A stretch of DNA of 64,000 bases. Source: Candidatus Sulfidibacterium hydrothermale. Lineage in GTDB: Bacteria > Bacteroidota > Bacteroidia > Bacteroidales > F082. The position numbers were made by a program, and so were the translations under genes. Under the pieces are notes generated by a model that ran no database searches, was not told where the DNA came from, and was given only the letters and a program-made list of their open reading frames with translations. Each line of letters opens with the position of its first letter. The first letter of the stretch is position 1. Below are positions 1-64,000 of this stretch, piece by piece. The stretch spans positions 1,736,001 through 1,800,000 of the forward strand of contig NZ_CP083760.1 of NCBI RefSeq assembly GCF_020149915.1, written 5' to 3'.

Positions 1-538
1 CGGCCACAACACCGAGCATTTCACGCTCGTTTCCCAACCGCAGCATGGTTTTAACAAAATTGTTGCCGTAAGCCGAATAAAGCCACGATGTACGGATGAT
101 AAGGGCATCGGTCATTTGTTTTTTTACCACCTCTTCGCCTTCGAGTTTGGTCAGCCCGTAAAAAGATTGTGGCGCAGTCGCGTCGGTTTCGGTATAGGGC
201 TTATGGTTTTTCCCGTCAAAAACATAATCGGTCGAGATGTGTACCAAAAAAGTTCCGGCAGTAGCACAGGCGGTGGCAAGATAATCCACTGCCGTTACAT
301 TGATGAGCCGCGAGAGCTGGCGGTCGTCTTCGGCTTTGTCAACGGCAGTGTAAGCAGCACAGTTTATACAGAAATCAAAGGGATGTTCCGAAAAAAAACG
401 GTTGACGGCATCTTTATCCGTCAGGTCCAGCTCGTCAACATCCGTATAAATGAAAGAAAATCCGGGGTAATCTTTTGCCTGATTTTTTATTTCGGTTCCC
501 AGTTGCCCCTTGCTGCCGGTGACAAGTACTCTTTTCAT
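1..538 (-). CDS. rfbD: dTDP-4-dehydrorhamnose reductase, 3' end cut by window edge
   Basis: N-terminal 179 codons of an SDR-type reductase catalysing the last step of dTDP-L-rhamnose synthesis (NAD(P)H reduction of dTDP-4-keto-rhamnose). The start is the ATG on the complement of 536-538 (protein begins MKRVLVTGSKGQLG). The Rossmann motif TGSKGQLG, the segment STDYVFDG typical of RmlD, and the catalytic YxxxK (YGLTK) are all visible; the C-terminus lies beyond the left edge. The UDP-glucuronate decarboxylase gene ends 2 bp upstream, so the two are probably co-transcribed for surface polysaccharide precursor supply. Confidence 0.9.
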   Translation of the reverse strand, partial: MKRVLVTGSKGQLGTEIKNQAKDYPGFSFIYTDVDELDLTDKDAVNRFFSEHPFDFCINCAAYTAVDKAEDDRQLSRLINVTAVDYLATACATAGTFLVHISTDYVFDGKNHKPYTETDATAPQSFYGLTKLEGEEVVKKQMTDALIIRTSWLYSAYGNNFVKTMLRLGNEREMLGVVA

Positions 539-540
539 GC

Positions 541-1491
541 TCAACTATCTTTGTTTTCTCTGATAAGATTTTCAAAATAGGCGATGGTTTTTTTCAGCCC
601 TTCTTCCAGCGGTATTTTCGGCTCCCAGTTTAGTTTTTCTTTGGCCAGACTGATGTCGGGTTTGCGCTGCATGGGGTCGTCTGCTGGCAACGGCTGGTAA
701 ACGATCTTCGATTTGCTGCCGGTCATGTCAATCACTTTCTCGGCCAGCTCAAGAATGGTGAATTCACCCGGATTCCCGATGTTTACCGGACCGGTAAAAT
801 CATCTTCGGTAGCCATCATTTTCAACATGCCTTCCACCAGGTCATCCACATACTGAAAACTGCGTGTTTGCTGTCCGTCACCGTAAATGGTGATATCTTC
901 TCCGCGAAGGGCTTGCATGATAAAATTGGAAACCACGCGGCCGTCGTGCGGATGCATGTTGGGGCCATACGTATTAAAAATCCGTATGATCTTGATTTTT
1001 ACATGGTTTTGATGGTGGTAATTCATGAAAAGCGTTTCCGCCACGCGTTTTCCTTCGTCGTAGCATGACCGTTGACCAATAGGATTCACATGGCCCCAGT
1101 AATCTTCTTTTTGGGGATGTACTTTTGGGTCGCCGTAAACTTCGCTGGTAGAGGCTTGCAAGATTTTTGCCCGTACCCTTTTTGCTAATCCTAACATGTT
1201 AATAGCGCCCATCACCGAAGTTTTTACGGTTTTAATGGGATTGTATTGATAATGAACCGGCGAAGCGGGACAGGCCAGGTTAAAAATCTGATCGACCTCT
1301 ACAAAGTAAGGACTTGTTACGTCGTGACGAACCACTTCAAAATAGGGATTGTCCATCAGTGGAACAATGTTTTTCTTTTGTCCGGTAAAATAGTTGTCCA
1401 GCGAGATGACCTCGTTGCCTTCGTCAAGCAGTCGCTTACAAAGATGAGAGCCGATAAATCCGGCGCCTCCGGTTACTAATATTCGTTTCAT
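541..1491 (-). CDS. UDP-glucuronate decarboxylase (UDP-xylose synthase)
   Basis: Extended SDR enzyme of 316 aa, the usual length for soluble UXS. It converts UDP-glucuronate to UDP-xylose with a bound NAD+. Visible features are the nucleotide motif TGGAGFIGS (residues 7-15), the STSEVYGD segment (114-121), and the catalytic pair Tyr144/Lys148 in YDEGK. The C-terminal [10 protein letters not shown] and [11 protein letters not shown] segments are typical of the UXS/UGA family. The substrate is made by the UDP-glucose dehydrogenase encoded just upstream, which supports the assignment. A terminator-like hairpin lies between the two genes, so the pair may not be simply co-transcribed. Confidence 0.92.
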
Positions 1492-1506
1492 GGTACGTCG
1501 TTTAAA

Positions 1507-1537
1507 AAAATCCCGGACATACTTTGCCCGGGATTTT
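1507..1537 (-). terminator. Intrinsic terminator downstream of ugd
   Basis: Perfect 10-bp inverted repeat (AAAATCCCGG / CCGGGATTTT) with an 11-nt loop, followed on the minus strand by a run of T (A-run at 1504-1510 on plus). It sits between the end of ugd and the start of the UDP-glucuronate decarboxylase gene and could attenuate read-through between them. Confidence 0.75.
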
Positions 1538-1550
1538 ATGGGTGATTGAA

Positions 1551-2879
1551 TTATTTTTTTTGGTTGCTCCGGCCGATTCCAAAGTAATCAAAGCCGGCTT
1601 CCGCCATTTCTTGCGGGTTATAAATGTTTCGTCCGTCAAAGATGACTTTGCCCTTGAGTAGTTTATCCAGAATTTTCAAATTGGGGAATTTAAATTCAGG
1701 CCATTCGGTAACGACAAACAAACCATCCGCATCGATCAGTACTTCGTATTGATCGTCGATCAGCTCGATGGAGTCACCAAGAATCCGTTTGGCTTCTTTC
1801 ATGGCTACCGGATCATAAGCTTTGACTTTGGCTCCGGCATCCAACAGCTTTTGAATAATCACCAGCGACGGAGCTTCGCGCATGTCATCGGTTTGTGGTT
1901 TAAAAGCCAGTCCCCAGATAGCAAAAGTTTTTCCTTTCAGATCACCGTTGAAATAGGTTTTGGCTTTCCCAAACAAAATACTTTTTTGACGTTCATTCAC
2001 ATTCTCCACAGCTTTTAGTACTTCCATATCATAGCCAAATTCATCCGCTGTACGAATGAGTGCTTTTACGTCTTTGGGGAAACAGGAACCACCATAGCCG
2101 GTACCCGGATAGATGAAATAGGGACCAATACGCCGGTCGGAACCAATACCTTTCCGTACCGAATTGACATCTGCTCCTACAATTTCACACAGGTTGGCAA
2201 TGTCGTTCATGAAACTGATCTTGGTAGCCAGCATGGCATTGGCGGCATATTTTGTCATTTCAGCGGAAACGATATCCATAAAAATTACCGGATGACCGTT
2301 CATGGTAAAGGGTTTATACAGCCGGTCCATGATTTTTTGGGCTTTTTCAGAGTCTACACCTACCACAATGCGGTCCGGTTTCAGAAAATCATCCACGGCA
2401 GCGCCTTCTTTTAAGAATTCAGGATTAGAAGCTACGTCAAAAGGAATGTCCACGCCTCTTTTGTCCAGTTCTTCCTGGATGGCTGCACGAACTTTTTCAG
2501 CGGTTCCTACAGGAACAGTACTTTTGGTTACCATCAAAAGGTAGTTGTTCATGTTTTGGCCTACTTCGTGAGCTACAGCCAACACATATTTCAAATCGGC
2601 ACTGCCATCTTCATCAGGAGGGGTGCCTACCGCGCCGAAAACTACATCAACATCTTTCAGGTTTTCAGCCAGGTTTGTACTAAAACGCAAACGGCCTTTT
2701 TCTGTATTTCTTTTTACCAGCTCTTCAAGGCCGGGTTCGTAAATAGGCAAAATACCTTTGTTCAGGTTGTCTATTTTATTTTGATCGATATCAACACATG
2801 TAACATCAATACCTACTTCTGAAAAACAAGCACCGGTAACCAGTCCAACGTAACCTGTGCCTACCATTATTATTTTCAT
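1551..2879 (-). CDS. ugd: UDP-glucose 6-dehydrogenase
   Basis: Oxidises UDP-glucose to UDP-glucuronate with two NAD+. The start is the ATG giving [14 protein letters not shown] longer reading frame exists upstream, but its extra 36 residues are not family-like and contain a promoter-like box. The resulting 442 aa is the normal length. Visible features are the Rossmann motif GTGYVGL (7-13), the catalytic Cys266 in GGSCFPKD, the hinge helix around [19 protein letters not shown], and the C-terminal UDP-binding domain containing WGLAFKP. It feeds the decarboxylase encoded downstream. Confidence 0.95.
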
Positions 2880-2906
2880 ACGTGTATTTTTTTTTGTTTG
2901 AATTCT

Positions 2907-2914
2907 CAAAATTA
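2907..2914 (-). promoter_or_regulatory. Bacteroidota -7 box for ugd
   Basis: The minus strand reads TAATTTTG, an exact match to the Bacteroidota -7 consensus TAnnTTTG, about 28 nt before the chosen ATG. No clear -33 TTTG is seen at 19-21 bp, so this is a partial promoter match. It supports the shorter ugd start. Confidence 0.45.
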
Positions 2915-2941
2915 AACATTTTTTGTTTGAAACTGACCCGA

Positions 2942-3901
2942 TTACTTTATCGAATAAAGAAAACTGATTCCAAGTGATTGTTTCCATTGTAACCGGGCTT
3001 CCTGATCAACAATCTCGTTGTTTTCATAGACCGGGAAGAGGGTGTTCGGATCATATTTCAGCTGCAGCAGCAAAACGGTCGAAAAATATTTATTGATTTT
3101 AAATGCCACTTCATTGTTCCAGTCCATATCGAGTTGCCAGCGTTGAGAAGGGTCATCTTCCAAATAGTTGTTGTATAGGTTAATGCGGGTTTTAAACTGT
3201 ATATTTTTCATGATCTGGGCCTGATAACTGCTGAGAATATTGAAGCCGATCTGTCCGGCGGTGCGTTCGCCCGGAATCAATACATTTCCAAGTGAATCGG
3301 TTACCGCTTTTTTTACGCCATAAGCTCCCTGGTTGGCAAGATATTGATCAAGTACAAAGGTGACTTTTCCGGCCAGCGGACTCATGTACAGCTCAAAATT
3401 TTTAGGCGATTTATAACGGAAGCCGATAGAAACCGTGAGGTATGCAGGGGCCATGAAATCCGAAATCTCATGAGAAAAATCCGGGTTTTTATATCCCTTT
3501 GAGAATTGTGTTTTAAAAGACAGCAAGCTGGTGAAGTACCATTTTTTTGAAAACTGACTGGAAACAGCAAAGATCAAATCGAGTTTATCATCAGTTTTTT
3601 GTACCCGTTTGTGTAGATAGCCCACCATTCCATAAGCCAGATGGGCTGTATGGTCAAAAGAGAACCGTTTCTTTTTGTACACCAAGTGATAATCTACCGA
3701 TGCTCTTCCGGATAAAGAGCTTTCTCCTCCGGCTGCCCAGTTCCTAAAACTAATTTGGTTAAGCATAATGGCATATTGCCCGGTATATTTCCAGGGTTTT
3801 GTAGTATCTGCTTTTTGCTCAGACAGAGAATCATTGGGCGTTGCTGCCATCGCAAAACAGGGAAACAACAATAAAATGAAAAATAACATTCTGTATCTCA
3901 T
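2942..3901 (-). CDS. DUF3078 family protein, probable outer-membrane or periplasmic barrel
   Basis: 319 aa starting at MRYRMLFFILLLF, where a clear signal peptide begins (cleavage near AMAA). The in-frame extension upstream is not signal-like and overlaps the S9 stop region. The body matches the Bacteroidota DUF3078 pattern: a QISFRNWAAGGESSLSG segment early in the mature protein, then many alternating hydrophobic strands (KRFSFDHTAHLAYGM, KNFELYMSPLAGK, KNIQFKTRINLY), suggesting a beta-barrel. The molecular function of the family is unknown. It starts 23 bp after the S9 peptidase stop, so it is probably the second gene of that operon. Confidence 0.8.
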   Translation of the reverse strand: MRYRMLFFILLLFPCFAMAATPNDSLSEQKADTTKPWKYTGQYAIMLNQISFRNWAAGGESSLSGRASVDYHLVYKKKRFSFDHTAHLAYGMVGYLHKRVQKTDDKLDLIFAVSSQFSKKWYFTSLLSFKTQFSKGYKNPDFSHEISDFMAPAYLTVSIGFRYKSPKNFELYMSPLAGKVTFVLDQYLANQGAYGVKKAVTDSLGNVLIPGERTAGQIGFNILSSYQAQIMKNIQFKTRINLYNNYLEDDPSQRWQLDMDWNNEVAFKINKYFSTVLLLQLKYDPNTLFPVYENNEIVDQEARLQWKQSLGISFLYSIK

Positions 3902-3924
3902 CGTGCCGTCTGTTTTTTTGTCAA

Positions 3925-6048
3925 TTATGAATCTGATGATGTTTTCTTTTCTTTTAACCATTTATCCAGCCATTTAAAGAAAGTCCGTTGCCACAAAATA
4001 CCGTTTTGTGGTTTCAGAACCCAGTGGCTTTCATCCGGGAAATAAAGAAATTCTGCCGGTACATGTCGCAGAATAGCGGCATCAAAAGCCTGCATGCCTT
4101 CAGTAACTGGAATGCGGTAATCGAGTTGGGAATGAATGACTAAAATAGGTGTGTTCCAGTTTTGTACAAAATTACTTGGTGAAGCGGTAGCATAGCTGCG
4201 TTGGGCTACTTTGTTGGATTTATCCCAGAACGGGCCGCCTAAATCCCAGTTAACAAACCACATCTCATCGGTTTCGAGATACATCGATTTCAAATTAAAC
4301 ATCCCGTCGTGGGCAATGAAAACTTTAAAACGGTGGTTTTGGTTGTGGCCGGCAATCCAGTAAACTGAAAATCCGCCAAAGGATGCTCCGACAGCACCCA
4401 GCCGGTTTTCGTCGATGTAAGGCTCTTTTTTCAATGAATCAATGGCACTAAAATAGTCTTTCATCACCTGTCCGCCGTAATGCCCGCTGATTTCTTCGTT
4501 CCATTTGGTGCCAAAGCCGGGAAGTCCGCGCCGGTTGGGGGCTACAATGATGTAGCCGTTGGCTGCCATAATCTGAAAATTCCAGCGGTACGACCAAAAC
4601 TGGCTCACGGTACTTTGCGGTCCACCCTGGCAGTAAAGCAAAGCGGGATATTTTTTATGCGGATCGAAATGCGGCGGATAAATCACCCAGGTTAATTCCC
4701 GCTTGCCGTCGGTGGTTTTTACCCAGAATTTTTTGATTTTACCCATGGTAAGCTGGTCCATCAGGTTTTTATTGGTAAAAGTTACCTGGCGGGCTTTCCC
4801 GTTTTGGGCATTTACGGCATAAATTTCCGTAGGCATGGACATGCTCATGCGCGTGGCATATAGCGTGTTTCCTGCCGGGATGACTCCGGTATAATCGTGA
4901 ATACCCTCGGTTACCTTGGTGATTTTGTCCGTTTTTACATCCAAGCGGTAAATGTCATCGCGGGCATGCCAGTCGCTGATGAAATAAACGGATTTTCCGT
5001 CTTTGCTCCACTGCAAACTGTGGGCATTCTGGTCAAAGTTTTTGGTGTAATCGGCTTTTTTGCCGGTTTTCAGGTCCATGATAAACAACCGGTTTTTGTC
5101 CGATTCATAGCCATTGTGTTTCATGCTTTCCCAAGCCATGTATCTTCCGTCAGGCGAAAAAACCGGGGCCACATCGTAACCCATCATGCCTTTGGTCATG
5201 TCCACGGTGGTTTTTTTGGCAAGGTTGTAAAAATAAATGTCCGAATTGGTCGAAAGGGTGTAAGCCAGTCCTTTCAGCTTGCGGCAGGTGTAAGCAATGG
5301 TTTTTGAATCGGGTGTCCAGTTGATTTGTTCCATGCCGCCAAAAGGTTGCAGCGGACATTGATACGGTTCGCCTTTCATAATGTCCGTAATGTTTTTCAG
5401 CGAATGGCCATCGTAATCGGCTACAAAAACGTGGCTGTAACTGTCCACCCATTTATCCCAGTGCCGGTACATCAGGTCGGTGTAAATGCGGCCGGTGGTT
5501 TTGGGCAGATCGGGATAGATGTCGCGGGGCGTTTTATCCAGTTTTACCTGTGCGGTGAAAAGAATTTTTTTACCATCAGGCGAATATTTAAAGCCGGTAA
5601 TGCCGCCTTTAAAATGGGATATTTGTACCGGATCGCTGCCGTCAGGATTCATTTCCCAGATTTGCATGGAACCGCTGCGGGAAGAAAGGAATCCGATCTT
5701 TTTGCCGTCGGGACGCCATACAGCATTGTATTCGCCGGCTGCAGTGTGGGTAAGTTGTTTTTCATTTTTCCCGTTTACATCAATGCGGTAAAGCTCGCGG
5801 TTTCCTTTGTTTTGTTTTTTGCTGTAATACGTTACGCCATATACCAGCGTTTTTCCGTCGGGTGAAAGCTGCGGGTCGCTAAGACGGCCGAAAGACCACA
5901 ATACTTCCGGTGTCATCAGGTCACTTTTTAACTTGAGATGGGGTTTTTCGATAAGGTTGGCTTCCTGTTGTTTTTTGACTGGGTTTTGCTGCTGACAGGC
6001 CGTAAAGCTTAAGGAGACAACCAGCAGAAAAAGGATATATTTTTTCAT
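3925..6048 (-). CDS. S9 family prolyl oligopeptidase-type lipoprotein
   Basis: Dipeptidyl/acylaminoacyl-peptidase-type serine peptidase of 707 aa. The signal peptide ends in a lipobox-like SFTAC, so it is probably a lipoprotein. Residues 40-430 form a PD40/WD40-like propeller with repeated SPDGK motifs (PQLSPDGKTLVYG, FKYSPDGKKILFT). The C-terminal alpha/beta-hydrolase carries Ser556 in GASFGG, Asp643 in SQLDYRIP and His675 in PDESHW. It likely trims peptides in the periplasm or at the surface. A good promoter match lies just upstream. The DUF3078 gene follows closely. Confidence 0.93.
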   Translation of the reverse strand: MKKYILFLLVVSLSFTACQQQNPVKKQQEANLIEKPHLKLKSDLMTPEVLWSFGRLSDPQLSPDGKTLVYGVTYYSKKQNKGNRELYRIDVNGKNEKQLTHTAAGEYNAVWRPDGKKIGFLSSRSGSMQIWEMNPDGSDPVQISHFKGGITGFKYSPDGKKILFTAQVKLDKTPRDIYPDLPKTTGRIYTDLMYRHWDKWVDSYSHVFVADYDGHSLKNITDIMKGEPYQCPLQPFGGMEQINWTPDSKTIAYTCRKLKGLAYTLSTNSDIYFYNLAKKTTVDMTKGMMGYDVAPVFSPDGRYMAWESMKHNGYESDKNRLFIMDLKTGKKADYTKNFDQNAHSLQWSKDGKSVYFISDWHARDDIYRLDVKTDKITKVTEGIHDYTGVIPAGNTLYATRMSMSMPTEIYAVNAQNGKARQVTFTNKNLMDQLTMGKIKKFWVKTTDGKRELTWVIYPPHFDPHKKYPALLYCQGGPQSTVSQFWSYRWNFQIMAANGYIIVAPNRRGLPGFGTKWNEEISGHYGGQVMKDYFSAIDSLKKEPYIDENRLGAVGASFGGFSVYWIAGHNQNHRFKVFIAHDGMFNLKSMYLETDEMWFVNWDLGGPFWDKSNKVAQRSYATASPSNFVQNWNTPILVIHSQLDYRIPVTEGMQAFDAAILRHVPAEFLYFPDESHWVLKPQNGILWQRTFFKWLDKWLKEKKTSSDS

Positions 6049-6075
6049 GGTTAAAGTTTTGGATTTTTAAAGTTA

Positions 6076-6105
6076 CAAAAGTAATCAATTGTGAAGGTTA
6101 GCAAA
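6076..6105 (-). promoter_or_regulatory. Promoter of the S9 peptidase operon
   Basis: The minus strand has TTTG, an 18-nt spacer and TACTTTTG, close to the Bacteroidota consensus TTTG-N19-TAnnTTTG. The -7 box ends about 28 nt before the start codon. Confidence 0.55.
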
Positions 6106-6121
6106 AGGAGAAGCGGAAATT

Positions 6122-8290
6122 TTATTGAGAATAAATCAGCACCGGAACACCGGAAAGATGGAGTTGCAGGTTTCCGTTTGCTTCGCTGAATGGAAGTGTT
6201 TGCCGGGTAAGTATGGAAACGATTTTGGTAACATGTCTGTCAACAGAAAGCGTTTCGGCTTTGGATAGAAAATGTTCTTTGGTAGTGGGGCGCCAGGCAA
6301 TGAGAATGTATTTCCCGGTGGCTTCATTTTTTAACAAATAGGCATAGACATTTTTATCTTCACGAATGATTTTTTCGAAATGGTAATTGCCGATGGCTTG
6401 TTGAAGGAAAGCAAAGGCTTGAAAAGAGCGTTTTTCGCGGAAACCGGTTTTGTACGAACCGCAGAGGCCTGAGCGGTTGTGCAGGAAAGAATGGTAAGCC
6501 ACATTGGCAAAGTAATACCAGTAAAACTGCCGGGTACCCAGGCGCCAGAGAATCATGGCCATACGTACACCATAAATGGCCTGGGTTTTTTCTGATACAC
6601 ACTCGCTGTGGGTGCAGTTTTCGCCGCCGCCCCCGCTGTCGAAACCAAATTCGGTTACGTACACCGGCCTCCCGGGTAGATTTTTGTTCCTGAAACGCAT
6701 CAGGTTGGCCATGGACCATACCGCTGACCGCGGGTCTTCGGGATTGACGGCCGTGCGCTTTCCGTTTTCCTGGAAAACATACGAATAGATGTGCGTATTG
6801 AGTCCTAAAATTTCTTTTGATGAAGTGTTGTCCAGATATTTTGAAATGTAACTGTTGTCGTCGCTGTATGGGTCAAAAGCCTGTACGGCACAAGGTAGCA
6901 CCGGAACTCTGGCCGCCGAATGGATACCTGCGCTCATGCCGGCCAGTATTTTGCGGTAAGTAGCCGGATTGTAATTCCAGGGTTCATTACCGATTTCAAT
7001 CATGCTGACAAGATGTTCTTTTTTACAGAAATGTTCTGCATAAGCTTTCCCAAAAGCAAAGGCCTCGCGGTACGTATTTTTCCACAACGTGTCGGGGAAA
7101 TTATCCTGCTTGAATGCCAGCGTAATGTCAATGTGAAAGCCGTCCTGTTTCCAGACTTTATATTCGCGGTCCCAGTTAAGCCAGGGTTTGGCCGGTGTTC
7201 CGGCACCGGCAGCCATTTTATTGAAATCGGGTGTTTGTTGCGGATTTTTCATGTCCCAGTCGAGTCGTTCGTAACTGCGTACGTTTTTACTGACGGCAAT
7301 GAATTTCTGTGGTCCTGTGCCGGGTTTCAGCCGGTCGGAATATACGCTGTAACCCCAGCCCCAAATGGTGTTGATGCCGAAAGCCTGTGCAAAAGTGTTG
7401 GACGAAGGCCGGGCAGCCGGCGGCGGGCCGTACGGGCCGTACCGGTCGTATGCATCAAATTCCCATAAGACGGCTTTTTGATAATTACGCAATGGGAGCG
7501 TGAAAATTACTTTCAGATAACGGGCTTGTACCGTACGTTGTAACGGCTCGTATAAAAACGGAATGGCTTTGGGATTCAGACGAATCACCGGCTGCCAGTG
7601 CTGTTTGTCGCGGCTGGCCATCACCCGGATGTCCGTAACGGAAGTGCTGTTGAGCTGCCGGCTGCTGATCCAGCCGATGTTGCGAATTTTTCCATAGTCG
7701 AAAAGAACCGATGCTGTAGGCAGCGAGTGCAAAGCTGCCAGCTCAAAAAGCTGAAACGGTGCCTGGGATTCCAGCCTGACGGTGATAATTTTTTCCGGAG
7801 TCTCCGGCCGGTAACCTTTAAGTTGGAAATTTTCAGAAGGAGCGTATTTGTACCGGAAAAACCGGTGGTCTGCGGTTTGTAAAATTAAATAGAGCGTGTC
7901 TTTTACATTGGCTTTTAAACTCAAAAGCAACAACTTGGATGCCGGCTGTAACCGCAGGGTGAGCTTCCCGCCGGTAATGTTTATGCTGGTGTTGGTGTTT
8001 CCGTCAAAAGCCGGATTTTTGATCGGAAGGGCGGGTGTGAGCCGGTAGTATTGCGGGTGCAGAAAATAGTTTAAACCGGTTTGCGAGAGGTATCCGTTTG
8101 GCAACGGACTGCCCGATTGCCAGAAAGTATGTGGATTGCCATCAGTGATGAAAGAAGCATTTTGTCCTGAGCTGACGGTAACCTTGGCTGGATAAGGATG
8201 CACCAGCCCTGCATCCGGTTGCCACGATTGTGCCGGAAGGTATAAGCTTAAAAGCAAAAGCAAGTATGAAAGAAAAAAACGTTTTCCCAT
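6122..8290 (-). CDS. Secreted clan GH-A glycoside hydrolase with discoidin-like regions
   Basis: 722 aa from MGKRFFLSYLLLLL, a clear signal peptide; the in-frame upstream extension overlaps hypB and was rejected. Residues about 40-130 and 195-280 resemble F5/8-type C (CBM32-like) modules (ASFITDGNPHTFW; IRVMASRDKQHW followed by RYLKVIF). The catalytic part has the clan GH-A signatures: acid/base Glu436 in EIGNEPW and probable nucleophile Glu547 in VTEFGFDS. The exact family (GH5-, GH39- or GH30-like) and substrate cannot be read from the sequence. It lies 71 bp after hypB on the same strand but has no functional link to the hydrogenase that I can see. Confidence 0.75.
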   Translation of the reverse strand: MGKRFFLSYLLLLLSLYLPAQSWQPDAGLVHPYPAKVTVSSGQNASFITDGNPHTFWQSGSPLPNGYLSQTGLNYFLHPQYYRLTPALPIKNPAFDGNTNTSINITGGKLTLRLQPASKLLLLSLKANVKDTLYLILQTADHRFFRYKYAPSENFQLKGYRPETPEKIITVRLESQAPFQLFELAALHSLPTASVLFDYGKIRNIGWISSRQLNSTSVTDIRVMASRDKQHWQPVIRLNPKAIPFLYEPLQRTVQARYLKVIFTLPLRNYQKAVLWEFDAYDRYGPYGPPPAARPSSNTFAQAFGINTIWGWGYSVYSDRLKPGTGPQKFIAVSKNVRSYERLDWDMKNPQQTPDFNKMAAGAGTPAKPWLNWDREYKVWKQDGFHIDITLAFKQDNFPDTLWKNTYREAFAFGKAYAEHFCKKEHLVSMIEIGNEPWNYNPATYRKILAGMSAGIHSAARVPVLPCAVQAFDPYSDDNSYISKYLDNTSSKEILGLNTHIYSYVFQENGKRTAVNPEDPRSAVWSMANLMRFRNKNLPGRPVYVTEFGFDSGGGGENCTHSECVSEKTQAIYGVRMAMILWRLGTRQFYWYYFANVAYHSFLHNRSGLCGSYKTGFREKRSFQAFAFLQQAIGNYHFEKIIREDKNVYAYLLKNEATGKYILIAWRPTTKEHFLSKAETLSVDRHVTKIVSILTRQTLPFSEANGNLQLHLSGVPVLIYSQ

Positions 8291-8361
8291 GCGTGTTTTG
8301 ATTGTCTCGCAAAGTAAAACGTTTTTTGCCTTTGGTTGTTGCCCTGATCCTGATTTCCGGG

Positions 8362-9216
8362 CTATTCTTTTTTCATTTGTTGTCTGAGCCATTCATACCA
8401 GGCATTCATGCCTTCGCCGGTAGTAGCCGATACTTCAAAAAATTTCAGATGATGATTAACCCGCAGGGCATATTCTTTGGCTTTGGCTACGTCGAAATTG
8501 ACGTAAGGCAGTAAATCGGTTTTGTTGATGATACAGATATCGGCCGACAGGAACATGTCGGGATACTTGATGGGTTTGTCGTCGCCTTCGGTAACGCTGA
8601 TGAGTACCACCCGGCTGCTTTCGCCGAGGTCGAAGAGGGCGGGGCAGACCAGATTGCCCACGTTTTCAATCAGGACCACTGAATTTTCTTTAGGGTTCAG
8701 TTTTTTTACCGCTTTATTTACCATGTCGCTGTCGAGATGACATCCCTGGCCGGTATTGATTTGCACAACAGGAATTTTCTGTTTCTCGATGCGTTCTGCA
8801 TCGTTAAAGGTTTGCTGGTCCCCTTCGATAACGTAAAAAGGAATTTCCTGCTTGAGGTCGTTGAGTGTTTTTTCAATAAAAGTGGTTTTGCCGGATCCGG
8901 GTGAACTGACAAGGTTCAGCGCCAGAATATTCTTGGCTTCAAAATAGCCGCGGTTTCGTTCGGCCAGCAGGTTGTTGCTCTGCAGGATATCCTGTTCCAG
9001 CTCAACAACTGTTTTGGTATGGGCATGTTCGTGATGGGCATGCTCGTGATCGTGATGATGATGTCCGTGCACATGGGGATGCGCATGCGTGTGTTCATGA
9101 TCATGGTGATGATGTTCGCCGTTTTTCATCGAGATTTCTTCCCGATTTATTTCACCGGGTTTGGCGATGATGATATTTGTTTCTGTGGAATTGCCACAAC
9201 CGCATGTCATACACAT
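8362..9216 (-). CDS. hypB: Hydrogenase nickel incorporation GTPase HypB
   Basis: 284-aa GTPase that delivers nickel to the hydrogenase large subunit with HypA. The N-terminus MCMTCGC carries the high-affinity nickel CxxCGC motif. A histidine/aspartate-rich stretch at about residues 36-67 is a nickel-storage region. The GTPase domain has the P-loop SSPGSGKTT, ENVGNLVCPA and NKTDLL. It is the last gene of the hox operon, 13 bp after hypA. Confidence 0.97.
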   Translation of the reverse strand: MCMTCGCGNSTETNIIIAKPGEINREEISMKNGEHHHHDHEHTHAHPHVHGHHHHDHEHAHHEHAHTKTVVELEQDILQSNNLLAERNRGYFEAKNILALNLVSSPGSGKTTFIEKTLNDLKQEIPFYVIEGDQQTFNDAERIEKQKIPVVQINTGQGCHLDSDMVNKAVKKLNPKENSVVLIENVGNLVCPALFDLGESSRVVLISVTEGDDKPIKYPDMFLSADICIINKTDLLPYVNFDVAKAKEYALRVNHHLKFFEVSATTGEGMNAWYEWLRQQMKKE

Positions 9217-9229
9217 AATGCTGTTTTTT

Positions 9230-9577
9230 TTAATTTTTAATCACTGTCATTCTTTTAATTCTCAATTCTTTACCCGAAATAATGTCGCAAAAGGGATTCC
9301 CGCAGTCGGGACAGGGGTCGAAACTGCTTTCGGCAACGAACACTTTTCCACAGGCGGTGCATTTGGCTTTGGCCGGCGGCCGGTTGATTTTCAAGTTGGC
9401 ATTTTCCAGTGCCGTGTGGCGAGTGCCCGCATCCCAGGCAAAGTAAAATGCATCCATTTCCACGCCCGAGAGTTCGCCGATATCCAGCTCAATGGATTCC
9501 ACGGCATTGGCCTGCTGCTTTTGTCGCTCGGTTTCTGCCGTGTCCACAATGCTCATTACAATGGATAACTCATGCAT
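9230..9577 (-). CDS. hypA: Hydrogenase maturation nickel chaperone HypA
   Basis: 115-aa metallochaperone that binds Ni through the N-terminal MHE motif. The start is fixed by MHELSIVMS, the invariant HypA N-terminus; three codons upstream in the same frame begin at a TTG and would bury the Ni-binding histidine. The zinc site is formed by CTACG and CPDCG. It lies between the DHOD-like gene (11 bp) and hypB (13 bp). Confidence 0.96.
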   Translation of the reverse strand: MHELSIVMSIVDTAETERQKQQANAVESIELDIGELSGVEMDAFYFAWDAGTRHTALENANLKINRPPAKAKCTACGKVFVAESSFDPCPDCGNPFCDIISGKELRIKRMTVIKN

Positions 9578-9588
9578 TTCACACAAAG

Positions 9589-10587
9589 TTAAAAAATTTC
9601 TTCAAAATCTCTTTTCATATACTGAATACGTTCGAAACGGGCATCTGTAGTCTGGTAGTCCAGCGATTTTCCACGGAAGTCGTCCAAACACTCAAAATGA
9701 TGTTTTTTCATCCAGTTTTCCAGTCCCTCCAGTATTTTAGCGATATGGGGAATGCCGTTTTGGAAAAGGGTAGAACAGATTTCCACCGCTTTGGCTCCCA
9801 CAAGGATTTGTTTGATGAGTGCTGTATCGTAATGGATTCCCGTGGAAGCAACCAGATCGCAGGGGATGTGATGGCCGCTCAGCAGGGCAATCCACCGCAA
9901 GGGCAGACTCATCTCTTCCGGTGATGAAAAATGTTCGCGGCTAACCACTTTTAGCGTGTCGATATCGATATCGGGCCGAAAATAGCGGTTAAACAACACC
10001 AGTCCGTCCACGCCGGCATCCACCAGCCGGTTGATGATACTGCACAGATTGGTGAAGAATGGTCCCAGTTTGATGGATACCGGAATGCTGACTTCCTTTT
10101 TGACTTTTTTCAGGATCTTTACATACAGGTCTTCGATTTCGAGACTGGTCATGCTGTTGTTGAACGGAAAGATGGAAATGTTCAATTCCAGTGCATCGGC
10201 ACCGGCATTTTCTATTTCGCGTGCATATTTCGGCCAGTTGTCGGCACTCTTACAGTGAATGCTTGAGATAATCGGAACAGTATTGTCAATACTTTTGGCT
10301 GCCTGGAGAAAGTGTAAATAATGATCTAAAATAGCCTTCCGGGAGAGATTCATTACTTTTTCTTTGGCTTCTGAAAACCAATAGTATATTTCATTCTCAT
10401 TACTTTGCTTTAGTTTAGCTTCCACACTTGAATCCATTTGTTCCTCAAAAATAGATTTGAGAACAATGGCTCCGGCGCCGTAGCCAATACATTGCCGGAT
10501 CGTTTCAATGTCTCCGGTGATTCTGGAACTGCTGATAATAACGGGATTCTTAAGCTTTAATCCCATGTAAGTGGTTGAAAGATCCAT
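9589..10587 (-). CDS. Dihydroorotate dehydrogenase-like flavoprotein in hox operon
   Basis: 332 aa from MDLSTTYMGLKLKNPVI; a start nine codons upstream (MIYYPN) is possible and would lengthen the overlap with hoxW from 38 to 65 bp. The fold is a class 1 DHOD-type FMN TIM barrel: KNPVIISSS, AGAIVLKSIFEEQ, PVSIKLGPFF, GLVLFNR, ASTGIHY and GAKAVEICSTL form the expected flavin site. The class 1 active-site motif NxSCPN instead reads N-I-S-I-F-P (136-141), so the catalytic cysteine is missing. As I recall, CDD describes the DHOD-like subgroup as keeping the FMN site but lacking catalytic residues. It is probably not a pyrimidine-synthesis enzyme. Its position inside the hydrogenase operon suggests a redox or maturation role, which is inference. 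Confidence 0.85.
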   Translation of the reverse strand: MDLSTTYMGLKLKNPVIISSSRITGDIETIRQCIGYGAGAIVLKSIFEEQMDSSVEAKLKQSNENEIYYWFSEAKEKVMNLSRKAILDHYLHFLQAAKSIDNTVPIISSIHCKSADNWPKYAREIENAGADALELNISIFPFNNSMTSLEIEDLYVKILKKVKKEVSIPVSIKLGPFFTNLCSIINRLVDAGVDGLVLFNRYFRPDIDIDTLKVVSREHFSSPEEMSLPLRWIALLSGHHIPCDLVASTGIHYDTALIKQILVGAKAVEICSTLFQNGIPHIAKILEGLENWMKKHHFECLDDFRGKSLDYQTTDARFERIQYMKRDFEEIF

Positions 10588-11062
10588 GGTTTTTCGATTG
10601 GGGTAATAAATCATTTAAAATAAGTTCCCTGACCGCATCAAATCCGGCAGAGAGATTCTCTAATGCCTGATGTGTGGGCTTTTGATTGAATTGCCAGGCA
10701 TATCCACGTAAATGTAAGAGATACGTTACCGGTTTTTTTTCAAAAAGATTCTGGCAAAGGTGCAAAACGTAGGCTGGCGATACGGCGTGCATGGTGAATT
10801 CTACCTGTGTCGGAGAAGGTTTGAGCCGCGAAAGTTCATATTGCCGGATTTTTTCCTGCGAAGCATCGGCAAAAATCACGATGTCGTAATGCGACATTTT
10901 CTCTGCATCTTCAATATTCAACTGATAGTTGGTATCGACATCTATTGTATTGTCCGGAAGGTTTTCGGTAGCCCATTGTTTTATTTTTTCGGCGCATAGC
11001 ACGCCAAGGCCGTCATCTTGCCGGCCGGGGTTGCCATATCCGTAAAAAAGAATTTTACTCAT
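10550..11062 (-). CDS. hoxW: Hydrogenase maturation endopeptidase (HoxW/HyaD type)
   Basis: 170-aa protease that removes the C-terminal tail of the [NiFe] large subunit after nickel insertion. The N-terminal GYGNPGRQDDGLG matches the family motif GxGNxxxxDDGxG. The later aspartate (IFADAS) and histidine (TMHAVSP) fit the other two nickel-sensing ligands. It begins 5 bp after hoxH, its presumed substrate, and its 3' end overlaps the DHOD-like gene. Confidence 0.88.
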   Translation of the reverse strand: MSKILFYGYGNPGRQDDGLGVLCAEKIKQWATENLPDNTIDVDTNYQLNIEDAEKMSHYDIVIFADASQEKIRQYELSRLKPSPTQVEFTMHAVSPAYVLHLCQNLFEKKPVTYLLHLRGYAWQFNQKPTHQALENLSAGFDAVRELILNDLLPQSKNHGSFNHLHGIKA

Positions 11063-11067
11063 GATTG

Positions 11068-12522
11068 TCAGTCTTTTATTTTGTGATCCAGAATCTCGTC
11101 GTTTTCATTGACAAGGGTCATTTCCAGTGGCATTTGTCCCAAAGCGTGGGTAGCACAGCTCAGACAGGGGTCGTAAGCTCTGATGGCTACTTCCACAGCG
11201 TTCATCATGGGCTCGGTGATGGTTTCCTGTCCGTTCATAAAAGCATGGGCGGTGCTGGCTACGGCCCGGTTCATGGGCTCGTTGTTGTTGGTGGTCGAAA
11301 CAATCAGGTTGGCCATGGTAATCATATCGTCATCGTTAATTTTATAATGATGGAACAGCGTTCCGCGGGGTGCTTCGATGACGCCGACACCTTCGTAATG
11401 TTTGTTGCCTTTGACTACCAGATTGTCTTTTTGTAAATCCGGGTCCTGCAGCAAATCGCGAATCACTTCGGCAGCATGCAGAACTTCAATCAGTCGTGCC
11501 CAGTGATAGTGCAGGCTCATATTATTGGGCTTGCCATTGGTGTAAGCTTTGTATTCTTCAAATTCCTTTTGTGCCAGGGGGGTGGGTATAAAATCGCAGG
11601 TGTTCAGTCGTGCCAGCGGGCCTACGCGGTACCAGCCTTTTTCTTTGCCGAGGTGTTTCAGATAAGGAAATTTCATGTAACTCCAACTACGAACTTCTTC
11701 CTCGATGTAATTATAATATTCGTGGTAATCCACATCATCAAGAATCCGGTTTCCTTCGGCATCCACGGCACGCAATACGCCGTGATAAATGTCGAAAGCA
11801 CCGTCTTTTCTGACAAGACTCAGGTGGTTAGACGGAAAACGGGCGAATTCATCAACTTTAGCACGGTTTTGTTTATGGTAACTTTTGAAAAAATCCAGCG
11901 CACCGAGCGACCATTCCACCATTTTGTCGGCATTGAGCGGGTCGGGACCTTTTAGCAATTCATCGCGTTCGGTGATGCTCAGGTTTTTGTTGATGCCGCC
12001 GGGGATGGCTCCGGTACCGTGGATTTTCTTTCCGGCGGTACGCAGGATAACCTCTTGCCCGAATTTTCGCATCATCACGCCCTGCACGGCGAGCTCTTTA
12101 TTGTTCATGGCAATGCCGATGATGTTGCGAATTGCCGGGTCGCCGTCAATTCCAAAGAGAAAGTCGGGGGCACTTAAATGGAAAAAGTGCAGTACGTGCG
12201 ACTGGAAAAACTGACCGTAATGCATGAGCCGGCGCATTTTCTCTGCCACGGGCGTCAGTCCGTCGCCGTTTCCGGCGCCCACAATTACGTCCATGGCTTT
12301 GGCAGCGGCAATGTGGTGGCTGACGGGACAGATGCCGCAGAGACGTTGTACCAGAACAGGTGCTTCCCAGTAGGGGCGTCCCTGAACAAAACGTTCAAAG
12401 CCTCTGAACTCAACAATGTGTAGCCGGGAATCGATTACTTCGTGATTGTCATTCATTCTGATGGTTACTTTTCCGTGCCCTTCCACGCGGGTAACCGGTT
12501 CGATGGTTATTTTTTTTGACAT
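11068..12522 (-). CDS. hoxH: NAD-coupled [NiFe] hydrogenase large subunit
   Basis: 484-aa catalytic subunit that reversibly oxidises H2 at the NiFe(CN)2CO centre. The L1 motif is RVEGHGK (12-18) with RLCGICPVSHH (Cys62, Cys65). The L2 motif is DPCLSCATH (Cys453, Cys456, His459). The 25-residue tail after His459 is the extension removed by the HoxW-type protease, consistent with an active, maturation-dependent enzyme. The family looks like group 3 (cytosolic, bidirectional). The gene lies 12 bp after hoxY. Confidence 0.96.
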   Translation of the reverse strand: MSKKITIEPVTRVEGHGKVTIRMNDNHEVIDSRLHIVEFRGFERFVQGRPYWEAPVLVQRLCGICPVSHHIAAAKAMDVIVGAGNGDGLTPVAEKMRRLMHYGQFFQSHVLHFFHLSAPDFLFGIDGDPAIRNIIGIAMNNKELAVQGVMMRKFGQEVILRTAGKKIHGTGAIPGGINKNLSITERDELLKGPDPLNADKMVEWSLGALDFFKSYHKQNRAKVDEFARFPSNHLSLVRKDGAFDIYHGVLRAVDAEGNRILDDVDYHEYYNYIEEEVRSWSYMKFPYLKHLGKEKGWYRVGPLARLNTCDFIPTPLAQKEFEEYKAYTNGKPNNMSLHYHWARLIEVLHAAEVIRDLLQDPDLQKDNLVVKGNKHYEGVGVIEAPRGTLFHHYKINDDDMITMANLIVSTTNNNEPMNRAVASTAHAFMNGQETITEPMMNAVEVAIRAYDPCLSCATHALGQMPLEMTLVNENDEILDHKIKD

Positions 12523-12534
12523 GGTTCTTTCTGT

Positions 12535-13083
12535 TTAATCAAATTTTACAACTTCATATGGCAACTCCATAGGATTTTCTGTGACCAGTGCGTACAGTGC
12601 ATTCCAGATAAGATCGGCGCGAGGCGGACAGCCGGGAAGAAAATAATCGATTTTAACTACTTCATGACAGGTGTAAACCCGGTCAAGAATGATCGGCAAC
12701 TCTTCATCGTTAGGAATGATTTTTTCGTGATTTTCCTGCACCGTAGGGCCGTTTAAGTAGGCTTCGTTCAGGCATTCTTCAACGGAGATGCCGTTGCGCA
12801 TAGCCGGCAATCCGCCCATGATGGCGCATTCGCCAAGCGAAACCAGAATTTTGCAGTTTTCTCTGAAATATTTCAAAATTTCCACATTCTCGCTATTGCA
12901 GCACCCGCCTTCGATAATTCCGATATCCACCGGCTTGGTGAATTTTTTGATGTCGTCAATGGGTGATTTATTGAATTCTACCAGTTCAATGAGGTCCAGA
13001 ATTCTTTCGTCAATGTCAAGAAGTGACATGTGACAGCCGAAACAGCCGGCAAGTGAAGTGGTAGCAATTACTTTCTTATTCAT
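12535..13083 (-). CDS. hoxY: [NiFe] hydrogenase small subunit HoxY
   Basis: 182-aa electron-transfer subunit of group 3d type, without a Tat signal and without the medial/distal cluster domain of respiratory small subunits. The four ligands of one proximal [4Fe-4S] cluster are visible: Cys14 and Cys17 (AGCFGC), Cys86 (GECAIMGG) and Cys152 (LPGCPP). It takes electrons from HoxH and passes them to HoxU/HoxF. It is spaced 11-12 bp from both neighbours. Confidence 0.95.
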   Translation of the reverse strand: MNKKVIATTSLAGCFGCHMSLLDIDERILDLIELVEFNKSPIDDIKKFTKPVDIGIIEGGCCNSENVEILKYFRENCKILVSLGECAIMGGLPAMRNGISVEECLNEAYLNGPTVQENHEKIIPNDEELPIILDRVYTCHEVVKIDYFLPGCPPRADLIWNALYALVTENPMELPYEVVKFD

Positions 13084-13094
13084 TTTTTGCAGTT

Positions 13095-13805
13095 TTATGA
13101 TTGATTTTCAATTTCACTTCCAATGGGTTGGTTGTCGTATTTCCGGGTACCAATAGGTTGCTCAAACCCTTTTCCTTTGTAAAGAATTGAGCCTGTCGGA
13201 CAGTTTTCCATGGCTTTTTTGGCCAGCTCGTCGGGCATATCTGCACCAAGAACAGGGTCTAACACCACTTCGAGATGTTGCCCGCGATTCTTGTAGGCGA
13301 AATAATGCCGGCCTTCTTCATCGCGGATGGTTTTAATGCAGCGTTTGCACAAAATACACCGGTTTTGTTCTTTTACAATTTTCGGATTGGAGGCATCCAC
13401 TTCTTTGCGGGGAAAACTGAACGGGAATCGCGGAACCAGCATTTTAAACCGGTAAGCCAGCGCCTGTAGTTCGCAGTTGCCGCTTTTTTCGCAAGTGGGG
13501 CAGAAGTGATTTCCGCTCACAAACAGCAGTTCGACAATGCTCTTCCGTAAATCGTTGATTTCTTCCGTATTGTTTTCAATTTCCATTCCTTCACTTACCG
13601 GTGTGGTACAGGATGTCATGAACCGGTTGTTGATTTTTACGGTGCAGATGCGGCAGCATGCTTTGGGGTCGGCGCCTTCGAAATGACAGAGCGTAGGAAT
13701 GTAAATTCCGTTTTCGCGGGCGGCTTCCACAATGGTGCTGCCTTTCCGGGCGTAAATGGTTTTTCCGTCCAGCGTGATCTTTATTTTATTTTCTGTGTTT
13801 TCCAT
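13095..13805 (-). CDS. hoxU: Hydrogenase diaphorase subunit HoxU
   Basis: 236-aa NuoG-like iron-sulfur subunit. The N-terminal [2Fe-2S] ligands are Cys40, Cys51, Cys54 and Cys66. A His/Cys-ligated cluster site is at His100, Cys102, Cys105, Cys111 (CPTCEKSGNCELQ). A ferredoxin-type site is at Cys150, Cys153, Cys156 with Cys202. It wires the hydrogenase module to the FMN subunit. The translated gene is compact and lacks the molybdopterin domain of NuoG, as expected for HoxU. Confidence 0.94.
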   Translation of the reverse strand: MENTENKIKITLDGKTIYARKGSTIVEAARENGIYIPTLCHFEGADPKACCRICTVKINNRFMTSCTTPVSEGMEIENNTEEINDLRKSIVELLFVSGNHFCPTCEKSGNCELQALAYRFKMLVPRFPFSFPRKEVDASNPKIVKEQNRCILCKRCIKTIRDEEGRHYFAYKNRGQHLEVVLDPVLGADMPDELAKKAMENCPTGSILYKGKGFEQPIGTRKYDNQPIGSEIENQS

Positions 13806-13816
13806 GTTTTGGTTTT

Positions 13817-15703
13817 TTAAAAATGATGAAATACCGGTTTTTTATTTAAATATTTTCGGGAAGCTTCTGTGGCTTTTTCCAGGCTGAATCCGCTGTCGAA
13901 TTGTGTCAGGCTCTGGATTCGCTGCTCGTACAGATGCCGGAAATGGAAAATGGAAGATAAAATGGGGTTACCTGCCGTTTGTCCCAGTCCGCAGCGGCTG
14001 GCTTTCAGTATTTTTCCCCAGTTGAGCAAGTCGTAAATGTCTTGCCGGATGCCGTGCCCGTCAATAATTTTTTGCAGCTTGTTTTTCATCAGTAGCGGGA
14101 TATTACGGCAAGTGGAGCAGGATGCGCAGGATTCTTCGATGAAGAAGTTCATAAAATTCATGACCACTTCACTAAGCAAGTCACGGCTGTTGTCAAAGAT
14201 CATGATAGAACCGCCGGTGGGCAGGTCGGAATAACTCAGTTTCCGGTCGAAGAACTTTTCAGCGATCATCATGCCTGACGGTTTGTACCATTTCATCAGT
14301 TCGCTGTTGTCCATGTTGTTGACGTCTTTCATGCCGATGATCATACCGGAAGGACCGCCTACCTGGATGGCTTGTACATCTTCGGCCCCGCTCATCGCAA
14401 CAATTTCGCGTAGCGTGGTTCCCCATTCCACTTCGTAGATGCCCGGAAACCGGCAGTCGCCTGAAATACTGAGCAGCTTGGTTCCCAGTGAGTCTTTGGT
14501 GCCGAAACTGCTGTACCACGCAGCCCCGTGATGCAGGATCTTTACGGCAGTGGCCAGTGTTTCCACATTGTTGACAATCGTTGGGTAGCCGAGATAACCT
14601 TTCTCTACCGGGAAAGGCGGTTTGTCGCGTGGCTCGCCCCGTTTGCCTTCGAGCGACTCGATAAGCGCCGATTCTTCACCGCAAACATAGGCTCCGGCGC
14701 CGAGCTGAATCCGGATGTCGAAGTCAAAGCCGTCCATGCCGGCAATGCTTTCACCGAGAAAGTTTTTTTTCCGCATTTCGGTCAGTTTGCGGTTTAGAAA
14801 GTGGTACAGGTATTTGTATTCATATCGTAAATAAAGCAGTCCGATATCTGCTCCGGTGGCGTAAGCGGCGACCACCATGCCCTCGAAGATTAACTCAGGA
14901 TATTCGGTCAATAAAACGCGGTCTTTAAAAGTGCCGGGCTCGCCTTCGTCGGCATTACAGATAATTACCCGGTGTTTTCCGGCTGTCCGCCGTCCAAACC
15001 GCCATTTCAGTCCGGTGGGAAAGCCGGCTCCGCCACGTCCCCGCAGGTTGGATGCTTCTATCTCGGCAATCACTTCTTCCGGACTCATGGTTTTGAGTTT
15101 GGACGTCAGGAACGAAAAAGGCTCGTAGTCTTTTTTGAGAATGATTGATTTTTTCCGGATGTTGTTGGTTACCATTGCCCTGATATCGGGATCAGCATTG
15201 TTGCCGCTTCCGAAATCTTCGTACATGAGTTCCTCTGCGGAAAGACCTTTCCTCATATCGTCAACCAATTGTTTTACGCGGAAAGGCGTCAGATTGGTAA
15301 AAATCTTATCGTTGATGATGGCGGCCGGTTCCTGATCGTTCATGCCGATACAGGAGGTGTCGAACAAGCCGAAAAGCCCATCTTCGGAAACACTTCCGAA
15401 AGCGGTGCCGCAGTAGTATTCAAACGCTTCTTTTACCGCTGCTCTGCCCTTTAGCACGGACGTGATGCTGTTGTTCAGGTAGATGTTGTATTTGCCTTTG
15501 GGCGTGTTGGAAAAGAAATGGTAAAAAGTGGCTGTTTCCTGAACCTGGGCATAGGAAATGCCGAGCGATTCCGAGAGCTTGCGCATATCGTCTGCGCTGA
15601 CAAAGCCCTGATCTTCGTGAATGGACAAAAGGATGTCCATTAATCTGGTTTTGTCTTGATCAAATTTCGATAGAATTTGATAAATTTTTTCATCTGTTGC
15701 CAT
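13817..15703 (-). CDS. hoxF: HoxE-HoxF fusion: NADH-binding diaphorase subunit
   Basis: 628 aa; first gene of the hox operon. Residues 1-160 form a NuoE/HoxE-like domain in which three of the four [2Fe-2S] cysteines are replaced (positions aligning to Asn77, Ser82, Cys118 retained, Asn122), so it probably carries no cluster. Residues 185-628 are NuoF-like: FMN site GRGGAGFPTG (222-231), NADEGEPGTFKDR (250-262), NAD loop GAGAYVCGEESALIESLEGKRGEPR region (335-359), and [4Fe-4S] ligands Cys526, Cys529, Cys532, Cys571. It exchanges electrons with NAD(H). No separate hoxE exists nearby, consistent with the fusion. Confidence 0.95.
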   Translation of the reverse strand: MATDEKIYQILSKFDQDKTRLMDILLSIHEDQGFVSADDMRKLSESLGISYAQVQETATFYHFFSNTPKGKYNIYLNNSITSVLKGRAAVKEAFEYYCGTAFGSVSEDGLFGLFDTSCIGMNDQEPAAIINDKIFTNLTPFRVKQLVDDMRKGLSAEELMYEDFGSGNNADPDIRAMVTNNIRKKSIILKKDYEPFSFLTSKLKTMSPEEVIAEIEASNLRGRGGAGFPTGLKWRFGRRTAGKHRVIICNADEGEPGTFKDRVLLTEYPELIFEGMVVAAYATGADIGLLYLRYEYKYLYHFLNRKLTEMRKKNFLGESIAGMDGFDFDIRIQLGAGAYVCGEESALIESLEGKRGEPRDKPPFPVEKGYLGYPTIVNNVETLATAVKILHHGAAWYSSFGTKDSLGTKLLSISGDCRFPGIYEVEWGTTLREIVAMSGAEDVQAIQVGGPSGMIIGMKDVNNMDNSELMKWYKPSGMMIAEKFFDRKLSYSDLPTGGSIMIFDNSRDLLSEVVMNFMNFFIEESCASCSTCRNIPLLMKNKLQKIIDGHGIRQDIYDLLNWGKILKASRCGLGQTAGNPILSSIFHFRHLYEQRIQSLTQFDSGFSLEKATEASRKYLNKKPVFHHF

Positions 15704-15730
15704 GGATAAGATTTTTATGCTACTTTTGTA

Positions 15731-15748
15731 CTGTTAAAAACTTCACAA
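15731..15748. promoter_or_regulatory. Rex-type operator 1 (hox side)
   Basis: CTGTTAA AAAC TTCACAA: two 7-nt half-sites around a 4-nt spacer. It matches the Rex consensus TTGTGAA/TTGTTAA-N4-TTCACAA at 13 of 14 half-site positions when the two known half-site variants are allowed. It directly abuts the hox -7 box and would cover the hox transcription start, so bound Rex should repress hox. A rex gene lies 6.3 kb away in this window. Confidence 0.75.
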
Positions 15749-15756
15749 CAAAGATA
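15749..15756 (-). promoter_or_regulatory. -7 box of hox operon promoter
   Basis: The minus strand reads TATCTTTG, an exact TAnnTTTG match, 46 nt before the hoxF ATG. Rex operator 1 begins immediately downstream. A convincing -33 TTTG at the usual distance is not visible. Confidence 0.6.
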
Positions 15757-15760
15757 AAAC

Positions 15761-15768
15761 TATTTTTG
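15761..15768 (+). promoter_or_regulatory. -7 box of hypFCDE promoter
   Basis: TATTTTTG, an exact TAnnTTTG match, 52 nt before the hypF ATG. Its last three bases overlap Rex operator 2. No clear -33 box is visible. Confidence 0.55.
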
Positions 15769-15783
15769 TGAAGAGATTAACAC
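15766..15783. promoter_or_regulatory. Rex-type operator 2 (hyp side)
   Basis: TTGTGAA GAGA TTAACAC: same 7-4-7 architecture as operator 1, perfect in the left half-site and one base off TTAACAA in the right. Centre-to-centre distance to operator 1 is 35 bp. It overlaps the plus-strand -7 box and probable start of hypFCDE, so both arms of the divergon could be controlled together. Confidence 0.7.
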
Positions 15784-15820
15784 ATAACAAATTTAAAATC
15801 TTTTTAAATTAGCCGGTGAA

Positions 15821-18094
15821 ATGACCAAAACAGCTTATAAAATAGAAGTGAAAGGTTTGGTGCAGGGAGTAGGGTTTCGGCCTTTTATTTACAAACTGGC
15901 CCGGCGTCATGCCTTGCGTGGTCATGTGGAGAATAACAACAAGGGCGTGTTAATCAGGGTCGAAGGAGATGAAAAAGCGCTGCTCCGGTTTCTGCAGGAT
16001 ATCCGGGAGGAAGCACCGGCAGCATCGCAAATCAGTCGTATTGATTATGAAAAGATAAAAGCCAACGGCTTTCAGGAATTTTCGATTCGTCAGAGCCGTT
16101 CGTATTCCGACGAAGTGACCGAAGTGAGTCCCGATATTGCCGTTTGTGACGATTGCCTTCGGGACATGAAAACCCAGCCGCACCGGATTGATTATCCGTT
16201 TACCAATTGTACCCATTGCGGTCCGCGGTTCAGCATTATCAAAGATTTGCCGTACGACCGGCATCAGACCACCATGGCCCCTTTTCAGATGTGCGATGTG
16301 TGCCATGCGGAATACACGGATGTGACGGACCGTCGTTTTCATGCACAGCCGGTAGCCTGTAATCACTGTGGACCTGTATATTCGCTTCATCTGTCTTCGG
16401 GTGAAACAGAAAACGACTTTTATACCTTATTAAGTAAAACAGCAGCCTTGCTGGACGATGGCCGTATTGTAGCCCTGAAAGGGCTGGGTGGTTTTCATCT
16501 TGCCTGTAATGCGCTGGACGAAAATGCGGTACGTTTGTTAAGGCAGCGAAAAAACAGAGAAGGCAAGCCCTTTGCCGTGATGTTTTCCGATATGGCTTTG
16601 GTAAAAGAATATTTGCAGGTTTCTTCCGAAGAAGAAAGGCTGTTGCAAAGCTGGCGGCGACCCATTGTGTTGCTGCGCATTAAAAAACCATTGCCGTATC
16701 CGGTGAGCAACGGGCTGAATACAACCGGGGTGATGCTGCCGTATATGCCTTTTCATTATCAGCTTTTCGAAAAACTGAAAACGCCGGTATTGGTAATGAC
16801 CAGCGGAAACCTGTCGGATGAGCCGGTTTTGACCGATAATGCCGATGCGTTGAATAAACTGGCCCCTGTGGCCGATGCGGTGCTTACTTACAACCGCGAG
16901 ATTTATAACCGGGTGGACGATTCGGTAGCCATGGTCGTAAACCGGAAAGAACGGCTGATACGACGTTCGCGGGGGTATGCTCCGTCGTCGGTTCCGCTTT
17001 CTTTGCCTGCCGAAGGAGTTTTTGCCGCCGGCGCCGAACTGGTGAATTGCTTTGCCGTAGGAAAAGGCGACAAGGTTTTTTTAAGTCAGTATATCGGCGA
17101 CTTAAAAAATCCGGAAACCCTCGGCTTTTATGAAGAATCCTATCAGCGGTTTTGCCGGTTATTCCGGTTTAAACCTGTTCTGGCAGCTGTGGATTTGCAT
17201 CCCGATTATTATTCCACAAAGTTTGCCCAAAAAACCGGTTTGCCGTTGGAATTTGTCCAGCATCATCATGCACACATTGCTTCCTGCATGGCTGAGCATC
17301 AGCTTGATGAGCCGGTAATCGGAGTCAGCTTCGACGGTACCGGTTTGGGAACCGACGGGAAAATATGGGGCGGTGAGTTTTTGGTGTGCGACCTGCAGGA
17401 TTTCCGGCGGACGTATCATTTTGAATATGTTTTGCAGCCCGGTGGCGATGCGGTCATCCGGCAGCCCTGGCGCATGGCGCTGGCTTATCTTTACCGTTAT
17501 TTTGGAAAAGATTTTTTGACCGGACGATACAAAAAATGGTTCCCTTTTCTGGAAAAAGAGACTTTCGAACTGTTTTTGTCCATGATGGAAAGCAAGATTA
17601 ATTGTCCCGAAACGAGCAGCGCCGGCCGGTTGTTTGATGCGGTGTCTGCTTTGCTGGGTATTTGCACCCGTTCGACTTATCATGCCGAAGCCCCCATGCG
17701 TCTGGAATCGGCAGCCGACGAGCACATCTCATCGGCTTATCCGGTGGATATCCGGAACGGAGAAATCTCTTTCCGCCCTGTTTTTGAAGGATTGCTTCGG
17801 GACAGGGAAAACGGGATGCCGGTTTCGGAAATGGCCGGCAAATTTCATCAAACGGTGGTAGAAGTTATTATCGCGACAGCGAAAAAAATAGCGTCCGAAA
17901 CGGGTATCCGGAAAGTGGTCCTTTCTGGCGGGACGTTTCAAAATAGAATCGTATTGGCAAAAGCAGAAAACCGGTTGCGTGAAGCCGGCTTTGCTGTTTA
18001 CAGTCATCAGCAGGTTCCTTCCAACGACGGAGGGATTGCCCTGGGACAAATGGCGGTGGCGGCCAAAAGAAGAGTAACGAACAGTAATAATTAA
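15821..18094 (+). CDS. hypF: Carbamoyltransferase HypF
   Basis: 757-aa enzyme that uses carbamoyl phosphate and ATP to load a carbamoyl group on the HypE C-terminal cysteine for cyanide ligand synthesis. Domains in order: acylphosphatase (VKGLVQGVGFRPF, about 8-95), two zinc-finger pairs (CDDC..CTHCGPRF and CDVC..CNHCGPVY, about 108-190), a YrdC-like domain (about 200-385) and a Kae1-like domain with HHHAHIASCMAEH. First gene of the hypFCDE operon, divergent from hox. Confidence 0.96.
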   Translation: MTKTAYKIEVKGLVQGVGFRPFIYKLARRHALRGHVENNNKGVLIRVEGDEKALLRFLQDIREEAPAASQISRIDYEKIKANGFQEFSIRQSRSYSDEVTEVSPDIAVCDDCLRDMKTQPHRIDYPFTNCTHCGPRFSIIKDLPYDRHQTTMAPFQMCDVCHAEYTDVTDRRFHAQPVACNHCGPVYSLHLSSGETENDFYTLLSKTAALLDDGRIVALKGLGGFHLACNALDENAVRLLRQRKNREGKPFAVMFSDMALVKEYLQVSSEEERLLQSWRRPIVLLRIKKPLPYPVSNGLNTTGVMLPYMPFHYQLFEKLKTPVLVMTSGNLSDEPVLTDNADALNKLAPVADAVLTYNREIYNRVDDSVAMVVNRKERLIRRSRGYAPSSVPLSLPAEGVFAAGAELVNCFAVGKGDKVFLSQYIGDLKNPETLGFYEESYQRFCRLFRFKPVLAAVDLHPDYYSTKFAQKTGLPLEFVQHHHAHIASCMAEHQLDEPVIGVSFDGTGLGTDGKIWGGEFLVCDLQDFRRTYHFEYVLQPGGDAVIRQPWRMALAYLYRYFGKDFLTGRYKKWFPFLEKETFELFLSMMESKINCPETSSAGRLFDAVSALLGICTRSTYHAEAPMRLESAADEHISSAYPVDIRNGEISFRPVFEGLLRDRENGMPVSEMAGKFHQTVVEVIIATAKKIASETGIRKVVLSGGTFQNRIVLAKAENRLREAGFAVYSHQQVPSNDGGIALGQMAVAAKRRVTNSNN

Positions 18095-18105
18095 AAAAGA
18101 AAATT

Positions 18106-18375
18106 ATGTGTCTGAGTATTCCGGCAAAAATTGAAAAAATCGAAGGGGAAACAGCGGTTTGTTCCGTAGGTGGTTCCACTTATCAGGCCAGTTTAATGAT
18201 GTTGCAAACCGAAGAGCTGGCACCGGGTGATTATGTGTTGATTCATACCGGTTTCGCTATTCAGAAACTGGATAAAGAAGAAGCGGAAGCCAGCCTGAAG
18301 GCTTTTGATGAATTTAAAAAACTGAATGAAGAAATGGACCGCGAAGAACGCGAAACCAACCAACGGCTGATATGA
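18106..18375 (+). CDS. hypC: Hydrogenase assembly chaperone HypC
   Basis: 89-aa chaperone that shuttles the Fe(CN)2CO unit from HypD to HoxH. The invariant N-terminus MCLSIPAKI with Cys2 is present, and VLIHTGFAIQKLD is the conserved C-terminal motif. It follows hypF by 11 bp; its stop overlaps the hypD start (ATGA). Confidence 0.96.
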   Translation: MCLSIPAKIEKIEGETAVCSVGGSTYQASLMMLQTEELAPGDYVLIHTGFAIQKLDKEEAEASLKAFDEFKKLNEEMDREERETNQRLI

Positions 18376-19454
18376 GATATATTGATGAATTCAGAGACCG
18401 TGATACGGTACGGGCACTGGCTGCCGAAATAAAGAAAATTTCTACCCGGCCGGTAAAACTCATGGAAGTGTGCGGCGGGCATACCATGTCGATTCAAAAA
18501 TTTGGCCTTCCGGCTTTGTTGCCCGATACGGTGGAACTGATTTCGGGACCGGGATGTCCGGTGTGTGTTACCAGTCGTTCGTATATCGACAAAGCTGTGG
18601 CTTTCAGTCAGCAGAAAGATGTGATTATTACCACTTACGGCGATTTGATTCGTGTGCCCGGTTCGGAAAGTACGTTGGAAAAAGAACATGCTGCCGGAGC
18701 GGATGTCCGTGTGGTTTATTCGGTGCTGGATGCCCTGAAAATTGCCCGCGAGCAGCCCGCCAAAAAGGTAGTTTTTCTCGGGATCGGATTTGAGACGACA
18801 GCCCCCGGTACGGCCGTGGCCATTTTGCAGGCAGCCCGCGAAAAGCTGACAAACTTTTTTGTGTACAGTGCCCATAAAGTGATGCCGCCGGCCATGGCTG
18901 CGCTGATTGATGAAGGGGTGCAAATCAACGGTTACATTGGCCCCGGACATGTGAGTACGATTACCGGAAAAGGAATTTATGAAGATATCCCGAAAAAATT
19001 TGGTCTCGGTGTGGTCATCAGCGGCTTTGAACCGACCGACCTGATGCAGTCGGTTTTGATGCTGATCAGGCAGATAGAAACCGGAAAGCCGCAGGTGGAA
19101 ATTCAGTATAAACGGGCGGTAAGACCTGAAGGAAACCGGAAAGCCAAACAAATGATGAACGAAGTTTTTGAGCCCGGCGACGACTGGTGGCGGGGACTGG
19201 GCGTTCTGAAAGACAGCGGACTGAAGATCCGGCCGAAATATGCGGCTTTTGATGCGGAAAAAAATATCCGTGCCGACGGAATGGTGCCTCTGCGAGAACC
19301 CAAAGGGTGCATTTGCGGCGATATTCTGAAAGGTATCAAAAAACCGAAAGACTGCCGGTTGTTTGCCACGGTGTGTACCCCCCGCGATCCGGTGGGCAGC
19401 TGTATGGTGTCCGGCGAAGGGGCCTGTCAGGCTTATTATTTGTATAACCGGTAA
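18372..19454 (+). CDS. hypD: Hydrogenase formation scaffold HypD
   Basis: 360-aa iron-sulfur protein on which the Fe(CN)2CO group is assembled with HypC and HypE. Conserved family segments are EVCGGHTMSIQKFGL, SGPGCPVCVT, GFETTAPGTA, GPGHVSTI and the C-terminal cysteine-rich region with CICGDILKG, CRLFATVC and GSCMVSGEGACQAYY for the [4Fe-4S] cluster. Starts within the hypC stop, indicating translational coupling. Confidence 0.97.
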   Translation: MRYIDEFRDRDTVRALAAEIKKISTRPVKLMEVCGGHTMSIQKFGLPALLPDTVELISGPGCPVCVTSRSYIDKAVAFSQQKDVIITTYGDLIRVPGSESTLEKEHAAGADVRVVYSVLDALKIAREQPAKKVVFLGIGFETTAPGTAVAILQAAREKLTNFFVYSAHKVMPPAMAALIDEGVQINGYIGPGHVSTITGKGIYEDIPKKFGLGVVISGFEPTDLMQSVLMLIRQIETGKPQVEIQYKRAVRPEGNRKAKQMMNEVFEPGDDWWRGLGVLKDSGLKIRPKYAAFDAEKNIRADGMVPLREPKGCICGDILKGIKKPKDCRLFATVCTPRDPVGSCMVSGEGACQAYYLYNR

Positions 19455-19466
19455 AAAATAAATCGA

Positions 19467-20483
19467 ATGAAAGACACGAAAATATTGATGGGACACGGCA
19501 GCGGCGGTTTGATGACGCACGAACTGATAGACCGCTTGTTTGTCCGTTATTTTAACAATCCCGTGCTGCAGCAGCAGGGCGACTCAGCATTGTTGCCACT
19601 TTCCGGAAAAAATCTGGCTTTTACCACCGATTCGTTTGTGGTGGACCCGGTGTTTTTCCCGGGCGGGAATATCGGAAAACTGGCAGTGGCCGGCACGGTA
19701 AACGATCTGGCGGTTTCCGGTGCCGTGCCCCGCTATCTGAGTGTGGGTTTTATCCTTGAAGAAGGATTGATGCTGGATGAGCTGGAAGAAATTGTGAAAA
19801 CCATGGCCGAAGAAGCTGCCCGCGCCGGTGTGCTGATTGCCACGGGCGATACCAAAGTGGTGGAAAAGGGAAAATGCGACAAAATTTTCATCAACACCAG
19901 CGGCGTGGGCGAAATAAACGAACGGCGGCTTTCCATCAGTTCCGGAAAGGATATCCGGCCGGGGGATAAAATCATTATCAACGGCGGCATTGCCGAACAC
20001 GGTATGGCCATTATGACAACCCGCAACGGCATGAATATTTCTTCGCCGCTGTTGTCCGATTGTGCTTCGCTGAACGGCCTGATCTCGCATGTGTTCGAAG
20101 TATCGGAAAACATCCGTTTTATGCGCGATCCCACCCGCGGCGGACTGGCCACTGTGCTGTCGGAGTTGGTGCAGCAAAAAGATTTCGGTATCCGGATTCA
20201 GGAAGACAAACTGGTGATAAAAGATACCGTAAGAGGCATTTGCGAATTGCTGGGATTTGACCCGCTGTTTGTGGCCAACGAAGGAAAAGTGGTATTGATC
20301 GTTCCTGAAAATGAAGCCGACCGGATAGTAACCGCCATGCGGGAACATCCTTTAGGCAAAGAAACTGCTGTAATTGGTGAAATAACCGACCGGCATCCTG
20401 GCAAAGCCTGGATAGAAACCATTGTCGGCGGCGAGCGGATGCTTGATATGCTTTCAGGACAACAACTGCCGCGTATCTGCTAA
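19467..20483 (+). CDS. hypE: Hydrogenase maturation protein HypE
   Basis: 338-aa PurM-like enzyme that dehydrates the carbamoyl group to a thiocyanate on its C-terminal cysteine. The N-terminus has GHGSGG (family signature), the core has FTTDSFVVDP and RDPTRGGLA, and the protein ends PRIC with the acceptor cysteine as last residue. Last gene of the operon, 12 bp after hypD; converges with the zinc-ribbon gene 15 bp downstream. Confidence 0.97.
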   Translation: MKDTKILMGHGSGGLMTHELIDRLFVRYFNNPVLQQQGDSALLPLSGKNLAFTTDSFVVDPVFFPGGNIGKLAVAGTVNDLAVSGAVPRYLSVGFILEEGLMLDELEEIVKTMAEEAARAGVLIATGDTKVVEKGKCDKIFINTSGVGEINERRLSISSGKDIRPGDKIIINGGIAEHGMAIMTTRNGMNISSPLLSDCASLNGLISHVFEVSENIRFMRDPTRGGLATVLSELVQQKDFGIRIQEDKLVIKDTVRGICELLGFDPLFVANEGKVVLIVPENEADRIVTAMREHPLGKETAVIGEITDRHPGKAWIETIVGGERMLDMLSGQQLPRIC

Positions 20484-20498
20484 CCTGTTTGCCCGTGG

Positions 20499-20900
20499 TT
20501 ATCCGCCGTATGCTTCATAAAATTTTTGCAATTCGGTAGCCACATCTTCAAAAGCCACATAATGGTTTGAGCAGCCGGTTCTGGAGCACAGGCTTACCCG
20601 GCCGCCGGTTTGCAGCAGCAGCGAAACCATGGGCGCATCACATATTTTACATTTTTCATGGCTGTTGAGTATTTTGTTGCAATGCGGGCAACTAAACGTT
20701 ACAATTTCTTCCTGAGCCAAAGGGACATCCGTTTTGTAATCAAAACACTCATAGTATGAGCACAAGTGAATGACGCCTCTGCTTTGCTGTGTCTGGATGT
20801 TCAACCGGATGGAAGGTTTACCATGCAGCGGAGCTTCTTTGTCCATCAATGATTTGCCGCAATGCGGACATTTTACCGCTAATGAAATGTGTTTCTTCAT
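20499..20900 (-). CDS. Small cysteine-rich zinc-ribbon protein next to hyp operon
   Basis: 133 aa, no signal peptide, not recognised as a named family. It has CPHCGKS near the N-terminus, CPHCNKIL and CKICDAP in the middle, and two cysteine pairs in parallel contexts (LCSYYECF and LCSRTGCSNHY). The two halves look like a duplicated unit: a CPHC ribbon followed by a short beta segment and a C-x5-C/C-x4-C pair. It probably binds two or more zinc ions or an iron centre. It converges on hypE, and a weak Rex-like palindrome lies 61 bp upstream, so co-regulation with the hydrogenase is possible but unproven. Confidence 0.7.
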   Translation of the reverse strand: MKKHISLAVKCPHCGKSLMDKEAPLHGKPSIRLNIQTQQSRGVIHLCSYYECFDYKTDVPLAQEEIVTFSCPHCNKILNSHEKCKICDAPMVSLLLQTGGRVSLCSRTGCSNHYVAFEDVATELQKFYEAYGG

Positions 20901-21274
20901 TTTGTTTCTCTTTTATTTTTGAACGCAATATACAATAAATACTGTGTAAAAGCAAGTTGTATGTTTAATAATTAACAGAAGTTTTTTCCGTTTTTTTCTC
21001 AACGATGGGAAAAAACGGCTGTAAAAGAAATTCAGTAAGAATCTTTTTTTAATGGATCCGCTCTCTTTTTCAGGTCAGCCGGACTACTGAAGTGTTGCGC
21101 TATTGCAGAGAAATATTATTTTTGTTGGCGTAAAGAACACATTGAACAAATTTAGTTATTTTATAATTTGTTTGTATTCAGCACGTAATGTTTTGTGCTT
21201 GGTATTTTTGTAAGTAAATCTTTCCTTCGTGGAAAGGGTGGTTTTTAATGGTTAGAAAAGAAAAAAAGGGGTTT
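20901..21274. other. Divergent intergenic region, zinc-ribbon gene to PorT-like/rex operon
   Basis: 374 bp without a gene. It holds a weak Rex-like palindrome (20961-20978), a TAnnTTTG match TATTTTTG at 21203-21210 on the plus strand suitable for the PorT-like gene, and a small hairpin CTTTCC-TTCGT-GGAAAG at 21220-21236 in the expected leader. Nothing else is recognised. Confidence 0.5.
20961..20978. promoter_or_regulatory. Weak Rex-like palindrome
   Basis: ATGTTTA ATAA TTAACAG has the 7-4-7 layout with TGTT/AACA symmetry, but only 5 of 7 and 6 of 7 matches to the TTGTTAA/TTAACAA half-sites. It is 61 bp upstream of the zinc-ribbon start and about 300 bp upstream of the PorT-like/rex operon. 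Confidence 0.3.
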
Positions 21275-22054
21275 ATGAAGAAGATATTTTTACTTGGTTT
21301 TGCAATTTTTTTATCCTTTTCATTGTTTGCCCAAAGCACTTTTCGTAACCGGCTGAGCTTTGGTGTGGAACTGGGGCCTTCATTCAGCAGTGTACGCGAT
21401 GCGGGATTGAGTAATTCCGAAGGCCGGACTGCTGTGAATGGTGGGATTTTTGCTCAATATGATATTTCAAATACTTTAAAAGTAAGTTTGGGGTTGAATT
21501 ATGACCCGCGTGGTTTTTCCACGTCATACCAGTCGCCTTATTTAATTCTTTCGGATACCGGTTATATCGGATACAACAGTTATTATGCTTACGATATGAC
21601 CTATACGATTGATTACATTACGCTTCCTTTGAATTTGACTTATTTAAGCGGCGGAGATAAATGGCGGTTGCTGGTAGAAGGCGGAGTTTATCTTTCTGTG
21701 GCGGTTACTTCGCGGGTTAAAGGTTTTAGCGGAACTTATATTGATCCGGATGATTTGCCTTATTATGGCGATTCCACTTTGACTTCCGGATATCACATGA
21801 CCCATTATGATACCTCAGCCTCTGACTTTTTTAATCCTACCGATGTCGGTTTTCATTTTGCTTTTGGCGTGATTTACCATCCGACGGCCCAATGGGCGAT
21901 TACTTTTAAACCCGGATTTAATTTTGGTGTATCAGCCATTGTTTCCAATCCGGATATTGATATGAAATGGGATCGAATTCTTAAAATAAATGTGGGAGTC
22001 ATTTATAAAATTCATCCTTTTGTTAAACCGAAGAACGAATATATTTTACAATGA
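21275..22054 (+). CDS. PorT-like outer-membrane beta-barrel protein
   Basis: 259 aa from MKKIFLLGFAIFLSFSLFAQ, a typical signal peptide; the ATG nine codons upstream (MVRKEKKGF) would only extend the n-region. The mature protein has repeated beta strands and the segments FGVELGPSFSSV, LKVSLGLNYDPRGFS and IDYITLPLNLTY, typical of the PorT / outer-membrane beta-barrel family (PF13568-like) in Bacteroidota. The specific role is unknown. Its stop codon overlaps the rex start by 4 bp, an unusual coupling of a barrel and a cytoplasmic repressor. Confidence 0.82.
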   Translation: MKKIFLLGFAIFLSFSLFAQSTFRNRLSFGVELGPSFSSVRDAGLSNSEGRTAVNGGIFAQYDISNTLKVSLGLNYDPRGFSTSYQSPYLILSDTGYIGYNSYYAYDMTYTIDYITLPLNLTYLSGGDKWRLLVEGGVYLSVAVTSRVKGFSGTYIDPDDLPYYGDSTLTSGYHMTHYDTSASDFFNPTDVGFHFAFGVIYHPTAQWAITFKPGFNFGVSAIVSNPDIDMKWDRILKINVGVIYKIHPFVKPKNEYILQ

Positions 22055-22698
22055 TAAATCATTTACCAGCCAATACCGTCGAACGTTTAAGTAATTATCG
22101 GCGTACTCTTCGTTTATTGTTAAGCGAAGAAAAAACCCACATTCATTCGCACCAATTGGCACATTTACTGAAAATCAATCCGGCTCATGTGCGTCGTGAT
22201 TTGATGCTCATTGGCTTTTCCGGAGATATCCATAAAGGATACAATATCGCCAAATTGATTGAGAGTATTGGAGAAGCGATTGATTGCGTACATGTTCAGA
22301 AAGTGGCTTTTGTCGGTGTGGGTGACTTGGGACGTGCTGTGGCTGACTTTTTTAATAATCAACAAACCAAACTGAAAGTAGCCGCTACTTTCAGGATCGG
22401 TCAGGAACCGGGAATACAATATCCCGATGTAAAATGCTATAATATTTCTCGCATGAAAGAGATTATGCGTCGCGAGAATATTGAATTATGCGTTCTTGCG
22501 GTTCCCAATGATTTTGTTCCTGAAATTTCCCGGATTATAGTAGAATCCGGGGTAAAAGGAATCCTTAATTTCACTTCATCCCGGCTGAAAGTTCCCAAAG
22601 AAATTTATGTGGAACAGTATGATATGATCAGTAAGCTGGAAAAACTGGCCTATTTTACCAATAAAGATTCGTGTCCGGGAGGATCATCTGTTTCGTAA
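22051..22698 (+). CDS. rex: Redox-sensing transcriptional repressor Rex
   Basis: 215-aa dimeric repressor that leaves DNA when NADH/NAD+ rises. Residues 8-75 form the winged helix (HSHQLAHLLKINPAHVRRDL, corresponding to the Rex recognition helix region). The Rossmann domain begins with VAFVGVGDLGRAVADFF. The conserved C-terminal GVKGILNFTSSRLKVPKEI and swapped helix region follow. Two strong Rex-type operators lie in the hox/hyp divergent promoter, so the hydrogenase is a likely target. Translationally coupled to the barrel gene upstream. Confidence 0.93.
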   Translation: MINHLPANTVERLSNYRRTLRLLLSEEKTHIHSHQLAHLLKINPAHVRRDLMLIGFSGDIHKGYNIAKLIESIGEAIDCVHVQKVAFVGVGDLGRAVADFFNNQQTKLKVAATFRIGQEPGIQYPDVKCYNISRMKEIMRRENIELCVLAVPNDFVPEISRIIVESGVKGILNFTSSRLKVPKEIYVEQYDMISKLEKLAYFTNKDSCPGGSSVS

Positions 22699-22825
22699 AG
22701 GAAATTTTATTTGTGGAACCGTTTTGCGGATTCTCTGTAAAAACGGGGAAAAATAATCATTGTGGTTTTTTCGCCTGACAAATAAGGAAGAATTGCCTAA
22801 TTTTACAGGCAAAAACCAAAATCCC

Positions 22826-24715
22826 ATGAAAAAGATTTTCTTTATTTTGACAACAATGGTGTTGTCAATGGTCTTTTTGTCTGTGCAGGCACAATCGAAC
22901 CAGCTTATTCCCATTGAAGTACAAAAAGCTTTGGCTAACGGAACGCGTTCCAAAACAGGAGCGCCGGGGCCCAATTACTGGCAAAATCATGCCCGGTATC
23001 AAATACAGGCTGAGTTGTTGGCAGCGCAAAGCCGGCTAAAGGGAACGGAAAAAGTGGTCTATTTTAACAATAGCCCGGATACGCTTAAAATGTTGGTAAT
23101 AAGGTTATATCAGGATTTTTATAAAAAAGGGGCCGCGCGTGCCTGGAATATTGGGGCTTCGGATCTGACCAACGGAGTAAAAATAGAGTACGTCAAAATT
23201 AACGGAAAAACGGTAAAAATGCCGGATACCTATTTTGGCTACTATATGGGAACCAACCGGATCATTCGTTTGCCTCATGTCTTGAGTCCGGGAGATTCAC
23301 TAACGCTTGAAGCTGCCTGGCAGTTTCATATTCCGGAAAAAGAACGTAACCGGATGGGAAACTATGGAAAAGGCCGTTTTTTTATTGCCTACTGGTATCC
23401 GCAAATTAGTGTTTACGATGATATCAGTGGTTGGGATCGAATTGAGTTTAATGGAATTACTGAATTTTACAACGATTTTAACGATTACGATATTCGCATT
23501 ACCACCCCTCCCGGATATGCCGTATGGGCTACCGGTCATCTGGATAATCCCAAAGAAGTTTATGCTAAACCGGTTTTAAAACGATACGAAAAAGTCCGGA
23601 AATCGGACAAGATCATGGCTGTGATTTCACAGAAAGACTGGGACAAGCACAATGTTTTAAAAGGCAACGGTTCTCATACATGGCACTTTACAGCTGATAA
23701 TGTAACCGATTTTTCGTTTGCTGCCACCCGTCGCTACAACTGGGATGCTTCATCGGTTTTGGTGGATTCGGCCACCGGACGCCGGGTGCGTGTGGATGCC
23801 ATTTATCCTGATTCGTCCAATACTTTTCAGCGGGCGGCTTATTATGCCCGCAAAAGTGTTGAATTTATGTCGTTTCGCTGGCCGGGATACCCTTATCCTT
23901 ACGAACACATGACCTCATTCAGTAACGGTACCGGCCGGGGCGGTATGGAAACGCCCATGATGGCCGATGATGGCGATCCGAAAGATTCGGTACAAACAGC
24001 CAATTTGGTGTTTCATGAAATTTCGCATACTTATTTCCCGTTTTTTATGGGAACCAATGAACGAAAATATGCCTGGATGGATGAAGGATGGGCTACCTGG
24101 TTTACCGGAATGTTCAGTGAACAGTTTTCCCCTAAATTTCCTTATTTCCAAGGAAGAGCCCGGCTCTTTAGCCGTTACAGCGGGCGCGAAATGGAAATGC
24201 CGCTCATGATTCCGTCAAATCTTATCTGTAACTTTTTGTATTACCGTATTCAGGCATATACCAGACCCGGACTGGCTTATCAGTTTTTGCGCGAAGCCTT
24301 GGGCGATACGTTGTTTAAAAAGGCATTACATACTTTTATGAATCGCTGGCATGGAAAACATCCCATTCCGTTTGACTTTTTCTATACGTTTGAGTCGGTG
24401 ACCGGAGAAAACCTGATGTGGTTTTTTAAACCCTGGTTTTTTGGCCCGGGTTATGCCGACCAAGCTGTAACAGGAGTTTTGCCGGATAACCGGATTGAGA
24501 TTAAAAATAGGGGAGGCTTGCCCATGCCGGTTCGCGTGGTTTGTACTTATGCCGACGGATCCAAAGATGTTTTTGTCCGGCCGGTTTCGGTGTGGAAAGA
24601 GGGGGAAAAGAAGCTCCTGATTCAGGCGGATAAGGCCAAAACCATTCGAAAAGTGGTTTTGGGAGATCCTAGAATACCGGACGTCTATCCGAAAAACAAT
24701 ATCTGGAAGAAATAA
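22826..24715 (+). CDS. Secreted M1 family metallopeptidase
   Basis: 629 aa from MKKIFFILTTMVLS with a signal peptide ending near VQAQ; the in-frame upstream extension is rejected because it lacks signal character. Zinc aminopeptidase features: exopeptidase-like GGMETP (372-377), HEISH (397-401) with distal Glu420 in MDEGWATW. The N-terminal domain is the beta-sheet saddle of the M1 family. It probably degrades peptides in the periplasm or outside. It follows rex by 127 bp with no shared function evident. Confidence 0.92.
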   Translation: MKKIFFILTTMVLSMVFLSVQAQSNQLIPIEVQKALANGTRSKTGAPGPNYWQNHARYQIQAELLAAQSRLKGTEKVVYFNNSPDTLKMLVIRLYQDFYKKGAARAWNIGASDLTNGVKIEYVKINGKTVKMPDTYFGYYMGTNRIIRLPHVLSPGDSLTLEAAWQFHIPEKERNRMGNYGKGRFFIAYWYPQISVYDDISGWDRIEFNGITEFYNDFNDYDIRITTPPGYAVWATGHLDNPKEVYAKPVLKRYEKVRKSDKIMAVISQKDWDKHNVLKGNGSHTWHFTADNVTDFSFAATRRYNWDASSVLVDSATGRRVRVDAIYPDSSNTFQRAAYYARKSVEFMSFRWPGYPYPYEHMTSFSNGTGRGGMETPMMADDGDPKDSVQTANLVFHEISHTYFPFFMGTNERKYAWMDEGWATWFTGMFSEQFSPKFPYFQGRARLFSRYSGREMEMPLMIPSNLICNFLYYRIQAYTRPGLAYQFLREALGDTLFKKALHTFMNRWHGKHPIPFDFFYTFESVTGENLMWFFKPWFFGPGYADQAVTGVLPDNRIEIKNRGGLPMPVRVVCTYADGSKDVFVRPVSVWKEGEKKLLIQADKAKTIRKVVLGDPRIPDVYPKNNIWKK

Positions 24716-24774
24716 ATTTCTTTTTCTTATGCTGAAAACATCCGTTTGTCCTGTCAATTGAAAATTTTAAACCG

Positions 24775-26463
24775 ATGAAAAAAGTATTTCTCTTTCTGTT
24801 GCTCTTATTGTTTACCGTTGTAACGGCTTTCGCCCAGATTGCTCCCAACAAATATTATATTCAGTTTACCGACAAGAAAAATTCGCCTTATTCGATAGAA
24901 CATCCCGAAGAATTTTTGACGGCAAGGGCTTTGGCACGCAGGGCCAGGTTTCATATTCCCATCAAAGAAAACGACCTTCCTGTCAACCCGCAATATGTGG
25001 ATTCGGTGGCCGAAACCGGAGTGAAAATACTGAATACCAGTCGCTGGCTTAACGGGGTTACGGTTTATACCACCGATACCGCGTTGATCGACAGTATACG
25101 TCATTTTTCTTTTGTGGAGAGTACGCTAAAATTTGCACCTGTCCGAAACCAAAAAAACAAGAAGAGAAATAAATTTGAAATAGAAAAGCAGCTCCCGGCA
25201 ACATCTTATCGTGTGGGGATTAAAAGCTCGGATACTTTGGAAAAACTATATGGATCGGCGTGGACACAGATAAATCAGATTAACGGAACTTTTCTTCACG
25301 AAAAAGGGTTCCGGGGCGAAGGCATGGTGATTGCCGTGCTGGATGCCGGGTATAGCAGCGTTCCGACCCAACCGTTGTTTGACAGTTTACGAAATGACCA
25401 GCGGATTTTAGGGACTAAAGATTTTGTCAATCCGGGCGGCGATGTTTATCCGCCGCATTACCATGGCAGGATGGTGCTTTCGTGTATGGCCGCTGATGAT
25501 CCCGGGATCATGGTTGGTACTGCGCCGAAAGCTTCGTATTGGCTTTTGCGTTCGGAAGATGCTTATACTGAAAACGTCATAGAAGAGTACAACTGGGTTT
25601 CGGCTGCCGAGTTTGCCGACAGCGTAGGGGCCGATATCATCAACAGTTCGCTGGGATACATTGATTTTGATGACACTACTTTTTCGCATCCTTATTCGGA
25701 TATGAACGGACATACCTGCATTTCAACAATAGGTGCTGAAATTGCGGCCAGCAAAGGAATTCTGGTAGTTAACAGCGCCGGAAACAGCGGGCAGAACACC
25801 TCTTTTCCGTGGATGGGAGCTCCGGCTGACGGCGACAGTGTGCTTACGGCAGGAGCTGTAACGGCTACCGGAATAAGAGCCTCTTTCAGCTCTATCGGTC
25901 CCACTTATGACGGGCGAATCAAACCTACGTTGATGGCTATGGGAGAGAGTGATGCTGTGGCCGATGCTGTGGATTCTGTGGTCAGGGCCAGCGGAACATC
26001 TTTTTCTTCGCCGGTACTTGCCGGCATGTGTGCCTGCTTGTGGGAAGCACATCCGGATGCCACCAACATGCAAATTATCGAAGCCTTGAAAAAAACGGCT
26101 TCACTGGCTGACTCTCCCAATAACCTGATGGGCTGGGGCATTCCTGATTTTGCCCAAGCCGATGCGTATCTTACGCAGCTTCTTGGTATTCCTGTTCTGA
26201 AAACAACCGGAAAGAACTTTAAAGTTTGGCCCAATCCTTTCACGGATGGTTTTTCGTTGGAAACGCCGCCAGATCTTACCGGCGATGTAACCGTTATGCT
26301 CTTTTCGCTGGAAGGCGAAAAAGTCTTCTCAAGAACTTTTCGTAGCGGTCAATCTCAGTTGCTGGTATCTGATCCGGTACTGGCGCGTTTGCCGCACGGT
26401 GTTTATCTGCTGAAACTTACCGGAACCGGAACGGTGTCTTACGGCAAAGTAATAAAAAGATAA
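24775..26463 (+). CDS. T9SS-secreted subtilisin-like serine protease (S8)
   Basis: 562 aa. Signal peptide MKKVFLFLLLLLFTVVTAFAQ, then an inhibitor-like propeptide (about 22-150). The S8 domain has the triad Asp190 (AVLDAGY), His230 (HYHGRMV) and Ser409 (GTSFSSP), with oxyanion Asn in VNSAGNSG. The last 80 residues (from about 480, KVWPNPFTDGF to YGKVIKR) are a type A sorting domain, so it is exported by the type IX secretion system. It converges with the HD-PycTM gene. Confidence 0.93.
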   Translation: MKKVFLFLLLLLFTVVTAFAQIAPNKYYIQFTDKKNSPYSIEHPEEFLTARALARRARFHIPIKENDLPVNPQYVDSVAETGVKILNTSRWLNGVTVYTTDTALIDSIRHFSFVESTLKFAPVRNQKNKKRNKFEIEKQLPATSYRVGIKSSDTLEKLYGSAWTQINQINGTFLHEKGFRGEGMVIAVLDAGYSSVPTQPLFDSLRNDQRILGTKDFVNPGGDVYPPHYHGRMVLSCMAADDPGIMVGTAPKASYWLLRSEDAYTENVIEEYNWVSAAEFADSVGADIINSSLGYIDFDDTTFSHPYSDMNGHTCISTIGAEIAASKGILVVNSAGNSGQNTSFPWMGAPADGDSVLTAGAVTATGIRASFSSIGPTYDGRIKPTLMAMGESDAVADAVDSVVRASGTSFSSPVLAGMCACLWEAHPDATNMQIIEALKKTASLADSPNNLMGWGIPDFAQADAYLTQLLGIPVLKTTGKNFKVWPNPFTDGFSLETPPDLTGDVTVMLFSLEGEKVFSRTFRSGQSQLLVSDPVLARLPHGVYLLKLTGTGTVSYGKVIKR

Positions 26464-26494
26464 AATCCGGCAATCCCGTTTACGGGAAGCAGCA

Positions 26495-27673
26495 TCAGAT
26501 ATTAATAAAGGCAAAAACGAAGAAAAGGGCCGAGATGATGATGCCGAACATAAACACGTTGTAAGCTACGCGCAGCAGCTTGTATTTTTTGGCCAGCACT
26601 TTTCCCAGCGAATACTGGTCTAAAATCATGGTGGAATAGAGCAGGTTGTCGTTTTTCATCAGTTCGCCGATGGCCCACTCGTAATCTTCCAGTTCCATGT
26701 TGTAGAAGTTTCCGAAAAACAAGAGGTTCACTTTCTTCTGTTTGATTTCGTTTTTGTCAAATGTGCCCGATGAAACATGCGGACGGGTGGAAAGGATGGC
26801 GAATACAATTGTTACCAAACTGAAAAACAAAAAGATAAGTGTTGGTAGAATAATGTTTGGGGTTTCTTCAAAACGCGAAACCAATACGGTCATGGTAATG
26901 GATATCATGATGGCATTGACGGAAATCAGGATGTTGGACTTTTTGTCGGCAATGGAACTCAGATTGATTTGCATACGGGCTGTATTGCGAAACATGGATT
27001 CCACGCCTCTTGAGTAACTCCTGGTTTTCTTCTTATGGTGTTTTTTCATTTTTTTCTCTTTTTTTAATTCAAGTTTTTCGATTTCATCTTGTATCCGTTG
27101 AAAATTCTTTTCTTTCAGGGGTTGAAGCTCCCGGCGAGCATAATCGGTAAAATAATGGTGTTTTTGAAAGAATTCCACTGATATTTTATGAAATTTTCGT
27201 TTGTTGATTTTATGGCCGGAAGTGCTGTTCCATTCCTGCCGCATTTTTTCAATTCGTTCGAAATAGTCGTGTTCGGCAAGATGGGCCATGTCTGCATCAC
27301 AAAGCACCTGAGCCAGTTCATCTTTCGGCGTTTGCGGAATATGGGTCGCCAGAATACAATTTTTTACCCGGGTGATGATTTCTGCCGGAATATCTTTTGA
27401 TTGTAAAAATCCGGTTGCCAGTGCGGCACTGGCTTCCTCGTGGTTTTCAGCTCCTGAAATATAGCCAGCATCGTGAAACCAGGCACAAATGCTGACGAGA
27501 TAAATTTCCGTATCGGTCAGTCCGCTGTTTCTGCCAATCAATTCGGCCTTTTCAGCCACATACCGGGCATGTTCTTCTGTATGAAAAGTGATGCCGGACG
27601 TTAATTTTTCTTTTAACAACTGGCTCACATACTTTTTTGTTTGTTCGACCAAATCAGGGGTTATTTCTTTCAT
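26495..27673 (-). CDS. HD phosphohydrolase fused to Pycsar-type transmembrane effector domain
   Basis: 392 aa. Residues 25-190 are an HD domain with His35, His67-Asp68 (CAWFHDAGY), His111 and Asp126/Asp128 as metal-ligand candidates. A lysine-rich linker (about 203-225) leads to a PycTM/DUF5706 module: a conserved helix (GVESMFRNTARMQINLSSIADKKSNILISVNA), two membrane segments (about 244-297), a cytoplasmic helical part and a final membrane segment (about 370-392). PycTM domains are effectors in Pycsar anti-phage systems; HD-fused versions are widespread in Bacteroidota and need not be defence. Last gene of a four-gene minus-strand unit that starts with a class III nucleotidyl cyclase. Confidence 0.85.
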   Translation of the reverse strand: MKEITPDLVEQTKKYVSQLLKEKLTSGITFHTEEHARYVAEKAELIGRNSGLTDTEIYLVSICAWFHDAGYISGAENHEEASAALATGFLQSKDIPAEIITRVKNCILATHIPQTPKDELAQVLCDADMAHLAEHDYFERIEKMRQEWNSTSGHKINKRKFHKISVEFFQKHHYFTDYARRELQPLKEKNFQRIQDEIEKLELKKEKKMKKHHKKKTRSYSRGVESMFRNTARMQINLSSIADKKSNILISVNAIMISITMTVLVSRFEETPNIILPTLIFLFFSLVTIVFAILSTRPHVSSGTFDKNEIKQKKVNLLFFGNFYNMELEDYEWAIGELMKNDNLLYSTMILDQYSLGKVLAKKYKLLRVAYNVFMFGIIISALFFVFAFINI

Positions 27674-27695
27674 GACAGATCGTTTTTAAATTATT

Positions 27696-30600
27696 TTAAA
27701 ACAAATAGTTAAATGAAAAAGTAATAAAACTGTCTTCTGCAGAACGGTTGTAGTTTAAAGTTAATGCGCTGAGTTTGAATGGAATTAGCCATAACCCGGC
27801 GCCGTAGCCGTCATGCCATTTCTTGGAAGATTCGTTGTTCACCCACACTCTTCCCACATCGTTAAACAGCACAATGCCAAACTCTCCGTTTAAGATATAC
27901 GTGTTGATATTGGTGATTTTAAACCGGATATCCGTATTTTGGTAAAAGGAATAATCGCCGGCAAACCGGTTGCTTCTGAACCCGCGCAGGTTTGTTTTTC
28001 CGCCGAGAAAATTGGCGTAATAAAAATCATAATCCCCCCAGTTTACGGCGCCACCGACACGCAGGGCAAAAACCACCCGCGGATCTTTCCGGAAACTCAC
28101 ATAAAACCTTAAATCGGAAGTGGTTTTAATAAAGTTGTTTCCGGTGCTTTCCAGGCTGTAATATCCCCGCATTTCCGTTTTCCAGTAAATGCCGCTTTGG
28201 GGTAAAATCCGGTTGTCGCGCGTGTCGATATTGAACAGGGCATTGATCCCGACATAATTATGCCCTGAATAGGCAGCAGAATCCAACGTTTGGGGATAAA
28301 GGCTGCCGATAAACCGGCCGGCTGTATCGGTAACCGTAAAATGTTGATAAAACAATCCGAAACCATAGTAAATTTTGGGACTGACCACATGCCTGAGCAT
28401 CGGATTGATCCGGGCATACTTGTATCTGACCCGGTAATATTTTTTATCATCGGTTTTTTTAACCGTTTCGTTTCCCAGGCCGAAATAGTTATCCACGCTT
28501 CGCGGGAAACTGAGATCAGCATTGATGTACAAATCAAAAGATCGTGAAACAGCCGTAAACAGTCCCTGATATTTAATGGCAAAAGCGCCGGTTTGGAAAG
28601 CGATTCTGCCTTCAATTTTCTGAATGGTCGAATCCCTGAAATTATAATGATTCATTTTTACGCCGCCACCCAGAAAAACACCATCGTCGATATTGTATCC
28701 GGCCCACAGCAACGGCATGGTTTTGTCATATTTAAATTGCCGGCGGTTGTAGGTGTTGACTGATTTGTTTTTTGAGAGTTGCAGGCGTGTTTCCGGGCCT
28801 TTTTGTATGAAATTATGTTTGTCTTTTCTGTCATATACGATGGTTTTCTTTCCCAGCCCTTTTACGCTGGACCGGTCGATAATCGAGTCGTTTCCTTTTC
28901 CACCGATAATTCTGATTTTGATTCCTTTATCTCCGGTTCCGGTTACTTTGAACAGGTCTTTTCCGCCGAGTCCGTATAACCTGATTTCTTTGGTTTCGTC
29001 ATAATTGAATTGCCGGTGATAGAGAAGGTTTTTAATTTTTCCCTTTTTGCGGCTCATGGCAAAGACCGACACTTCGGTATTTCCGTTGTTTTCTCGTTTT
29101 ACATCAAAAAACTCTCTTTTATTGGTACCTGTAACATCCACATCTTTGGCAAGAATCCGGTAATATTCCCGGGCATAGCGGTCAAGATCGTTTCTTCGGG
29201 CTTTCAGCTTGTTTTCGATTTCGGTTCCGGTTGAATCGTAAATGTTTTTCGGCATTTTTAACAATCCCTGCCGGATTACCGAATCAGTGAGGTTTTTTTG
29301 AATAAAATGGGCTGCGTTCAGCCAGTCGTTCAAAGAGAGTTGGGTTAAAAACGAGCGGTCGAAATAACGGGCATTATAATTCAGCCCGGCAATATTTTTT
29401 ATGGTATCTTCAAAATTCTGAAATTTCGGCATCAGCCATTTACGCCGGGCGAGCCAAAAAATAACCCCGCTACCGGAAAAATAAGCCTGGTCGCGATCGC
29501 GCGGAATAGGACGATAGGTGGTTTTGTCATCGTTTTTAAAAGAAGCCCACCGCCATTGGTCGTCGTGCCGGTCCCAGTCGTTTATCAGCATGTCAAACAA
29601 GCGGGCTTTTACCACCGAAGGCTGATCCACGAAATGATGGTGGTCTTTTTCGGTTTTTTTTACCACTTTCGCCGTGCTCACAATGTTTTTCGAAAAACCG
29701 AAGCTGGCCAGGTTTTGCCAGTTTCCGGCAGGACGTTCTTCGAAGAGATAAGCGCCGTTGGCGAGTTCGTCCCGATAGACGCCAAGATTCGGATCGTCGG
29801 GTACCCAGAAAATCTTCGGATGCGTGTGCATCACGCCAATGGCATGGGCCATAGGCGGAAGGGTAACGGCGGCAAAAGGATGCGAAGCGGAAATAGCATC
29901 CTGAACCGGTTTGGCGAGCAGTGTGTTCCGAAAATATTCGGGCAGCGCTTTATCCACATATTTGTTTACTGACCGCAAAACATATTGGTGCCCGTTTTTG
30001 TCTTTTAACCGTACCGAACGGGTTTGCATGCCGCCGCCTCTTTTGATAATGGTCAGGCCGCCTTTTTCTTTGCTGATGTTAAATACCGGCAGTGTTACTT
30101 TGGCATCCCAGATGTTGCGATAATTGTCGCCCATCATAAACCGCTGACATTTTCCGACTTCGTACTCATTGGTAATGCGCACCCGAATACTGTCGGGAAA
30201 GCGAAAAACGGTTTTGGACGTATCGGCTTTTTGCGGATGAAATACCGGTTTTGTAAAAAGCTTTTTTGCAAAAACAAGCTTTCCGCCGGCATGGCTGCTG
30301 TCCACACGAATGATTTTCATCACGACATCGCCGTTGGCATAAAAAGAAAGCTGGTTGAATCCGCTACACTGACAGGCAAAATCGGCTTTCTTGGGTTTTC
30401 GGGCAATATAGGTAGCCTTTCCACCGGCACCGCTGATGATATGAAACAGGCTGTCTTTACTGATATATTCCAGGTTGTGTTCGTGACCGGCAGCATAAAT
30501 AACATCGGGATATCTTTTGAAGATGGAAAGCATTGTTTTGCGGAATTCTTTGTAAACGGGATGGGCAAAATCCTGAATGTCGCCCAAATATTTCCGGTAG

Positions 30601-31412
30601 CCGACATAAATAAATCCCGGCAACGGAATGTAAGCCCAGGAATAAAAATCCAGTAACGGGAACAACAGGTCGTATGCCGGAAAATATCCACCGTGTTCGC
30701 CCACACTGTACAAGGGATGATGTGCCACGAAAATTACTTTTTTGTCTTGATTTCGTTTCAGGGCATCTTCAATTTGCAGGAAAATTTCCCCTTTGTCCGT
30801 AAATCCGCATTCTCCGTTTTTTCCGGGCTTGGCGTTTTGCTGAAACCACCATTGCGAATCAAAAATGACAAGCGTAATATCGGGGGTAAGCGCTACTTCT
30901 ACCGGTCCGGGACATCCGCCGTCAGGCAAAAAGACATTGCCGCGGTGTAAGGATTTCTCAATAAACCGTTCTTCGTTTTTTACCGATTCCCAGCCTTGTT
31001 TTCTGCCCTGGGCCCAGTCGTGGTTTCCCGGAATGAAATATACTTTACCCGGATAATGGTCGAAGGTGTGTAAGATTTCGGTCAGGTTTCTTTTGGCGGC
31101 CGGATAACCTTTGTCGGTAGAATCAGGAAGGCCAAACGGATAATCAATATCGCCCAAAACAACGACGGTACTGTTTTTTCCGGCTTTGTCCATGTAATGC
31201 CGAAGCAGTTTCCGGGTTTGTACGCCGATAGCATAATTTTTCAGGTCGCCGATCAGGAAAACCGTATATAACAGCCTGGAAGTATCTTCTTTGAAAGTGG
31301 TTTTCCAATTTGCCACCCTCGGGGCATAAAAAATTCGCTGCGGTCTGACTGTCAGGCTGAAAGTTAAAAAAACCGTCAGCAAAAAGAGTTTGTATTTTAG
31401 TGTTATTTTCAT
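27696..31412 (-). CDS. Metallophosphatase fused to an outer-membrane surface-antigen barrel
   Basis: 1238 aa with a signal peptide (MKITLKYKLFLLTVFLTFSLTV). Residues about 45-340 are a calcineurin-like phosphoesterase: VLGDIDYPFG, FIPGNHDWAQG, VAHHPLY and AAGHEHNLEY supply the metal ligands. A middle region (about 430-830) has the kinase-like segment GGGMQTRSVRLKDKNGHQYVLRSV and NDWDRHDDQWRW, resembling an atypical kinase-like or CotH-type fold; this part is not confidently assigned. The C-terminal about 350 residues are a BamA/Omp85-type barrel (RIAFQTGAFAIKY, FLGGKTNLRGFRSNRFAG, ending in FSFNYLF). It probably displays or exports a phosphatase at the outer membrane. Spaced 22 bp from the HD-PycTM gene. 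Confidence 0.85.
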   Translation of the reverse strand: MKITLKYKLFLLTVFLTFSLTVRPQRIFYAPRVANWKTTFKEDTSRLLYTVFLIGDLKNYAIGVQTRKLLRHYMDKAGKNSTVVVLGDIDYPFGLPDSTDKGYPAAKRNLTEILHTFDHYPGKVYFIPGNHDWAQGRKQGWESVKNEERFIEKSLHRGNVFLPDGGCPGPVEVALTPDITLVIFDSQWWFQQNAKPGKNGECGFTDKGEIFLQIEDALKRNQDKKVIFVAHHPLYSVGEHGGYFPAYDLLFPLLDFYSWAYIPLPGFIYVGYRKYLGDIQDFAHPVYKEFRKTMLSIFKRYPDVIYAAGHEHNLEYISKDSLFHIISGAGGKATYIARKPKKADFACQCSGFNQLSFYANGDVVMKIIRVDSSHAGGKLVFAKKLFTKPVFHPQKADTSKTVFRFPDSIRVRITNEYEVGKCQRFMMGDNYRNIWDAKVTLPVFNISKEKGGLTIIKRGGGMQTRSVRLKDKNGHQYVLRSVNKYVDKALPEYFRNTLLAKPVQDAISASHPFAAVTLPPMAHAIGVMHTHPKIFWVPDDPNLGVYRDELANGAYLFEERPAGNWQNLASFGFSKNIVSTAKVVKKTEKDHHHFVDQPSVVKARLFDMLINDWDRHDDQWRWASFKNDDKTTYRPIPRDRDQAYFSGSGVIFWLARRKWLMPKFQNFEDTIKNIAGLNYNARYFDRSFLTQLSLNDWLNAAHFIQKNLTDSVIRQGLLKMPKNIYDSTGTEIENKLKARRNDLDRYAREYYRILAKDVDVTGTNKREFFDVKRENNGNTEVSVFAMSRKKGKIKNLLYHRQFNYDETKEIRLYGLGGKDLFKVTGTGDKGIKIRIIGGKGNDSIIDRSSVKGLGKKTIVYDRKDKHNFIQKGPETRLQLSKNKSVNTYNRRQFKYDKTMPLLWAGYNIDDGVFLGGGVKMNHYNFRDSTIQKIEGRIAFQTGAFAIKYQGLFTAVSRSFDLYINADLSFPRSVDNYFGLGNETVKKTDDKKYYRVRYKYARINPMLRHVVSPKIYYGFGLFYQHFTVTDTAGRFIGSLYPQTLDSAAYSGHNYVGINALFNIDTRDNRILPQSGIYWKTEMRGYYSLESTGNNFIKTTSDLRFYVSFRKDPRVVFALRVGGAVNWGDYDFYYANFLGGKTNLRGFRSNRFAGDYSFYQNTDIRFKITNINTYILNGEFGIVLFNDVGRVWVNNESSKKWHDGYGAGLWLIPFKLSALTLNYNRSAEDSFITFSFNYLF

Positions 31413-31454
31413 GAATTCATCATTTTTTATTCCATTGCCCAGGGCAAATTTGTC

Positions 31455-32402
31455 TTAGTATCTCCGGTTAAAACGGTAAATTTTTCCTTTACTGTCTTTT
31501 CCTTCGTTGGCAATGTACAGTGTTCCGCCGGGGCCAAAGCAAATTCCTTCGGGCTGGATATGAACTTTTGACCGAAGCGTCGCCAGGCTAAGCAAAACGC
31601 CGTCGGCAGAAAATACAGCCAGCGCATTTCCCGACGATGCCAAAATATAATAATTTCCGGTACCCGGTTCTATAGCTATTGCTGATGGTTTAAAAGAAAC
31701 ATCACCTTCCGACGCATCCAAAAAAGCCAGCAATGCGATACCGGCACGGGTTAACGTATTGTAGCCTTTGTACTGTTTTATGGTATCCAGCGCGATGAGC
31801 AGAGCCGGGGTTTTATCCAGCTTTTTTGTTGCCAGCGGAAACCGGTAAACCGCCTTAAAACAGGCCGGATTCAGGTTTTCTATTTCATCACCTTCAGGAA
31901 AAGGATATCCTTTGCAGGCAATTAAAAGTTGCCGGTGAACGGTGTCGTATCCCAGTCCTTCGGCATTGTTTCTGCCCGATAAAATGGTGTTGTATTTGAC
32001 CACCTTCGGATTCTTTTTCTTTAAAAAATCTTTGACTTCGTACAGCGTTCCGTTACTTTTCAGTACCCACGCATCATTCCCAACAATTTCAATGCCTTCG
32101 TAATCGCCTTTTTCGCCAAACTTAATTTGTTTTACGACTTCGCCTTTTTTCGTGTTAAAAACATAGATAATTCCTTTTTCGTCCTGTACGCAGGCCAGTT
32201 TATGGCGACTGATAAGGCTCAACCCGGAAATTTCCTTTAATTTTTCCGGCAATTTCCACCGTTTGTCAGGATGAGCCAGCTGGTAAGGATACGATGCCGA
32301 TTTGTTTCTGACAAATAAAATATCACTTCCGTTTTCCTGCGCAAAAACAGAAAAAGGGACGGACAACAGCGCCAATATCCAGATGGTCAGTTTACCGTTC
32401 AT
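31455..32402 (-). CDS. SdiA-regulated-like beta-propeller protein, secreted
   Basis: 315 aa with a signal peptide (MNGKLTIWILALLSVPFSVFAQ). The sequence follows the SdiA-regulated/strictosidine-synthase-like propeller pattern: LKEISGLSLISRHKLACVQDEKGIIYVFN, GDYEGIEIVGNDAWVLKSNGTLYEV, NAEGLGYDTVHRQLLIACKG, QPEGICFGPGGTLYIANEG. Function unknown; Ca-binding or esterase activity cannot be claimed. Its start overlaps the cyclase stop by 4 bp. Confidence 0.8.
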   Translation of the reverse strand: MNGKLTIWILALLSVPFSVFAQENGSDILFVRNKSASYPYQLAHPDKRWKLPEKLKEISGLSLISRHKLACVQDEKGIIYVFNTKKGEVVKQIKFGEKGDYEGIEIVGNDAWVLKSNGTLYEVKDFLKKKNPKVVKYNTILSGRNNAEGLGYDTVHRQLLIACKGYPFPEGDEIENLNPACFKAVYRFPLATKKLDKTPALLIALDTIKQYKGYNTLTRAGIALLAFLDASEGDVSFKPSAIAIEPGTGNYYILASSGNALAVFSADGVLLSLATLRSKVHIQPEGICFGPGGTLYIANEGKDSKGKIYRFNRRY

Positions 32403-33745
32403 GAATTTTTTGTTTGCGCGGTGGACGTTTCTTTGTATTTATAAAGCGAAACAGGATTTTTGCTTCCTTTTACCCTGGTTACTTCAAGCCATTCAAAATT
32501 TTCGCGGGTTTCGGGTTTCAACTGCTCGTACACTTCTTTGGAAATGAGCAGGCTGGTGTTGTATTTTTTATTGAGCTGTTCAATTCGCGAAGCCATGATA
32601 ACCACCTTGCCGGTAATGGAATACTGCTTACGCGATGAAGAACCGATGTTTCCGGTAACAGCTTCGTCGTAATGAAGTCCGATACCGATCCGGGTGGGCG
32701 GAATATTTCTTTTTTCGCATTCCGCAGCCGTTCGTTCCACTATTTCGCAGGCGGCATCGGTGGCCTGCTGGCTGCTGTTGCCAATGGAAAAAGGTGCGCC
32801 GAAAGTGGCCATAAATCCATCCCCGAGAAACTGGTTAATCACTCCCTGATGGGCCTGTACAATATCAATCATAAAACCGAACAACGTGTTCAGATAATTA
32901 ACGACTTCTTCCGGTTGATGTTGTTCGACAAAAGGGGTAAACTGCCGGATATCGAGAAACATAATGCAAACTTTTTTCCGGGCTCCGGAAAGATCGTCCT
33001 GTTCGTTTAATATATTTTCGGCAATTTGTGGTGAAATCTGCTGTCCGAACAAGTCAATCACCTTATTTTTCTCCCAAAGGGTATTCCACGAAACAATCAT
33101 CTTTTTTCGGATAAGGTCGGCCACAAAACCTGCCGCAATTCCGGTAATAATCATAATCAGTCCCTGCCCGAGATACTGCATCCCCGTAAGTTTCGGATAA
33201 GCAGGATGCAGAACGCTTTCTACAGGATAAGTGGAATAATAAATGGCAATGGCAATGTATTCGGCGGCCGCCAATACGCCTGTAAAAACAGATAATTTGA
33301 AATTCAGCCGGAAAGTCGAAAGCACGATGAAAACAAAATAAGTTAACGTGGCCGGCATTTGTAAAATGACAGACTGGCCGGAATACTGAACAATAAAAAT
33401 AAACAAAAGCGTCAGCAGGGTGATTTCGGAAAAGCTGTTGAAATAACCGAAAAAACGCGTGTTGTATAAAAAAGGTTTGTCTTTTTTTCCCAGAACGTAA
33501 TGCATCAGGAACTCAAAAACAATTATTATCGCCGTAAAAATTAAAACATCATAAATGGCGATGGGCGTTTTAAACAAATGCAGATATTCTTTTCTGTAAA
33601 AAAAGTAGATAACCACCAAAGCAACAGCTTCCAGTCCCAAAAGTCCGATTAAAATGGCAGCCCGAAAGCGTTCACTTTTGGTTATTTCCTCGTTAAAAAG
33701 CTTTTCTATGGCAATGGTTCTTTGTTTTTTTAAATCATTTTTCAT
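32399..33745 (-). CDS. Membrane class III adenylate/guanylate cyclase-like protein
   Basis: 448 aa. Five to six transmembrane helices span about residues 28-212, followed by a coiled segment (213-250) and a class III cyclase homology domain (255-430). Metal-binding Asp265 (FLDIRQFT) and Asp309 (LGDGFMATF) are present. In the stretch usually written GDxVNxAxR, this protein reads GKVVIMASR (379-387): the base-contacting Asp is Lys380 and the transition-state Asn is Ile383, while Arg387 is kept. Activity may therefore be altered. It is the first gene of the unit ending in the PycTM protein. Confidence 0.85.
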   Translation of the reverse strand: MKNDLKKQRTIAIEKLFNEEITKSERFRAAILIGLLGLEAVALVVIYFFYRKEYLHLFKTPIAIYDVLIFTAIIIVFEFLMHYVLGKKDKPFLYNTRFFGYFNSFSEITLLTLLFIFIVQYSGQSVILQMPATLTYFVFIVLSTFRLNFKLSVFTGVLAAAEYIAIAIYYSTYPVESVLHPAYPKLTGMQYLGQGLIMIITGIAAGFVADLIRKKMIVSWNTLWEKNKVIDLFGQQISPQIAENILNEQDDLSGARKKVCIMFLDIRQFTPFVEQHQPEEVVNYLNTLFGFMIDIVQAHQGVINQFLGDGFMATFGAPFSIGNSSQQATDAACEIVERTAAECEKRNIPPTRIGIGLHYDEAVTGNIGSSSRKQYSITGKVVIMASRIEQLNKKYNTSLLISKEVYEQLKPETRENFEWLEVTRVKGSKNPVSLYKYKETSTAQTKNS

Positions 33746-34301
33746 AGAACGGATCTGATGTGGTTTTTTTATTAATAACCGTTGATTTATTCATTTATGT
33801 AATAGTTTGCTTATGTCAAAGGTATGAATAAAACAGTAAAAGAAGAAAACCGTGTAAATCTGGTGGCTTTTTTAGCTGGGTGAATGGAAGTTGGATGTAA
33901 AATAAAACAGTGCAAGGTTGGATGCTGGGGAAAATAAGGCGTGCCGGATTCTTTTTCCGGAATCATTTTTTCATCGTAAATTGCAACGTTTTTTACTGAC
34001 TTCTGAACCAACTGAAAAACTATCGGTATAGAAAAAGAATGTTTAAAAACCGAGACGGTATTTCGTTGTTTTTCTGGTGGTTAAGAAATTGAAAGGCCTT
34101 TCTTAAGGGATGGATGTGTTGCGGGTTTGCATGGCTCTGGGGACAAAAATGATGAAACAAAATTTGAATATAAAACCATTTAATTAGTAAAGGGGGATTA
34201 TTATGCCAGGAACAGAATGATTTGGAAAAACAGGGCATCAGGAGGTGAATCTTCCTTTGTGTTTAAATGTTGTCTTATATTTACAGTTAATAAAAATGAT
34301 A
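33746..34301. other. Intergenic region between cyclase unit and kdsB
   Basis: 556 bp with no convincing gene; two short minus-strand frames inside it have no recognisable features. A TAnnTTTG match (TACCTTTG, minus, 33817-33824) about 72 nt before the cyclase start is a candidate promoter for the four-gene unit. A small hairpin CCGGAttcttttTCCGG lies near 33945. Nothing else is recognised. Confidence 0.45.
33817..33824 (-). promoter_or_regulatory. Candidate -7 box for cyclase operon
   Basis: The minus strand reads TACCTTTG, an exact TAnnTTTG match, without a good -33 partner. It is the only such match in the upstream spacer that I found. Confidence 0.4.
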
Positions 34302-35078
34302 ATGAAAAAGGTTTTAGGAATTATTCCGGCGCGTTATTCTTCTACTCGGCTTCCCGGAAAACCATTGGCTATGATTGGCGATAAGCCGATGATTCAGCAT
34401 GTTTACGAAAATAGTAAGAAGGCATTGGAAACAGTTTATGTAGCGACAGACGATCAGAGAATTGTTGATGCCGTATTGTCTTTTGGCGGAAAAGTGGTAA
34501 AAACGGCGGCTTATCATCGTAGCGGAACCGAACGGTGTGCCGAGGCTGCTGTTTTGATTACTCAGTTAGAAAAAACAGATTTTGATATTGTTATAAATAT
34601 TCAGGGGGATGAGCCTTTTTTCCATACGGAGCAACTCGACGATGTTAAGAAATGCTTTGATTCTCCAGATGTGGAAATTGCCACGTTGGTGACGGAAATT
34701 AAGGATAGCCGGCAGTTATTTGATAAAAATGAAGCCAAGGTTGTGATGGACAGGCAGGGGAATGCCATTTATTTCAGCCGCTCGCCCATTCCGTTTCTTC
34801 GTAATGAACCCAAAGAACATTGGGTCCGGTCGCATACTTTTTATGCTCATATGGGAATTTATGCTTTCCGTCATGATATCCTTCATGCACTGGTGAAGCT
34901 GCCACCTTCTCCGCTGGAAACAGCTGAATCGCTTGAACAATTGCGTTGGATTGAAAATGGCTATAAAATAAAATGTGGAATTACGGATATCGAAGAAACG
35001 GTATGTATTGACACTCCGGAAGATCTGGAAAGGGCCAATGCGTTGTATGAGAAATTAAAAAATAGCAATTTAACCTGA
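34302..35078 (+). CDS. kdsB: 3-deoxy-manno-octulosonate cytidylyltransferase
   Basis: 258-aa CMP-KDO synthetase for lipopolysaccharide core synthesis. Start at MKKVLGIIPARYSSTRLPGKPL, the family N-terminus with the CTP-binding loop; the frame continues 19 codons upstream without similarity. Conserved segments are NIQGDEPF, KVVMDRQGNAIYFSRSPIPF, HMGIYAFR and ESLEQLRWIENGYKIKC. It stands alone at the left edge of the accessory island. Confidence 0.96.
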   Translation: MKKVLGIIPARYSSTRLPGKPLAMIGDKPMIQHVYENSKKALETVYVATDDQRIVDAVLSFGGKVVKTAAYHRSGTERCAEAAVLITQLEKTDFDIVINIQGDEPFFHTEQLDDVKKCFDSPDVEIATLVTEIKDSRQLFDKNEAKVVMDRQGNAIYFSRSPIPFLRNEPKEHWVRSHTFYAHMGIYAFRHDILHALVKLPPSPLETAESLEQLRWIENGYKIKCGITDIEETVCIDTPEDLERANALYEKLKNSNLT

Positions 35079-35169
35079 TCTGCTTTTTAGCGTTTCGGGC
35101 TGATGTGCAAATATTTTGTGTGCTTTCTCAACTTGTTTTGATATGGAAATATTAATCATTTCGCCTCCA

Positions 35170-35217
35170 ACTGGTTCAAGTCTTCACGCCCGGCCAATGC
35201 GTCAGCGAGACTTGGGC
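35170..35217. repeat. REP-like hairpin, family B, upstream of RAYT
   Basis: Inverted repeat bounded by CAAGTCTT and GAGACTTGG with an inner CGCCCGGCC loop region. It resembles the copy at 36545-36590 and lies about 70 bp upstream of the tyrosine transposase gene, the usual place for a REP recognised by its RAYT. Confidence 0.7.
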
Positions 35218-35286
35218 CAAACTTAAAACCCGATTTATATTAAAGAGGCAAAACCAAAGCCGGCAAAATTTCTTTATTTTTGAAAC

Positions 35287-35823
35287 ATGAGCAGCAAGTA
35301 CAAATTCCATAATCCAGACGGAATTTATTTTGTAACATTTGCCGTTGTCAGATGGGTTGACGTGTTCACAAGAGATGTTTATCGTGAGATCATACTTGAC
35401 AGTTTAAAATATTGCCAAAAAGAAAAAGGATTACGGTTACATGCTTATGTTATTATGACCAATCATCTTCACCTGATCATCTCAAGGGAAAGAAAAAATC
35501 TTTTGGAAAATATTCTGCGGGACTTTAAAAAGTTTACTTCATCTGCTCTGATTAAGGCAATAAAAGAAAATCCTTATGAAAGCAGAAAAGAATGGATGCT
35601 TGAGATTTTTGAAACGGAAGGGAGGAAGAACCCGAATAATAAACATTACCAGTTCTGGAGGCAAGATAATCATCCTGTTGAACTGACATCAAACAAAATG
35701 ATGGATCAAAAACTGGATTATGTGCATAACAATCCGGTTAAGCAGGGTTTTGTTAACAGGCCGGAAGATTATCCATGGAGTAGTATGACAAATTATACCG
35801 GAGAAAAAGGGAAAAAGGGTTGA
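35287..35823 (+). CDS. REP-associated tyrosine transposase (RAYT, Y1 HUH)
   Basis: 178-aa single-strand transposase of the Y1_Tnp/IS200-like group. The HUH metal motif is His60-Leu-His62 (MTNHLHLI) and the probable nucleophile is Tyr145 in LDYVHNNPVKQGF, a typical RAYT signature. It is flanked by REP-like hairpins: family B upstream and family A 58 bp downstream. RAYTs are normally single-copy and nick REP hairpins rather than mobilising themselves. It appears intact. Confidence 0.9.
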   Translation: MSSKYKFHNPDGIYFVTFAVVRWVDVFTRDVYREIILDSLKYCQKEKGLRLHAYVIMTNHLHLIISRERKNLLENILRDFKKFTSSALIKAIKENPYESRKEWMLEIFETEGRKNPNNKHYQFWRQDNHPVELTSNKMMDQKLDYVHNNPVKQGFVNRPEDYPWSSMTNYTGEKGKKG

Positions 35824-35880
35824 TTGATGTTGAGATTATTCTATAATCGGGTTTTATGTGTTTATGTAATTTGTTAATTA

Positions 35881-35928
35881 GTGGCCCAAGTCAGCCACAC
35901 GCGGAGCTTGCGCACAAGACTTGCGCCA
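35881..35928. repeat. REP-like hairpin, family A, copy 1
   Basis: 48-bp element beginning GTGGCCCAAGTCAGCCAC and ending GACTTGCGCCA. The ends pair (GGCCCAAGTC with GACTTGCGCC) around an inner CGCGGAGCTTGCG hairpin. Near-identical copies occur at 36746-36793 and 39880-39927, with a shortened one at 38971-39005. Confidence 0.8.
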
Positions 35929-36028
35929 GTTGGGGGGGAAACAAATTTATCTAAGCAAAGAATGCTAAATGACTATAAAGTAGACAAAAATATGGAACAA
36001 GATAACACAAGTCTAATCTAATAAAACT

Positions 36029-36535
36029 ATGATTAACTTCAAATTTAAGGCTCCTAATTTTGATGTGTTCTATTCTAAATTTAGTGGAATTATTGGAGTA
36101 GAAATTGGCGTAGTATTAGGAGGTATATATTCAATGTTTTCATTTTGGGAGATTCAACTGTTTGCGTTGCCGGTAATTTTAGTACTTTTATTATCTAAAT
36201 ATAATAATACTATAACAGAAATTAGTATTGATGAAGAAAAACAAATTTTTATAATTTTTATCAATAGTTTCATAAATAAAAAAAAATACATAATAAATTT
36301 TACTGATTTAAAAGTTAATGTAAGGTTTAAATGGTTGCTGAATTATTATGGTGATGTTATTGAAATAAAAAATAAGAATAATATAATTGCAGTAATACCC
36401 ATTGCCGGATCTGAATATAATAAAAGTGTTAAAAAGCACTTAATAAATTATTTCAAAGATATAAGTAATAAAAGTCCTATAAGTTATTCTGAAACAGAAA
36501 ATGCAAAAAAGAGTATGGCTTGGTTTCTAAAATAA
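36029..36535 (+). CDS. Orphan membrane protein, PH-like C-terminus
   Basis: 168 aa, very AT-rich (asparagine, isoleucine and lysine-rich product), unlike the surrounding backbone. Two membrane helices occupy about residues 16-57, followed by a soluble beta-rich domain (ITEISIDEEKQIFIIFINSF, KKYIINFTDLKVNVRF) that resembles bacterial PH-type domains in layout. The same plan is seen in the 159-aa protein encoded at 37202. Bounded by REP-like repeats on both sides. Function unknown; small membrane proteins of this kind occur among immunity genes of toxin loci, but no toxin is present here. Confidence 0.65.
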   Translation: MINFKFKAPNFDVFYSKFSGIIGVEIGVVLGGIYSMFSFWEIQLFALPVILVLLLSKYNNTITEISIDEEKQIFIIFINSFINKKKYIINFTDLKVNVRFKWLLNYYGDVIEIKNKNNIIAVIPIAGSEYNKSVKKHLINYFKDISNKSPISYSETENAKKSMAWFLK

Positions 36536-36544
36536 AGATTCCCG

Positions 36545-36590
36545 ACTGGTCCAAGTCTTCCCGCCCGGCCTGCGCGGGAGCGAGACTTGG
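36545..36590. repeat. REP-like hairpin, family B, copy 2
   Basis: CCAAGTCTTCCCGC ... GCGGGAGCGAGACTTGG type inverted repeat: outer CCAAGTC/GACTTGG and inner CCCGC/GCGGG arms. It begins 10 bp after the preceding orphan gene stop. Confidence 0.75.
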
Positions 36591-36702
36591 AACATAAAAA
36601 ATTGGAACATCAAACCCTAAACTTTTTCTATCTTTATCACCGAAAATCAGACAGTATAATAACAGCATGAAAACCCGATATCCGTTTTTCGGCATCAACC
36701 AC

Positions 36703-36793
36703 GCTGGTACAAGCCTTTCTGCCCGGTCTGTATGCAGGTTAATTAGTGGCCCAAGTCAGCCACGCGCGGAGCTTGCGCACAAGACTTGCGCCA
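36703..36793. repeat. Degenerate family B plus family A REP-like pair
   Basis: A degraded family B arm (GCTGGTACAAGCCTTTCTG, then GCCCGGTCTGTATGCAGG) is followed after 5 bp by an almost perfect family A element (36746-36793). The same B-then-A order recurs at 38929-39005. The 322-bp spacer around it (36536-36858) holds no gene I can support. Confidence 0.7.
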
Positions 36794-36858
36794 AGGATGA
36801 GAAGATGAAAAATTAAATAATGTAAAAAAAGATTTTACAATAATTTTAAATTATAAAG

Positions 36859-37158
36859 ATGAAAAAAATATTTTTGAGAATCGGTTTTTGGTCAAATATC
36901 GCTTTATATGCAAGTTATTTCCTGCTTTTTTTAGCAGTGATTTTGAACCTTGAAAGCGTAAAATCATTTATTCTGAGCAGTAATTTTAATAATATAAAAT
37001 CTATTATTTCCTTATTTGTAGTAATTTTTTGGATATATAATTTAATTCTGTGGTCAAAATACGATAAGAAGACAGGTAATTTTCTTTTATTGTTTTTTTT
37101 AATAGGAATCTATACGCCATTCTATTATTTAAAAGCAGTAAGGAATAAGTGGATTTAA
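36859..37158 (+). CDS. Small orphan membrane protein
   Basis: 99 aa, not recognised. Three hydrophobic helices (about residues 8-28, 46-64 and 75-90) fill most of the protein, ending in a basic tail KAVRNKWI. AT-rich codon use, starts shortly after a family A repeat. It heads a run of four same-strand orphan genes. Confidence 0.55.
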   Translation: MKKIFLRIGFWSNIALYASYFLLFLAVILNLESVKSFILSSNFNNIKSIISLFVVIFWIYNLILWSKYDKKTGNFLLLFFLIGIYTPFYYLKAVRNKWI

Positions 37159-37201
37159 TGCTCCCCATGAGAGCATTCCTATAAGTAATTAATATTCATA
37201 G

Positions 37202-37681
37202 ATGAACTTTCAGCCTAAATACAGATCATATCAAAAGAGAGTGTGGAATCAAATAAATGCAACCATTATTTTATTTATTTCTATTGTAATGGTTTTATTC
37301 ATTTTGTTGCCTATCACTAGTATTTTAACCATTTTGTATGGTTTGTTACTTGTTGTTTTGATTTTAATTCTTCGAATCTCTGTTATTCACAGGTTTTTTT
37401 TAAAACAATTAGAAATTGATAACAATGTTGGATATATTAGAATTATTGTTTTTAGGTATAACAAGTTGCACAGGGAATATTTTGCACCTTATAAGGAGAT
37501 TAAAATAAGCATTGAACAAGTCTTTTTTTCTTTACGGCCGTATTATTGTATGAAAATATATATGAATAATAATCTAATTTTAAAACAATACGAATGTAAT
37601 TCATGGAAGAAAAATGAGATGTATAATGTTTATAATGAACTTAAAAGATTGAAAAAAGAAAGTATAAAATCTAAAGATTAA
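37202..37681 (+). CDS. Orphan membrane protein with PH-like layout
   Basis: 159 aa, not recognised by family. Two membrane helices (about residues 20-60), then a soluble basic domain (LEIDNNVGYIRIIVFRYNKLHREYF, CMKIYMNNNLILKQYEC). The architecture parallels the protein encoded at 36029, suggesting distant paralogy within the island. A degenerate family B fragment follows at about 37695-37730. Confidence 0.6.
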   Translation: MNFQPKYRSYQKRVWNQINATIILFISIVMVLFILLPITSILTILYGLLLVVLILILRISVIHRFFLKQLEIDNNVGYIRIIVFRYNKLHREYFAPYKEIKISIEQVFFSLRPYYCMKIYMNNNLILKQYECNSWKKNEMYNVYNELKRLKKESIKSKD

Positions 37682-37802
37682 TATCTTAATAAAATGTGCT
37701 GGTTTTCTCGTTTGGTTTGTACAAGCAGGGTTGATGCAAACTAACTATATGCTAAACTTTCGATGTTGGTAAAAACAAAACGATTAGTAAAAATTATCAA
37801 GT

Positions 37803-38420
37803 ATGCGATTAATTATTTATTCGATGATTTTCATTTTGACAGGAAATTCTTCAACAGGTCAAAATAATGTTCATCAAAAAGTTCTAAAAGATATCAGAAC
37901 ATGTATGCAATATAGAGAAGCCCGGTTATATAAAAAATTTGATATCTATAAAACATTGACAGAAGTTGAAAATTATTTCATTCAGGAGAAAATATTAAAA
38001 GATACCACAAAAGAATCTTATTTAAATGCACTACAGAAAATGTGTATTAATTCGGATTCTTTGTATTATAAAGATATTGCATTCAGGTTAAACAAGATAA
38101 TCAATAATAGTGAGTGGCTGGAAGACCCTGCCGTTTTTTTAGCTCCGATAAGGTGTAACTATTTTATCATTCAAAGGGACAGTTTATCAAGTAGCAGGTT
38201 TTATGGAAAATATTTTAAAGCAGCTTTAAATTTCGACAAAAAAGGAGAGATTGATAATATGAGAATTAATAACAGATTAATACAAACCACTCCTGAATTC
38301 GACAAAATTGAGTTTCGAGCACCCATAATCATTTTACTGTATTTGAAAATAAATGCGTTTAAGTACCCTTTCCCCGAACAGGATCGGGTCTTCCCTAACT
38401 ATAAAAAGTTTCTTAAATGA
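37803..38420 (+). CDS. Orphan protein with possible signal peptide
   Basis: 205 aa, not recognised. A short hydrophobic N-terminus (MRLIIYSMIFILTG) ahead of a small-residue stretch suggests export. The body is mixed helical (VLKDIRTCMQYREARLYKKF, ESYLNALQKMC) with no catalytic motif visible. Its stop overlaps the next start by 4 bp, so the two probably work or were moved together. Confidence 0.6.
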   Translation: MRLIIYSMIFILTGNSSTGQNNVHQKVLKDIRTCMQYREARLYKKFDIYKTLTEVENYFIQEKILKDTTKESYLNALQKMCINSDSLYYKDIAFRLNKIINNSEWLEDPAVFLAPIRCNYFIIQRDSLSSSRFYGKYFKAALNFDKKGEIDNMRINNRLIQTTPEFDKIEFRAPIIILLYLKINAFKYPFPEQDRVFPNYKKFLK

Positions 38421-38887
38421 AAAGAACAACTATTTTTATCGTACTGATTATCACGCTGTTGTTTCTGTTTGTTTACCGGATTTTAAGCCCTGAATTCGAT
38501 ACGGAAACATTCGTGGCTCCAAATGGAAAAAATTATTTAACAAGGATTGATTATTGGAGTTTGAAGAAAAGACGTACCGTTTTTGTTTATGGTAAACTTG
38601 TAAATAAAAAAATACCAAATAAAAAATTGGAACCTCTTTATAATGCAAGTCTTACTGGTGGTTTCTGCTTAATGATGGAATGGAAAAATGATACTGCTGT
38701 ATTTTATTCAGCAAGTGGCGAATTTAAAAATGATCTTCCAAATAAAATAAAACTTATTCAGTTAAATGGTCAAAATCCAAAAGATATGAAGAGATGGTTT
38801 GATATAAGAAATGATACAACTGGAAAATATATTGAATTCCATCAAAAATTCGTTCATCTTTTTTCAAAACATACAGAACATAAGTAA
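38417..38887 (+). CDS. Orphan membrane-anchored protein
   Basis: 156 aa, not recognised. One N-terminal membrane helix (TTIFIVLIITLLFLFVYRIL) anchors a soluble domain starting EFDTETFVAPNGKNYLTR. AT-rich. Overlaps the preceding orphan gene by 4 bp and is followed by a B-A repeat pair. Confidence 0.6.
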   Translation: MKRTTIFIVLIITLLFLFVYRILSPEFDTETFVAPNGKNYLTRIDYWSLKKRRTVFVYGKLVNKKIPNKKLEPLYNASLTGGFCLMMEWKNDTAVFYSASGEFKNDLPNKIKLIQLNGQNPKDMKRWFDIRNDTTGKYIEFHQKFVHLFSKHTEHK

Positions 38888-38928
38888 CCTTATTGCAAAG
38901 TGCTGTTACACTGCAGAAAGAAGCCCAA

Positions 38929-39005
38929 TTGGTACAAGTCTTTCTGTCTGGTTTGTGTGCAGGTTTATTAGTGGCCCAAGTCAGCTACAAGCGGAGCTTG
39001 CGCCA
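38929..39005. repeat. Degenerate family B plus shortened family A REP-like pair
   Basis: B-like arm TTGGTACAAGTCTTTCTG at the left, then family A missing an internal CACAAGACTTGCG segment (38971-39005). The order and spacing match the pair at 36703-36793, so the pair was likely duplicated as a unit. Confidence 0.65.
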
Positions 39006-39028
39006 AAGATGTTTTTAAAGTTTAGGAT

Positions 39029-39409
39029 ATGAAAAAAAATAAGCGCATGGTCGCAATACTTGTTTTTGGAGTAATTTTACCTGTTATTGTATTAATTTTA
39101 ATGTTTACATTCGAATCAGAACATATTAATTTACTAAATAAAGAATATGTACACGTTGAAACACAAGGTAAGATTGATGGAGTAATACATTCTATAAAAT
39201 CTAGGAAAGGTGGTATCTATGTTGCTCTTAGTAACAATATAAAAGTACAATTACCCCCTTCTTGCAATTATTCATATGAAAAATCATATATTGATAATTT
39301 TTTACGTAGAGGAGATCTATTATTCAAACCCAAAAATAGCGATACTTTGTATGTATTTAGAAATGGGCAAAAATATTATTTTGTTTTAGGTAAGTTTATA
39401 AATAAATAA
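39029..39409 (+). CDS. Orphan membrane-anchored protein
   Basis: 126 aa, not recognised. One N-terminal membrane helix (MVAILVFGVILPVIVLILMF) and a small beta-rich extracytoplasmic domain (KIDGVIHSIKSRKGGIYVALSNNIKVQLP). It starts 23 bp after a family A repeat and is followed at 2 bp by the broken lipoprotein gene, with which it probably formed an operon. Confidence 0.6.
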   Translation: MKKNKRMVAILVFGVILPVIVLILMFTFESEHINLLNKEYVHVETQGKIDGVIHSIKSRKGGIYVALSNNIKVQLPPSCNYSYEKSYIDNFLRRGDLLFKPKNSDTLYVFRNGQKYYFVLGKFINK

Positions 39410-39411
39410 AG

Positions 39412-39866
39412 ATGAAAAGAATTATTGTATTACTCATGGTGCTCGTTTTATTTTATGGTTGCAGAGACACAGCAAATAAGAATTTAGGAGATAGATATGT
39501 TTTATATATAGGGGATAGTTATTCAACAGCAATATTAAATTCCAAAAATACAGTAATATTCCGCCTGAAGTACTGGATTATGCTTTTGATTCCACATTTA
39601 TTATTGCAGCCCAGCGTCCATGGGACAGTGTTCCGAATATTAATAATATGACCTATAGAGAAGCAAATAAAACATTTAAAGAAAGTACATTTTTACAATA
39701 TTGGATACTAAACAAAAAAGAAAAGAATATTTATGTTGGATCTGACAGTATAAGGGAAAGAGCAATTTATTCTAATGTTTATGGCCCCTATAAATGGAAA
39801 GAATATTTACAAAAGCGAAAGGAATTGGGCGTTCCGGAAGATTTGAAATTAAAGAAAGAAGAGTAA
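39412..39866 (+). pseudogene. Frameshifted small lipoprotein gene (DUF3997-like)
   Basis: The first frame starts MKRIIVLLMVLVLFYGC with a lipobox and runs to about SYSTAILNSKN. The second frame then continues naturally as SNIPPEVLDYAFDSTFIIA and on through AAQRPWDS to a stop at 39866, encoding about 150 residues in total if one base near 39541-39552 (an AAAAATA run) is restored. Taken literally, the DNA encodes a 79-aa chimera and a 72-aa fragment starting at 39648. The pattern of a lipoprotein with an FIIA-Q segment resembles DUF3997 as I recall it. It is either a real inactivation or a sequencing indel in a homopolymer. Confidence 0.65.
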
Positions 39867-39879
39867 TCATCTAGTAATT

Positions 39880-39927
39880 GGTGCCCAAGTCAGCCACACG
39901 CGGAGCTTGCGCACAAGACTTGCGCCA
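39880..39927. repeat. REP-like hairpin, family A, last copy
   Basis: Nearly identical to the 35881-35928 element (GGTGCCCAAGTCAGCCAC start, GACTTGCGCCA end). It lies 13 bp after the broken lipoprotein gene and 76 bp before the IS element. Confidence 0.78.
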
Positions 39928-40003
39928 AGGAGGGAGGGCAGGTGACATTCACCTGAAAATCTTAAGGCATCAATAAAGGTTTATACTAAAAATTAGGTAT
40001 TGG

Positions 40004-41364
40004 GGTAGTATCCCTTTTTGTGTGTAATGAGCTCTTAAACTAAAAGCAAAGTTATTCATTTTTTAATTTTTTTTTAATGAATGGAAGTGAAGCGGAGGCG
40101 TAGCCGGAGCGAACTTCCATTCATTCTTCCCATTGTAATTTTTCCGTTTCATAATTTATTTTCGGTAACTTTCTTTGGTATGCACTTCTTGTCATAGCAA
40201 CATATCCCAGCAACAATATAGTTGCCTCCGGATTAGGCAAAGCTCCCCGCATACGCGTTGTTCTTTTATAATCTCTGTTGAGACGTTCTATCCAATTGGT
40301 TGAGTAAATCATACTGTGAATTCTGTAATCATAATCAAGATAGGTAAAGTAGAGTTTGTAGCGTTGATTATAAACCATTCGCTTTATCGAAGGGTAATAG
40401 CGGCCCCATTTATTGCAAAAGTTTACCCAACGTTCCCATCCTTTGGATTTATTATCATAACGATCCCCTGTACGAAATACATCCTTAAAATCATCTGCCA
40501 CCTGTGCTTTATCTTTTGGCTTAATGCGTTTTTGTACGTTGCGTTGCAGATGAATGGTACATAATTGAACTTCTGTACCCGGGAAATGTTTCCATATAGA
40601 TGTTTCTATTGATGAAAGACTATCGCATACGATTAAACCGGCTTGTTTCATCCCTCGACTTTTTAAATCGATAAACACATCTTCCCACGCCTGAGCACTC
40701 TCGGTAGGAAAGTTGACAACAGCCAGAACCTCTCGTGTACGGTCTTTGCGTACCCCCAGAATAGTGTAATAAGCTTCTTTACTTACATGGTCTATTCTGC
40801 GTGTGTAGATAAAGGTGGCATCAATGTATAATATCGGATAGTAAGGTTCTAATGGCCTTTGCAACCACCTTTGTACATCGGAACGGGCAAACTCAAACAT
40901 CCTGCTAATCTGACTTGTGCTGTACTGCCTGCCGTATATCTCCCCAAAGATATTCCCTACTTGTTCCGTGGTCAATCCCGCACCATACAAACTGAAAGCC
41001 ATCCGCCTGCATTCTTCTTCCTGGTCTCGTAACAGACTTAACAAAATCGGATAAAAATGCCCTTTGCGACTTCGTGGAACCTGTAGTTCTAATATCTTTC
41101 CCTGTCCAAATGTCCTGCGTATGCGGTAGCCGTTGCTCATGTCGCCTTCCGATTTATTGTGCTCTTCCCGTTCGGCGCGCATCATCGCTTCAAGACTAAT
41201 TTTTAAAACTTCCTGATATCCTCCTTCTTTTTCTGCAATTTCTCCTAAAATCTTTGTAATTTGCTCCTGTGTAAAGTGTATTCTTTTCATAAACTAAATG
41301 TTTTAAAGTTTTTCAACCTCAAATTTAGTTAAGATGCACTTTACACACTTTTTGGGATAATATC
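40004..41364 (-). mobile_element. IS256-family insertion sequence with 8-bp target duplication
   Basis: The 1361-bp element is flanked by direct repeats GGTATTGG (39996-40003 and 41365-41372). Its ends are imperfect inverted repeats: GGTAGTATCCC-N5-GTGTGTAA on the left and, read inward from the right, GATATTATCCC-N5-GTGTGTAA. Target duplications of 8-9 bp are typical of IS256. It encodes one intact transposase on the minus strand. A 13-bp inverted repeat (AATGAATGGAAGT, 40076-40088 and 40113-40125) lies at the end of the transposase gene. Confidence 0.85.
40121..41290 (-). CDS. IS256-family (mutator-type) transposase
   Basis: 389 aa, the usual length. DDE-family features include YIDATFIYTR (first Asp), LIVCDSLSSIE (second Asp) and the C-terminal MIYSTNWIERLNRDYKRTTRMRGALPNPEATILLL block with the catalytic Glu in IERLN. 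The CTIHLQRNVQKR segment is the Mutator signature. The gene is uninterrupted and lies inside well-preserved inverted repeats, so the copy may be active. Confidence 0.95.
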   Translation of the reverse strand: MKRIHFTQEQITKILGEIAEKEGGYQEVLKISLEAMMRAEREEHNKSEGDMSNGYRIRRTFGQGKILELQVPRSRKGHFYPILLSLLRDQEEECRRMAFSLYGAGLTTEQVGNIFGEIYGRQYSTSQISRMFEFARSDVQRWLQRPLEPYYPILYIDATFIYTRRIDHVSKEAYYTILGVRKDRTREVLAVVNFPTESAQAWEDVFIDLKSRGMKQAGLIVCDSLSSIETSIWKHFPGTEVQLCTIHLQRNVQKRIKPKDKAQVADDFKDVFRTGDRYDNKSKGWERWVNFCNKWGRYYPSIKRMVYNQRYKLYFTYLDYDYRIHSMIYSTNWIERLNRDYKRTTRMRGALPNPEATILLLGYVAMTRSAYQRKLPKINYETEKLQWEE

Positions 41365-41410
41365 GGTATTGGCAATCTTTTGGGCACATTATTGCCACTT
41401 GGAAATAAAA

Positions 41411-41433
41411 AAGCCCCTGAAAATCAGGGGCTT
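41411..41433 (-). terminator. Intrinsic terminator after tRNA-Asp
   Basis: AAGCCCCTG-AAAAT-CAGGGGCTT hairpin (9-bp stem) followed on the minus strand by a T-run, 14 bp beyond the tRNA 3' end. Confidence 0.8.
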
Positions 41434-41446
41434 GAGTTTAAAAAGG

Positions 41447-41521
41447 CGGTCTGGACGGGACTCGAACCCGCGACCCCCTGCGTGACAGGCAGGTATTCTA
41501 ACCAAACTGAACTACCAGACC
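41447..41521 (-). tRNA. tRNA-Asp (anticodon GTC)
   Basis: The minus strand folds as a cloverleaf: acceptor GGTCTGG/CCAGACC, anticodon loop CTGTCAC with GTC, and T-arm GCGGGTTCGAGTCCCGT. The CCA end is not fully encoded (reads GCC then T). Located between the IS element and comEC. Confidence 0.93.
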
Positions 41522-41596
41522 TTTTTGATGAACTCCCCTTAAATGGGACTGCAAAAATAAAGGCTTTTTTTAAATCTGCAAACAATTTTTGAAAAA

Positions 41597-43696
41597 TTAT
41601 TTTTGTGTTATGGATTTGATAAAAGCTCCTGTTTTTTGAGTGTCTATATAGCTGATTTTTAACTCTTTTAATTGGTGTGTGATTTTTGATTTTTCCCATT
41701 TCCGGAGCGATTTGTCCAAAATTACTCTCTGAAAGGAGATTGATTTTTCTATTTCGTGAAGGGAAGTTTTCCAGGGTGCCCGGCAAATTAAATAATTGAC
41801 CTTTATTTTGTGTTGTAAAGCTGGGTAGTATTTTTGATGGGGGAGAGAGACAAAAAACCGGATTTTTCCGATTTGCCCGAATCCGGATTGGTAAAAAGCA
41901 AACCGGGTAAGCATATCTTTTCCGTTTAACGGAAAATCGTTTCTTTTCAGTTCCAATGCAATCCGCTCATTTTCCAAAAAGTAAGCCGTTTTTTCCGGAT
42001 GGTTCAAAAGTCCGGTATCTATCAGCGTGATGTGTTGTTTCCCTGCTATCAGGTCGATGGCAGTATGGCGGGGTATGGCATAAACAATCAGCTTTTGCTG
42101 TTTCCATTGCTGATAATGGAATCCGGTGTGTATACTTTCCAGCAGGAGCATCAGGGCAAGCATCGGGAGAAGCAGATGTAAATTTTTGTGCTTTAACAGA
42201 AAATAAACCATGAACAGCAGGGCGAATACGCCAAAAACAATTATCCAGGGAAAATAAATGTCAACCATTACTGCATGGGGAAGAGAAGCCACAAAATGAA
42301 CGATATGGACAAGGATGTCAATGGATTGGGCCAGGAGAAGAGCAAAGATTTTAGAGAGGAAAGGAACCGGAGAAAACAAAAGAAGAGCCAGCCCGAAAAT
42401 GATGATGAAATAGGAGAGTAGAAAAACGGTAAGATTGGTCAGTAAAAAGTAAACCGGAAACTGATGGAAATAATGAGCGGCTATGGCAAAAGCTCCGGCT
42501 TGTGCGGAGAGGGAAACGGCCAGTACTGCCCAAAATATTTGCGGCAACCGATGACGAAAATAAACAGCCCGGTAAAGCGGAAAATAGAACAGAAAAATAC
42601 CGCCTACTGCAGCGTAACTTAATTGGAATCCTACGTTGTAAAGCATCGGCGGATTGAACAGCAGAAGTAAAAATGCAGAAGCGGCCAACAGGTTGAAGCG
42701 GTCGTAATCGCGACCAAGCATTTCGGCAAAGATAAATAGCGAAAGCATGGTTGCTGCCCGTGTGACCGAAGGCGAAAGTCCGGTAAGCAGGGCATATCCC
42801 CAGATGATAAGTATCAATATTGCACGGCGTATGTTTTCTCCGTTTTTTAATCGCACAAGAAACCGGAGTAAAAAATGGAAAATAAGAAAAATGATTCCGA
42901 CGTGAAGACCGGAAACGCAAAGAATATGTACGGCGCCTGCCGCCGTAAAGTTTTGGTAGATTTCCGGTTGAATCATTTCCTGTTTTCCCAGCAAAATAGC
43001 CGCTGCAATGGATTTTTCTGTTTTATTGAGCTTTTGTTGGTCGAGTATATGCAACAGTTTTTTTCTCCATCGGGCAAAGCGCCCGGAAAGAGAATGGGAA
43101 ACGGGAGAACCAACGACACGCCATGAGTGGGAGTCGATGAAAACAGTGTATCCGATTTGCTGATTAGCCAGGTATTGCCGGTAATCAAATTCTCCCGGGT
43201 TTTGGGGAGCAGAAACCGGTTGGGGAGAACCGTAAAAAGTAATTCTTGCATCTTCCTGTAGCGAATCAGGAATTGAATTGCCTTTTAGAAAAACCAGGAG
43301 TTTAACGGGGGGTTGCCGGATATTTTCCGGAGTAACCGGCTTGCCTTTGAAGACAAACCGGATGGTTTGTTTTTTTAATATGGGATCGGAACAAATGCTT
43401 CCGCTCCAAAAAGTTCTTTTTGCCGGAATGGATAACCGGTAACGGGCTGTTTTTTGCAGTGTAAGAGTGATCCCTGCAAGAAACAAACCAAGATAAAGGA
43501 AAAAGGTGCTGATCCATCGATAACGATAGGCGGGGCGAAAAAAGTAAACCAGAACGATTGACAATATGAATATGGCTGATAACAGGTAAAAGACGGGCAG
43601 GGCAGGATAATTTTCCGGTAAAAGTTCGTGTGCAGCTATGATGCCGGCTACATAAAGAGGTAAGATGCGCAGAAAAGGGCGGCTCTGCCAGAACAT
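41597..43696 (-). CDS. comEC: ComEC/Rec2 family DNA-uptake channel protein
   Basis: 699-aa polytopic membrane protein of the natural-transformation channel family. The N-terminal DUF4131-like domain (about residues 1-190) has a soluble OB-like part with APQNPGEFDYRQYLANQQIGY, a ComEC hallmark. The competence domain (about 225-510) has VHILCVSGLHVGIIF and ARAATMLSLF-type segments. The C-terminus is short (KLIVYAIPRHTAIDLIAGKQHITLIDTG) and lacks a full metallo-beta-lactamase domain, as is common in Bacteroidota. Whether the organism is competent cannot be told. Confidence 0.9.
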   Translation of the reverse strand: MFWQSRPFLRILPLYVAGIIAAHELLPENYPALPVFYLLSAIFILSIVLVYFFRPAYRYRWISTFFLYLGLFLAGITLTLQKTARYRLSIPAKRTFWSGSICSDPILKKQTIRFVFKGKPVTPENIRQPPVKLLVFLKGNSIPDSLQEDARITFYGSPQPVSAPQNPGEFDYRQYLANQQIGYTVFIDSHSWRVVGSPVSHSLSGRFARWRKKLLHILDQQKLNKTEKSIAAAILLGKQEMIQPEIYQNFTAAGAVHILCVSGLHVGIIFLIFHFLLRFLVRLKNGENIRRAILILIIWGYALLTGLSPSVTRAATMLSLFIFAEMLGRDYDRFNLLAASAFLLLLFNPPMLYNVGFQLSYAAVGGIFLFYFPLYRAVYFRHRLPQIFWAVLAVSLSAQAGAFAIAAHYFHQFPVYFLLTNLTVFLLSYFIIIFGLALLLFSPVPFLSKIFALLLAQSIDILVHIVHFVASLPHAVMVDIYFPWIIVFGVFALLFMVYFLLKHKNLHLLLPMLALMLLLESIHTGFHYQQWKQQKLIVYAIPRHTAIDLIAGKQHITLIDTGLLNHPEKTAYFLENERIALELKRNDFPLNGKDMLTRFAFYQSGFGQIGKIRFFVSLPHQKYYPALQHKIKVNYLICRAPWKTSLHEIEKSISFQRVILDKSLRKWEKSKITHQLKELKISYIDTQKTGAFIKSITQK

Positions 43697-43834
43697 GATA
43701 ATTGTTGTTTTACAAACAATAATACATCCTTTTTAGGAGAAATGCAAGGGAGAAGAAAGGTGATTATCGCAGGTAAATGTGCCGAATGAAATTTTGATAA
43801 AGGTTTATACAAAAATGGGCTGTTTTGAATATTT

Positions 43835-44078
43835 AATCCCGAAGGATTGAATAGGAATAACTGCCGGTAAAACCGGCAGGCTGGAAAGCAACAGTACTGC
43901 TGAATCCTGAAGGGATTCAACTTTTATCTCTTCTTGTTATTATAAAGCTAAATCGGTTAAAATGCGTGAATCAATAATTAATGATTGTATTTTATTTAAC
44001 CCTTTCAGGGTTATGATCTTTTTTTGGTTTTTCCCTGCACTTCGTACAGGGTTATTTTTGTTTTATCCCTTTCGGGAT
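43835..44078. repeat. Cluster of six short palindromes in a 400-bp gene-free spacer
   Basis: The spacer 43697-44096 has no supported gene. It holds AATCC-cgaa-GGATT (43835), CTGCCGGT/ACCGGCAG (43861), TGAATCC-tgaag-GGATTCA (43901), TAACCC-tttca-GGGTTA (43997), CCCTG/CAGGG around ACTTCGT (44033) and ATCCC-tttc-GGGAT (44065). Four carry GAA- or TTC-type loops, so they look like one family of small palindromic units. Function unknown. Confidence 0.6.
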
Positions 44079-44096
44079 AGTTATGCCTCTCGTATT

Positions 44097-44360
<264 letters not shown>

Positions 44361-44383
44361 TTAGTAAATAAACCTGTAATTAC

Positions 44384-44756
<373 letters not shown>

Positions 44757-44844
44757 TTCATTTGAGGGTGCAAATATACATGGATATTTTAAATGCACAA
44801 GCGCTTTTTTTATTTTTTGATAGAATTTTTAAAAGGTTTTCTGC

Positions 44845-45006
44845 GTGAGGGATTGAAGCGGCGGCGCCGGGCAGTACAGCCGGTTTGGAAGCCGGAGAAA
44901 CCGGGGCGACGAGGGAGCCCCCGGAGGCGACTGGCGGACACGGGCTGTGCTGCCCGGACTACAGCGAAAAGCCCGGCGCCGCCCGGACGGGCGGGGACAC
45001 GCCGTA
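44845..45006 (+). ncRNA. GC-rich strongly structured element, candidate ncRNA
   Basis: A GC-rich block in an otherwise AT-rich spacer. Outer stem GGCGGCGCC (44860-44868) with GGCGCCGCC (44975-44983); inner 13-bp stem at 44869-44881 with 44943-44955 including one G-U; a sub-hairpin CCGGTTT/AAACCGG (44880-44904) inside. The flanks read GAGGGATTGAAGCGG on the left and ACAGCGAAAAGCCCGG on the right, a layout I recall from recurrent Bacteroidota intergenic elements, unverified. It lies just before the -7 box of the tamA-like gene. Strand is assigned from that recalled orientation. Confidence 0.55.
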
Positions 45007-45063
45007 AGAAAATGATGCCAGAGGAATATCTTTTTTATCCTGTCGAGTTTATTCATCTTTTTT

Positions 45064-45071
45064 TAGCTTTG
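45064..45071 (+). promoter_or_regulatory. -7 box of the tamA-like gene
   Basis: TAGCTTTG, an exact TAnnTTTG match, 18 nt before the chosen TTG start. Transcription would begin near 45078, leaving a leader of about 12 nt, which argues against any start codon further upstream. Confidence 0.5.
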
Positions 45072-45089
45072 CATAAGAACTGCTGTAAA

Positions 45090-47456
45090 TTGAAACGTCT
45101 GAAACTTAGCATATTTCTTCTGTTGATTTTGTTGTTGGCCGGGATGTATTCCTGTTCGGTGAAAAAGTATGTCCCTCCGGGCAGGTATCTTGTAAATAAC
45201 AGCAAGATTGTTTTGGAAGACAAATCGTATCCGGAGATAAAATTGAGTGATCTGAAGCCTTATTTGCAGCCAAAACACAACAAAAAGTTCCTTTTCTGGC
45301 GGGCTGAATTGTGGAATTATTATAAAAATGAGAAAAAGCATACCAAGTTTAGCGAATGGCGGAATAAAAAATTTGGGGAAAAACCGGTTTACTTTTATAA
45401 AGAAGATGTAGAACGAAATGCCCGGAATATGGAGAAATATCTGGGGGATATTGGTTTTTTTCATTCGAAGGTAAAGTACAATGTCCGGTATAATCCGAAA
45501 AAGAAATGGGCGGATGTGGAATACCGGATTTTTCCGTCCAAACCGTATCGGTACGATTCGGTGAGACTGGTTATTATGGATACTACGCTGAATCCTTTTT
45601 TAAAGAATGTGAAAAAAGAATCGTTGTTAAAGCCCGGCGATGTGTATAATGCGTATACCATGGATGATGAGCGTGACCGTATTACGGCTTTACTGCGTAA
45701 TAAAGGGTATTACTACTTCAACCGGAATTATATTCAGTTTGTGGTCGATACCAATCTGAAGAGTCATGAAGCTACGGTAAAGGAGGTAATCCGGCCGCGC
45801 GAATTACCGGCAAAAAATAATCCTTCCAAGCTGGTGGCTTTTCCGCATATCCGTTATTTTATTGACACGGTGGATGTTATTCCTGATTACGATCCTTTTG
45901 GTCATGCGCAATATCTTCATTTTGACCATGTTATCCGGTTCCGGAAAGATACCGGTATTTATCATTACAATTATTTTTGCCGGGAGCCCCAGCGTTTTTC
46001 TCTTTCCACATTTGATAATGCCATTTATTTGAAACCGGGCCAGGTTTACTCGGATAAAGAGGTAAAAAAGACCTACCGGAATTTGTTTAATTACAAAATA
46101 TTGAAGTCGTCTAATGTGAGTTTTGAGCCTTTGAAAGATCCTTCCAATGATACGGCTCAAACGGGGTATTTACATGCCCGTATTCAGATGCAGACCGGAA
46201 AATTAAATACGCTTTCGGTGGAAACGGTGGGAACCAATTCCAGTGGTGACCTGGGCGTAAACGGGATTATTTCGTATTCCAATAAAAATATTTTTAAGCG
46301 TGCTGAAGTTTTTCATCTGCGTTTTATGGGGGGATTTGAAGCCCAGCATATTGGTAAACTGGCCAGTGATTCTGTTGCTGTCGTAGGAAACGATAACGGG
46401 CTGTTCAACACATTTGAAGCCGGGGTAGATGCTTCGGTTATTTTTCCGATGACACTTTTCCCTTTCCGGAGATTTCGGGTCAACGGCATGGCGGAAACCC
46501 GTATCGGAGCCGGATACAGTTATAAAGTGCGTCCTTATTATTCGCAGAGTATCAGTAATGTAGAGTATAGTTATTCATGGAAGCAGGGAAAATATCTCAA
46601 GCATGTTTTAACCCCGATCAATTTGAATTTTGTAAAAGTAAATCCTACCCCTGAGTTTCGGGATATTCTGGATAAAGAAACCAACCAGCAGTTGAAAGAA
46701 CAATATTCAGATCACATGATCGCCGGTTTGCGATACAGTATCATTTTCAATAATCAGCAATTACACCGTCCGGGAAATTTTGATTATGTCCGGCTGGATA
46801 TGGAAACTTCGGGTAACTTGTTGCGGGGCATCAACAAGACATTTGGCGGATCGAAAGATACTTTGGGAAATTATACTTTTTTTGGCGTTCCTTATTCGCA
46901 GTATTTCCGTTTTATTGTGGATTACCGTCATTATATTCAATTTGACAATCAGGGAAAGTCGCTGGTGCTCAGAGGCCTTATCGGAATGGCCGTTCCTTAT
47001 TTGAACTCGTCGGTCGTTCCTTTTGAGAAAGGCTTTTTTGCCGGCGGTGCCAACGGAATGCGTGCCTGGCGGTTCCGTACGCTGGGCCCCGGTTCGTATA
47101 CCGGCATAGGCGATTACGAGCGGGTAGGGGACATACAACTGGAAGCGAATGCGGAGTTCCGGTTTCCGGTGATCGACTTTTTTAAAGGGGCCTTTTTTGT
47201 AGATGCCGGAAACATTTGGAACCTGAAAGCCGTTCCTACTTTTCCGGGCGGCGAATTTGCCTGGGATACTTTTGCCAAGGAAATCGCGATAGATGCCGGA
47301 TTTGGTCTCCGGTTTGATTTTACTTTTTTTATTTTCCGGCTCGATTTTGCGGTGCCTTTGCAGGATCCGGCTTATCCATTGGGCGAACGGTGGCGTCTTG
47401 ATAAATTACAGTGGAACAATGTGGTGGTGAACTTTGGAATCGGATACCCGTTTTAA
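45090..47456 (+). CDS. tamA: TamA-like Omp85 family outer-membrane lipoprotein
   Basis: 788 aa from a TTG start giving (M)KRLKLSIFLLLILLLAGMYSC, a lipoprotein signal, followed by SVKKYVPPGRYLVNNSKI, typical of Bacteroidota TamA/BamA-like lipoproteins. ATG codons upstream in frame lie before the -7 box or translate the GC-rich structured element, so they were rejected. POTRA-like repeats span about 30-390; the C-terminal Omp85 barrel has GGANGMRAWRFRTLGPGSY (the RGF-like loop region) and ends FGIGYPF. It probably works with the TamB encoded at 58-62.5 kb in outer-membrane assembly. Confidence 0.88.
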   Translation: MKRLKLSIFLLLILLLAGMYSCSVKKYVPPGRYLVNNSKIVLEDKSYPEIKLSDLKPYLQPKHNKKFLFWRAELWNYYKNEKKHTKFSEWRNKKFGEKPVYFYKEDVERNARNMEKYLGDIGFFHSKVKYNVRYNPKKKWADVEYRIFPSKPYRYDSVRLVIMDTTLNPFLKNVKKESLLKPGDVYNAYTMDDERDRITALLRNKGYYYFNRNYIQFVVDTNLKSHEATVKEVIRPRELPAKNNPSKLVAFPHIRYFIDTVDVIPDYDPFGHAQYLHFDHVIRFRKDTGIYHYNYFCREPQRFSLSTFDNAIYLKPGQVYSDKEVKKTYRNLFNYKILKSSNVSFEPLKDPSNDTAQTGYLHARIQMQTGKLNTLSVETVGTNSSGDLGVNGIISYSNKNIFKRAEVFHLRFMGGFEAQHIGKLASDSVAVVGNDNGLFNTFEAGVDASVIFPMTLFPFRRFRVNGMAETRIGAGYSYKVRPYYSQSISNVEYSYSWKQGKYLKHVLTPINLNFVKVNPTPEFRDILDKETNQQLKEQYSDHMIAGLRYSIIFNNQQLHRPGNFDYVRLDMETSGNLLRGINKTFGGSKDTLGNYTFFGVPYSQYFRFIVDYRHYIQFDNQGKSLVLRGLIGMAVPYLNSSVVPFEKGFFAGGANGMRAWRFRTLGPGSYTGIGDYERVGDIQLEANAEFRFPVIDFFKGAFFVDAGNIWNLKAVPTFPGGEFAWDTFAKEIAIDAGFGLRFDFTFFIFRLDFAVPLQDPAYPLGERWRLDKLQWNNVVVNFGIGYPF

Positions 47457-47464
47457 ACAGCCTG

Positions 47465-48886
47465 ATGACAACGTTACAACATGAAATAGAAGGTATTCTC
47501 AGCCGGTTTCAGTACCGGCCTACCCGCGATCAGGAAACGGCTATCCGGCATCTTGCTGCTTTTGGGATGAGTACAAAAACCAATCCTTTGTATTTATTGC
47601 GTGGTTATGCCGGAACGGGGAAAACCTCGTTGATCAGTGCTTTTGTTCATTATTTGCGGGGCAATCAGCGGCGGTTTGTTTTGCTGGCGCCTACAGGAAG
47701 AGCGGCTAAAGTGTTGGCGCAATATACCGGTTTGAAAGCGTATACCATTCACCGGTGGATTTACCGTTCGGTGGTACGTGATGACGGCCGTTGGAATTTG
47801 GTGTTGTCGTCCAATCCGCTGGAACAGGCTGTTTTTATTGTGGATGAAGCGTCCATGATTCAGGATAACCGGCAGGAATTTTCTTCAGGAAGTCTTTTGG
47901 ATGATTTGATGCAGTATGTTTTTTCGGGAAAAGGAAATAAATTGTTGCTGGTGGGCGATTCGGCCCAGCTTCCGCCGGTAGGGCTGGACATGAGCCCTGC
48001 ACTGGATACCGGTTATCTGCAGACGGCTTTTCATCTTACCGCTTTTTCGTTTGAGATGCGCGAAGTGATGCGGCAGGTACAGGATTCGGCTATTCTTTCG
48101 CTGGCTACCCTTCTCCGGAAGAAAATAGAGAAACAGGATGCCAATCCTCCATTTTTCTTGTGGAAACACATTGGCCAGGATGTGCAGATCGTGGAAGATG
48201 CCTATATGCTGGAAGATCTGATGCAGACGGCTTTTTCCGGAGATGAAAATACCGGCAGTATTGTGATTACCCGTAGCAATAAAATGGCAAACCGGTACAA
48301 TGAACAGATCCGAAGCCGGATACAGATGCGCGAAAGGGAGCCGGAAGCCGGAGACCGGCTGATGGTGGTGAAAAACAATTATTTCTGGTTGCCATCGGAT
48401 TCGGCAGCCGGATTTATCGCCAATGGCGATATGATTCAGATTGTCAGGGTGAACCATATTGAAGAGATGTATGGTTTTCGTTTTGCTGAGGCCGAGATCC
48501 GCTTGGAAGATTATCCGGATGAAAAGGAGCTGACGGTTCAGTTGCTTCTGGATACCCTGGAGACGGATGGACCGGATATTTCAGCCGAAGAACAACGACG
48601 GTTTTTTGATCAGGTTTCGTTGGATTATATGTCGGTTCCACAACGTTCCAAACGGTTGGCCGCCATTAAAAAAGATCCTTATTTCAATGCTTTGCACGTA
48701 AAATATGCTTATGCGATTACCTGTCATAAAACGCAGGGAGGACAGTGGCCGGTGGTTTTTATTGATCCGGGTTACCTGCCGGATGAAAGAATAAACATAG
48801 AGTATCTTCGCTGGCTGTACACTGCGTTTACCCGGGCCACACAAAAAGTTTATCTGTTGAATTTTAAACCGGAATTTTTTGAATAA
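47465..48886 (+). CDS. RecD-like ATP-dependent DNA helicase (AAA_30/UvrD_C_2)
   Basis: 473 aa from MTTLQHEIEGIL, 8 bp after the tamA-like stop; the in-frame ATG inside that gene was rejected. SF1 helicase motifs: Walker A GYAGTGKT (47-54), VLLAPTGRAAKV (Ia), IVDEASMI (II), LLVGDSAQLPPV (III) and the C-terminal YAITCHKTQGGQWPVVFID with WLYTAFTRATQKVYL (V/VI). Single-protein helicases like this are common in Bacteroidota and resemble RecD2/Dda-type enzymes; the exact role in repair or recombination is not deducible. Confidence 0.92.
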   Translation: MTTLQHEIEGILSRFQYRPTRDQETAIRHLAAFGMSTKTNPLYLLRGYAGTGKTSLISAFVHYLRGNQRRFVLLAPTGRAAKVLAQYTGLKAYTIHRWIYRSVVRDDGRWNLVLSSNPLEQAVFIVDEASMIQDNRQEFSSGSLLDDLMQYVFSGKGNKLLLVGDSAQLPPVGLDMSPALDTGYLQTAFHLTAFSFEMREVMRQVQDSAILSLATLLRKKIEKQDANPPFFLWKHIGQDVQIVEDAYMLEDLMQTAFSGDENTGSIVITRSNKMANRYNEQIRSRIQMREREPEAGDRLMVVKNNYFWLPSDSAAGFIANGDMIQIVRVNHIEEMYGFRFAEAEIRLEDYPDEKELTVQLLLDTLETDGPDISAEEQRRFFDQVSLDYMSVPQRSKRLAAIKKDPYFNALHVKYAYAITCHKTQGGQWPVVFIDPGYLPDERINIEYLRWLYTAFTRATQKVYLLNFKPEFFE

Positions 48887-48892
48887 AGACAT

Positions 48893-48923
48893 AAAAAAAA
48901 GCGCCTTTTGGGCGCTTTTTTTA
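48893..48923. terminator. Bidirectional terminator between helicase and rpoD
   Basis: A-run, AAGCGCC-TTTT-GGGCGCTT hairpin, T-run. It serves the convergent helicase gene (plus) and rpoD (minus). Confidence 0.85.
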
Positions 48924-48943
48924 CAAATGCTTGATTATTGTCT

Positions 48944-49807
48944 CTATCCGAGATAAGATTTTAAGATCTTACTGCGTGAAGTCTGTTTCAGGCGCCGGAT
49001 AGCTTTTTCTTTGATTTGACGCACTCTTTCGCGGGTCAAATCAAATTTCTCACCAATTTCTTCCAACGTCATGGGATGACCGCCGTTCAGTCCGAAATAG
49101 AGCCGGATGACATCTGCTTCACGCTGTGTCAATGTAGAAATGGCCCGGTCAATTTCTTTCCGTAACGATTCGTACAGCAGTCCGGTTTCCGGAGTGACCG
49201 ATTCTTCGCTTTTCAGGACATCGTACATGTTGTTGTCTTCATCCTGAATCAGCGGAGCATCCATCGAAATATGCCGTCCGGCATTTCTTTTCGATTCTTT
49301 GACTTCGTTTTCGGTCATGTCAAGGATGCTGGCAATCTCTTTATAATCAGGCTCGCGTTCAAATTCCTGTTCCAGTTTTGCCGTGGCTTTATTGATTTTA
49401 TTGATGGAACCAATCTTATTCAGCGGAAGGCGGACAATTCTGGATTGTTCTGCCAGGGCCTGTAAAATCGACTGGCGAATCCACCATACGGCATAGGAAA
49501 TAAATTTAAATCCCCTGGTTTCGTCAAAACGCTGTGCGGCTTTGATGAGTCCGAGGTTTCCTTCGTTAATCAAGTCAGGAAGGCTTAATCCCTGATTTTG
49601 ATATTGTTTGGATACGGAAACCACAAAACGCAGATTGGCTTTGGTCAATTCTTCCAGGGCTTTTTTGTCGCCCTGTTTGATTCTTCTTGCCAGTTCTACT
49701 TCCTGCTCGGCGGTAATCAAATCCACTTTCCCGATTTCCTGTAAATACTTGTCAAGAGAAGCGGTTTCACGATTAGTAACCTGTTTGGTGATTTTCAGCT
49801 GCCTCAT
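48944..49807 (-). CDS. rpoD: Primary sigma factor RpoD/SigA (Bacteroidota type)
   Basis: 287 aa, short because region 1.1 is absent, the standard form in Bacteroidota. Region 1.2 ([16 protein letters not shown]), region 2 ([61 protein letters not shown]), region 3, and region 4 helix-turn-helix ([27 protein letters not shown]) are complete. It should recognise the TTTG / TAnnTTTG promoters seen through the window. It lies downstream of pnp on the same strand with a 68-bp gap. Confidence 0.96.
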
Positions 49808-49875
49808 GCTTTGTTCCTTTTGTTTTTTGGTTTATTGACTACGTTAATTTCCATGAAAGGTTTCGTATTCCCGAA

Positions 49876-52011
49876 TTATTTTCTTTCGGGTCTTTTTATG
49901 AGGGCTTTACGGGACAGTTTCATTTTCCCGTTTCGCTCGTCAATACCAATGAGTTTCACTTTAACTTTGTCGCCTTCATGTAAAACATTTTCTACTTTTT
50001 CAATCCGGCGCCAGTCGATTTCGGAAATGTGCAACAAGCCTTCTTTACCGGGTAAGATTTCCACAAAAGCACCAAACGGAACAACACTTTTTACGGTGCC
50101 TTCATATACTTCGCCTACTTCCGGTACGGCAACAATACCGCGGATGCGGCTCTTGGCTGCTTCGATGGATGCTTTATCGGGCGATACGATGTCGATGACG
50201 CCATAATTCCCCACTTCTTCAATCACAATGGTGGTATTGGTTTCGCGTTGCATTTCCTGAATCACTTTTCCACCGGGGCCAATCACTGCACCGATAAATT
50301 CTTTGGAAATCATCATGCGTTCAATACGCGGAACATTGTCTTTGTAATCGGCACGGGGTTCGGTAATGGTTTTGGCCATTTCGCCTAAAATGTGCAAGCG
50401 TCCCTGGCGGGCCTGTTCCAGAGCTTCTTCCAATACGGAGTAGGAGAGGCCATCCACTTTGATGTCCATCTGGCAGGCCGTAATTCCGTCTTTGGTTCCG
50501 GTTACTTTAAAGTCCATGTCTCCCAGGTGGTCTTCGTCACCCAAAATGTCGGACAATACGGCGTATTTTCCGCTTTCGCTGTCGGTGATTAATCCCATGG
50601 CAATACCGGCTACCGGTTTTTTGATTTTTACGCCGGCATCCATCAGTGCCAGCGTGCCGCCGCAGACCGTGGCCATGGATGAAGAACCATTGGATTCCAA
50701 AATATCGGAAACAATACGAATGGTATACGGATTGTCATCGTCATCAGGAAGGACAAATTTCAGTGCCCGCATGGCAAGGTTACCATGTCCGATTTCGCGG
50801 CGTCCGGGGCTGCCAAAGCGCCGTACTTCACCGGTAGAAAATCCGGGGAAGTTGTAATGCAAAATGAATTTTGAACTGCCTTCGATAACTGCCCCGTCAA
50901 TGGTTTGCTCGTCCATTTTGTTCCCGAGCGTACAGGAAACCAAAGCCTGGGTTTCTCCGCGGGTAAAGATGGCAGAGCCGTGTGCTGACGGCAGATAATC
51001 TACTTCGCACCAGATAGGACGAATTTCGTTCAGTTTCCGTCCGTCGAGCCGTACTCTTTCGTTCAGTACCGCATTCCGCACGGCTTCTTTTTCCACATCG
51101 TGGAAATAGCGTTTAACCAGCGGTGTTTTTTCTTCGCGTTCTTCTTCCGGAAGCGATTCGATGAACGCTTCGCGAACCGCTTTAAAGGCTTCCGAGCGGG
51201 CGTGTTTATCCGGATTTCCCTGCAGGGCAATGTCATAGCATTTTTGGTAGGTCGCTTCTTTTACCTGTTTTTTCAGCTCTTCGTCGTTGGTTTCGTGGCA
51301 ATATTCGCGTTTGGTTTTTGCCTTTTCTACCATATCGGCCAGTTCTTTTTGTGCCTGGCACTGAATTTTAATGGCTTCGTGCGCTACTTTAATGGCTTCC
51401 AGCATCACTTTTTCTGAAACTTCTTTCAGTTCGCCTTCCACCATCATGATATTGTCTTCGCTGGCAGCTACCATCAGCTCCAGGTCAGCTTCTTCCATTT
51501 CGCTGATTCCCGGGTTGATCACGTATTTTCCGTCGATCAGGGCCACGCGAACTTCCGAAATAGGTCCGTTGAACGGGATGTCGGAAACGGCCAGTGCCGA
51601 AGAAGCAGCCAATGCTGCCAAAGCATCCGGAGCCACATCATCGCCGCCGGAAATTAACTGGATAATAACCTGGGTTTCCGCATGGAAATCTTCCGGAAAC
51701 AGTGGACGCAGTGCACGGTCTACCAAGCGTGAAATTAAAATTTCATATTCGGAAGGACGACCTTCCCGTTTGAAGAATCCGCCCGGGAATTTTCCCGTGG
51801 CAGCATATTTTTCTTTGTAATCTACCGAAAGAGGCATAAAATCTACCTCTTCTTTGGCTTCCTGAGCGGCTACAACGGTAGCGAGAAGCATGGTGTTTCC
51901 CATTTTTACAACAGCCGAACCGTCGGCCTGTTTGGCAAGTCTGCCGGTTTCAATGGAGATGGTAGTACCGTCTGCCATTTGAAACGTCTTAATAATAGCT
52001 TGTGCTGACAT
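49876..52011 (-). CDS. pnp: Polyribonucleotide nucleotidyltransferase
   Basis: 711-aa 3'-5' phosphorolytic exoribonuclease. Two RNase PH-type domains (about 1-230 and 310-560; [34 protein letters not shown] and [20 protein letters not shown] are conserved), a KH domain ([18 protein letters not shown]) and a C-terminal S1 domain ([20 protein letters not shown]). Transcribed after rpsO, the same order as the classic rpsO-pnp pair. Confidence 0.97.
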
Positions 52012-52147
52012 AATTTGAATTTAGATATTTTTTGTTTTTTTTCATCGGGCTGGCAGAAGGATGCTTCATCAACTTTTTGAACGAGTGTCTGGAAAAGATG
52101 GAAAACCGGGTTGTAAAATCAGTGTTTCTGTCAGCTTTTATAAACAC

Positions 52148-52180
52148 AAAAAAAGGCAATTCACTAAATTGCCTTTTTTT
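52148..52180 (-). terminator. Terminator between rpsO and pnp
   Basis: AAAAAAAGGCAATT / AATTGCCTTTTTTT hairpin, T-rich on both strands, 15 bp after the rpsO stop. It would reduce read-through into pnp. Confidence 0.8.
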
Positions 52181-52194
52181 GTGTGAAGGGCAGA

Positions 52195-52464
52195 TTATTT
52201 TCTGAGCCCCAAATCTTTAATAATGGCGCGGTATCTTTCGATATCCTTTTCTTTCAGATAATCGAGCAGTTTTCTGCGTTTCCCGACCATTCTTACGAGC
52301 GACCGCTGTGTAAACACATCCTTTTTGTTGCGTTTCAGGTGCTCGGTTAAGTGTTGAATACGGTAGGTAAACAGTGCGATCTGGCCTTCTGCCGATCCGG
52401 TATCCTGATCATCCTTACCGTACTTTGCGAAAATTTCTTTCTTCTTTTCTACAGTTAAATACAT
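52195..52464 (-). CDS. rpsO: 30S ribosomal protein S15
   Basis: 89 aa, the standard S15 length. Conserved GSAEGQIALFTYRIQHLTEHLKRNKKD and RSLVRMVGKRRKLLDYLKEKD (16S rRNA contact region) are present. It binds the central domain of 16S rRNA. A good Bacteroidota promoter lies about 30 nt upstream. Confidence 0.98.
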   Translation of the reverse strand: MYLTVEKKKEIFAKYGKDDQDTGSAEGQIALFTYRIQHLTEHLKRNKKDVFTQRSLVRMVGKRRKLLDYLKEKDIERYRAIIKDLGLRK

Positions 52465-52492
52465 AGTAAAATTGTTTCTTGAATTTGGGGTG

Positions 52493-52523
52493 CAAAAATA
52501 GAAACATTCTGCAAACTGACCAA
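52493..52523 (-). promoter_or_regulatory. rpsO promoter
   Basis: The minus strand has ATTG, a 20-nt spacer and TATTTTTG, a good match to the Bacteroidota TTTG-N19-21-TAnnTTTG promoter. The rest of the 212-bp spacer upstream of it shows only a small CCGGC-type hairpin near 52640. Confidence 0.6.
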
Positions 52524-52676
52524 TATTTTTTCCATTTATTTTTTCTGCAGCTGCTGTTTCCCTCTCATGAGCCGCTTTTCCCTTTGCTGATAATGCTTTT
52601 ATAACGCTTTGAGCGGTTCTTTACCGGGCTGTTTTTCCACTCCTCCGGCAGGGTTCTGTGGAGCCGGTCGCAGAAA

Positions 52677-54755
52677 CTACCCGGATTGTTCCGTTTCGGC
52701 CAGCTTTTTAAAATAATCGTACAGATAAAACTGCGATCGTACCGGCTTTTCTCCCGGTGCCGGTTTTTTGTACTGATTGATCGGGTCGCTGTTGATGTAA
52801 CGGGCTTTTACATTGTCTCGTAACTGAATCTGTAACATCAACATCAGTTCTTCTTGTATTTTCGGGTCAAAAACCGGGCAGGCTACTTCAAACCGGTGGT
52901 CAAAATTCCGGATCATCCAGTCGGCCGACGAAATATAATATTTCGGATTTCCGCCATTGGCAAAAACCATTACCCGGGCGTGTTCCAGAAATTTATCTAC
53001 AACCCCGGTAATTTCGATATTTTCGCTAAAGCCGCGAATTCCCGGTACCATCACACAGATTCCCCGGCAGATAATTTGAATTTTTACACCTGCATTGGAA
53101 GCCTGGCTGAGTTTTCGCACCAGTTTTTTATCTACCAGACTGTTGAGCTTTATGATCGCCCAGGCCTCTTTTCCGGCTTTGGCATTTTTTATTTCGGTGT
53201 TTAGCAGCTTAATGATGTTTTTGCGCATGTAATAAGGCGCCACAAGAAAGTGTTTGAATTTGGGTGGCGTGTAGGGCGATTCAAGCAGGTGGAAGAGCAT
53301 ATTCACCTCTTTGGCAATTTCTTGATTGGCGGTAAATAATCCGCTGTCGGCATAAACTTTCGCTGTCGATTCGTTAAAATTGCCGGTGCTGATGTGGGCA
53401 TAATAGATGTTTTGCCCTTCTTCTTTCCGGCGAATCAGCATTAATTTGGCATGCACTTTATATCCCGGAAGGTTTTTAATGATTTTTACGCCTTCTTCTT
53501 TCAGCCGGCCGGCCCAGTAAATGTTGGCTTTTTCGTCAAACCGGGCCTGGATCTCAAGAAATACCGTAACTTTTTTCCCGTTTCGGGCCGCATTAATCAG
53601 GGCGTTGATGACGTTGGAATTTTGTGCTGCCCGGTAAAAGGTCATTTTGATGGCCCTTACTTTGGGATCGATGGAAGCCTCGCGGAGCAAGTCAACAAGG
53701 TATTGAAACGACTGGTAGGGATAATGCAGCATGATGTCCTGACGACGAATCACCTTCAGGATGTTGCTGGCCTTTTTAAGCAACGGATGTGGCGAGGGTT
53801 TCATCTCCGGATAAATCAGATGGGATTTTCCTAATGACGGGAATCCGATAAAATCGCGGAAGTTGTGATAGCGCCCGCCGCCACGCAAACTGTCTTCTCC
53901 CGAAATGTCCAATTTTTTCAATAGTTTCTTCAGCAAAGTTTCCGGGATTTCACTGTCGTATACAAACCGTACAGGAAGGCCCCGTTTACGCTGCTCCAGA
54001 CTTTCGCTCATCAGCTCATAAAAACTCTTGGAAAAATCGTTGTCGATATCCAACTCAGCGTCACGGGTTATTTTTATGGTATAAGCACTAAAAGTGTCAA
54101 AATCAAAAGGTTTAAAAACATCGTCCAGTCCAAACCGGATCACGTCATCCAGCATCATGACGTATTGTTTCCCCGATTTTTCCGGAAGAAGCAAAAAACG
54201 CGAAAACCGGTGAGTCGGAACCATAATCAGCGCATAGTCATCGTCAAGAACGCCTTTGGAATCGTGTAAAACCACGGCGAGGTAAATGAATTTATCCCGC
54301 AGGAAATCCGAACTCTTCAGGTTTTTTAACATGATGGGGAAGAGAAAAGGCCGCAGGTACTCCGAGAAAAACTGTCGTACAAACCGGCCCTGTTCTTCAT
54401 CGATTTCCGTCTCGTTTACGAAGAAAACATGATTTTTGCGCAGGGCATCTTTTATCTCCAGAAAAGTTTGATTATAAAGTTTTTCCTGTTGTTCCACCAC
54501 CTTAAGAATCTGTTTCAGGATTCGTTTGGGCGAAAAGTCAATATCGCGACGGTAACGCGTGTTTTCCATTTCAATCAGCCTTTTTACCGAGGCTACCCGT
54601 ACCCTGAAAAATTCATCCCGGTTGTTGGAAAAGATGCCCAAAAACCGCAGTCGCTCAATCAACGGATTCGCAGGATCCATTGCTTCCTGTAACACTCTTC
54701 CGTTAAAATGAAGCCACGAAATTTCGCGGTTGATAATTTTTTTTTGCTTCGCCAT
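52677..54755 (-). CDS. ppk1: Polyphosphate kinase 1
   Basis: 692-aa enzyme that polymerises the ATP gamma-phosphate into polyphosphate. The N domain begins INREISWLHFNGRVLQEA; the PHP-like region has QDIMLHYPYQSFQYLVDLLREA. The phospholipase D-like C domains carry the autophosphorylated histidine in GYKVHAKLMLI and the second histidine motif in NFDHRFEVACPVFDP. The full-length family order is kept. Confidence 0.96.
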   Translation of the reverse strand: MAKQKKIINREISWLHFNGRVLQEAMDPANPLIERLRFLGIFSNNRDEFFRVRVASVKRLIEMENTRYRRDIDFSPKRILKQILKVVEQQEKLYNQTFLEIKDALRKNHVFFVNETEIDEEQGRFVRQFFSEYLRPFLFPIMLKNLKSSDFLRDKFIYLAVVLHDSKGVLDDDYALIMVPTHRFSRFLLLPEKSGKQYVMMLDDVIRFGLDDVFKPFDFDTFSAYTIKITRDAELDIDNDFSKSFYELMSESLEQRKRGLPVRFVYDSEIPETLLKKLLKKLDISGEDSLRGGGRYHNFRDFIGFPSLGKSHLIYPEMKPSPHPLLKKASNILKVIRRQDIMLHYPYQSFQYLVDLLREASIDPKVRAIKMTFYRAAQNSNVINALINAARNGKKVTVFLEIQARFDEKANIYWAGRLKEEGVKIIKNLPGYKVHAKLMLIRRKEEGQNIYYAHISTGNFNESTAKVYADSGLFTANQEIAKEVNMLFHLLESPYTPPKFKHFLVAPYYMRKNIIKLLNTEIKNAKAGKEAWAIIKLNSLVDKKLVRKLSQASNAGVKIQIICRGICVMVPGIRGFSENIEITGVVDKFLEHARVMVFANGGNPKYYISSADWMIRNFDHRFEVACPVFDPKIQEELMLMLQIQLRDNVKARYINSDPINQYKKPAPGEKPVRSQFYLYDYFKKLAETEQSG

Positions 54756-54777
54756 GCGCTTTTCCTGTTGTCGGTTA

Positions 54778-54785
54778 CAAATTTA
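54778..54785 (-). promoter_or_regulatory. -7 box of ppk1
   Basis: The minus strand reads TAAATTTG, an exact TAnnTTTG match, 22 nt before the ppk1 start. A small palindrome GGCAAAAAAACG/TTTTTTTGCC at about 54847-54868 lies upstream, possibly the end of the addA-like transcript. Confidence 0.45.
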
Positions 54786-54898
54786 ATGGAAATAATGAAA
54801 ATATGTGGATAGTATCTTATTTTCCTTTCGGGAAGGGGAGAAGTGTGGCAAAAAAACGTTTTTTTGCCGGTTTCGATCAAAGGAAAGTGTAGCAGGGA

Positions 54899-57800
54899 TT
54901 ATTCCACATCGACCACCTCGATGTTTTCCGGATGAATGTAAACCAGCTTTTGTTCGATCTTAGAATAGCCCAGCCGTTTAAAGAGTTGTGCATAAGTGTT
55001 TACCTGCCGGCGGTATTTTTTTTCTGACGCCTCATTCCGCGCGCCGGTTTTATAATCGAGAATGGTAAGTATGCCGTTGTGAATAACCACCCGGTCGGGT
55101 CTTTTCAGGGTTCCTGATTCGGCATCAAACAGTTCGGTTTCGTTTTGAACCACCGTACCGGATGCGAAATAGGGTTTTAAGCCGGGATGCGATACCACCC
55201 GCCGGATGATTTCTTTTATTGTTTTTGCTTCATCCGCATTAATGCGACCGGTAAAAAGCCATTGATCAACCTGTTTTTTCGCCTCTTTTCCGGTTTTTAT
55301 TTTTGACAGCAAAGCATGTAAAAGTTTTCCGTAAGAACGGGGAGAAAGATCGCCCGCCGTCTCCAGAGATTCTTCGTCTGCCGGAGCCATCTCAATAAAA
55401 TCCTGCCAGGGTTTTGAAAAGTTTTTCGACAGGTAGAGAATATTGTCGTTTGTTTCCTGTCGGGTGGCTTTGTCCTGCGGAAAAGTCCCCCATTCATAGT
55501 GGCTGTCTTCTTCGCGCAGTTGTTCCGTTTTTTCAAGAAAATGTTTCAGCAGACGTGAAAAAGCATCGCTTGTACGTTGTTGTATCTGACTGCTAATGAT
55601 AAATAGCGCATCCACCGGACGGGTAAAAGCCACATATACTTTGTTCAGCAAGTCCATATCGGTCCGGGCTCTTTCCTGTTCGTAAATTTCTGTTTTTCCG
55701 GCGGCGGCAAGGTTTTCTTTTGAAATATTTAACAATACCGGCGAAATATTTTTCAGCTCCGGAAGTGTGGTTTCTTCCCAATACTGCTTGCGTGTGAGCT
55801 TGGTGCTCATGTCGTATAAATCAGCAATGACTGTTCCGAACTTCAGTCCTTTGGCTTTGTGGGCTGTCATGATCTGAACCGCATCTACGCCCTCGGGAAT
55901 CACAATGCTTTGTTTGTCTTTTTTCTCTTCCCAGAGCGGCAGAAAAGCGGCCAGCGAACCATAATAAACGGATTCTTTTTCAAGAATAAAATCCAGAAAG
56001 TGCTGGACAAACGGATCAGGAGTTGTGGTGTTGGCAAGATTTCTTAACAGGGTTGACGCAATTTCGTAAACGCTTTGGGTGCGTAAGGTATGTGATGAGG
56101 GGAGCTGCAGGTTGAATTTTTCGATGAGCGCATACATTGGCTGGTTTTGCCCTGCCGTTTCGGCAAAGAGAGAATGGAACCGGTCTTCCTGATGCCGGTA
56201 CTGCAAAAAAGCGGTAAGAAATTCGGCAAACCAGAGTGTATTCTGTTCGTCGGTTAAAAGTTTCATGGCGGCCACCGTAAATCGTACTACGGGCGAAGTG
56301 GTGAGCAACAACGATTCGGAAGTAACCACCGGAATTTGATGTTGTAACAAATGAGCCGCAATTTCGGCCGCAGCATCGTTTTTCAGGGTTAAAACGCAAA
56401 TGTCTTTTACCGGATAGTTTTTATCTTGCAGAAGATGAACAATATCCAGGATTTTTTCCAGCCGTTTTTTTCTGAAATCTTCGGTGTTCTCGGCCGGAAT
56501 AAAGTCCAAACTGACCCATCCGTTTTCTTTTGCCTTTTCCGGAAATTTTTGTTCAACATCCTGATAAACTTGTTGTAATTCTCCTTTTAGGGTGCTGCCG
56601 TTGACGGTAAAAAAACGATTGTTGAACCGGATAATCTCTTTTCGTGAACGGTAGTTGTACTCCAGCTTTTTTTCAACATAATTACGTTTTAAGGTGGTAG
56701 CCCGTTGCCGGTTTTCGGGGGTATCCTCCACGCCGTAAAGATCGGGCAGGTGAGTAAAAAGTTCAACTTCCCCGTTGCGGAAGCGGTAAATCGACTGTTT
56801 GGCGTCGCCCACCACCATGTTGAAAAAACCGTTGGCCAGTGATTCTTCCAGCAACGGCAGCAGATTTTCCCACTGCAAAACAGAAGTGTCCTGAAATTCG
56901 TCAATCAAAAAATGATGATAACGCCGTCCTAACCGCTCATAAATAAAAGGAATTGGCTGGCCGGATATCTCTTTGTGAATCCGTTTGTTAAATTCTGAAA
57001 TGTGGACTTTGCGGGTGCGCTGGGTGAAATTTTCAAACAGCCGTCTGATTTCTCCCATTAAAGCCATTTCGTAAATGTTATCGTAAACCAGGATGAGAAA
57101 AAGGTAACGGTTTACATTTTCCCGGATGCGTTCCAGTTTTTCCCGTAATTCGGGAAGAATGGATTCAATGGCTGTTTTTACCGGCTGTTTGGTCGTTTTT
57201 GAATACCATTCCTCCTTTTCAAGGGCGTTGATGGTGTTTTTGTTTGGACTTAACTCTTTTGGTTTTGCCGGCCAGTTTTTAATTTTTATCAGGTATCCCG
57301 CCACAGAATTGATTTTCCCTTTAAAATCCGAAGGAGAGAGTCCGGCCTGTGCAATGATCTCCAATCCTTCAGATGCCTGTTGTATCAGAAATTTTTTTGT
57401 CTCGGCCAGGCTGTTTTTAAGCTGTTTTATCTGTTGCAGAAAATAGTCGGGGGTATATTTAGCCAGGTTTTCGGTATGGCTTTCTTCTTCCTGAAGTTGT
57501 TTTTCCACAAATTCACTCAGCGTTTTATTTAAGTCGTAAGCTTTTTCATTGTCTACCCGGGCAAGAATAAACTGAAGCAGTATTTGGGTAAATGCTTTGT
57601 CGGTTCCCGGCCGGGCATAAATTTCTTCCACAATGAACGGGACGATGTCGTCTTTGTCAATGAGTACTTCAAAGCCTTGGGGAAGTTTCAGGTCAGGAGA
57701 AAAGGTACGTACGATCTGATGGATAAATGCGTCGATGGTGCTTACGGCAAACTCATCATAACGGTGGGTGATATTCCACAGCAAACGGGTAGCCCGGAGA

Positions 57801-58057
57801 GGAATTTCGGCTTCCGGAAGGGCGGTGGCCCGGGCTAGTTCCTGTTTCAGTGCGTTTTCTTCTTGCGGGCTCAAGTGCTTCAGCGTTTCCACAATCCGGG
57901 TTTTCATTTCGTTGGCCGCCTTGTTGGTAAACGTAATAGCCAAAATCTGATGAAAGTTATCCGGATTTTTCAGCGAAAGGGTCAGGTACTCTTTTACCAG
58001 CGTGGTGGTCTTTCCTGAGCCGGCCGAAGACTTGTAAACCGCAAATTTTTTGCTCAT
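54899..58057 (-). CDS. AddA/RecB-like UvrD helicase-nuclease
   Basis: 1052 aa. SF1A helicase: Walker A SSAGSGKTTTLV (10-21), ILAITFTNKAANEMKTRI (Ia), HHFLIDEFQDTSVLQWENL (II), GDAKQSIYRFRNGEVELF (III) and IMTAHKAKGLKFGTVI / VYVAFTRPVDALFI (V/VI). The C-terminal PD-(D/E)xK nuclease has LTILDYKTGARNE. Such proteins process double-strand breaks, usually with an AddB partner, which is not in this window. Its start overlaps the tamB stop by 4 bp. Confidence 0.92.
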   Translation of the reverse strand: MSKKFAVYKSSAGSGKTTTLVKEYLTLSLKNPDNFHQILAITFTNKAANEMKTRIVETLKHLSPQEENALKQELARATALPEAEIPLRATRLLWNITHRYDEFAVSTIDAFIHQIVRTFSPDLKLPQGFEVLIDKDDIVPFIVEEIYARPGTDKAFTQILLQFILARVDNEKAYDLNKTLSEFVEKQLQEEESHTENLAKYTPDYFLQQIKQLKNSLAETKKFLIQQASEGLEIIAQAGLSPSDFKGKINSVAGYLIKIKNWPAKPKELSPNKNTINALEKEEWYSKTTKQPVKTAIESILPELREKLERIRENVNRYLFLILVYDNIYEMALMGEIRRLFENFTQRTRKVHISEFNKRIHKEISGQPIPFIYERLGRRYHHFLIDEFQDTSVLQWENLLPLLEESLANGFFNMVVGDAKQSIYRFRNGEVELFTHLPDLYGVEDTPENRQRATTLKRNYVEKKLEYNYRSRKEIIRFNNRFFTVNGSTLKGELQQVYQDVEQKFPEKAKENGWVSLDFIPAENTEDFRKKRLEKILDIVHLLQDKNYPVKDICVLTLKNDAAAEIAAHLLQHQIPVVTSESLLLTTSPVVRFTVAAMKLLTDEQNTLWFAEFLTAFLQYRHQEDRFHSLFAETAGQNQPMYALIEKFNLQLPSSHTLRTQSVYEIASTLLRNLANTTTPDPFVQHFLDFILEKESVYYGSLAAFLPLWEEKKDKQSIVIPEGVDAVQIMTAHKAKGLKFGTVIADLYDMSTKLTRKQYWEETTLPELKNISPVLLNISKENLAAAGKTEIYEQERARTDMDLLNKVYVAFTRPVDALFIISSQIQQRTSDAFSRLLKHFLEKTEQLREEDSHYEWGTFPQDKATRQETNDNILYLSKNFSKPWQDFIEMAPADEESLETAGDLSPRSYGKLLHALLSKIKTGKEAKKQVDQWLFTGRINADEAKTIKEIIRRVVSHPGLKPYFASGTVVQNETELFDAESGTLKRPDRVVIHNGILTILDYKTGARNEASEKKYRRQVNTYAQLFKRLGYSKIEQKLVYIHPENIEVVDVE

Positions 58058-61000
58058 CGTTTAGATTTTTTGGATGATTTTTTTGCCTTCTTTTTCCGGT
58101 CACGTTTCCTGAAAAGGTCTGCCAGACTGTTAAACTCTTTCCGGTACACAATACCTACTCCCTGGGTATACGGCGAAATTTTGTCGTAGTTGCTGTAGTA
58201 ATACCACGAGTTAACATTGGAGTGATTGTATGCTTTTAGCATCCAGCGTCCGTCTTTGGTCAGTTTGTATTTAATGTCCACGTCGCCCACAATGTTGTTG
58301 GCCGACTTGTTTTGTTTATCGTAGGTCATACCAAAGTTCCCATTGATGATCAGCCGGTTATCAAACAGCTGGGTGGAAAGCGCGACATCAAATTCCTGTT
58401 TGGTCAGGGCATCGCCGGGCTTGTAATTGATACCGATATCAAAATCTTTGCTGATTTTGGAAAGCATACTGCTCAGCTGGTTAGAGAGAATTGTGTAGTA
58501 AGAAGTATTCCATGAAATATTGGCGGCGTTGCTGAAACTGAATGCGCCCAAAACAAGCAGCGAGATCATCTGCTGGTTCATTACAGCAGTATTGGTGGTG
58601 TCAAGCTGGGCATAAACCAGTCGTTGCATGTCGGGGTCCAGTTCCGGAAAATGGATCTGGAACCGGATATCCGGGTTGAACAGGTCGTGCGACATAATGA
58701 TGTAGCAATTGACCTGCGTGCGGTTTTTGTAATCAGCCGTGGAGTCGATAACAATTCCCAATGTGCTTAAATTGGCTTTGAGTTTGTAAAGCCCTTTCAG
58801 ATAAACGGTTGCCTGATATGGATCGCCGGCCCATGAGATCCGTCCGCCTTTTACCAGCTCAAAATGTTTTTTCACCAGATTGCCAAGCGAGAAGTTAAAT
58901 TCTCCTTTGTCCACCACGTAATCGCCTGAAAGGGTCATGTCGCCGTCAGAATTGACGGTCATATGCAGAATTCCGCTTCCGTTTGATTGGATATCTCCCA
59001 TATTGGAAGGAAGATAAATCTTTAAATTGGCGCTGGGCTGTACATCCAGATTCAGGGCAATGGAATATTTTGACGGTTGTTGTTCCGGTATTTTCAATAC
59101 GGTTTCTTCCGGTTTGTTTTTTAATGTGTCTACCGGTGGCGGAGTAAAAACAATGTAATCTTTGTCTGCTATTTCGGTACTGTAATCCAAGGGCAAAACA
59201 ACGGATGTCCCCTGGGTGGTTTTGGCATTAATCACCATGTTAATGTCGTTGATCGGGCCGGTAATTTTGATATTTCCCGAAGCAATAGCTGTGCCGTAGT
59301 AAACATCGTTCATGTGCCTTGTTGTGTTGAAAAAGAGTAGTTTTTTGGTGTTAATATCAAAATTTAACCGCATGTTCCTGAAAAAATGATGATCAATTTC
59401 ACCGTGTACTATGGCGGTATTCCCCAACGTATCGTGCAACGTAAGGGTTCCCAGGTCAATTTTGTCTTTATTGAAATAGATTTTTTGATGGAAAGAATAT
59501 TTTGTATTCAGGTAATTGATGATGAGACTGGTGTTTTTAATATTGATAAAGCCCTGTAGCATAGGATTTTTAATGCTTCCTTTCAGGGTCATTTGTCCAT
59601 CGGCTTCGCCGGTAAGATGAGAAACATATTCTTTAATGAACGGGTTGGTTGCCTTAAGCTTGAGTTTGTTAAAGTCCATGGTCAGATTGAGACTGGCCGT
59701 GTCGCGGTAAGGATAATAAAAGCCGGAGATGTCAATAATTTTTTCTCTGCCGGTTTTTTGCTGTTGTACCACTTGTGCTTTAATAAAAGCCGAGTTGTCT
59801 GATGGATTCCAGGTGCTCAGTATCCGGCCATTACCCAAAGCGGTATGATTAAAAGCAAAATTCTTTATTGAGAGATCGGCAACCTGGGTGTCGCGGTTAT
59901 CCATGCGGCTGAACAGAATGCTCCCGTTCATGATGCCGTCAATGTCAAAGCCCAACATACTCCAGAGTAAATCGAGGTTGGAGAGATTCCACGAACGGAA
60001 TGAAATATTCAGGGTATCTCCGTTGTTCCGGGGAGCTTTACCCTGCAGGGCAAATTGTGAACGTCCACCGTAAATGGTGAAATTTTTAAAAGCCCAGGTG
60101 CTGTCGCCGTGGATGATCTGATTTCCGGGTTTGATTTTCCAAAGGGTATCGTTGACAAAGATATGGGAAGAGTCGATGTTGAATTTCTGGAATTTCCGGG
60201 TGTCAATGAAAAATCCGTTTACAAAGCCTTTGTTTATCCAGTTGGTATCCGGATTGTGCCAGTAGAGATTATAAGCCAGGCTGTCATTTCGTGCGCCAAG
60301 CCATAAACGGAGGCTGTCCAGCCCGAAAACGGTCTTGTCTTCTTTGGTGCTGTCGCGCAGGATAAGATGGTCAATTTGAAAAGAAGTCTGGAGCTGGTTG
60401 TTATAGGTTCTGATTTCCAGGTGATTGTATTTTGACCGGATGCCGTTGTAAATTAACTTTTTAGCATAACAACTCGCCGTGAGTTCTTTGTTTTTTTGGT
60501 TGATATAGGCCGTGAACAGTGTATTCGGACTGATGTTGAGTCCGCGGATGAAATGCTCTCCGATAAACTCCGGTTTTCGCAGAAGCAGGGTTAAACGTAC
60601 CTGGTCCGAAAAGGTTTTTCCCTCCGGATTGGGGGTGGGCAATACCGGAAAGTAATGATTAATAAGATATTCGGTGGAGGAAAATAGTGTTGCCGGATGG
60701 TATTTTCCGGTAACCAGCAAGTCAAATAAATCGGACTGGAAATGCATAACCTGTCCGAGTACATTTACCTTTTTGGTGAAAGTAAGATGATGAACCGGAT
60801 AGTTGTCTTTGCCGATCTTTACGATTACATTTTGCATGGATAATTTCCCGGTTAGCGAGTCGGGTTGAAGTCCGGTAAACGATACCTGTCCGGTCCCCGA
60901 TAGAGAAAAATGTTTTTGCTCCCAAAGCTTCAGGGCATAAAAATCGGCATGGTTCAGCTGAAAGCGATATTGAAATTTGGGTTTTCCGGAAAATACGGTG

Positions 61001-62529
61001 TAGCCCCGGGTGTTAAAACGAAAATTGGTGTCGGTAACCGAAAATGTATTTTGCAGGGTGTCTTTGTAAAAATGGCCGGAATACCGGATCTTGTGGTAGG
61101 GATAATTCAAAGCTTCCAATTTCTGCGCATAAAAGTGAAGGCGGACAGAAGGGGAGCCGAGCGAATCAGACAGGTGAAGAGATGTTGTAAAATCAGTATT
61201 TCCCAAGGATTGTGTCCCTAAAAAATGCTGTAACGGAATATGCTGGCCATTCAATTGTGCTGTCATTTGATGAATACGGGCGGTGTCCGCTTTTAAATCT
61301 ACTTTCAATGACGCGTTGCCTCCTCCGGAGGTTTGGATGGATAAGTTTGTCGCAAACTGGTAGTAAGAGCCGTCAAAAGTTCCTTTAATATGAAATTTTT
61401 CAGCCGAGTCAATTTCCTCTGGAACCGGAATATGAGCATCTTCTTGGGGAAGAACAAACTGTTTTAGATCTTTTACAGAAGTGGAAAACTGTTTTATCCG
61501 GGCATGGATTTCCGTTTGGTAAAACTCGGGGAGTCCCCGCATCGCGATATCCCCGCGGAAGCGGGTGCTTTTGCCGTAACGGATATCGAGATTGGTGCCG
61601 TCCAGGTCGGTAAGCGGACCTTCTATATGACCACCGGAAATATGGATACGGTCTTTCATCCGGAACATGACGCCGGCAAAATAGCCAATATCACTCATGT
61701 CAAGTTTTGAAGGTTTGAAATTTCCTACCAGTTTTACCGAGTCGATAAAGGCAGAATAATCTTCCCAGCCGTCGGCCAACATGGCAAAATCCATTTGAAG
61801 AACAGAGTGGTTGGTTTTCAGCAGGGTATTGTCAAATGAAAATACTTTGCCGCTTATTGTGACATGGCTGCGCATTTTACGAATCCATAATCCTGATTTT
61901 TCGTGTGCCGTCAGGTTGTCAAGATGAAAAGTGATTGAATCGCCGGTTATTTTAAAATTCCGCAATGACACTTCGCCATGATTCATTTCTATATCCGAAT
62001 AATTTATGGTATGAGACGTAGTGTCGTCCGGAGGCTGATTCTCATCTTTTAGCTGAAAATGAAGATGCTGGATGGTGGCATGGCGGATTTTTAAGACAAA
62101 GGGCTTTTGTGACGGGGTGGTGTCGCCTGACGATAATTTTTGAATGAATTGCAAAAAGGCGTAGTTGTCTTGTTTGGGGTGTTCGATAAGCCGGAAGTCG
62201 GCCGAATCAATAAAAATCCGATGAAAAGTATATTTCCCGAAAAGGAGTTGTCCGAAAGAAATCCGGGCATTCATGCGGTTCACAACCAGCATGGGCGTGC
62301 CGGTGGAGTCGAGCAAGGCCAGGTGCCGTAAATGAATTCCGGTAAACGGGTTTATCGATATTTCCTTTAGTGAAATATGATCGCCGGTTTTTTGGGTTAG
62401 CCAGATGGTGGCCTTTCTGGCCAGTGTTGATTGTACCGGTGGCAGGTTGATCAGGATAAACAGGAAGATAAGAAAAGACAAAAGAATGGCCATTCCGGCT
62501 TTTACAATTCGGAGACCCCTTTTTTTCAT
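58054..62529 (-). CDS. tamB: Translocation and assembly module protein TamB (DUF490)
   Basis: 1491 aa. Starts at MKKRGLRIVKAGMAILLSFLIF, a signal anchor; a TTG nine codons upstream would abut tsaD and was rejected. A very long repetitive beta-helical body (for example GNYKPS-, LHLSDSLGSPSVRL-type repeats) precedes the conserved C-terminal DUF490 domain (about 1130-1460) with DVQPSANLKIYLPSNMGDIQSNGSG and LDPDMQRLVYAQLDT. TamB spans the periplasm and moves lipids or proteins to the outer membrane, in partnership with an Omp85 TamA such as that at 45-47.5 kb. Divergent from tsaD by only 27 bp. Confidence 0.92.
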   Translation of the reverse strand: MKKRGLRIVKAGMAILLSFLIFLFILINLPPVQSTLARKATIWLTQKTGDHISLKEISINPFTGIHLRHLALLDSTGTPMLVVNRMNARISFGQLLFGKYTFHRIFIDSADFRLIEHPKQDNYAFLQFIQKLSSGDTTPSQKPFVLKIRHATIQHLHFQLKDENQPPDDTTSHTINYSDIEMNHGEVSLRNFKITGDSITFHLDNLTAHEKSGLWIRKMRSHVTISGKVFSFDNTLLKTNHSVLQMDFAMLADGWEDYSAFIDSVKLVGNFKPSKLDMSDIGYFAGVMFRMKDRIHISGGHIEGPLTDLDGTNLDIRYGKSTRFRGDIAMRGLPEFYQTEIHARIKQFSTSVKDLKQFVLPQEDAHIPVPEEIDSAEKFHIKGTFDGSYYQFATNLSIQTSGGGNASLKVDLKADTARIHQMTAQLNGQHIPLQHFLGTQSLGNTDFTTSLHLSDSLGSPSVRLHFYAQKLEALNYPYHKIRYSGHFYKDTLQNTFSVTDTNFRFNTRGYTVFSGKPKFQYRFQLNHADFYALKLWEQKHFSLSGTGQVSFTGLQPDSLTGKLSMQNVIVKIGKDNYPVHHLTFTKKVNVLGQVMHFQSDLFDLLVTGKYHPATLFSSTEYLINHYFPVLPTPNPEGKTFSDQVRLTLLLRKPEFIGEHFIRGLNISPNTLFTAYINQKNKELTASCYAKKLIYNGIRSKYNHLEIRTYNNQLQTSFQIDHLILRDSTKEDKTVFGLDSLRLWLGARNDSLAYNLYWHNPDTNWINKGFVNGFFIDTRKFQKFNIDSSHIFVNDTLWKIKPGNQIIHGDSTWAFKNFTIYGGRSQFALQGKAPRNNGDTLNISFRSWNLSNLDLLWSMLGFDIDGIMNGSILFSRMDNRDTQVADLSIKNFAFNHTALGNGRILSTWNPSDNSAFIKAQVVQQQKTGREKIIDISGFYYPYRDTASLNLTMDFNKLKLKATNPFIKEYVSHLTGEADGQMTLKGSIKNPMLQGFINIKNTSLIINYLNTKYSFHQKIYFNKDKIDLGTLTLHDTLGNTAIVHGEIDHHFFRNMRLNFDINTKKLLFFNTTRHMNDVYYGTAIASGNIKITGPINDINMVINAKTTQGTSVVLPLDYSTEIADKDYIVFTPPPVDTLKNKPEETVLKIPEQQPSKYSIALNLDVQPSANLKIYLPSNMGDIQSNGSGILHMTVNSDGDMTLSGDYVVDKGEFNFSLGNLVKKHFELVKGGRISWAGDPYQATVYLKGLYKLKANLSTLGIVIDSTADYKNRTQVNCYIIMSHDLFNPDIRFQIHFPELDPDMQRLVYAQLDTTNTAVMNQQMISLLVLGAFSFSNAANISWNTSYYTILSNQLSSMLSKISKDFDIGINYKPGDALTKQEFDVALSTQLFDNRLIINGNFGMTYDKQNKSANNIVGDVDIKYKLTKDGRWMLKAYNHSNVNSWYYYSNYDKISPYTQGVGIVYRKEFNSLADLFRKRDRKKKAKKSSKKSKR

Positions 62530-62556
62530 ACTTTTGCCCTGTTTTTTTTCTTCCAA

Positions 62557-63576
62557 ATGAGTATTTATATTTTAGGCATTGAATCATCGTGTGACGACAC
62601 CTCCGCAGCGGTTTTAAAAGACCGGCAAATTTTATCGAATGTTATTGCCAATCAAGACATTCACAAAAGTTACGGCGGTGTGGTACCTGAACTTGCTTCG
62701 CGGGCACATCAGCAAAACATTATTCCTGTTGTGGAGGTGGCCCTGCAAAAGGCAAAAATAAAGAAAAATCAGTTGAGCGGCATTGCTTTTACCCGCGGCC
62801 CCGGATTATTAGGTTCCCTGCTGGTAGGAACCTCTTTTGCCAAGGCTTTTGCCCTGGGATTAAATGTTCCTATCATTGAAGTCAATCACCTGAAAGCACA
62901 TATTCTGGCTCATTTTGTAGAAACCCGGCCAGGCAGCCGGCATCCCGATTTTCCTTTTTTATGTTTAACCGTTTCGGGCGGTCATACCCAGATTGTCCGG
63001 GTGAACAGTCCTTCGGATATGCAAATTCTGGGAAAAACCATCGATGATGCGGCAGGAGAAGCTTTTGACAAGGCGGCTAAGATTATGGGCTTGCCTTATC
63101 CGGGCGGACCGCAAATTGACAAACTGGCGGCGCAGGGCAATCCGGATGCTTTTACTTTTCCGGAGCCCAAGATTCAGGGGCTGAACTACAGTTTTAGCGG
63201 GCTCAAGACTTCGTTTCTTTACCTTGTGCGGGATGGGTTAAAAAAAGATGAAGGCTTTATTGAGAAAAACAAAGCCGATTTGGCCGCTTCTTATCAGGCA
63301 ACCCTCATTCGTGTTTTGTTGGGAAAACTTCGCCGGGCTGCCCGAGAAACGGGAATTCGTCAGGTAGCTATCGCCGGCGGCGTTTCGGCCAACTCCGGCA
63401 TTCGTCGTAAACTGACGCAAATGGCTGAAAAGGAACGCTGGGAAGTGTTCATTCCGGAGTTTCAGTTTACTACCGACAATGCCGCTATGATCGCCATCGC
63501 CGGTTATTTTAAGTATCTTGATGGTGATTTTGCTTCGCAGGATCTGGCACCTTATGCCCGGGGCGGGTTCCAATAA
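62557..63576 (+). CDS. tsaD: tRNA N6-threonylcarbamoyladenosine transferase TsaD
   Basis: 339 aa from MSIYILGIESSCDDTSAAV, the family N-terminus; the in-frame upstream extension lies inside tamB. It transfers threonylcarbamoyl to A37 of ANN-decoding tRNAs with TsaB/TsaE. The metal-binding His motif HLKAHILAH, VSGGHTQIV, DDAAGEAFDKAAK and AIAGGVSANSGIR are conserved. Same ASKHA fold family as the C-terminal part of HypF. Confidence 0.97.
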   Translation: MSIYILGIESSCDDTSAAVLKDRQILSNVIANQDIHKSYGGVVPELASRAHQQNIIPVVEVALQKAKIKKNQLSGIAFTRGPGLLGSLLVGTSFAKAFALGLNVPIIEVNHLKAHILAHFVETRPGSRHPDFPFLCLTVSGGHTQIVRVNSPSDMQILGKTIDDAAGEAFDKAAKIMGLPYPGGPQIDKLAAQGNPDAFTFPEPKIQGLNYSFSGLKTSFLYLVRDGLKKDEGFIEKNKADLAASYQATLIRVLLGKLRRAARETGIRQVAIAGGVSANSGIRRKLTQMAEKERWEVFIPEFQFTTDNAAMIAIAGYFKYLDGDFASQDLAPYARGGFQ

Positions 63577-63606
63577 AAAAAGCCCCTTACAAGAAGAGGC
63601 TTTTTC
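63577..63606. terminator. Bidirectional terminator between tsaD and barrel gene
   Basis: AAAAAGCCCCTT / AAGAGGCTTTTT hairpin with one C/A mismatch and an ACAAG loop, immediately after the tsaD stop. Confidence 0.8.
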
Positions 63607-63629
63607 CCTATGAAAGAATTTACAGTAAT

Positions 63630-64000
63630 TTATAGTTCGTAACCCATGGTTACGCTGATCATTTTGTTGTTGGAGCTGTTGTCGTTTATTTGAAAATGGG
63701 TTAATCCCAAGGTCAATCGTACGTCCCAAACCAGGTAGTGTTTTCCGACCGGCTGCCGGAAACCAAATCCCATCAGTGCACCCCATTCGGCTTTATGGGA
63801 GGCGTCCATTAAATCCGTTGTTTGTTCAACTCCGTCGATGGTCTGGATCTTTTCTGCGTTAGTCAGAAAAGCTACGTATGTTCCCAGATTCAGATGAATA
63901 CTTAATTTGGTATGATACGTTTTGCCGAAAGAGTAGTCGTATAAAAACGGCACACTGATGTAGTCAAAATGGGTGTCGATCTGTGAAGAGTGACTTCCTT
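63630..64000 (-). CDS. PorT-like outer-membrane beta-barrel protein, 5' end cut by window edge
   Basis: C-terminal about 123 residues of a beta-barrel protein; the reading frame is open to the window edge, so the start lies outside. Strand-like segments FDYISVPFLYDYSFGKTYHTKLSIHLNLG, GALMGFGFRQPVGKHYLVWDVRLTLGL and the terminal ISVTMGYEL with an aromatic/hydrophobic C-terminus are typical of the PorT/outer-membrane beta-barrel family. Specific function unknown. Confidence 0.75.
   Translation of the reverse strand, partial: GSHSSQIDTHFDYISVPFLYDYSFGKTYHTKLSIHLNLGTYVAFLTNAEKIQTIDGVEQTTDLMDASHKAEWGALMGFGFRQPVGKHYLVWDVRLTLGLTHFQINDNSSNNKMISVTMGYEL

Follow-up and report, generated by a model that had tools for sequence, protein, structure and literature searches.

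Gene organization of the hox/hyp locus

The stretch of DNA analysed here (the window) is 64,000 nucleotides long and corresponds to positions 1736001 to 1800000 of a 3.27-Mb genome assembled in a single contig. On its minus strand, hoxF (13817 to 15703), in which Pfam and family searches recognized a HoxE-like domain fused to HoxF, heads a row that continues with hoxU (13095 to 13805; family search), hoxY and hoxH for the [NiFe] small and large subunits (12535 to 13083 and 11068 to 12522, respectively), a hydrogenase maturation protease gene (10550 to 11062; TIGR00072, 49.1 bits with a cut-off of 47.45), a gene for a dihydroorotate-dehydrogenase-like protein of the PRK07565 family (9589 to 10614; family search), hypA (9230 to 9586; family search) and hypB (8362 to 9216; named by sequence reading). 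On the plus strand, hypF (15821 to 18094; family search) is followed by hypC, hypD and hypE (18106 to 20483; named by sequence reading), whose relatives occur in the same order at many loci. Downstream lie a gene for a zinc-ribbon-like protein (20499 to 20900), relatives of which adjoin hyp genes or sit upstream of hoxF at many loci, and a frame (21248 to 22054) that on sequence reading resembles an outer-membrane beta-barrel; the latter overlaps the start of the next gene by 4 bp, and the two are therefore possibly co-transcribed. This next gene, on the plus strand at 22051 to 22698, is the rex gene that an earlier, sequence-only reading of the locus had noticed near hox/hyp, and family search, alignment and tree identify its product as a Rex paralogue with an altered NAD(H) pocket, here called Rex1.

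The HoxFU NADH module combined with HoxYH assigns the enzyme to the group 3d NAD-linked [NiFe] hydrogenases, closest to the NAD-reducing hydrogenase, with Hox subunit scores that stay below the NCBIfam equivalog cut-offs. The best solved relative of both HoxY (180 bits) and HoxH (541 bits) is 5xf9, which we take to be the group 3d NAD-reducing hydrogenase of Hydrogenophilus thermoluteolus. An extra ferredoxin domain in HoxF is the criterion for a bifurcating hydrogenase; since Pfam shows no such domain in the HoxF of the window, a bifurcating enzyme was set aside.

The 117 bp between hoxF and hypF (15704 to 15820) hold two predicted Rex-type operators of the 7-4-7 layout, both palindromes without strand: operator 1 (CTGTTAAAAACTTCACAA; CTGTTAA-AAAC-TTCACAA) at 15731 to 15748 and operator 2 (TTGTGAAGAGATTAACAC; TTGTGAA-GAGA-TTAACAC) at 15766 to 15783, 35 bp apart from start to start. 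Each differs in one position from TTGTKAA-N4-TTMACAA and in two from the canonical TTGTGAA-N4-TTCACAA. Bacteroidetes promoters carry a -7 box of the form TAnnTTTG, and the candidate hox box, TATCTTTG, abuts operator 1 on the minus strand (15749 to 15756), while the plus-strand box TATTTTTG (15761 to 15768) overlaps operator 2 by 3 nt. Palindromes, spacing, gap and the exact boxes on the two strands thus lie where the sequence-only reading had placed them. Two further elements had escaped it, namely a second plus-strand box, TACTTTTG (15721 to 15728), 2 bp from operator 1, and a third palindrome without strand (15789 to 15811), whose centre lies 52 nt before operator 1 in the hoxF orientation.

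Conservation of the operators and promoter boxes

For the comparison, we searched for hoxF in 173 genomes belonging to the family, of which 163 gave a match and 30 loci were given, and in named genomes, from which the best 80 of 191 relatives were kept; the loci with the closest hoxF among the named genomes belong to MAGs that carry a Bacteroidales or Bacteroidetes label. The resulting 111 sequences (110 loci and the window) were reduced to 108 upstream regions by removal of 3 with too little upstream DNA, and 96 of these, each 250 bp long except one of 163 bp (L123), are distinct. A site with at most two mismatches occurs in 83 of the 96 regions, compared with 5 of 96 for the reversed pattern and 51 of 1920 dinucleotide shuffles, so that the palindromes are indeed found upstream of orthologous hox operons; the best site has no mismatch in 37 regions, one in 33, two in 13 and at least three in 13.

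Pairs of sites numbered 46 by a loose pairing rule, and by a strict one (each site with at most three mismatches) the loci divide into 40 with two sites and 43 with a single site. The spacing is 33 to 36 bp in 39 of the 40 strict pairs. At 36 of the 40 two-site loci, hypF or hypC is divergent from hoxF, compared with 1 of the 43 single-site loci, a difference to which kinship contributes. Of 21 single-site genomes examined, only 3 carry a Rex-like site in the 450 bp before hypF, a count that is limited by the possibility that another gene precedes hypF in its row. Joint control of hox and hyp, as proposed from the window, would thus be lineage-specific, and as a general rule it is limited by these 3 of 21 genomes.

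The hox -7 box is conserved. Preceding or slightly overlapping the hox operator across loci, it is exact in 67 of the 83 site-bearing loci (4.5% at random upstream places) and has at most one mismatch in all 83 (18% at random places); furthermore, a TTG starts 22, 23 or 27 nt upstream of it in 11, 16 and 15 of the 83 loci, respectively, with a background of 1.9 per position. The plus-strand box overlapping operator 2, which had been taken for the hyp -7 box, is poorly conserved, being exact in 2 of the 40 two-site loci, with a baseline of 9.8%; allowing one mismatch raises this to 16 of the 40 (baseline 22.5%, p about 0.01). The hyp box is better sought in TACTTTTG: next to operator 1, an exact box in the hyp direction occurs in 16 of the 40 two-site loci (baseline 3.9%), in 14 of them 2 nt off the operator, and is missing in the other 24; it occurs in none of the 43 single-site loci (baseline 1.0%). 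Since this box is conserved on the far side of operator 1 from the hox box, operator 1 is placed between two facing -7 boxes. The start sites predicted for both promoters fall inside operator 1, and operator 2 would span the -33 region of hox and lie downstream of the hyp start.

One alternative is that Rex acts at the hox promoter alone, with operator 2 working for hox and any control of hyp being incidental. The predicted hox -33 region does lie under operator 2, four of the 40 two-site loci (L058, L065, L071 and L114) have neither hypF nor hypC directly divergent from hoxF, and the scarcity of sites before hypF in single-site genomes fits as well. However, the association of paired sites with a divergent hypF or hypC, to which kinship contributes, and the restriction of the exact hyp box beside operator 1 to two-site loci speak against it, and we regard control of hox alone as unlikely.

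Candidate regulators of the control region

Which protein reads the operators was addressed by a Rex search in 48 of the 80 named-locus genomes, which are drafts. A Rex match of at least 165 bits was obtained in 34 of 35 genomes with a hox site versus 4 of 13 without one (Fisher 4e-6, kinship ignored); the 48 genomes are not independent, because losses of the site and of rex are shared among related genomes. Every one of the 35 site-bearing genomes has some Rex match, one of them weak (L115, 89 bits), as expected if the site needs rex. The 13 genomes without a hox site comprise 4 with a strong Rex (L091, L123, L124 and L127), 4 with a weak, divergent Rex (L073, L096, L116 and L120) and 5 with no Rex match (L107, L111, L118, L125 and L129). 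In the first set, no hox site could be detected in L091 and L124; the sequence available upstream in L123 is limited to 163 bp, and L127 carries a site with three mismatches at the expected place.

Palindromes of the same kind also precede rex genes. Among 22 Rex2-type genes scanned (that is, genes resembling the second rex of the genome, described below), 16 have one within 82 bp upstream (score of at least 12; some rows are near-copies) and 6 do not; the palindrome before the genome's own rex2 scores 18.7 and ends 3 bp before the start codon. In L073, L096, L116 and L120, hoxF is closely preceded on its own strand by the divergent rex, and the palindromes before this rex score 16.5 (311 bp away), 12.5 and 7.5 in the first three, whereas the value for L120, -8.8, is by score no match. 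In L115, rex lies about 5 kb from hoxF on the other strand behind a perfect palindrome (20.9). No site precedes the Rex2-type rex found upstream of hoxF in L114, L121 and L124, nor rex1 in the window or in five relatives (6 of 6 loci).

An alternative is that the palindromes are CRP/FNR-family sites and that hox and hyp answer to a CRP- or FNR-like protein. Sites of that family are of the TGTGA-N6-TCACA type, and TGTKA-N6-TMACA presumably fits a CRP-type site as well; the half-sites of the Rex and CRP consensuses overlap, and the genome itself has two CRP-type matches above the cut-off and one below. However, the five genomes lacking both a Rex match and the site still carry 4 to 9 CRP/FNR matches each above the cut-off, so that occurrence of the site does not follow the CRP/FNR genes in these five, and on this co-occurrence we rejected a CRP/FNR protein as the binder. 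The palindromes before rex genes argue in the same direction, as do the near-invariant TG/CA positions and the choice of G or T at position 5, which agree with several published Rex sites of Thermoanaerobacterium saccharolyticum. We therefore consider a CRP/FNR regulator very unlikely.

The genome-wide motif scan proposed with the sequence-only reading gave 21 places within one mismatch of TTGTKAANNNNTTMACAA, compared with 5 for the reversed control. Both operators included, 12 of these sites are intergenic; another 8 fall within reading frames, and the remaining one overlaps the end of a gene, in a survey in which reading frames were chosen by length and several gene names stay below NCBIfam equivalog cut-offs or belong to genes cut by the locus end. 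Intergenic sites precede a phosphate-butyryltransferase-like (ptb-like) gene and the phosphate acetyltransferase gene pta, genes for malic enzyme, the methylmalonyl-CoA mutase small subunit and a CoA-disulfide-reductase-like protein, and genes for a sigma-54-type regulator and an RpoD-like sigma factor, and it is plausible that they outline a fermentation regulon. Two PRK07565 genes are present in the genome, the one in the hox row and another (L008, 381 to 1379) behind its own intergenic Rex-like site. A further intergenic pair, 34 bp apart, stands before nikR and a TonB-type receptor gene (genome positions 1125186 to 1125237; L009 and L014, 1501 to 1518), which links predicted Rex control with nickel supply. 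Thus, conservation, co-occurrence with rex, the palindromes before rex genes and the other sites of the genome support Rex operators at the hox promoter, as originally proposed, and Rex is most likely the binder of both operators.

The third palindrome has the consensus AATTTAWAA-WYA-TTMTAAATTT over 76 sequences. Scored on the same loci from which the pattern was drawn, TTTANAANNNTTNTAAA is matched with at most one mismatch in 69 of 83 and with at most two in 77 of 83 (7 and 149 of 1660 base shuffles, respectively), and its centre precedes the hox operator by 49 to 55 nt in 71 of 77 loci. Of 125 strong matches in 1.9 Mb of fetched DNA, much of it from around hoxF, 110 are at hoxF (counted by eye, both strands). 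L127 carries the element. No strong match was seen in the hoxF-upstream regions of the five genomes without Rex and of the four loci headed by a divergent rex, and in L073 one occurs further upstream, before its rex. Within the genome itself the scan returned 18 matches versus 10 for the reversed control, so that places other than hoxF are not established; some of these matches are near genes that on sequence reading are indolepyruvate:ferredoxin-oxidoreductase-like, acyl-CoA-dehydrogenase-like and others.

A 7-1-7 box of the Fur/PerR-like type can presumably be recognized in the core of this element, and a search of the genome gave one Fur-family match. Of 30 feoB loci, 24 were scannable; their best score, 13.7, stays below the lowest value at hox, 15.8, so that Fur as the binder is unsupported. 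NikR, considered because of the site pair before its gene, was set aside likewise, no match of at least 17 appearing among those listed for nikR loci. The third palindrome points to an undescribed hydrogenase regulator.

The genome encodes two Rex proteins, Rex1 of the window and Rex2 (genome position 575766), which are 41% identical. Rex1 belongs by sequence to the Rex family, with a DNA-binding N terminus and a Rossmann-type domain; it exceeds the cut-offs of NF003995 (167 bits; cut-off, 126) and NF003996 (143 bits; cut-off, 138) and stays below others (e.g., NF003989, 146 of 177). Its clade comprises 12 rows with a support of 96/97, and long branches are flagged by the program.

In Rex of Thermotoga maritima, which shares the fold family of Rex1 and Rex2, Asn92, Ile93, Asp115 and Lys120 are described as holding the ADP part of NAD+, with Tyr100 and Asp191 acting at the nicotinamide end (PMC8836258). 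With this numbering, Rex2-type proteins keep Asp115 in 25 of 25 rows, Lys120 in 24, Asn92 in 23, Tyr100 in 22 and Asp191 in 24. Like T. maritima Rex, the Rex2 of our genome has Tyr100, Asp115 and Lys120, and it differs in carrying Asn at position 191 (1 of the 25 Rex2-type rows) and Asp at position 92 (2 of 25). Different from T. maritima Rex, Rex1 lacks the equivalents of Asp115 and Lys120, both of which are replaced in all 12 members of its clade: position 115 is Arg in 10, Asn in 1 and Val in 1, position 120 is Pro in 11 and Ala in 1, and Asn92 has become Asp in 11 and Glu in 1. Asp191 is kept in 12 of 12 and Tyr100 in 9 of 12, with Phe in the window copy. Of the four solved chains aligned, three have Asp at the place of the Rex1 Arg, and T. 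maritima has a gap there; the pairing depends on the alignment, because the Rex1 loop is one residue shorter.

The sequence-only reading had made Rex1, as the neighbouring gene, the NADH-responsive regulator of hox and hyp. A dedicated sensor of this kind would agree with the position of Rex1 within 7 kb of hoxF on the same contig in 13 of the 27 genomes with a Rex1-like match of at least 250 bits (counted by eye; contig breaks hide linkage in draft genomes), with the recognition helix VRRDLMLIG shared with Rex2 and with the retention of Asp191 and, mostly, Tyr100. On the other hand, the replaced pocket residues, to which the window copy adds Phe for Tyr100, do not support NADH sensing by Rex1; 12 two-site draft genomes show Rex2-type matches only, without Rex1; in a further genome (G146), Rex1 occurs without a full-length match to hoxF; and rex1 has no site before it at the six loci named above. 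The assignment is thus unsupported in the form proposed: Rex1, a divergent paralogue, is unlikely to be the dedicated NADH sensor, and the canonical Rex2 is more likely the main one. Since the recognition helices are nearly identical, Rex1 probably reads operators 1 and 2 as well, but would respond to a different signal or to none.

Linkage between Rex and hydrogenase genes is recurrent, as besides Rex1 near hoxF another Rex, in which position 100 is Phe and Asp115 and Lys120 are kept, is encoded divergently to hypF. This arrangement occurs in 8 of 21 single-site genomes (L223, L231 to L236 and L239), in 3 of them with a Rex-like site in between. It is possible to hypothesize, tentatively and at rather less than even probability, that Rex1 represents a hydrogenase-linked clade in which the change from Asp to Arg at the end of strand beta-2 has retuned the protein from NAD(H) to NADP(H) or made it deaf to NADH, and which shares its operators with the canonical Rex; in that case two nucleotide pools would be integrated at hox, together with the action of a further regulator at the third palindrome. 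For comparison, Rex of Streptococcus agalactiae binds NADPH with an affinity some 400-fold below that for NADH (PMC8376106), and a limited open-licence search gave no natural NADP(H)-directed or ligand-insensitive Rex in titles and abstract starts. If this reading of the paralogue is true, Rex1 would be such a Rex.

Proposed circuit and comparison with known systems

The control region between hoxF and hypF is very probably Rex-bound. We consider it likely, with good confidence, that operators 1 and 2 are Rex sites through which facing hox and hyp promoters are repressed, and that a rise of NADH frees Rex and allows expression of the hydrogenase and its maturation genes, with Rex2 as the main sensor. 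Because operator 1 is contiguous with the hox -7 box and lies 2 bp from the hyp box, a Rex bound there would block both promoters, and operator 2, which extends over the predicted -33 region of hox and the first part of the hyp leader, would strengthen the repression. High NADH derepresses Rex targets in other bacteria; here, when the NADH/NAD+ ratio rises, Rex would leave, the NAD-linked [NiFe] hydrogenase and its maturation proteins would be made, and the cell could dispose of electrons as H2, if the enzyme works in this direction. As both operators are most likely landing sites of Rex, these uncultured Bacteroidales probably make hydrogenase mainly when NADH accumulates, as is thought for some unrelated bacteria. 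The locus thus offers a testable redox switch for H2 metabolism in uncultured anaerobic Bacteroidales, and the predicted regulon also takes in nickel regulation (nikR) and acid-forming fermentation genes.

In a literature search conducted mostly by titles and abstract starts, we found no paper joining Rex and a Hox hydrogenase in Bacteroidetes; the word Rex does not occur in PMC3878776, and in PMC12578642 it is only an author's name. Among solved structures, HoxH and HoxY resemble most the NAD-reducing hydrogenase 5xf9, a likeness that concerns these two subunits only, the HoxF of our genome carrying the fused HoxE-like domain.

The closest regulatory parallels come from Firmicutes. In T. saccharolyticum, a putative Rex site, TTGTTAAATAATAAACAA, is reported before ech-hypABFCDE, two putative sites lie upstream of adhE, and hydG is a further predicted target (PMC5886521). 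As in our locus, a predicted Rex site is thus found at a [NiFe] hydrogenase with hyp genes; however, different from that single co-directional operon with an Ech-type enzyme, the locus studied here combines an NAD-linked Hox hydrogenase, divergent hyp genes and two operators nested with -7 boxes in a member of the Bacteroidales. In Caldicellulosiruptor bescii, gel shifts with Rex are reported at hydrogenase structural genes and at the maturation gene hydG, and rex itself belongs to the Rex regulon (PMC6391272); the targets there include an [FeFe] maturation gene and Ech, and the parts of that source considered here describe neither a Rex paralogue nor a third element. Therefore, as far as these sources go, Rex control of a [NiFe] hydrogenase with its hyp genes is known as a prediction in one Firmicute, with gel-shift support in another (PMC5886521, PMC6391272), while the Bacteroidales setting and the operator arrangement are new, and the altered extra Rex copy and the third conserved site look new.
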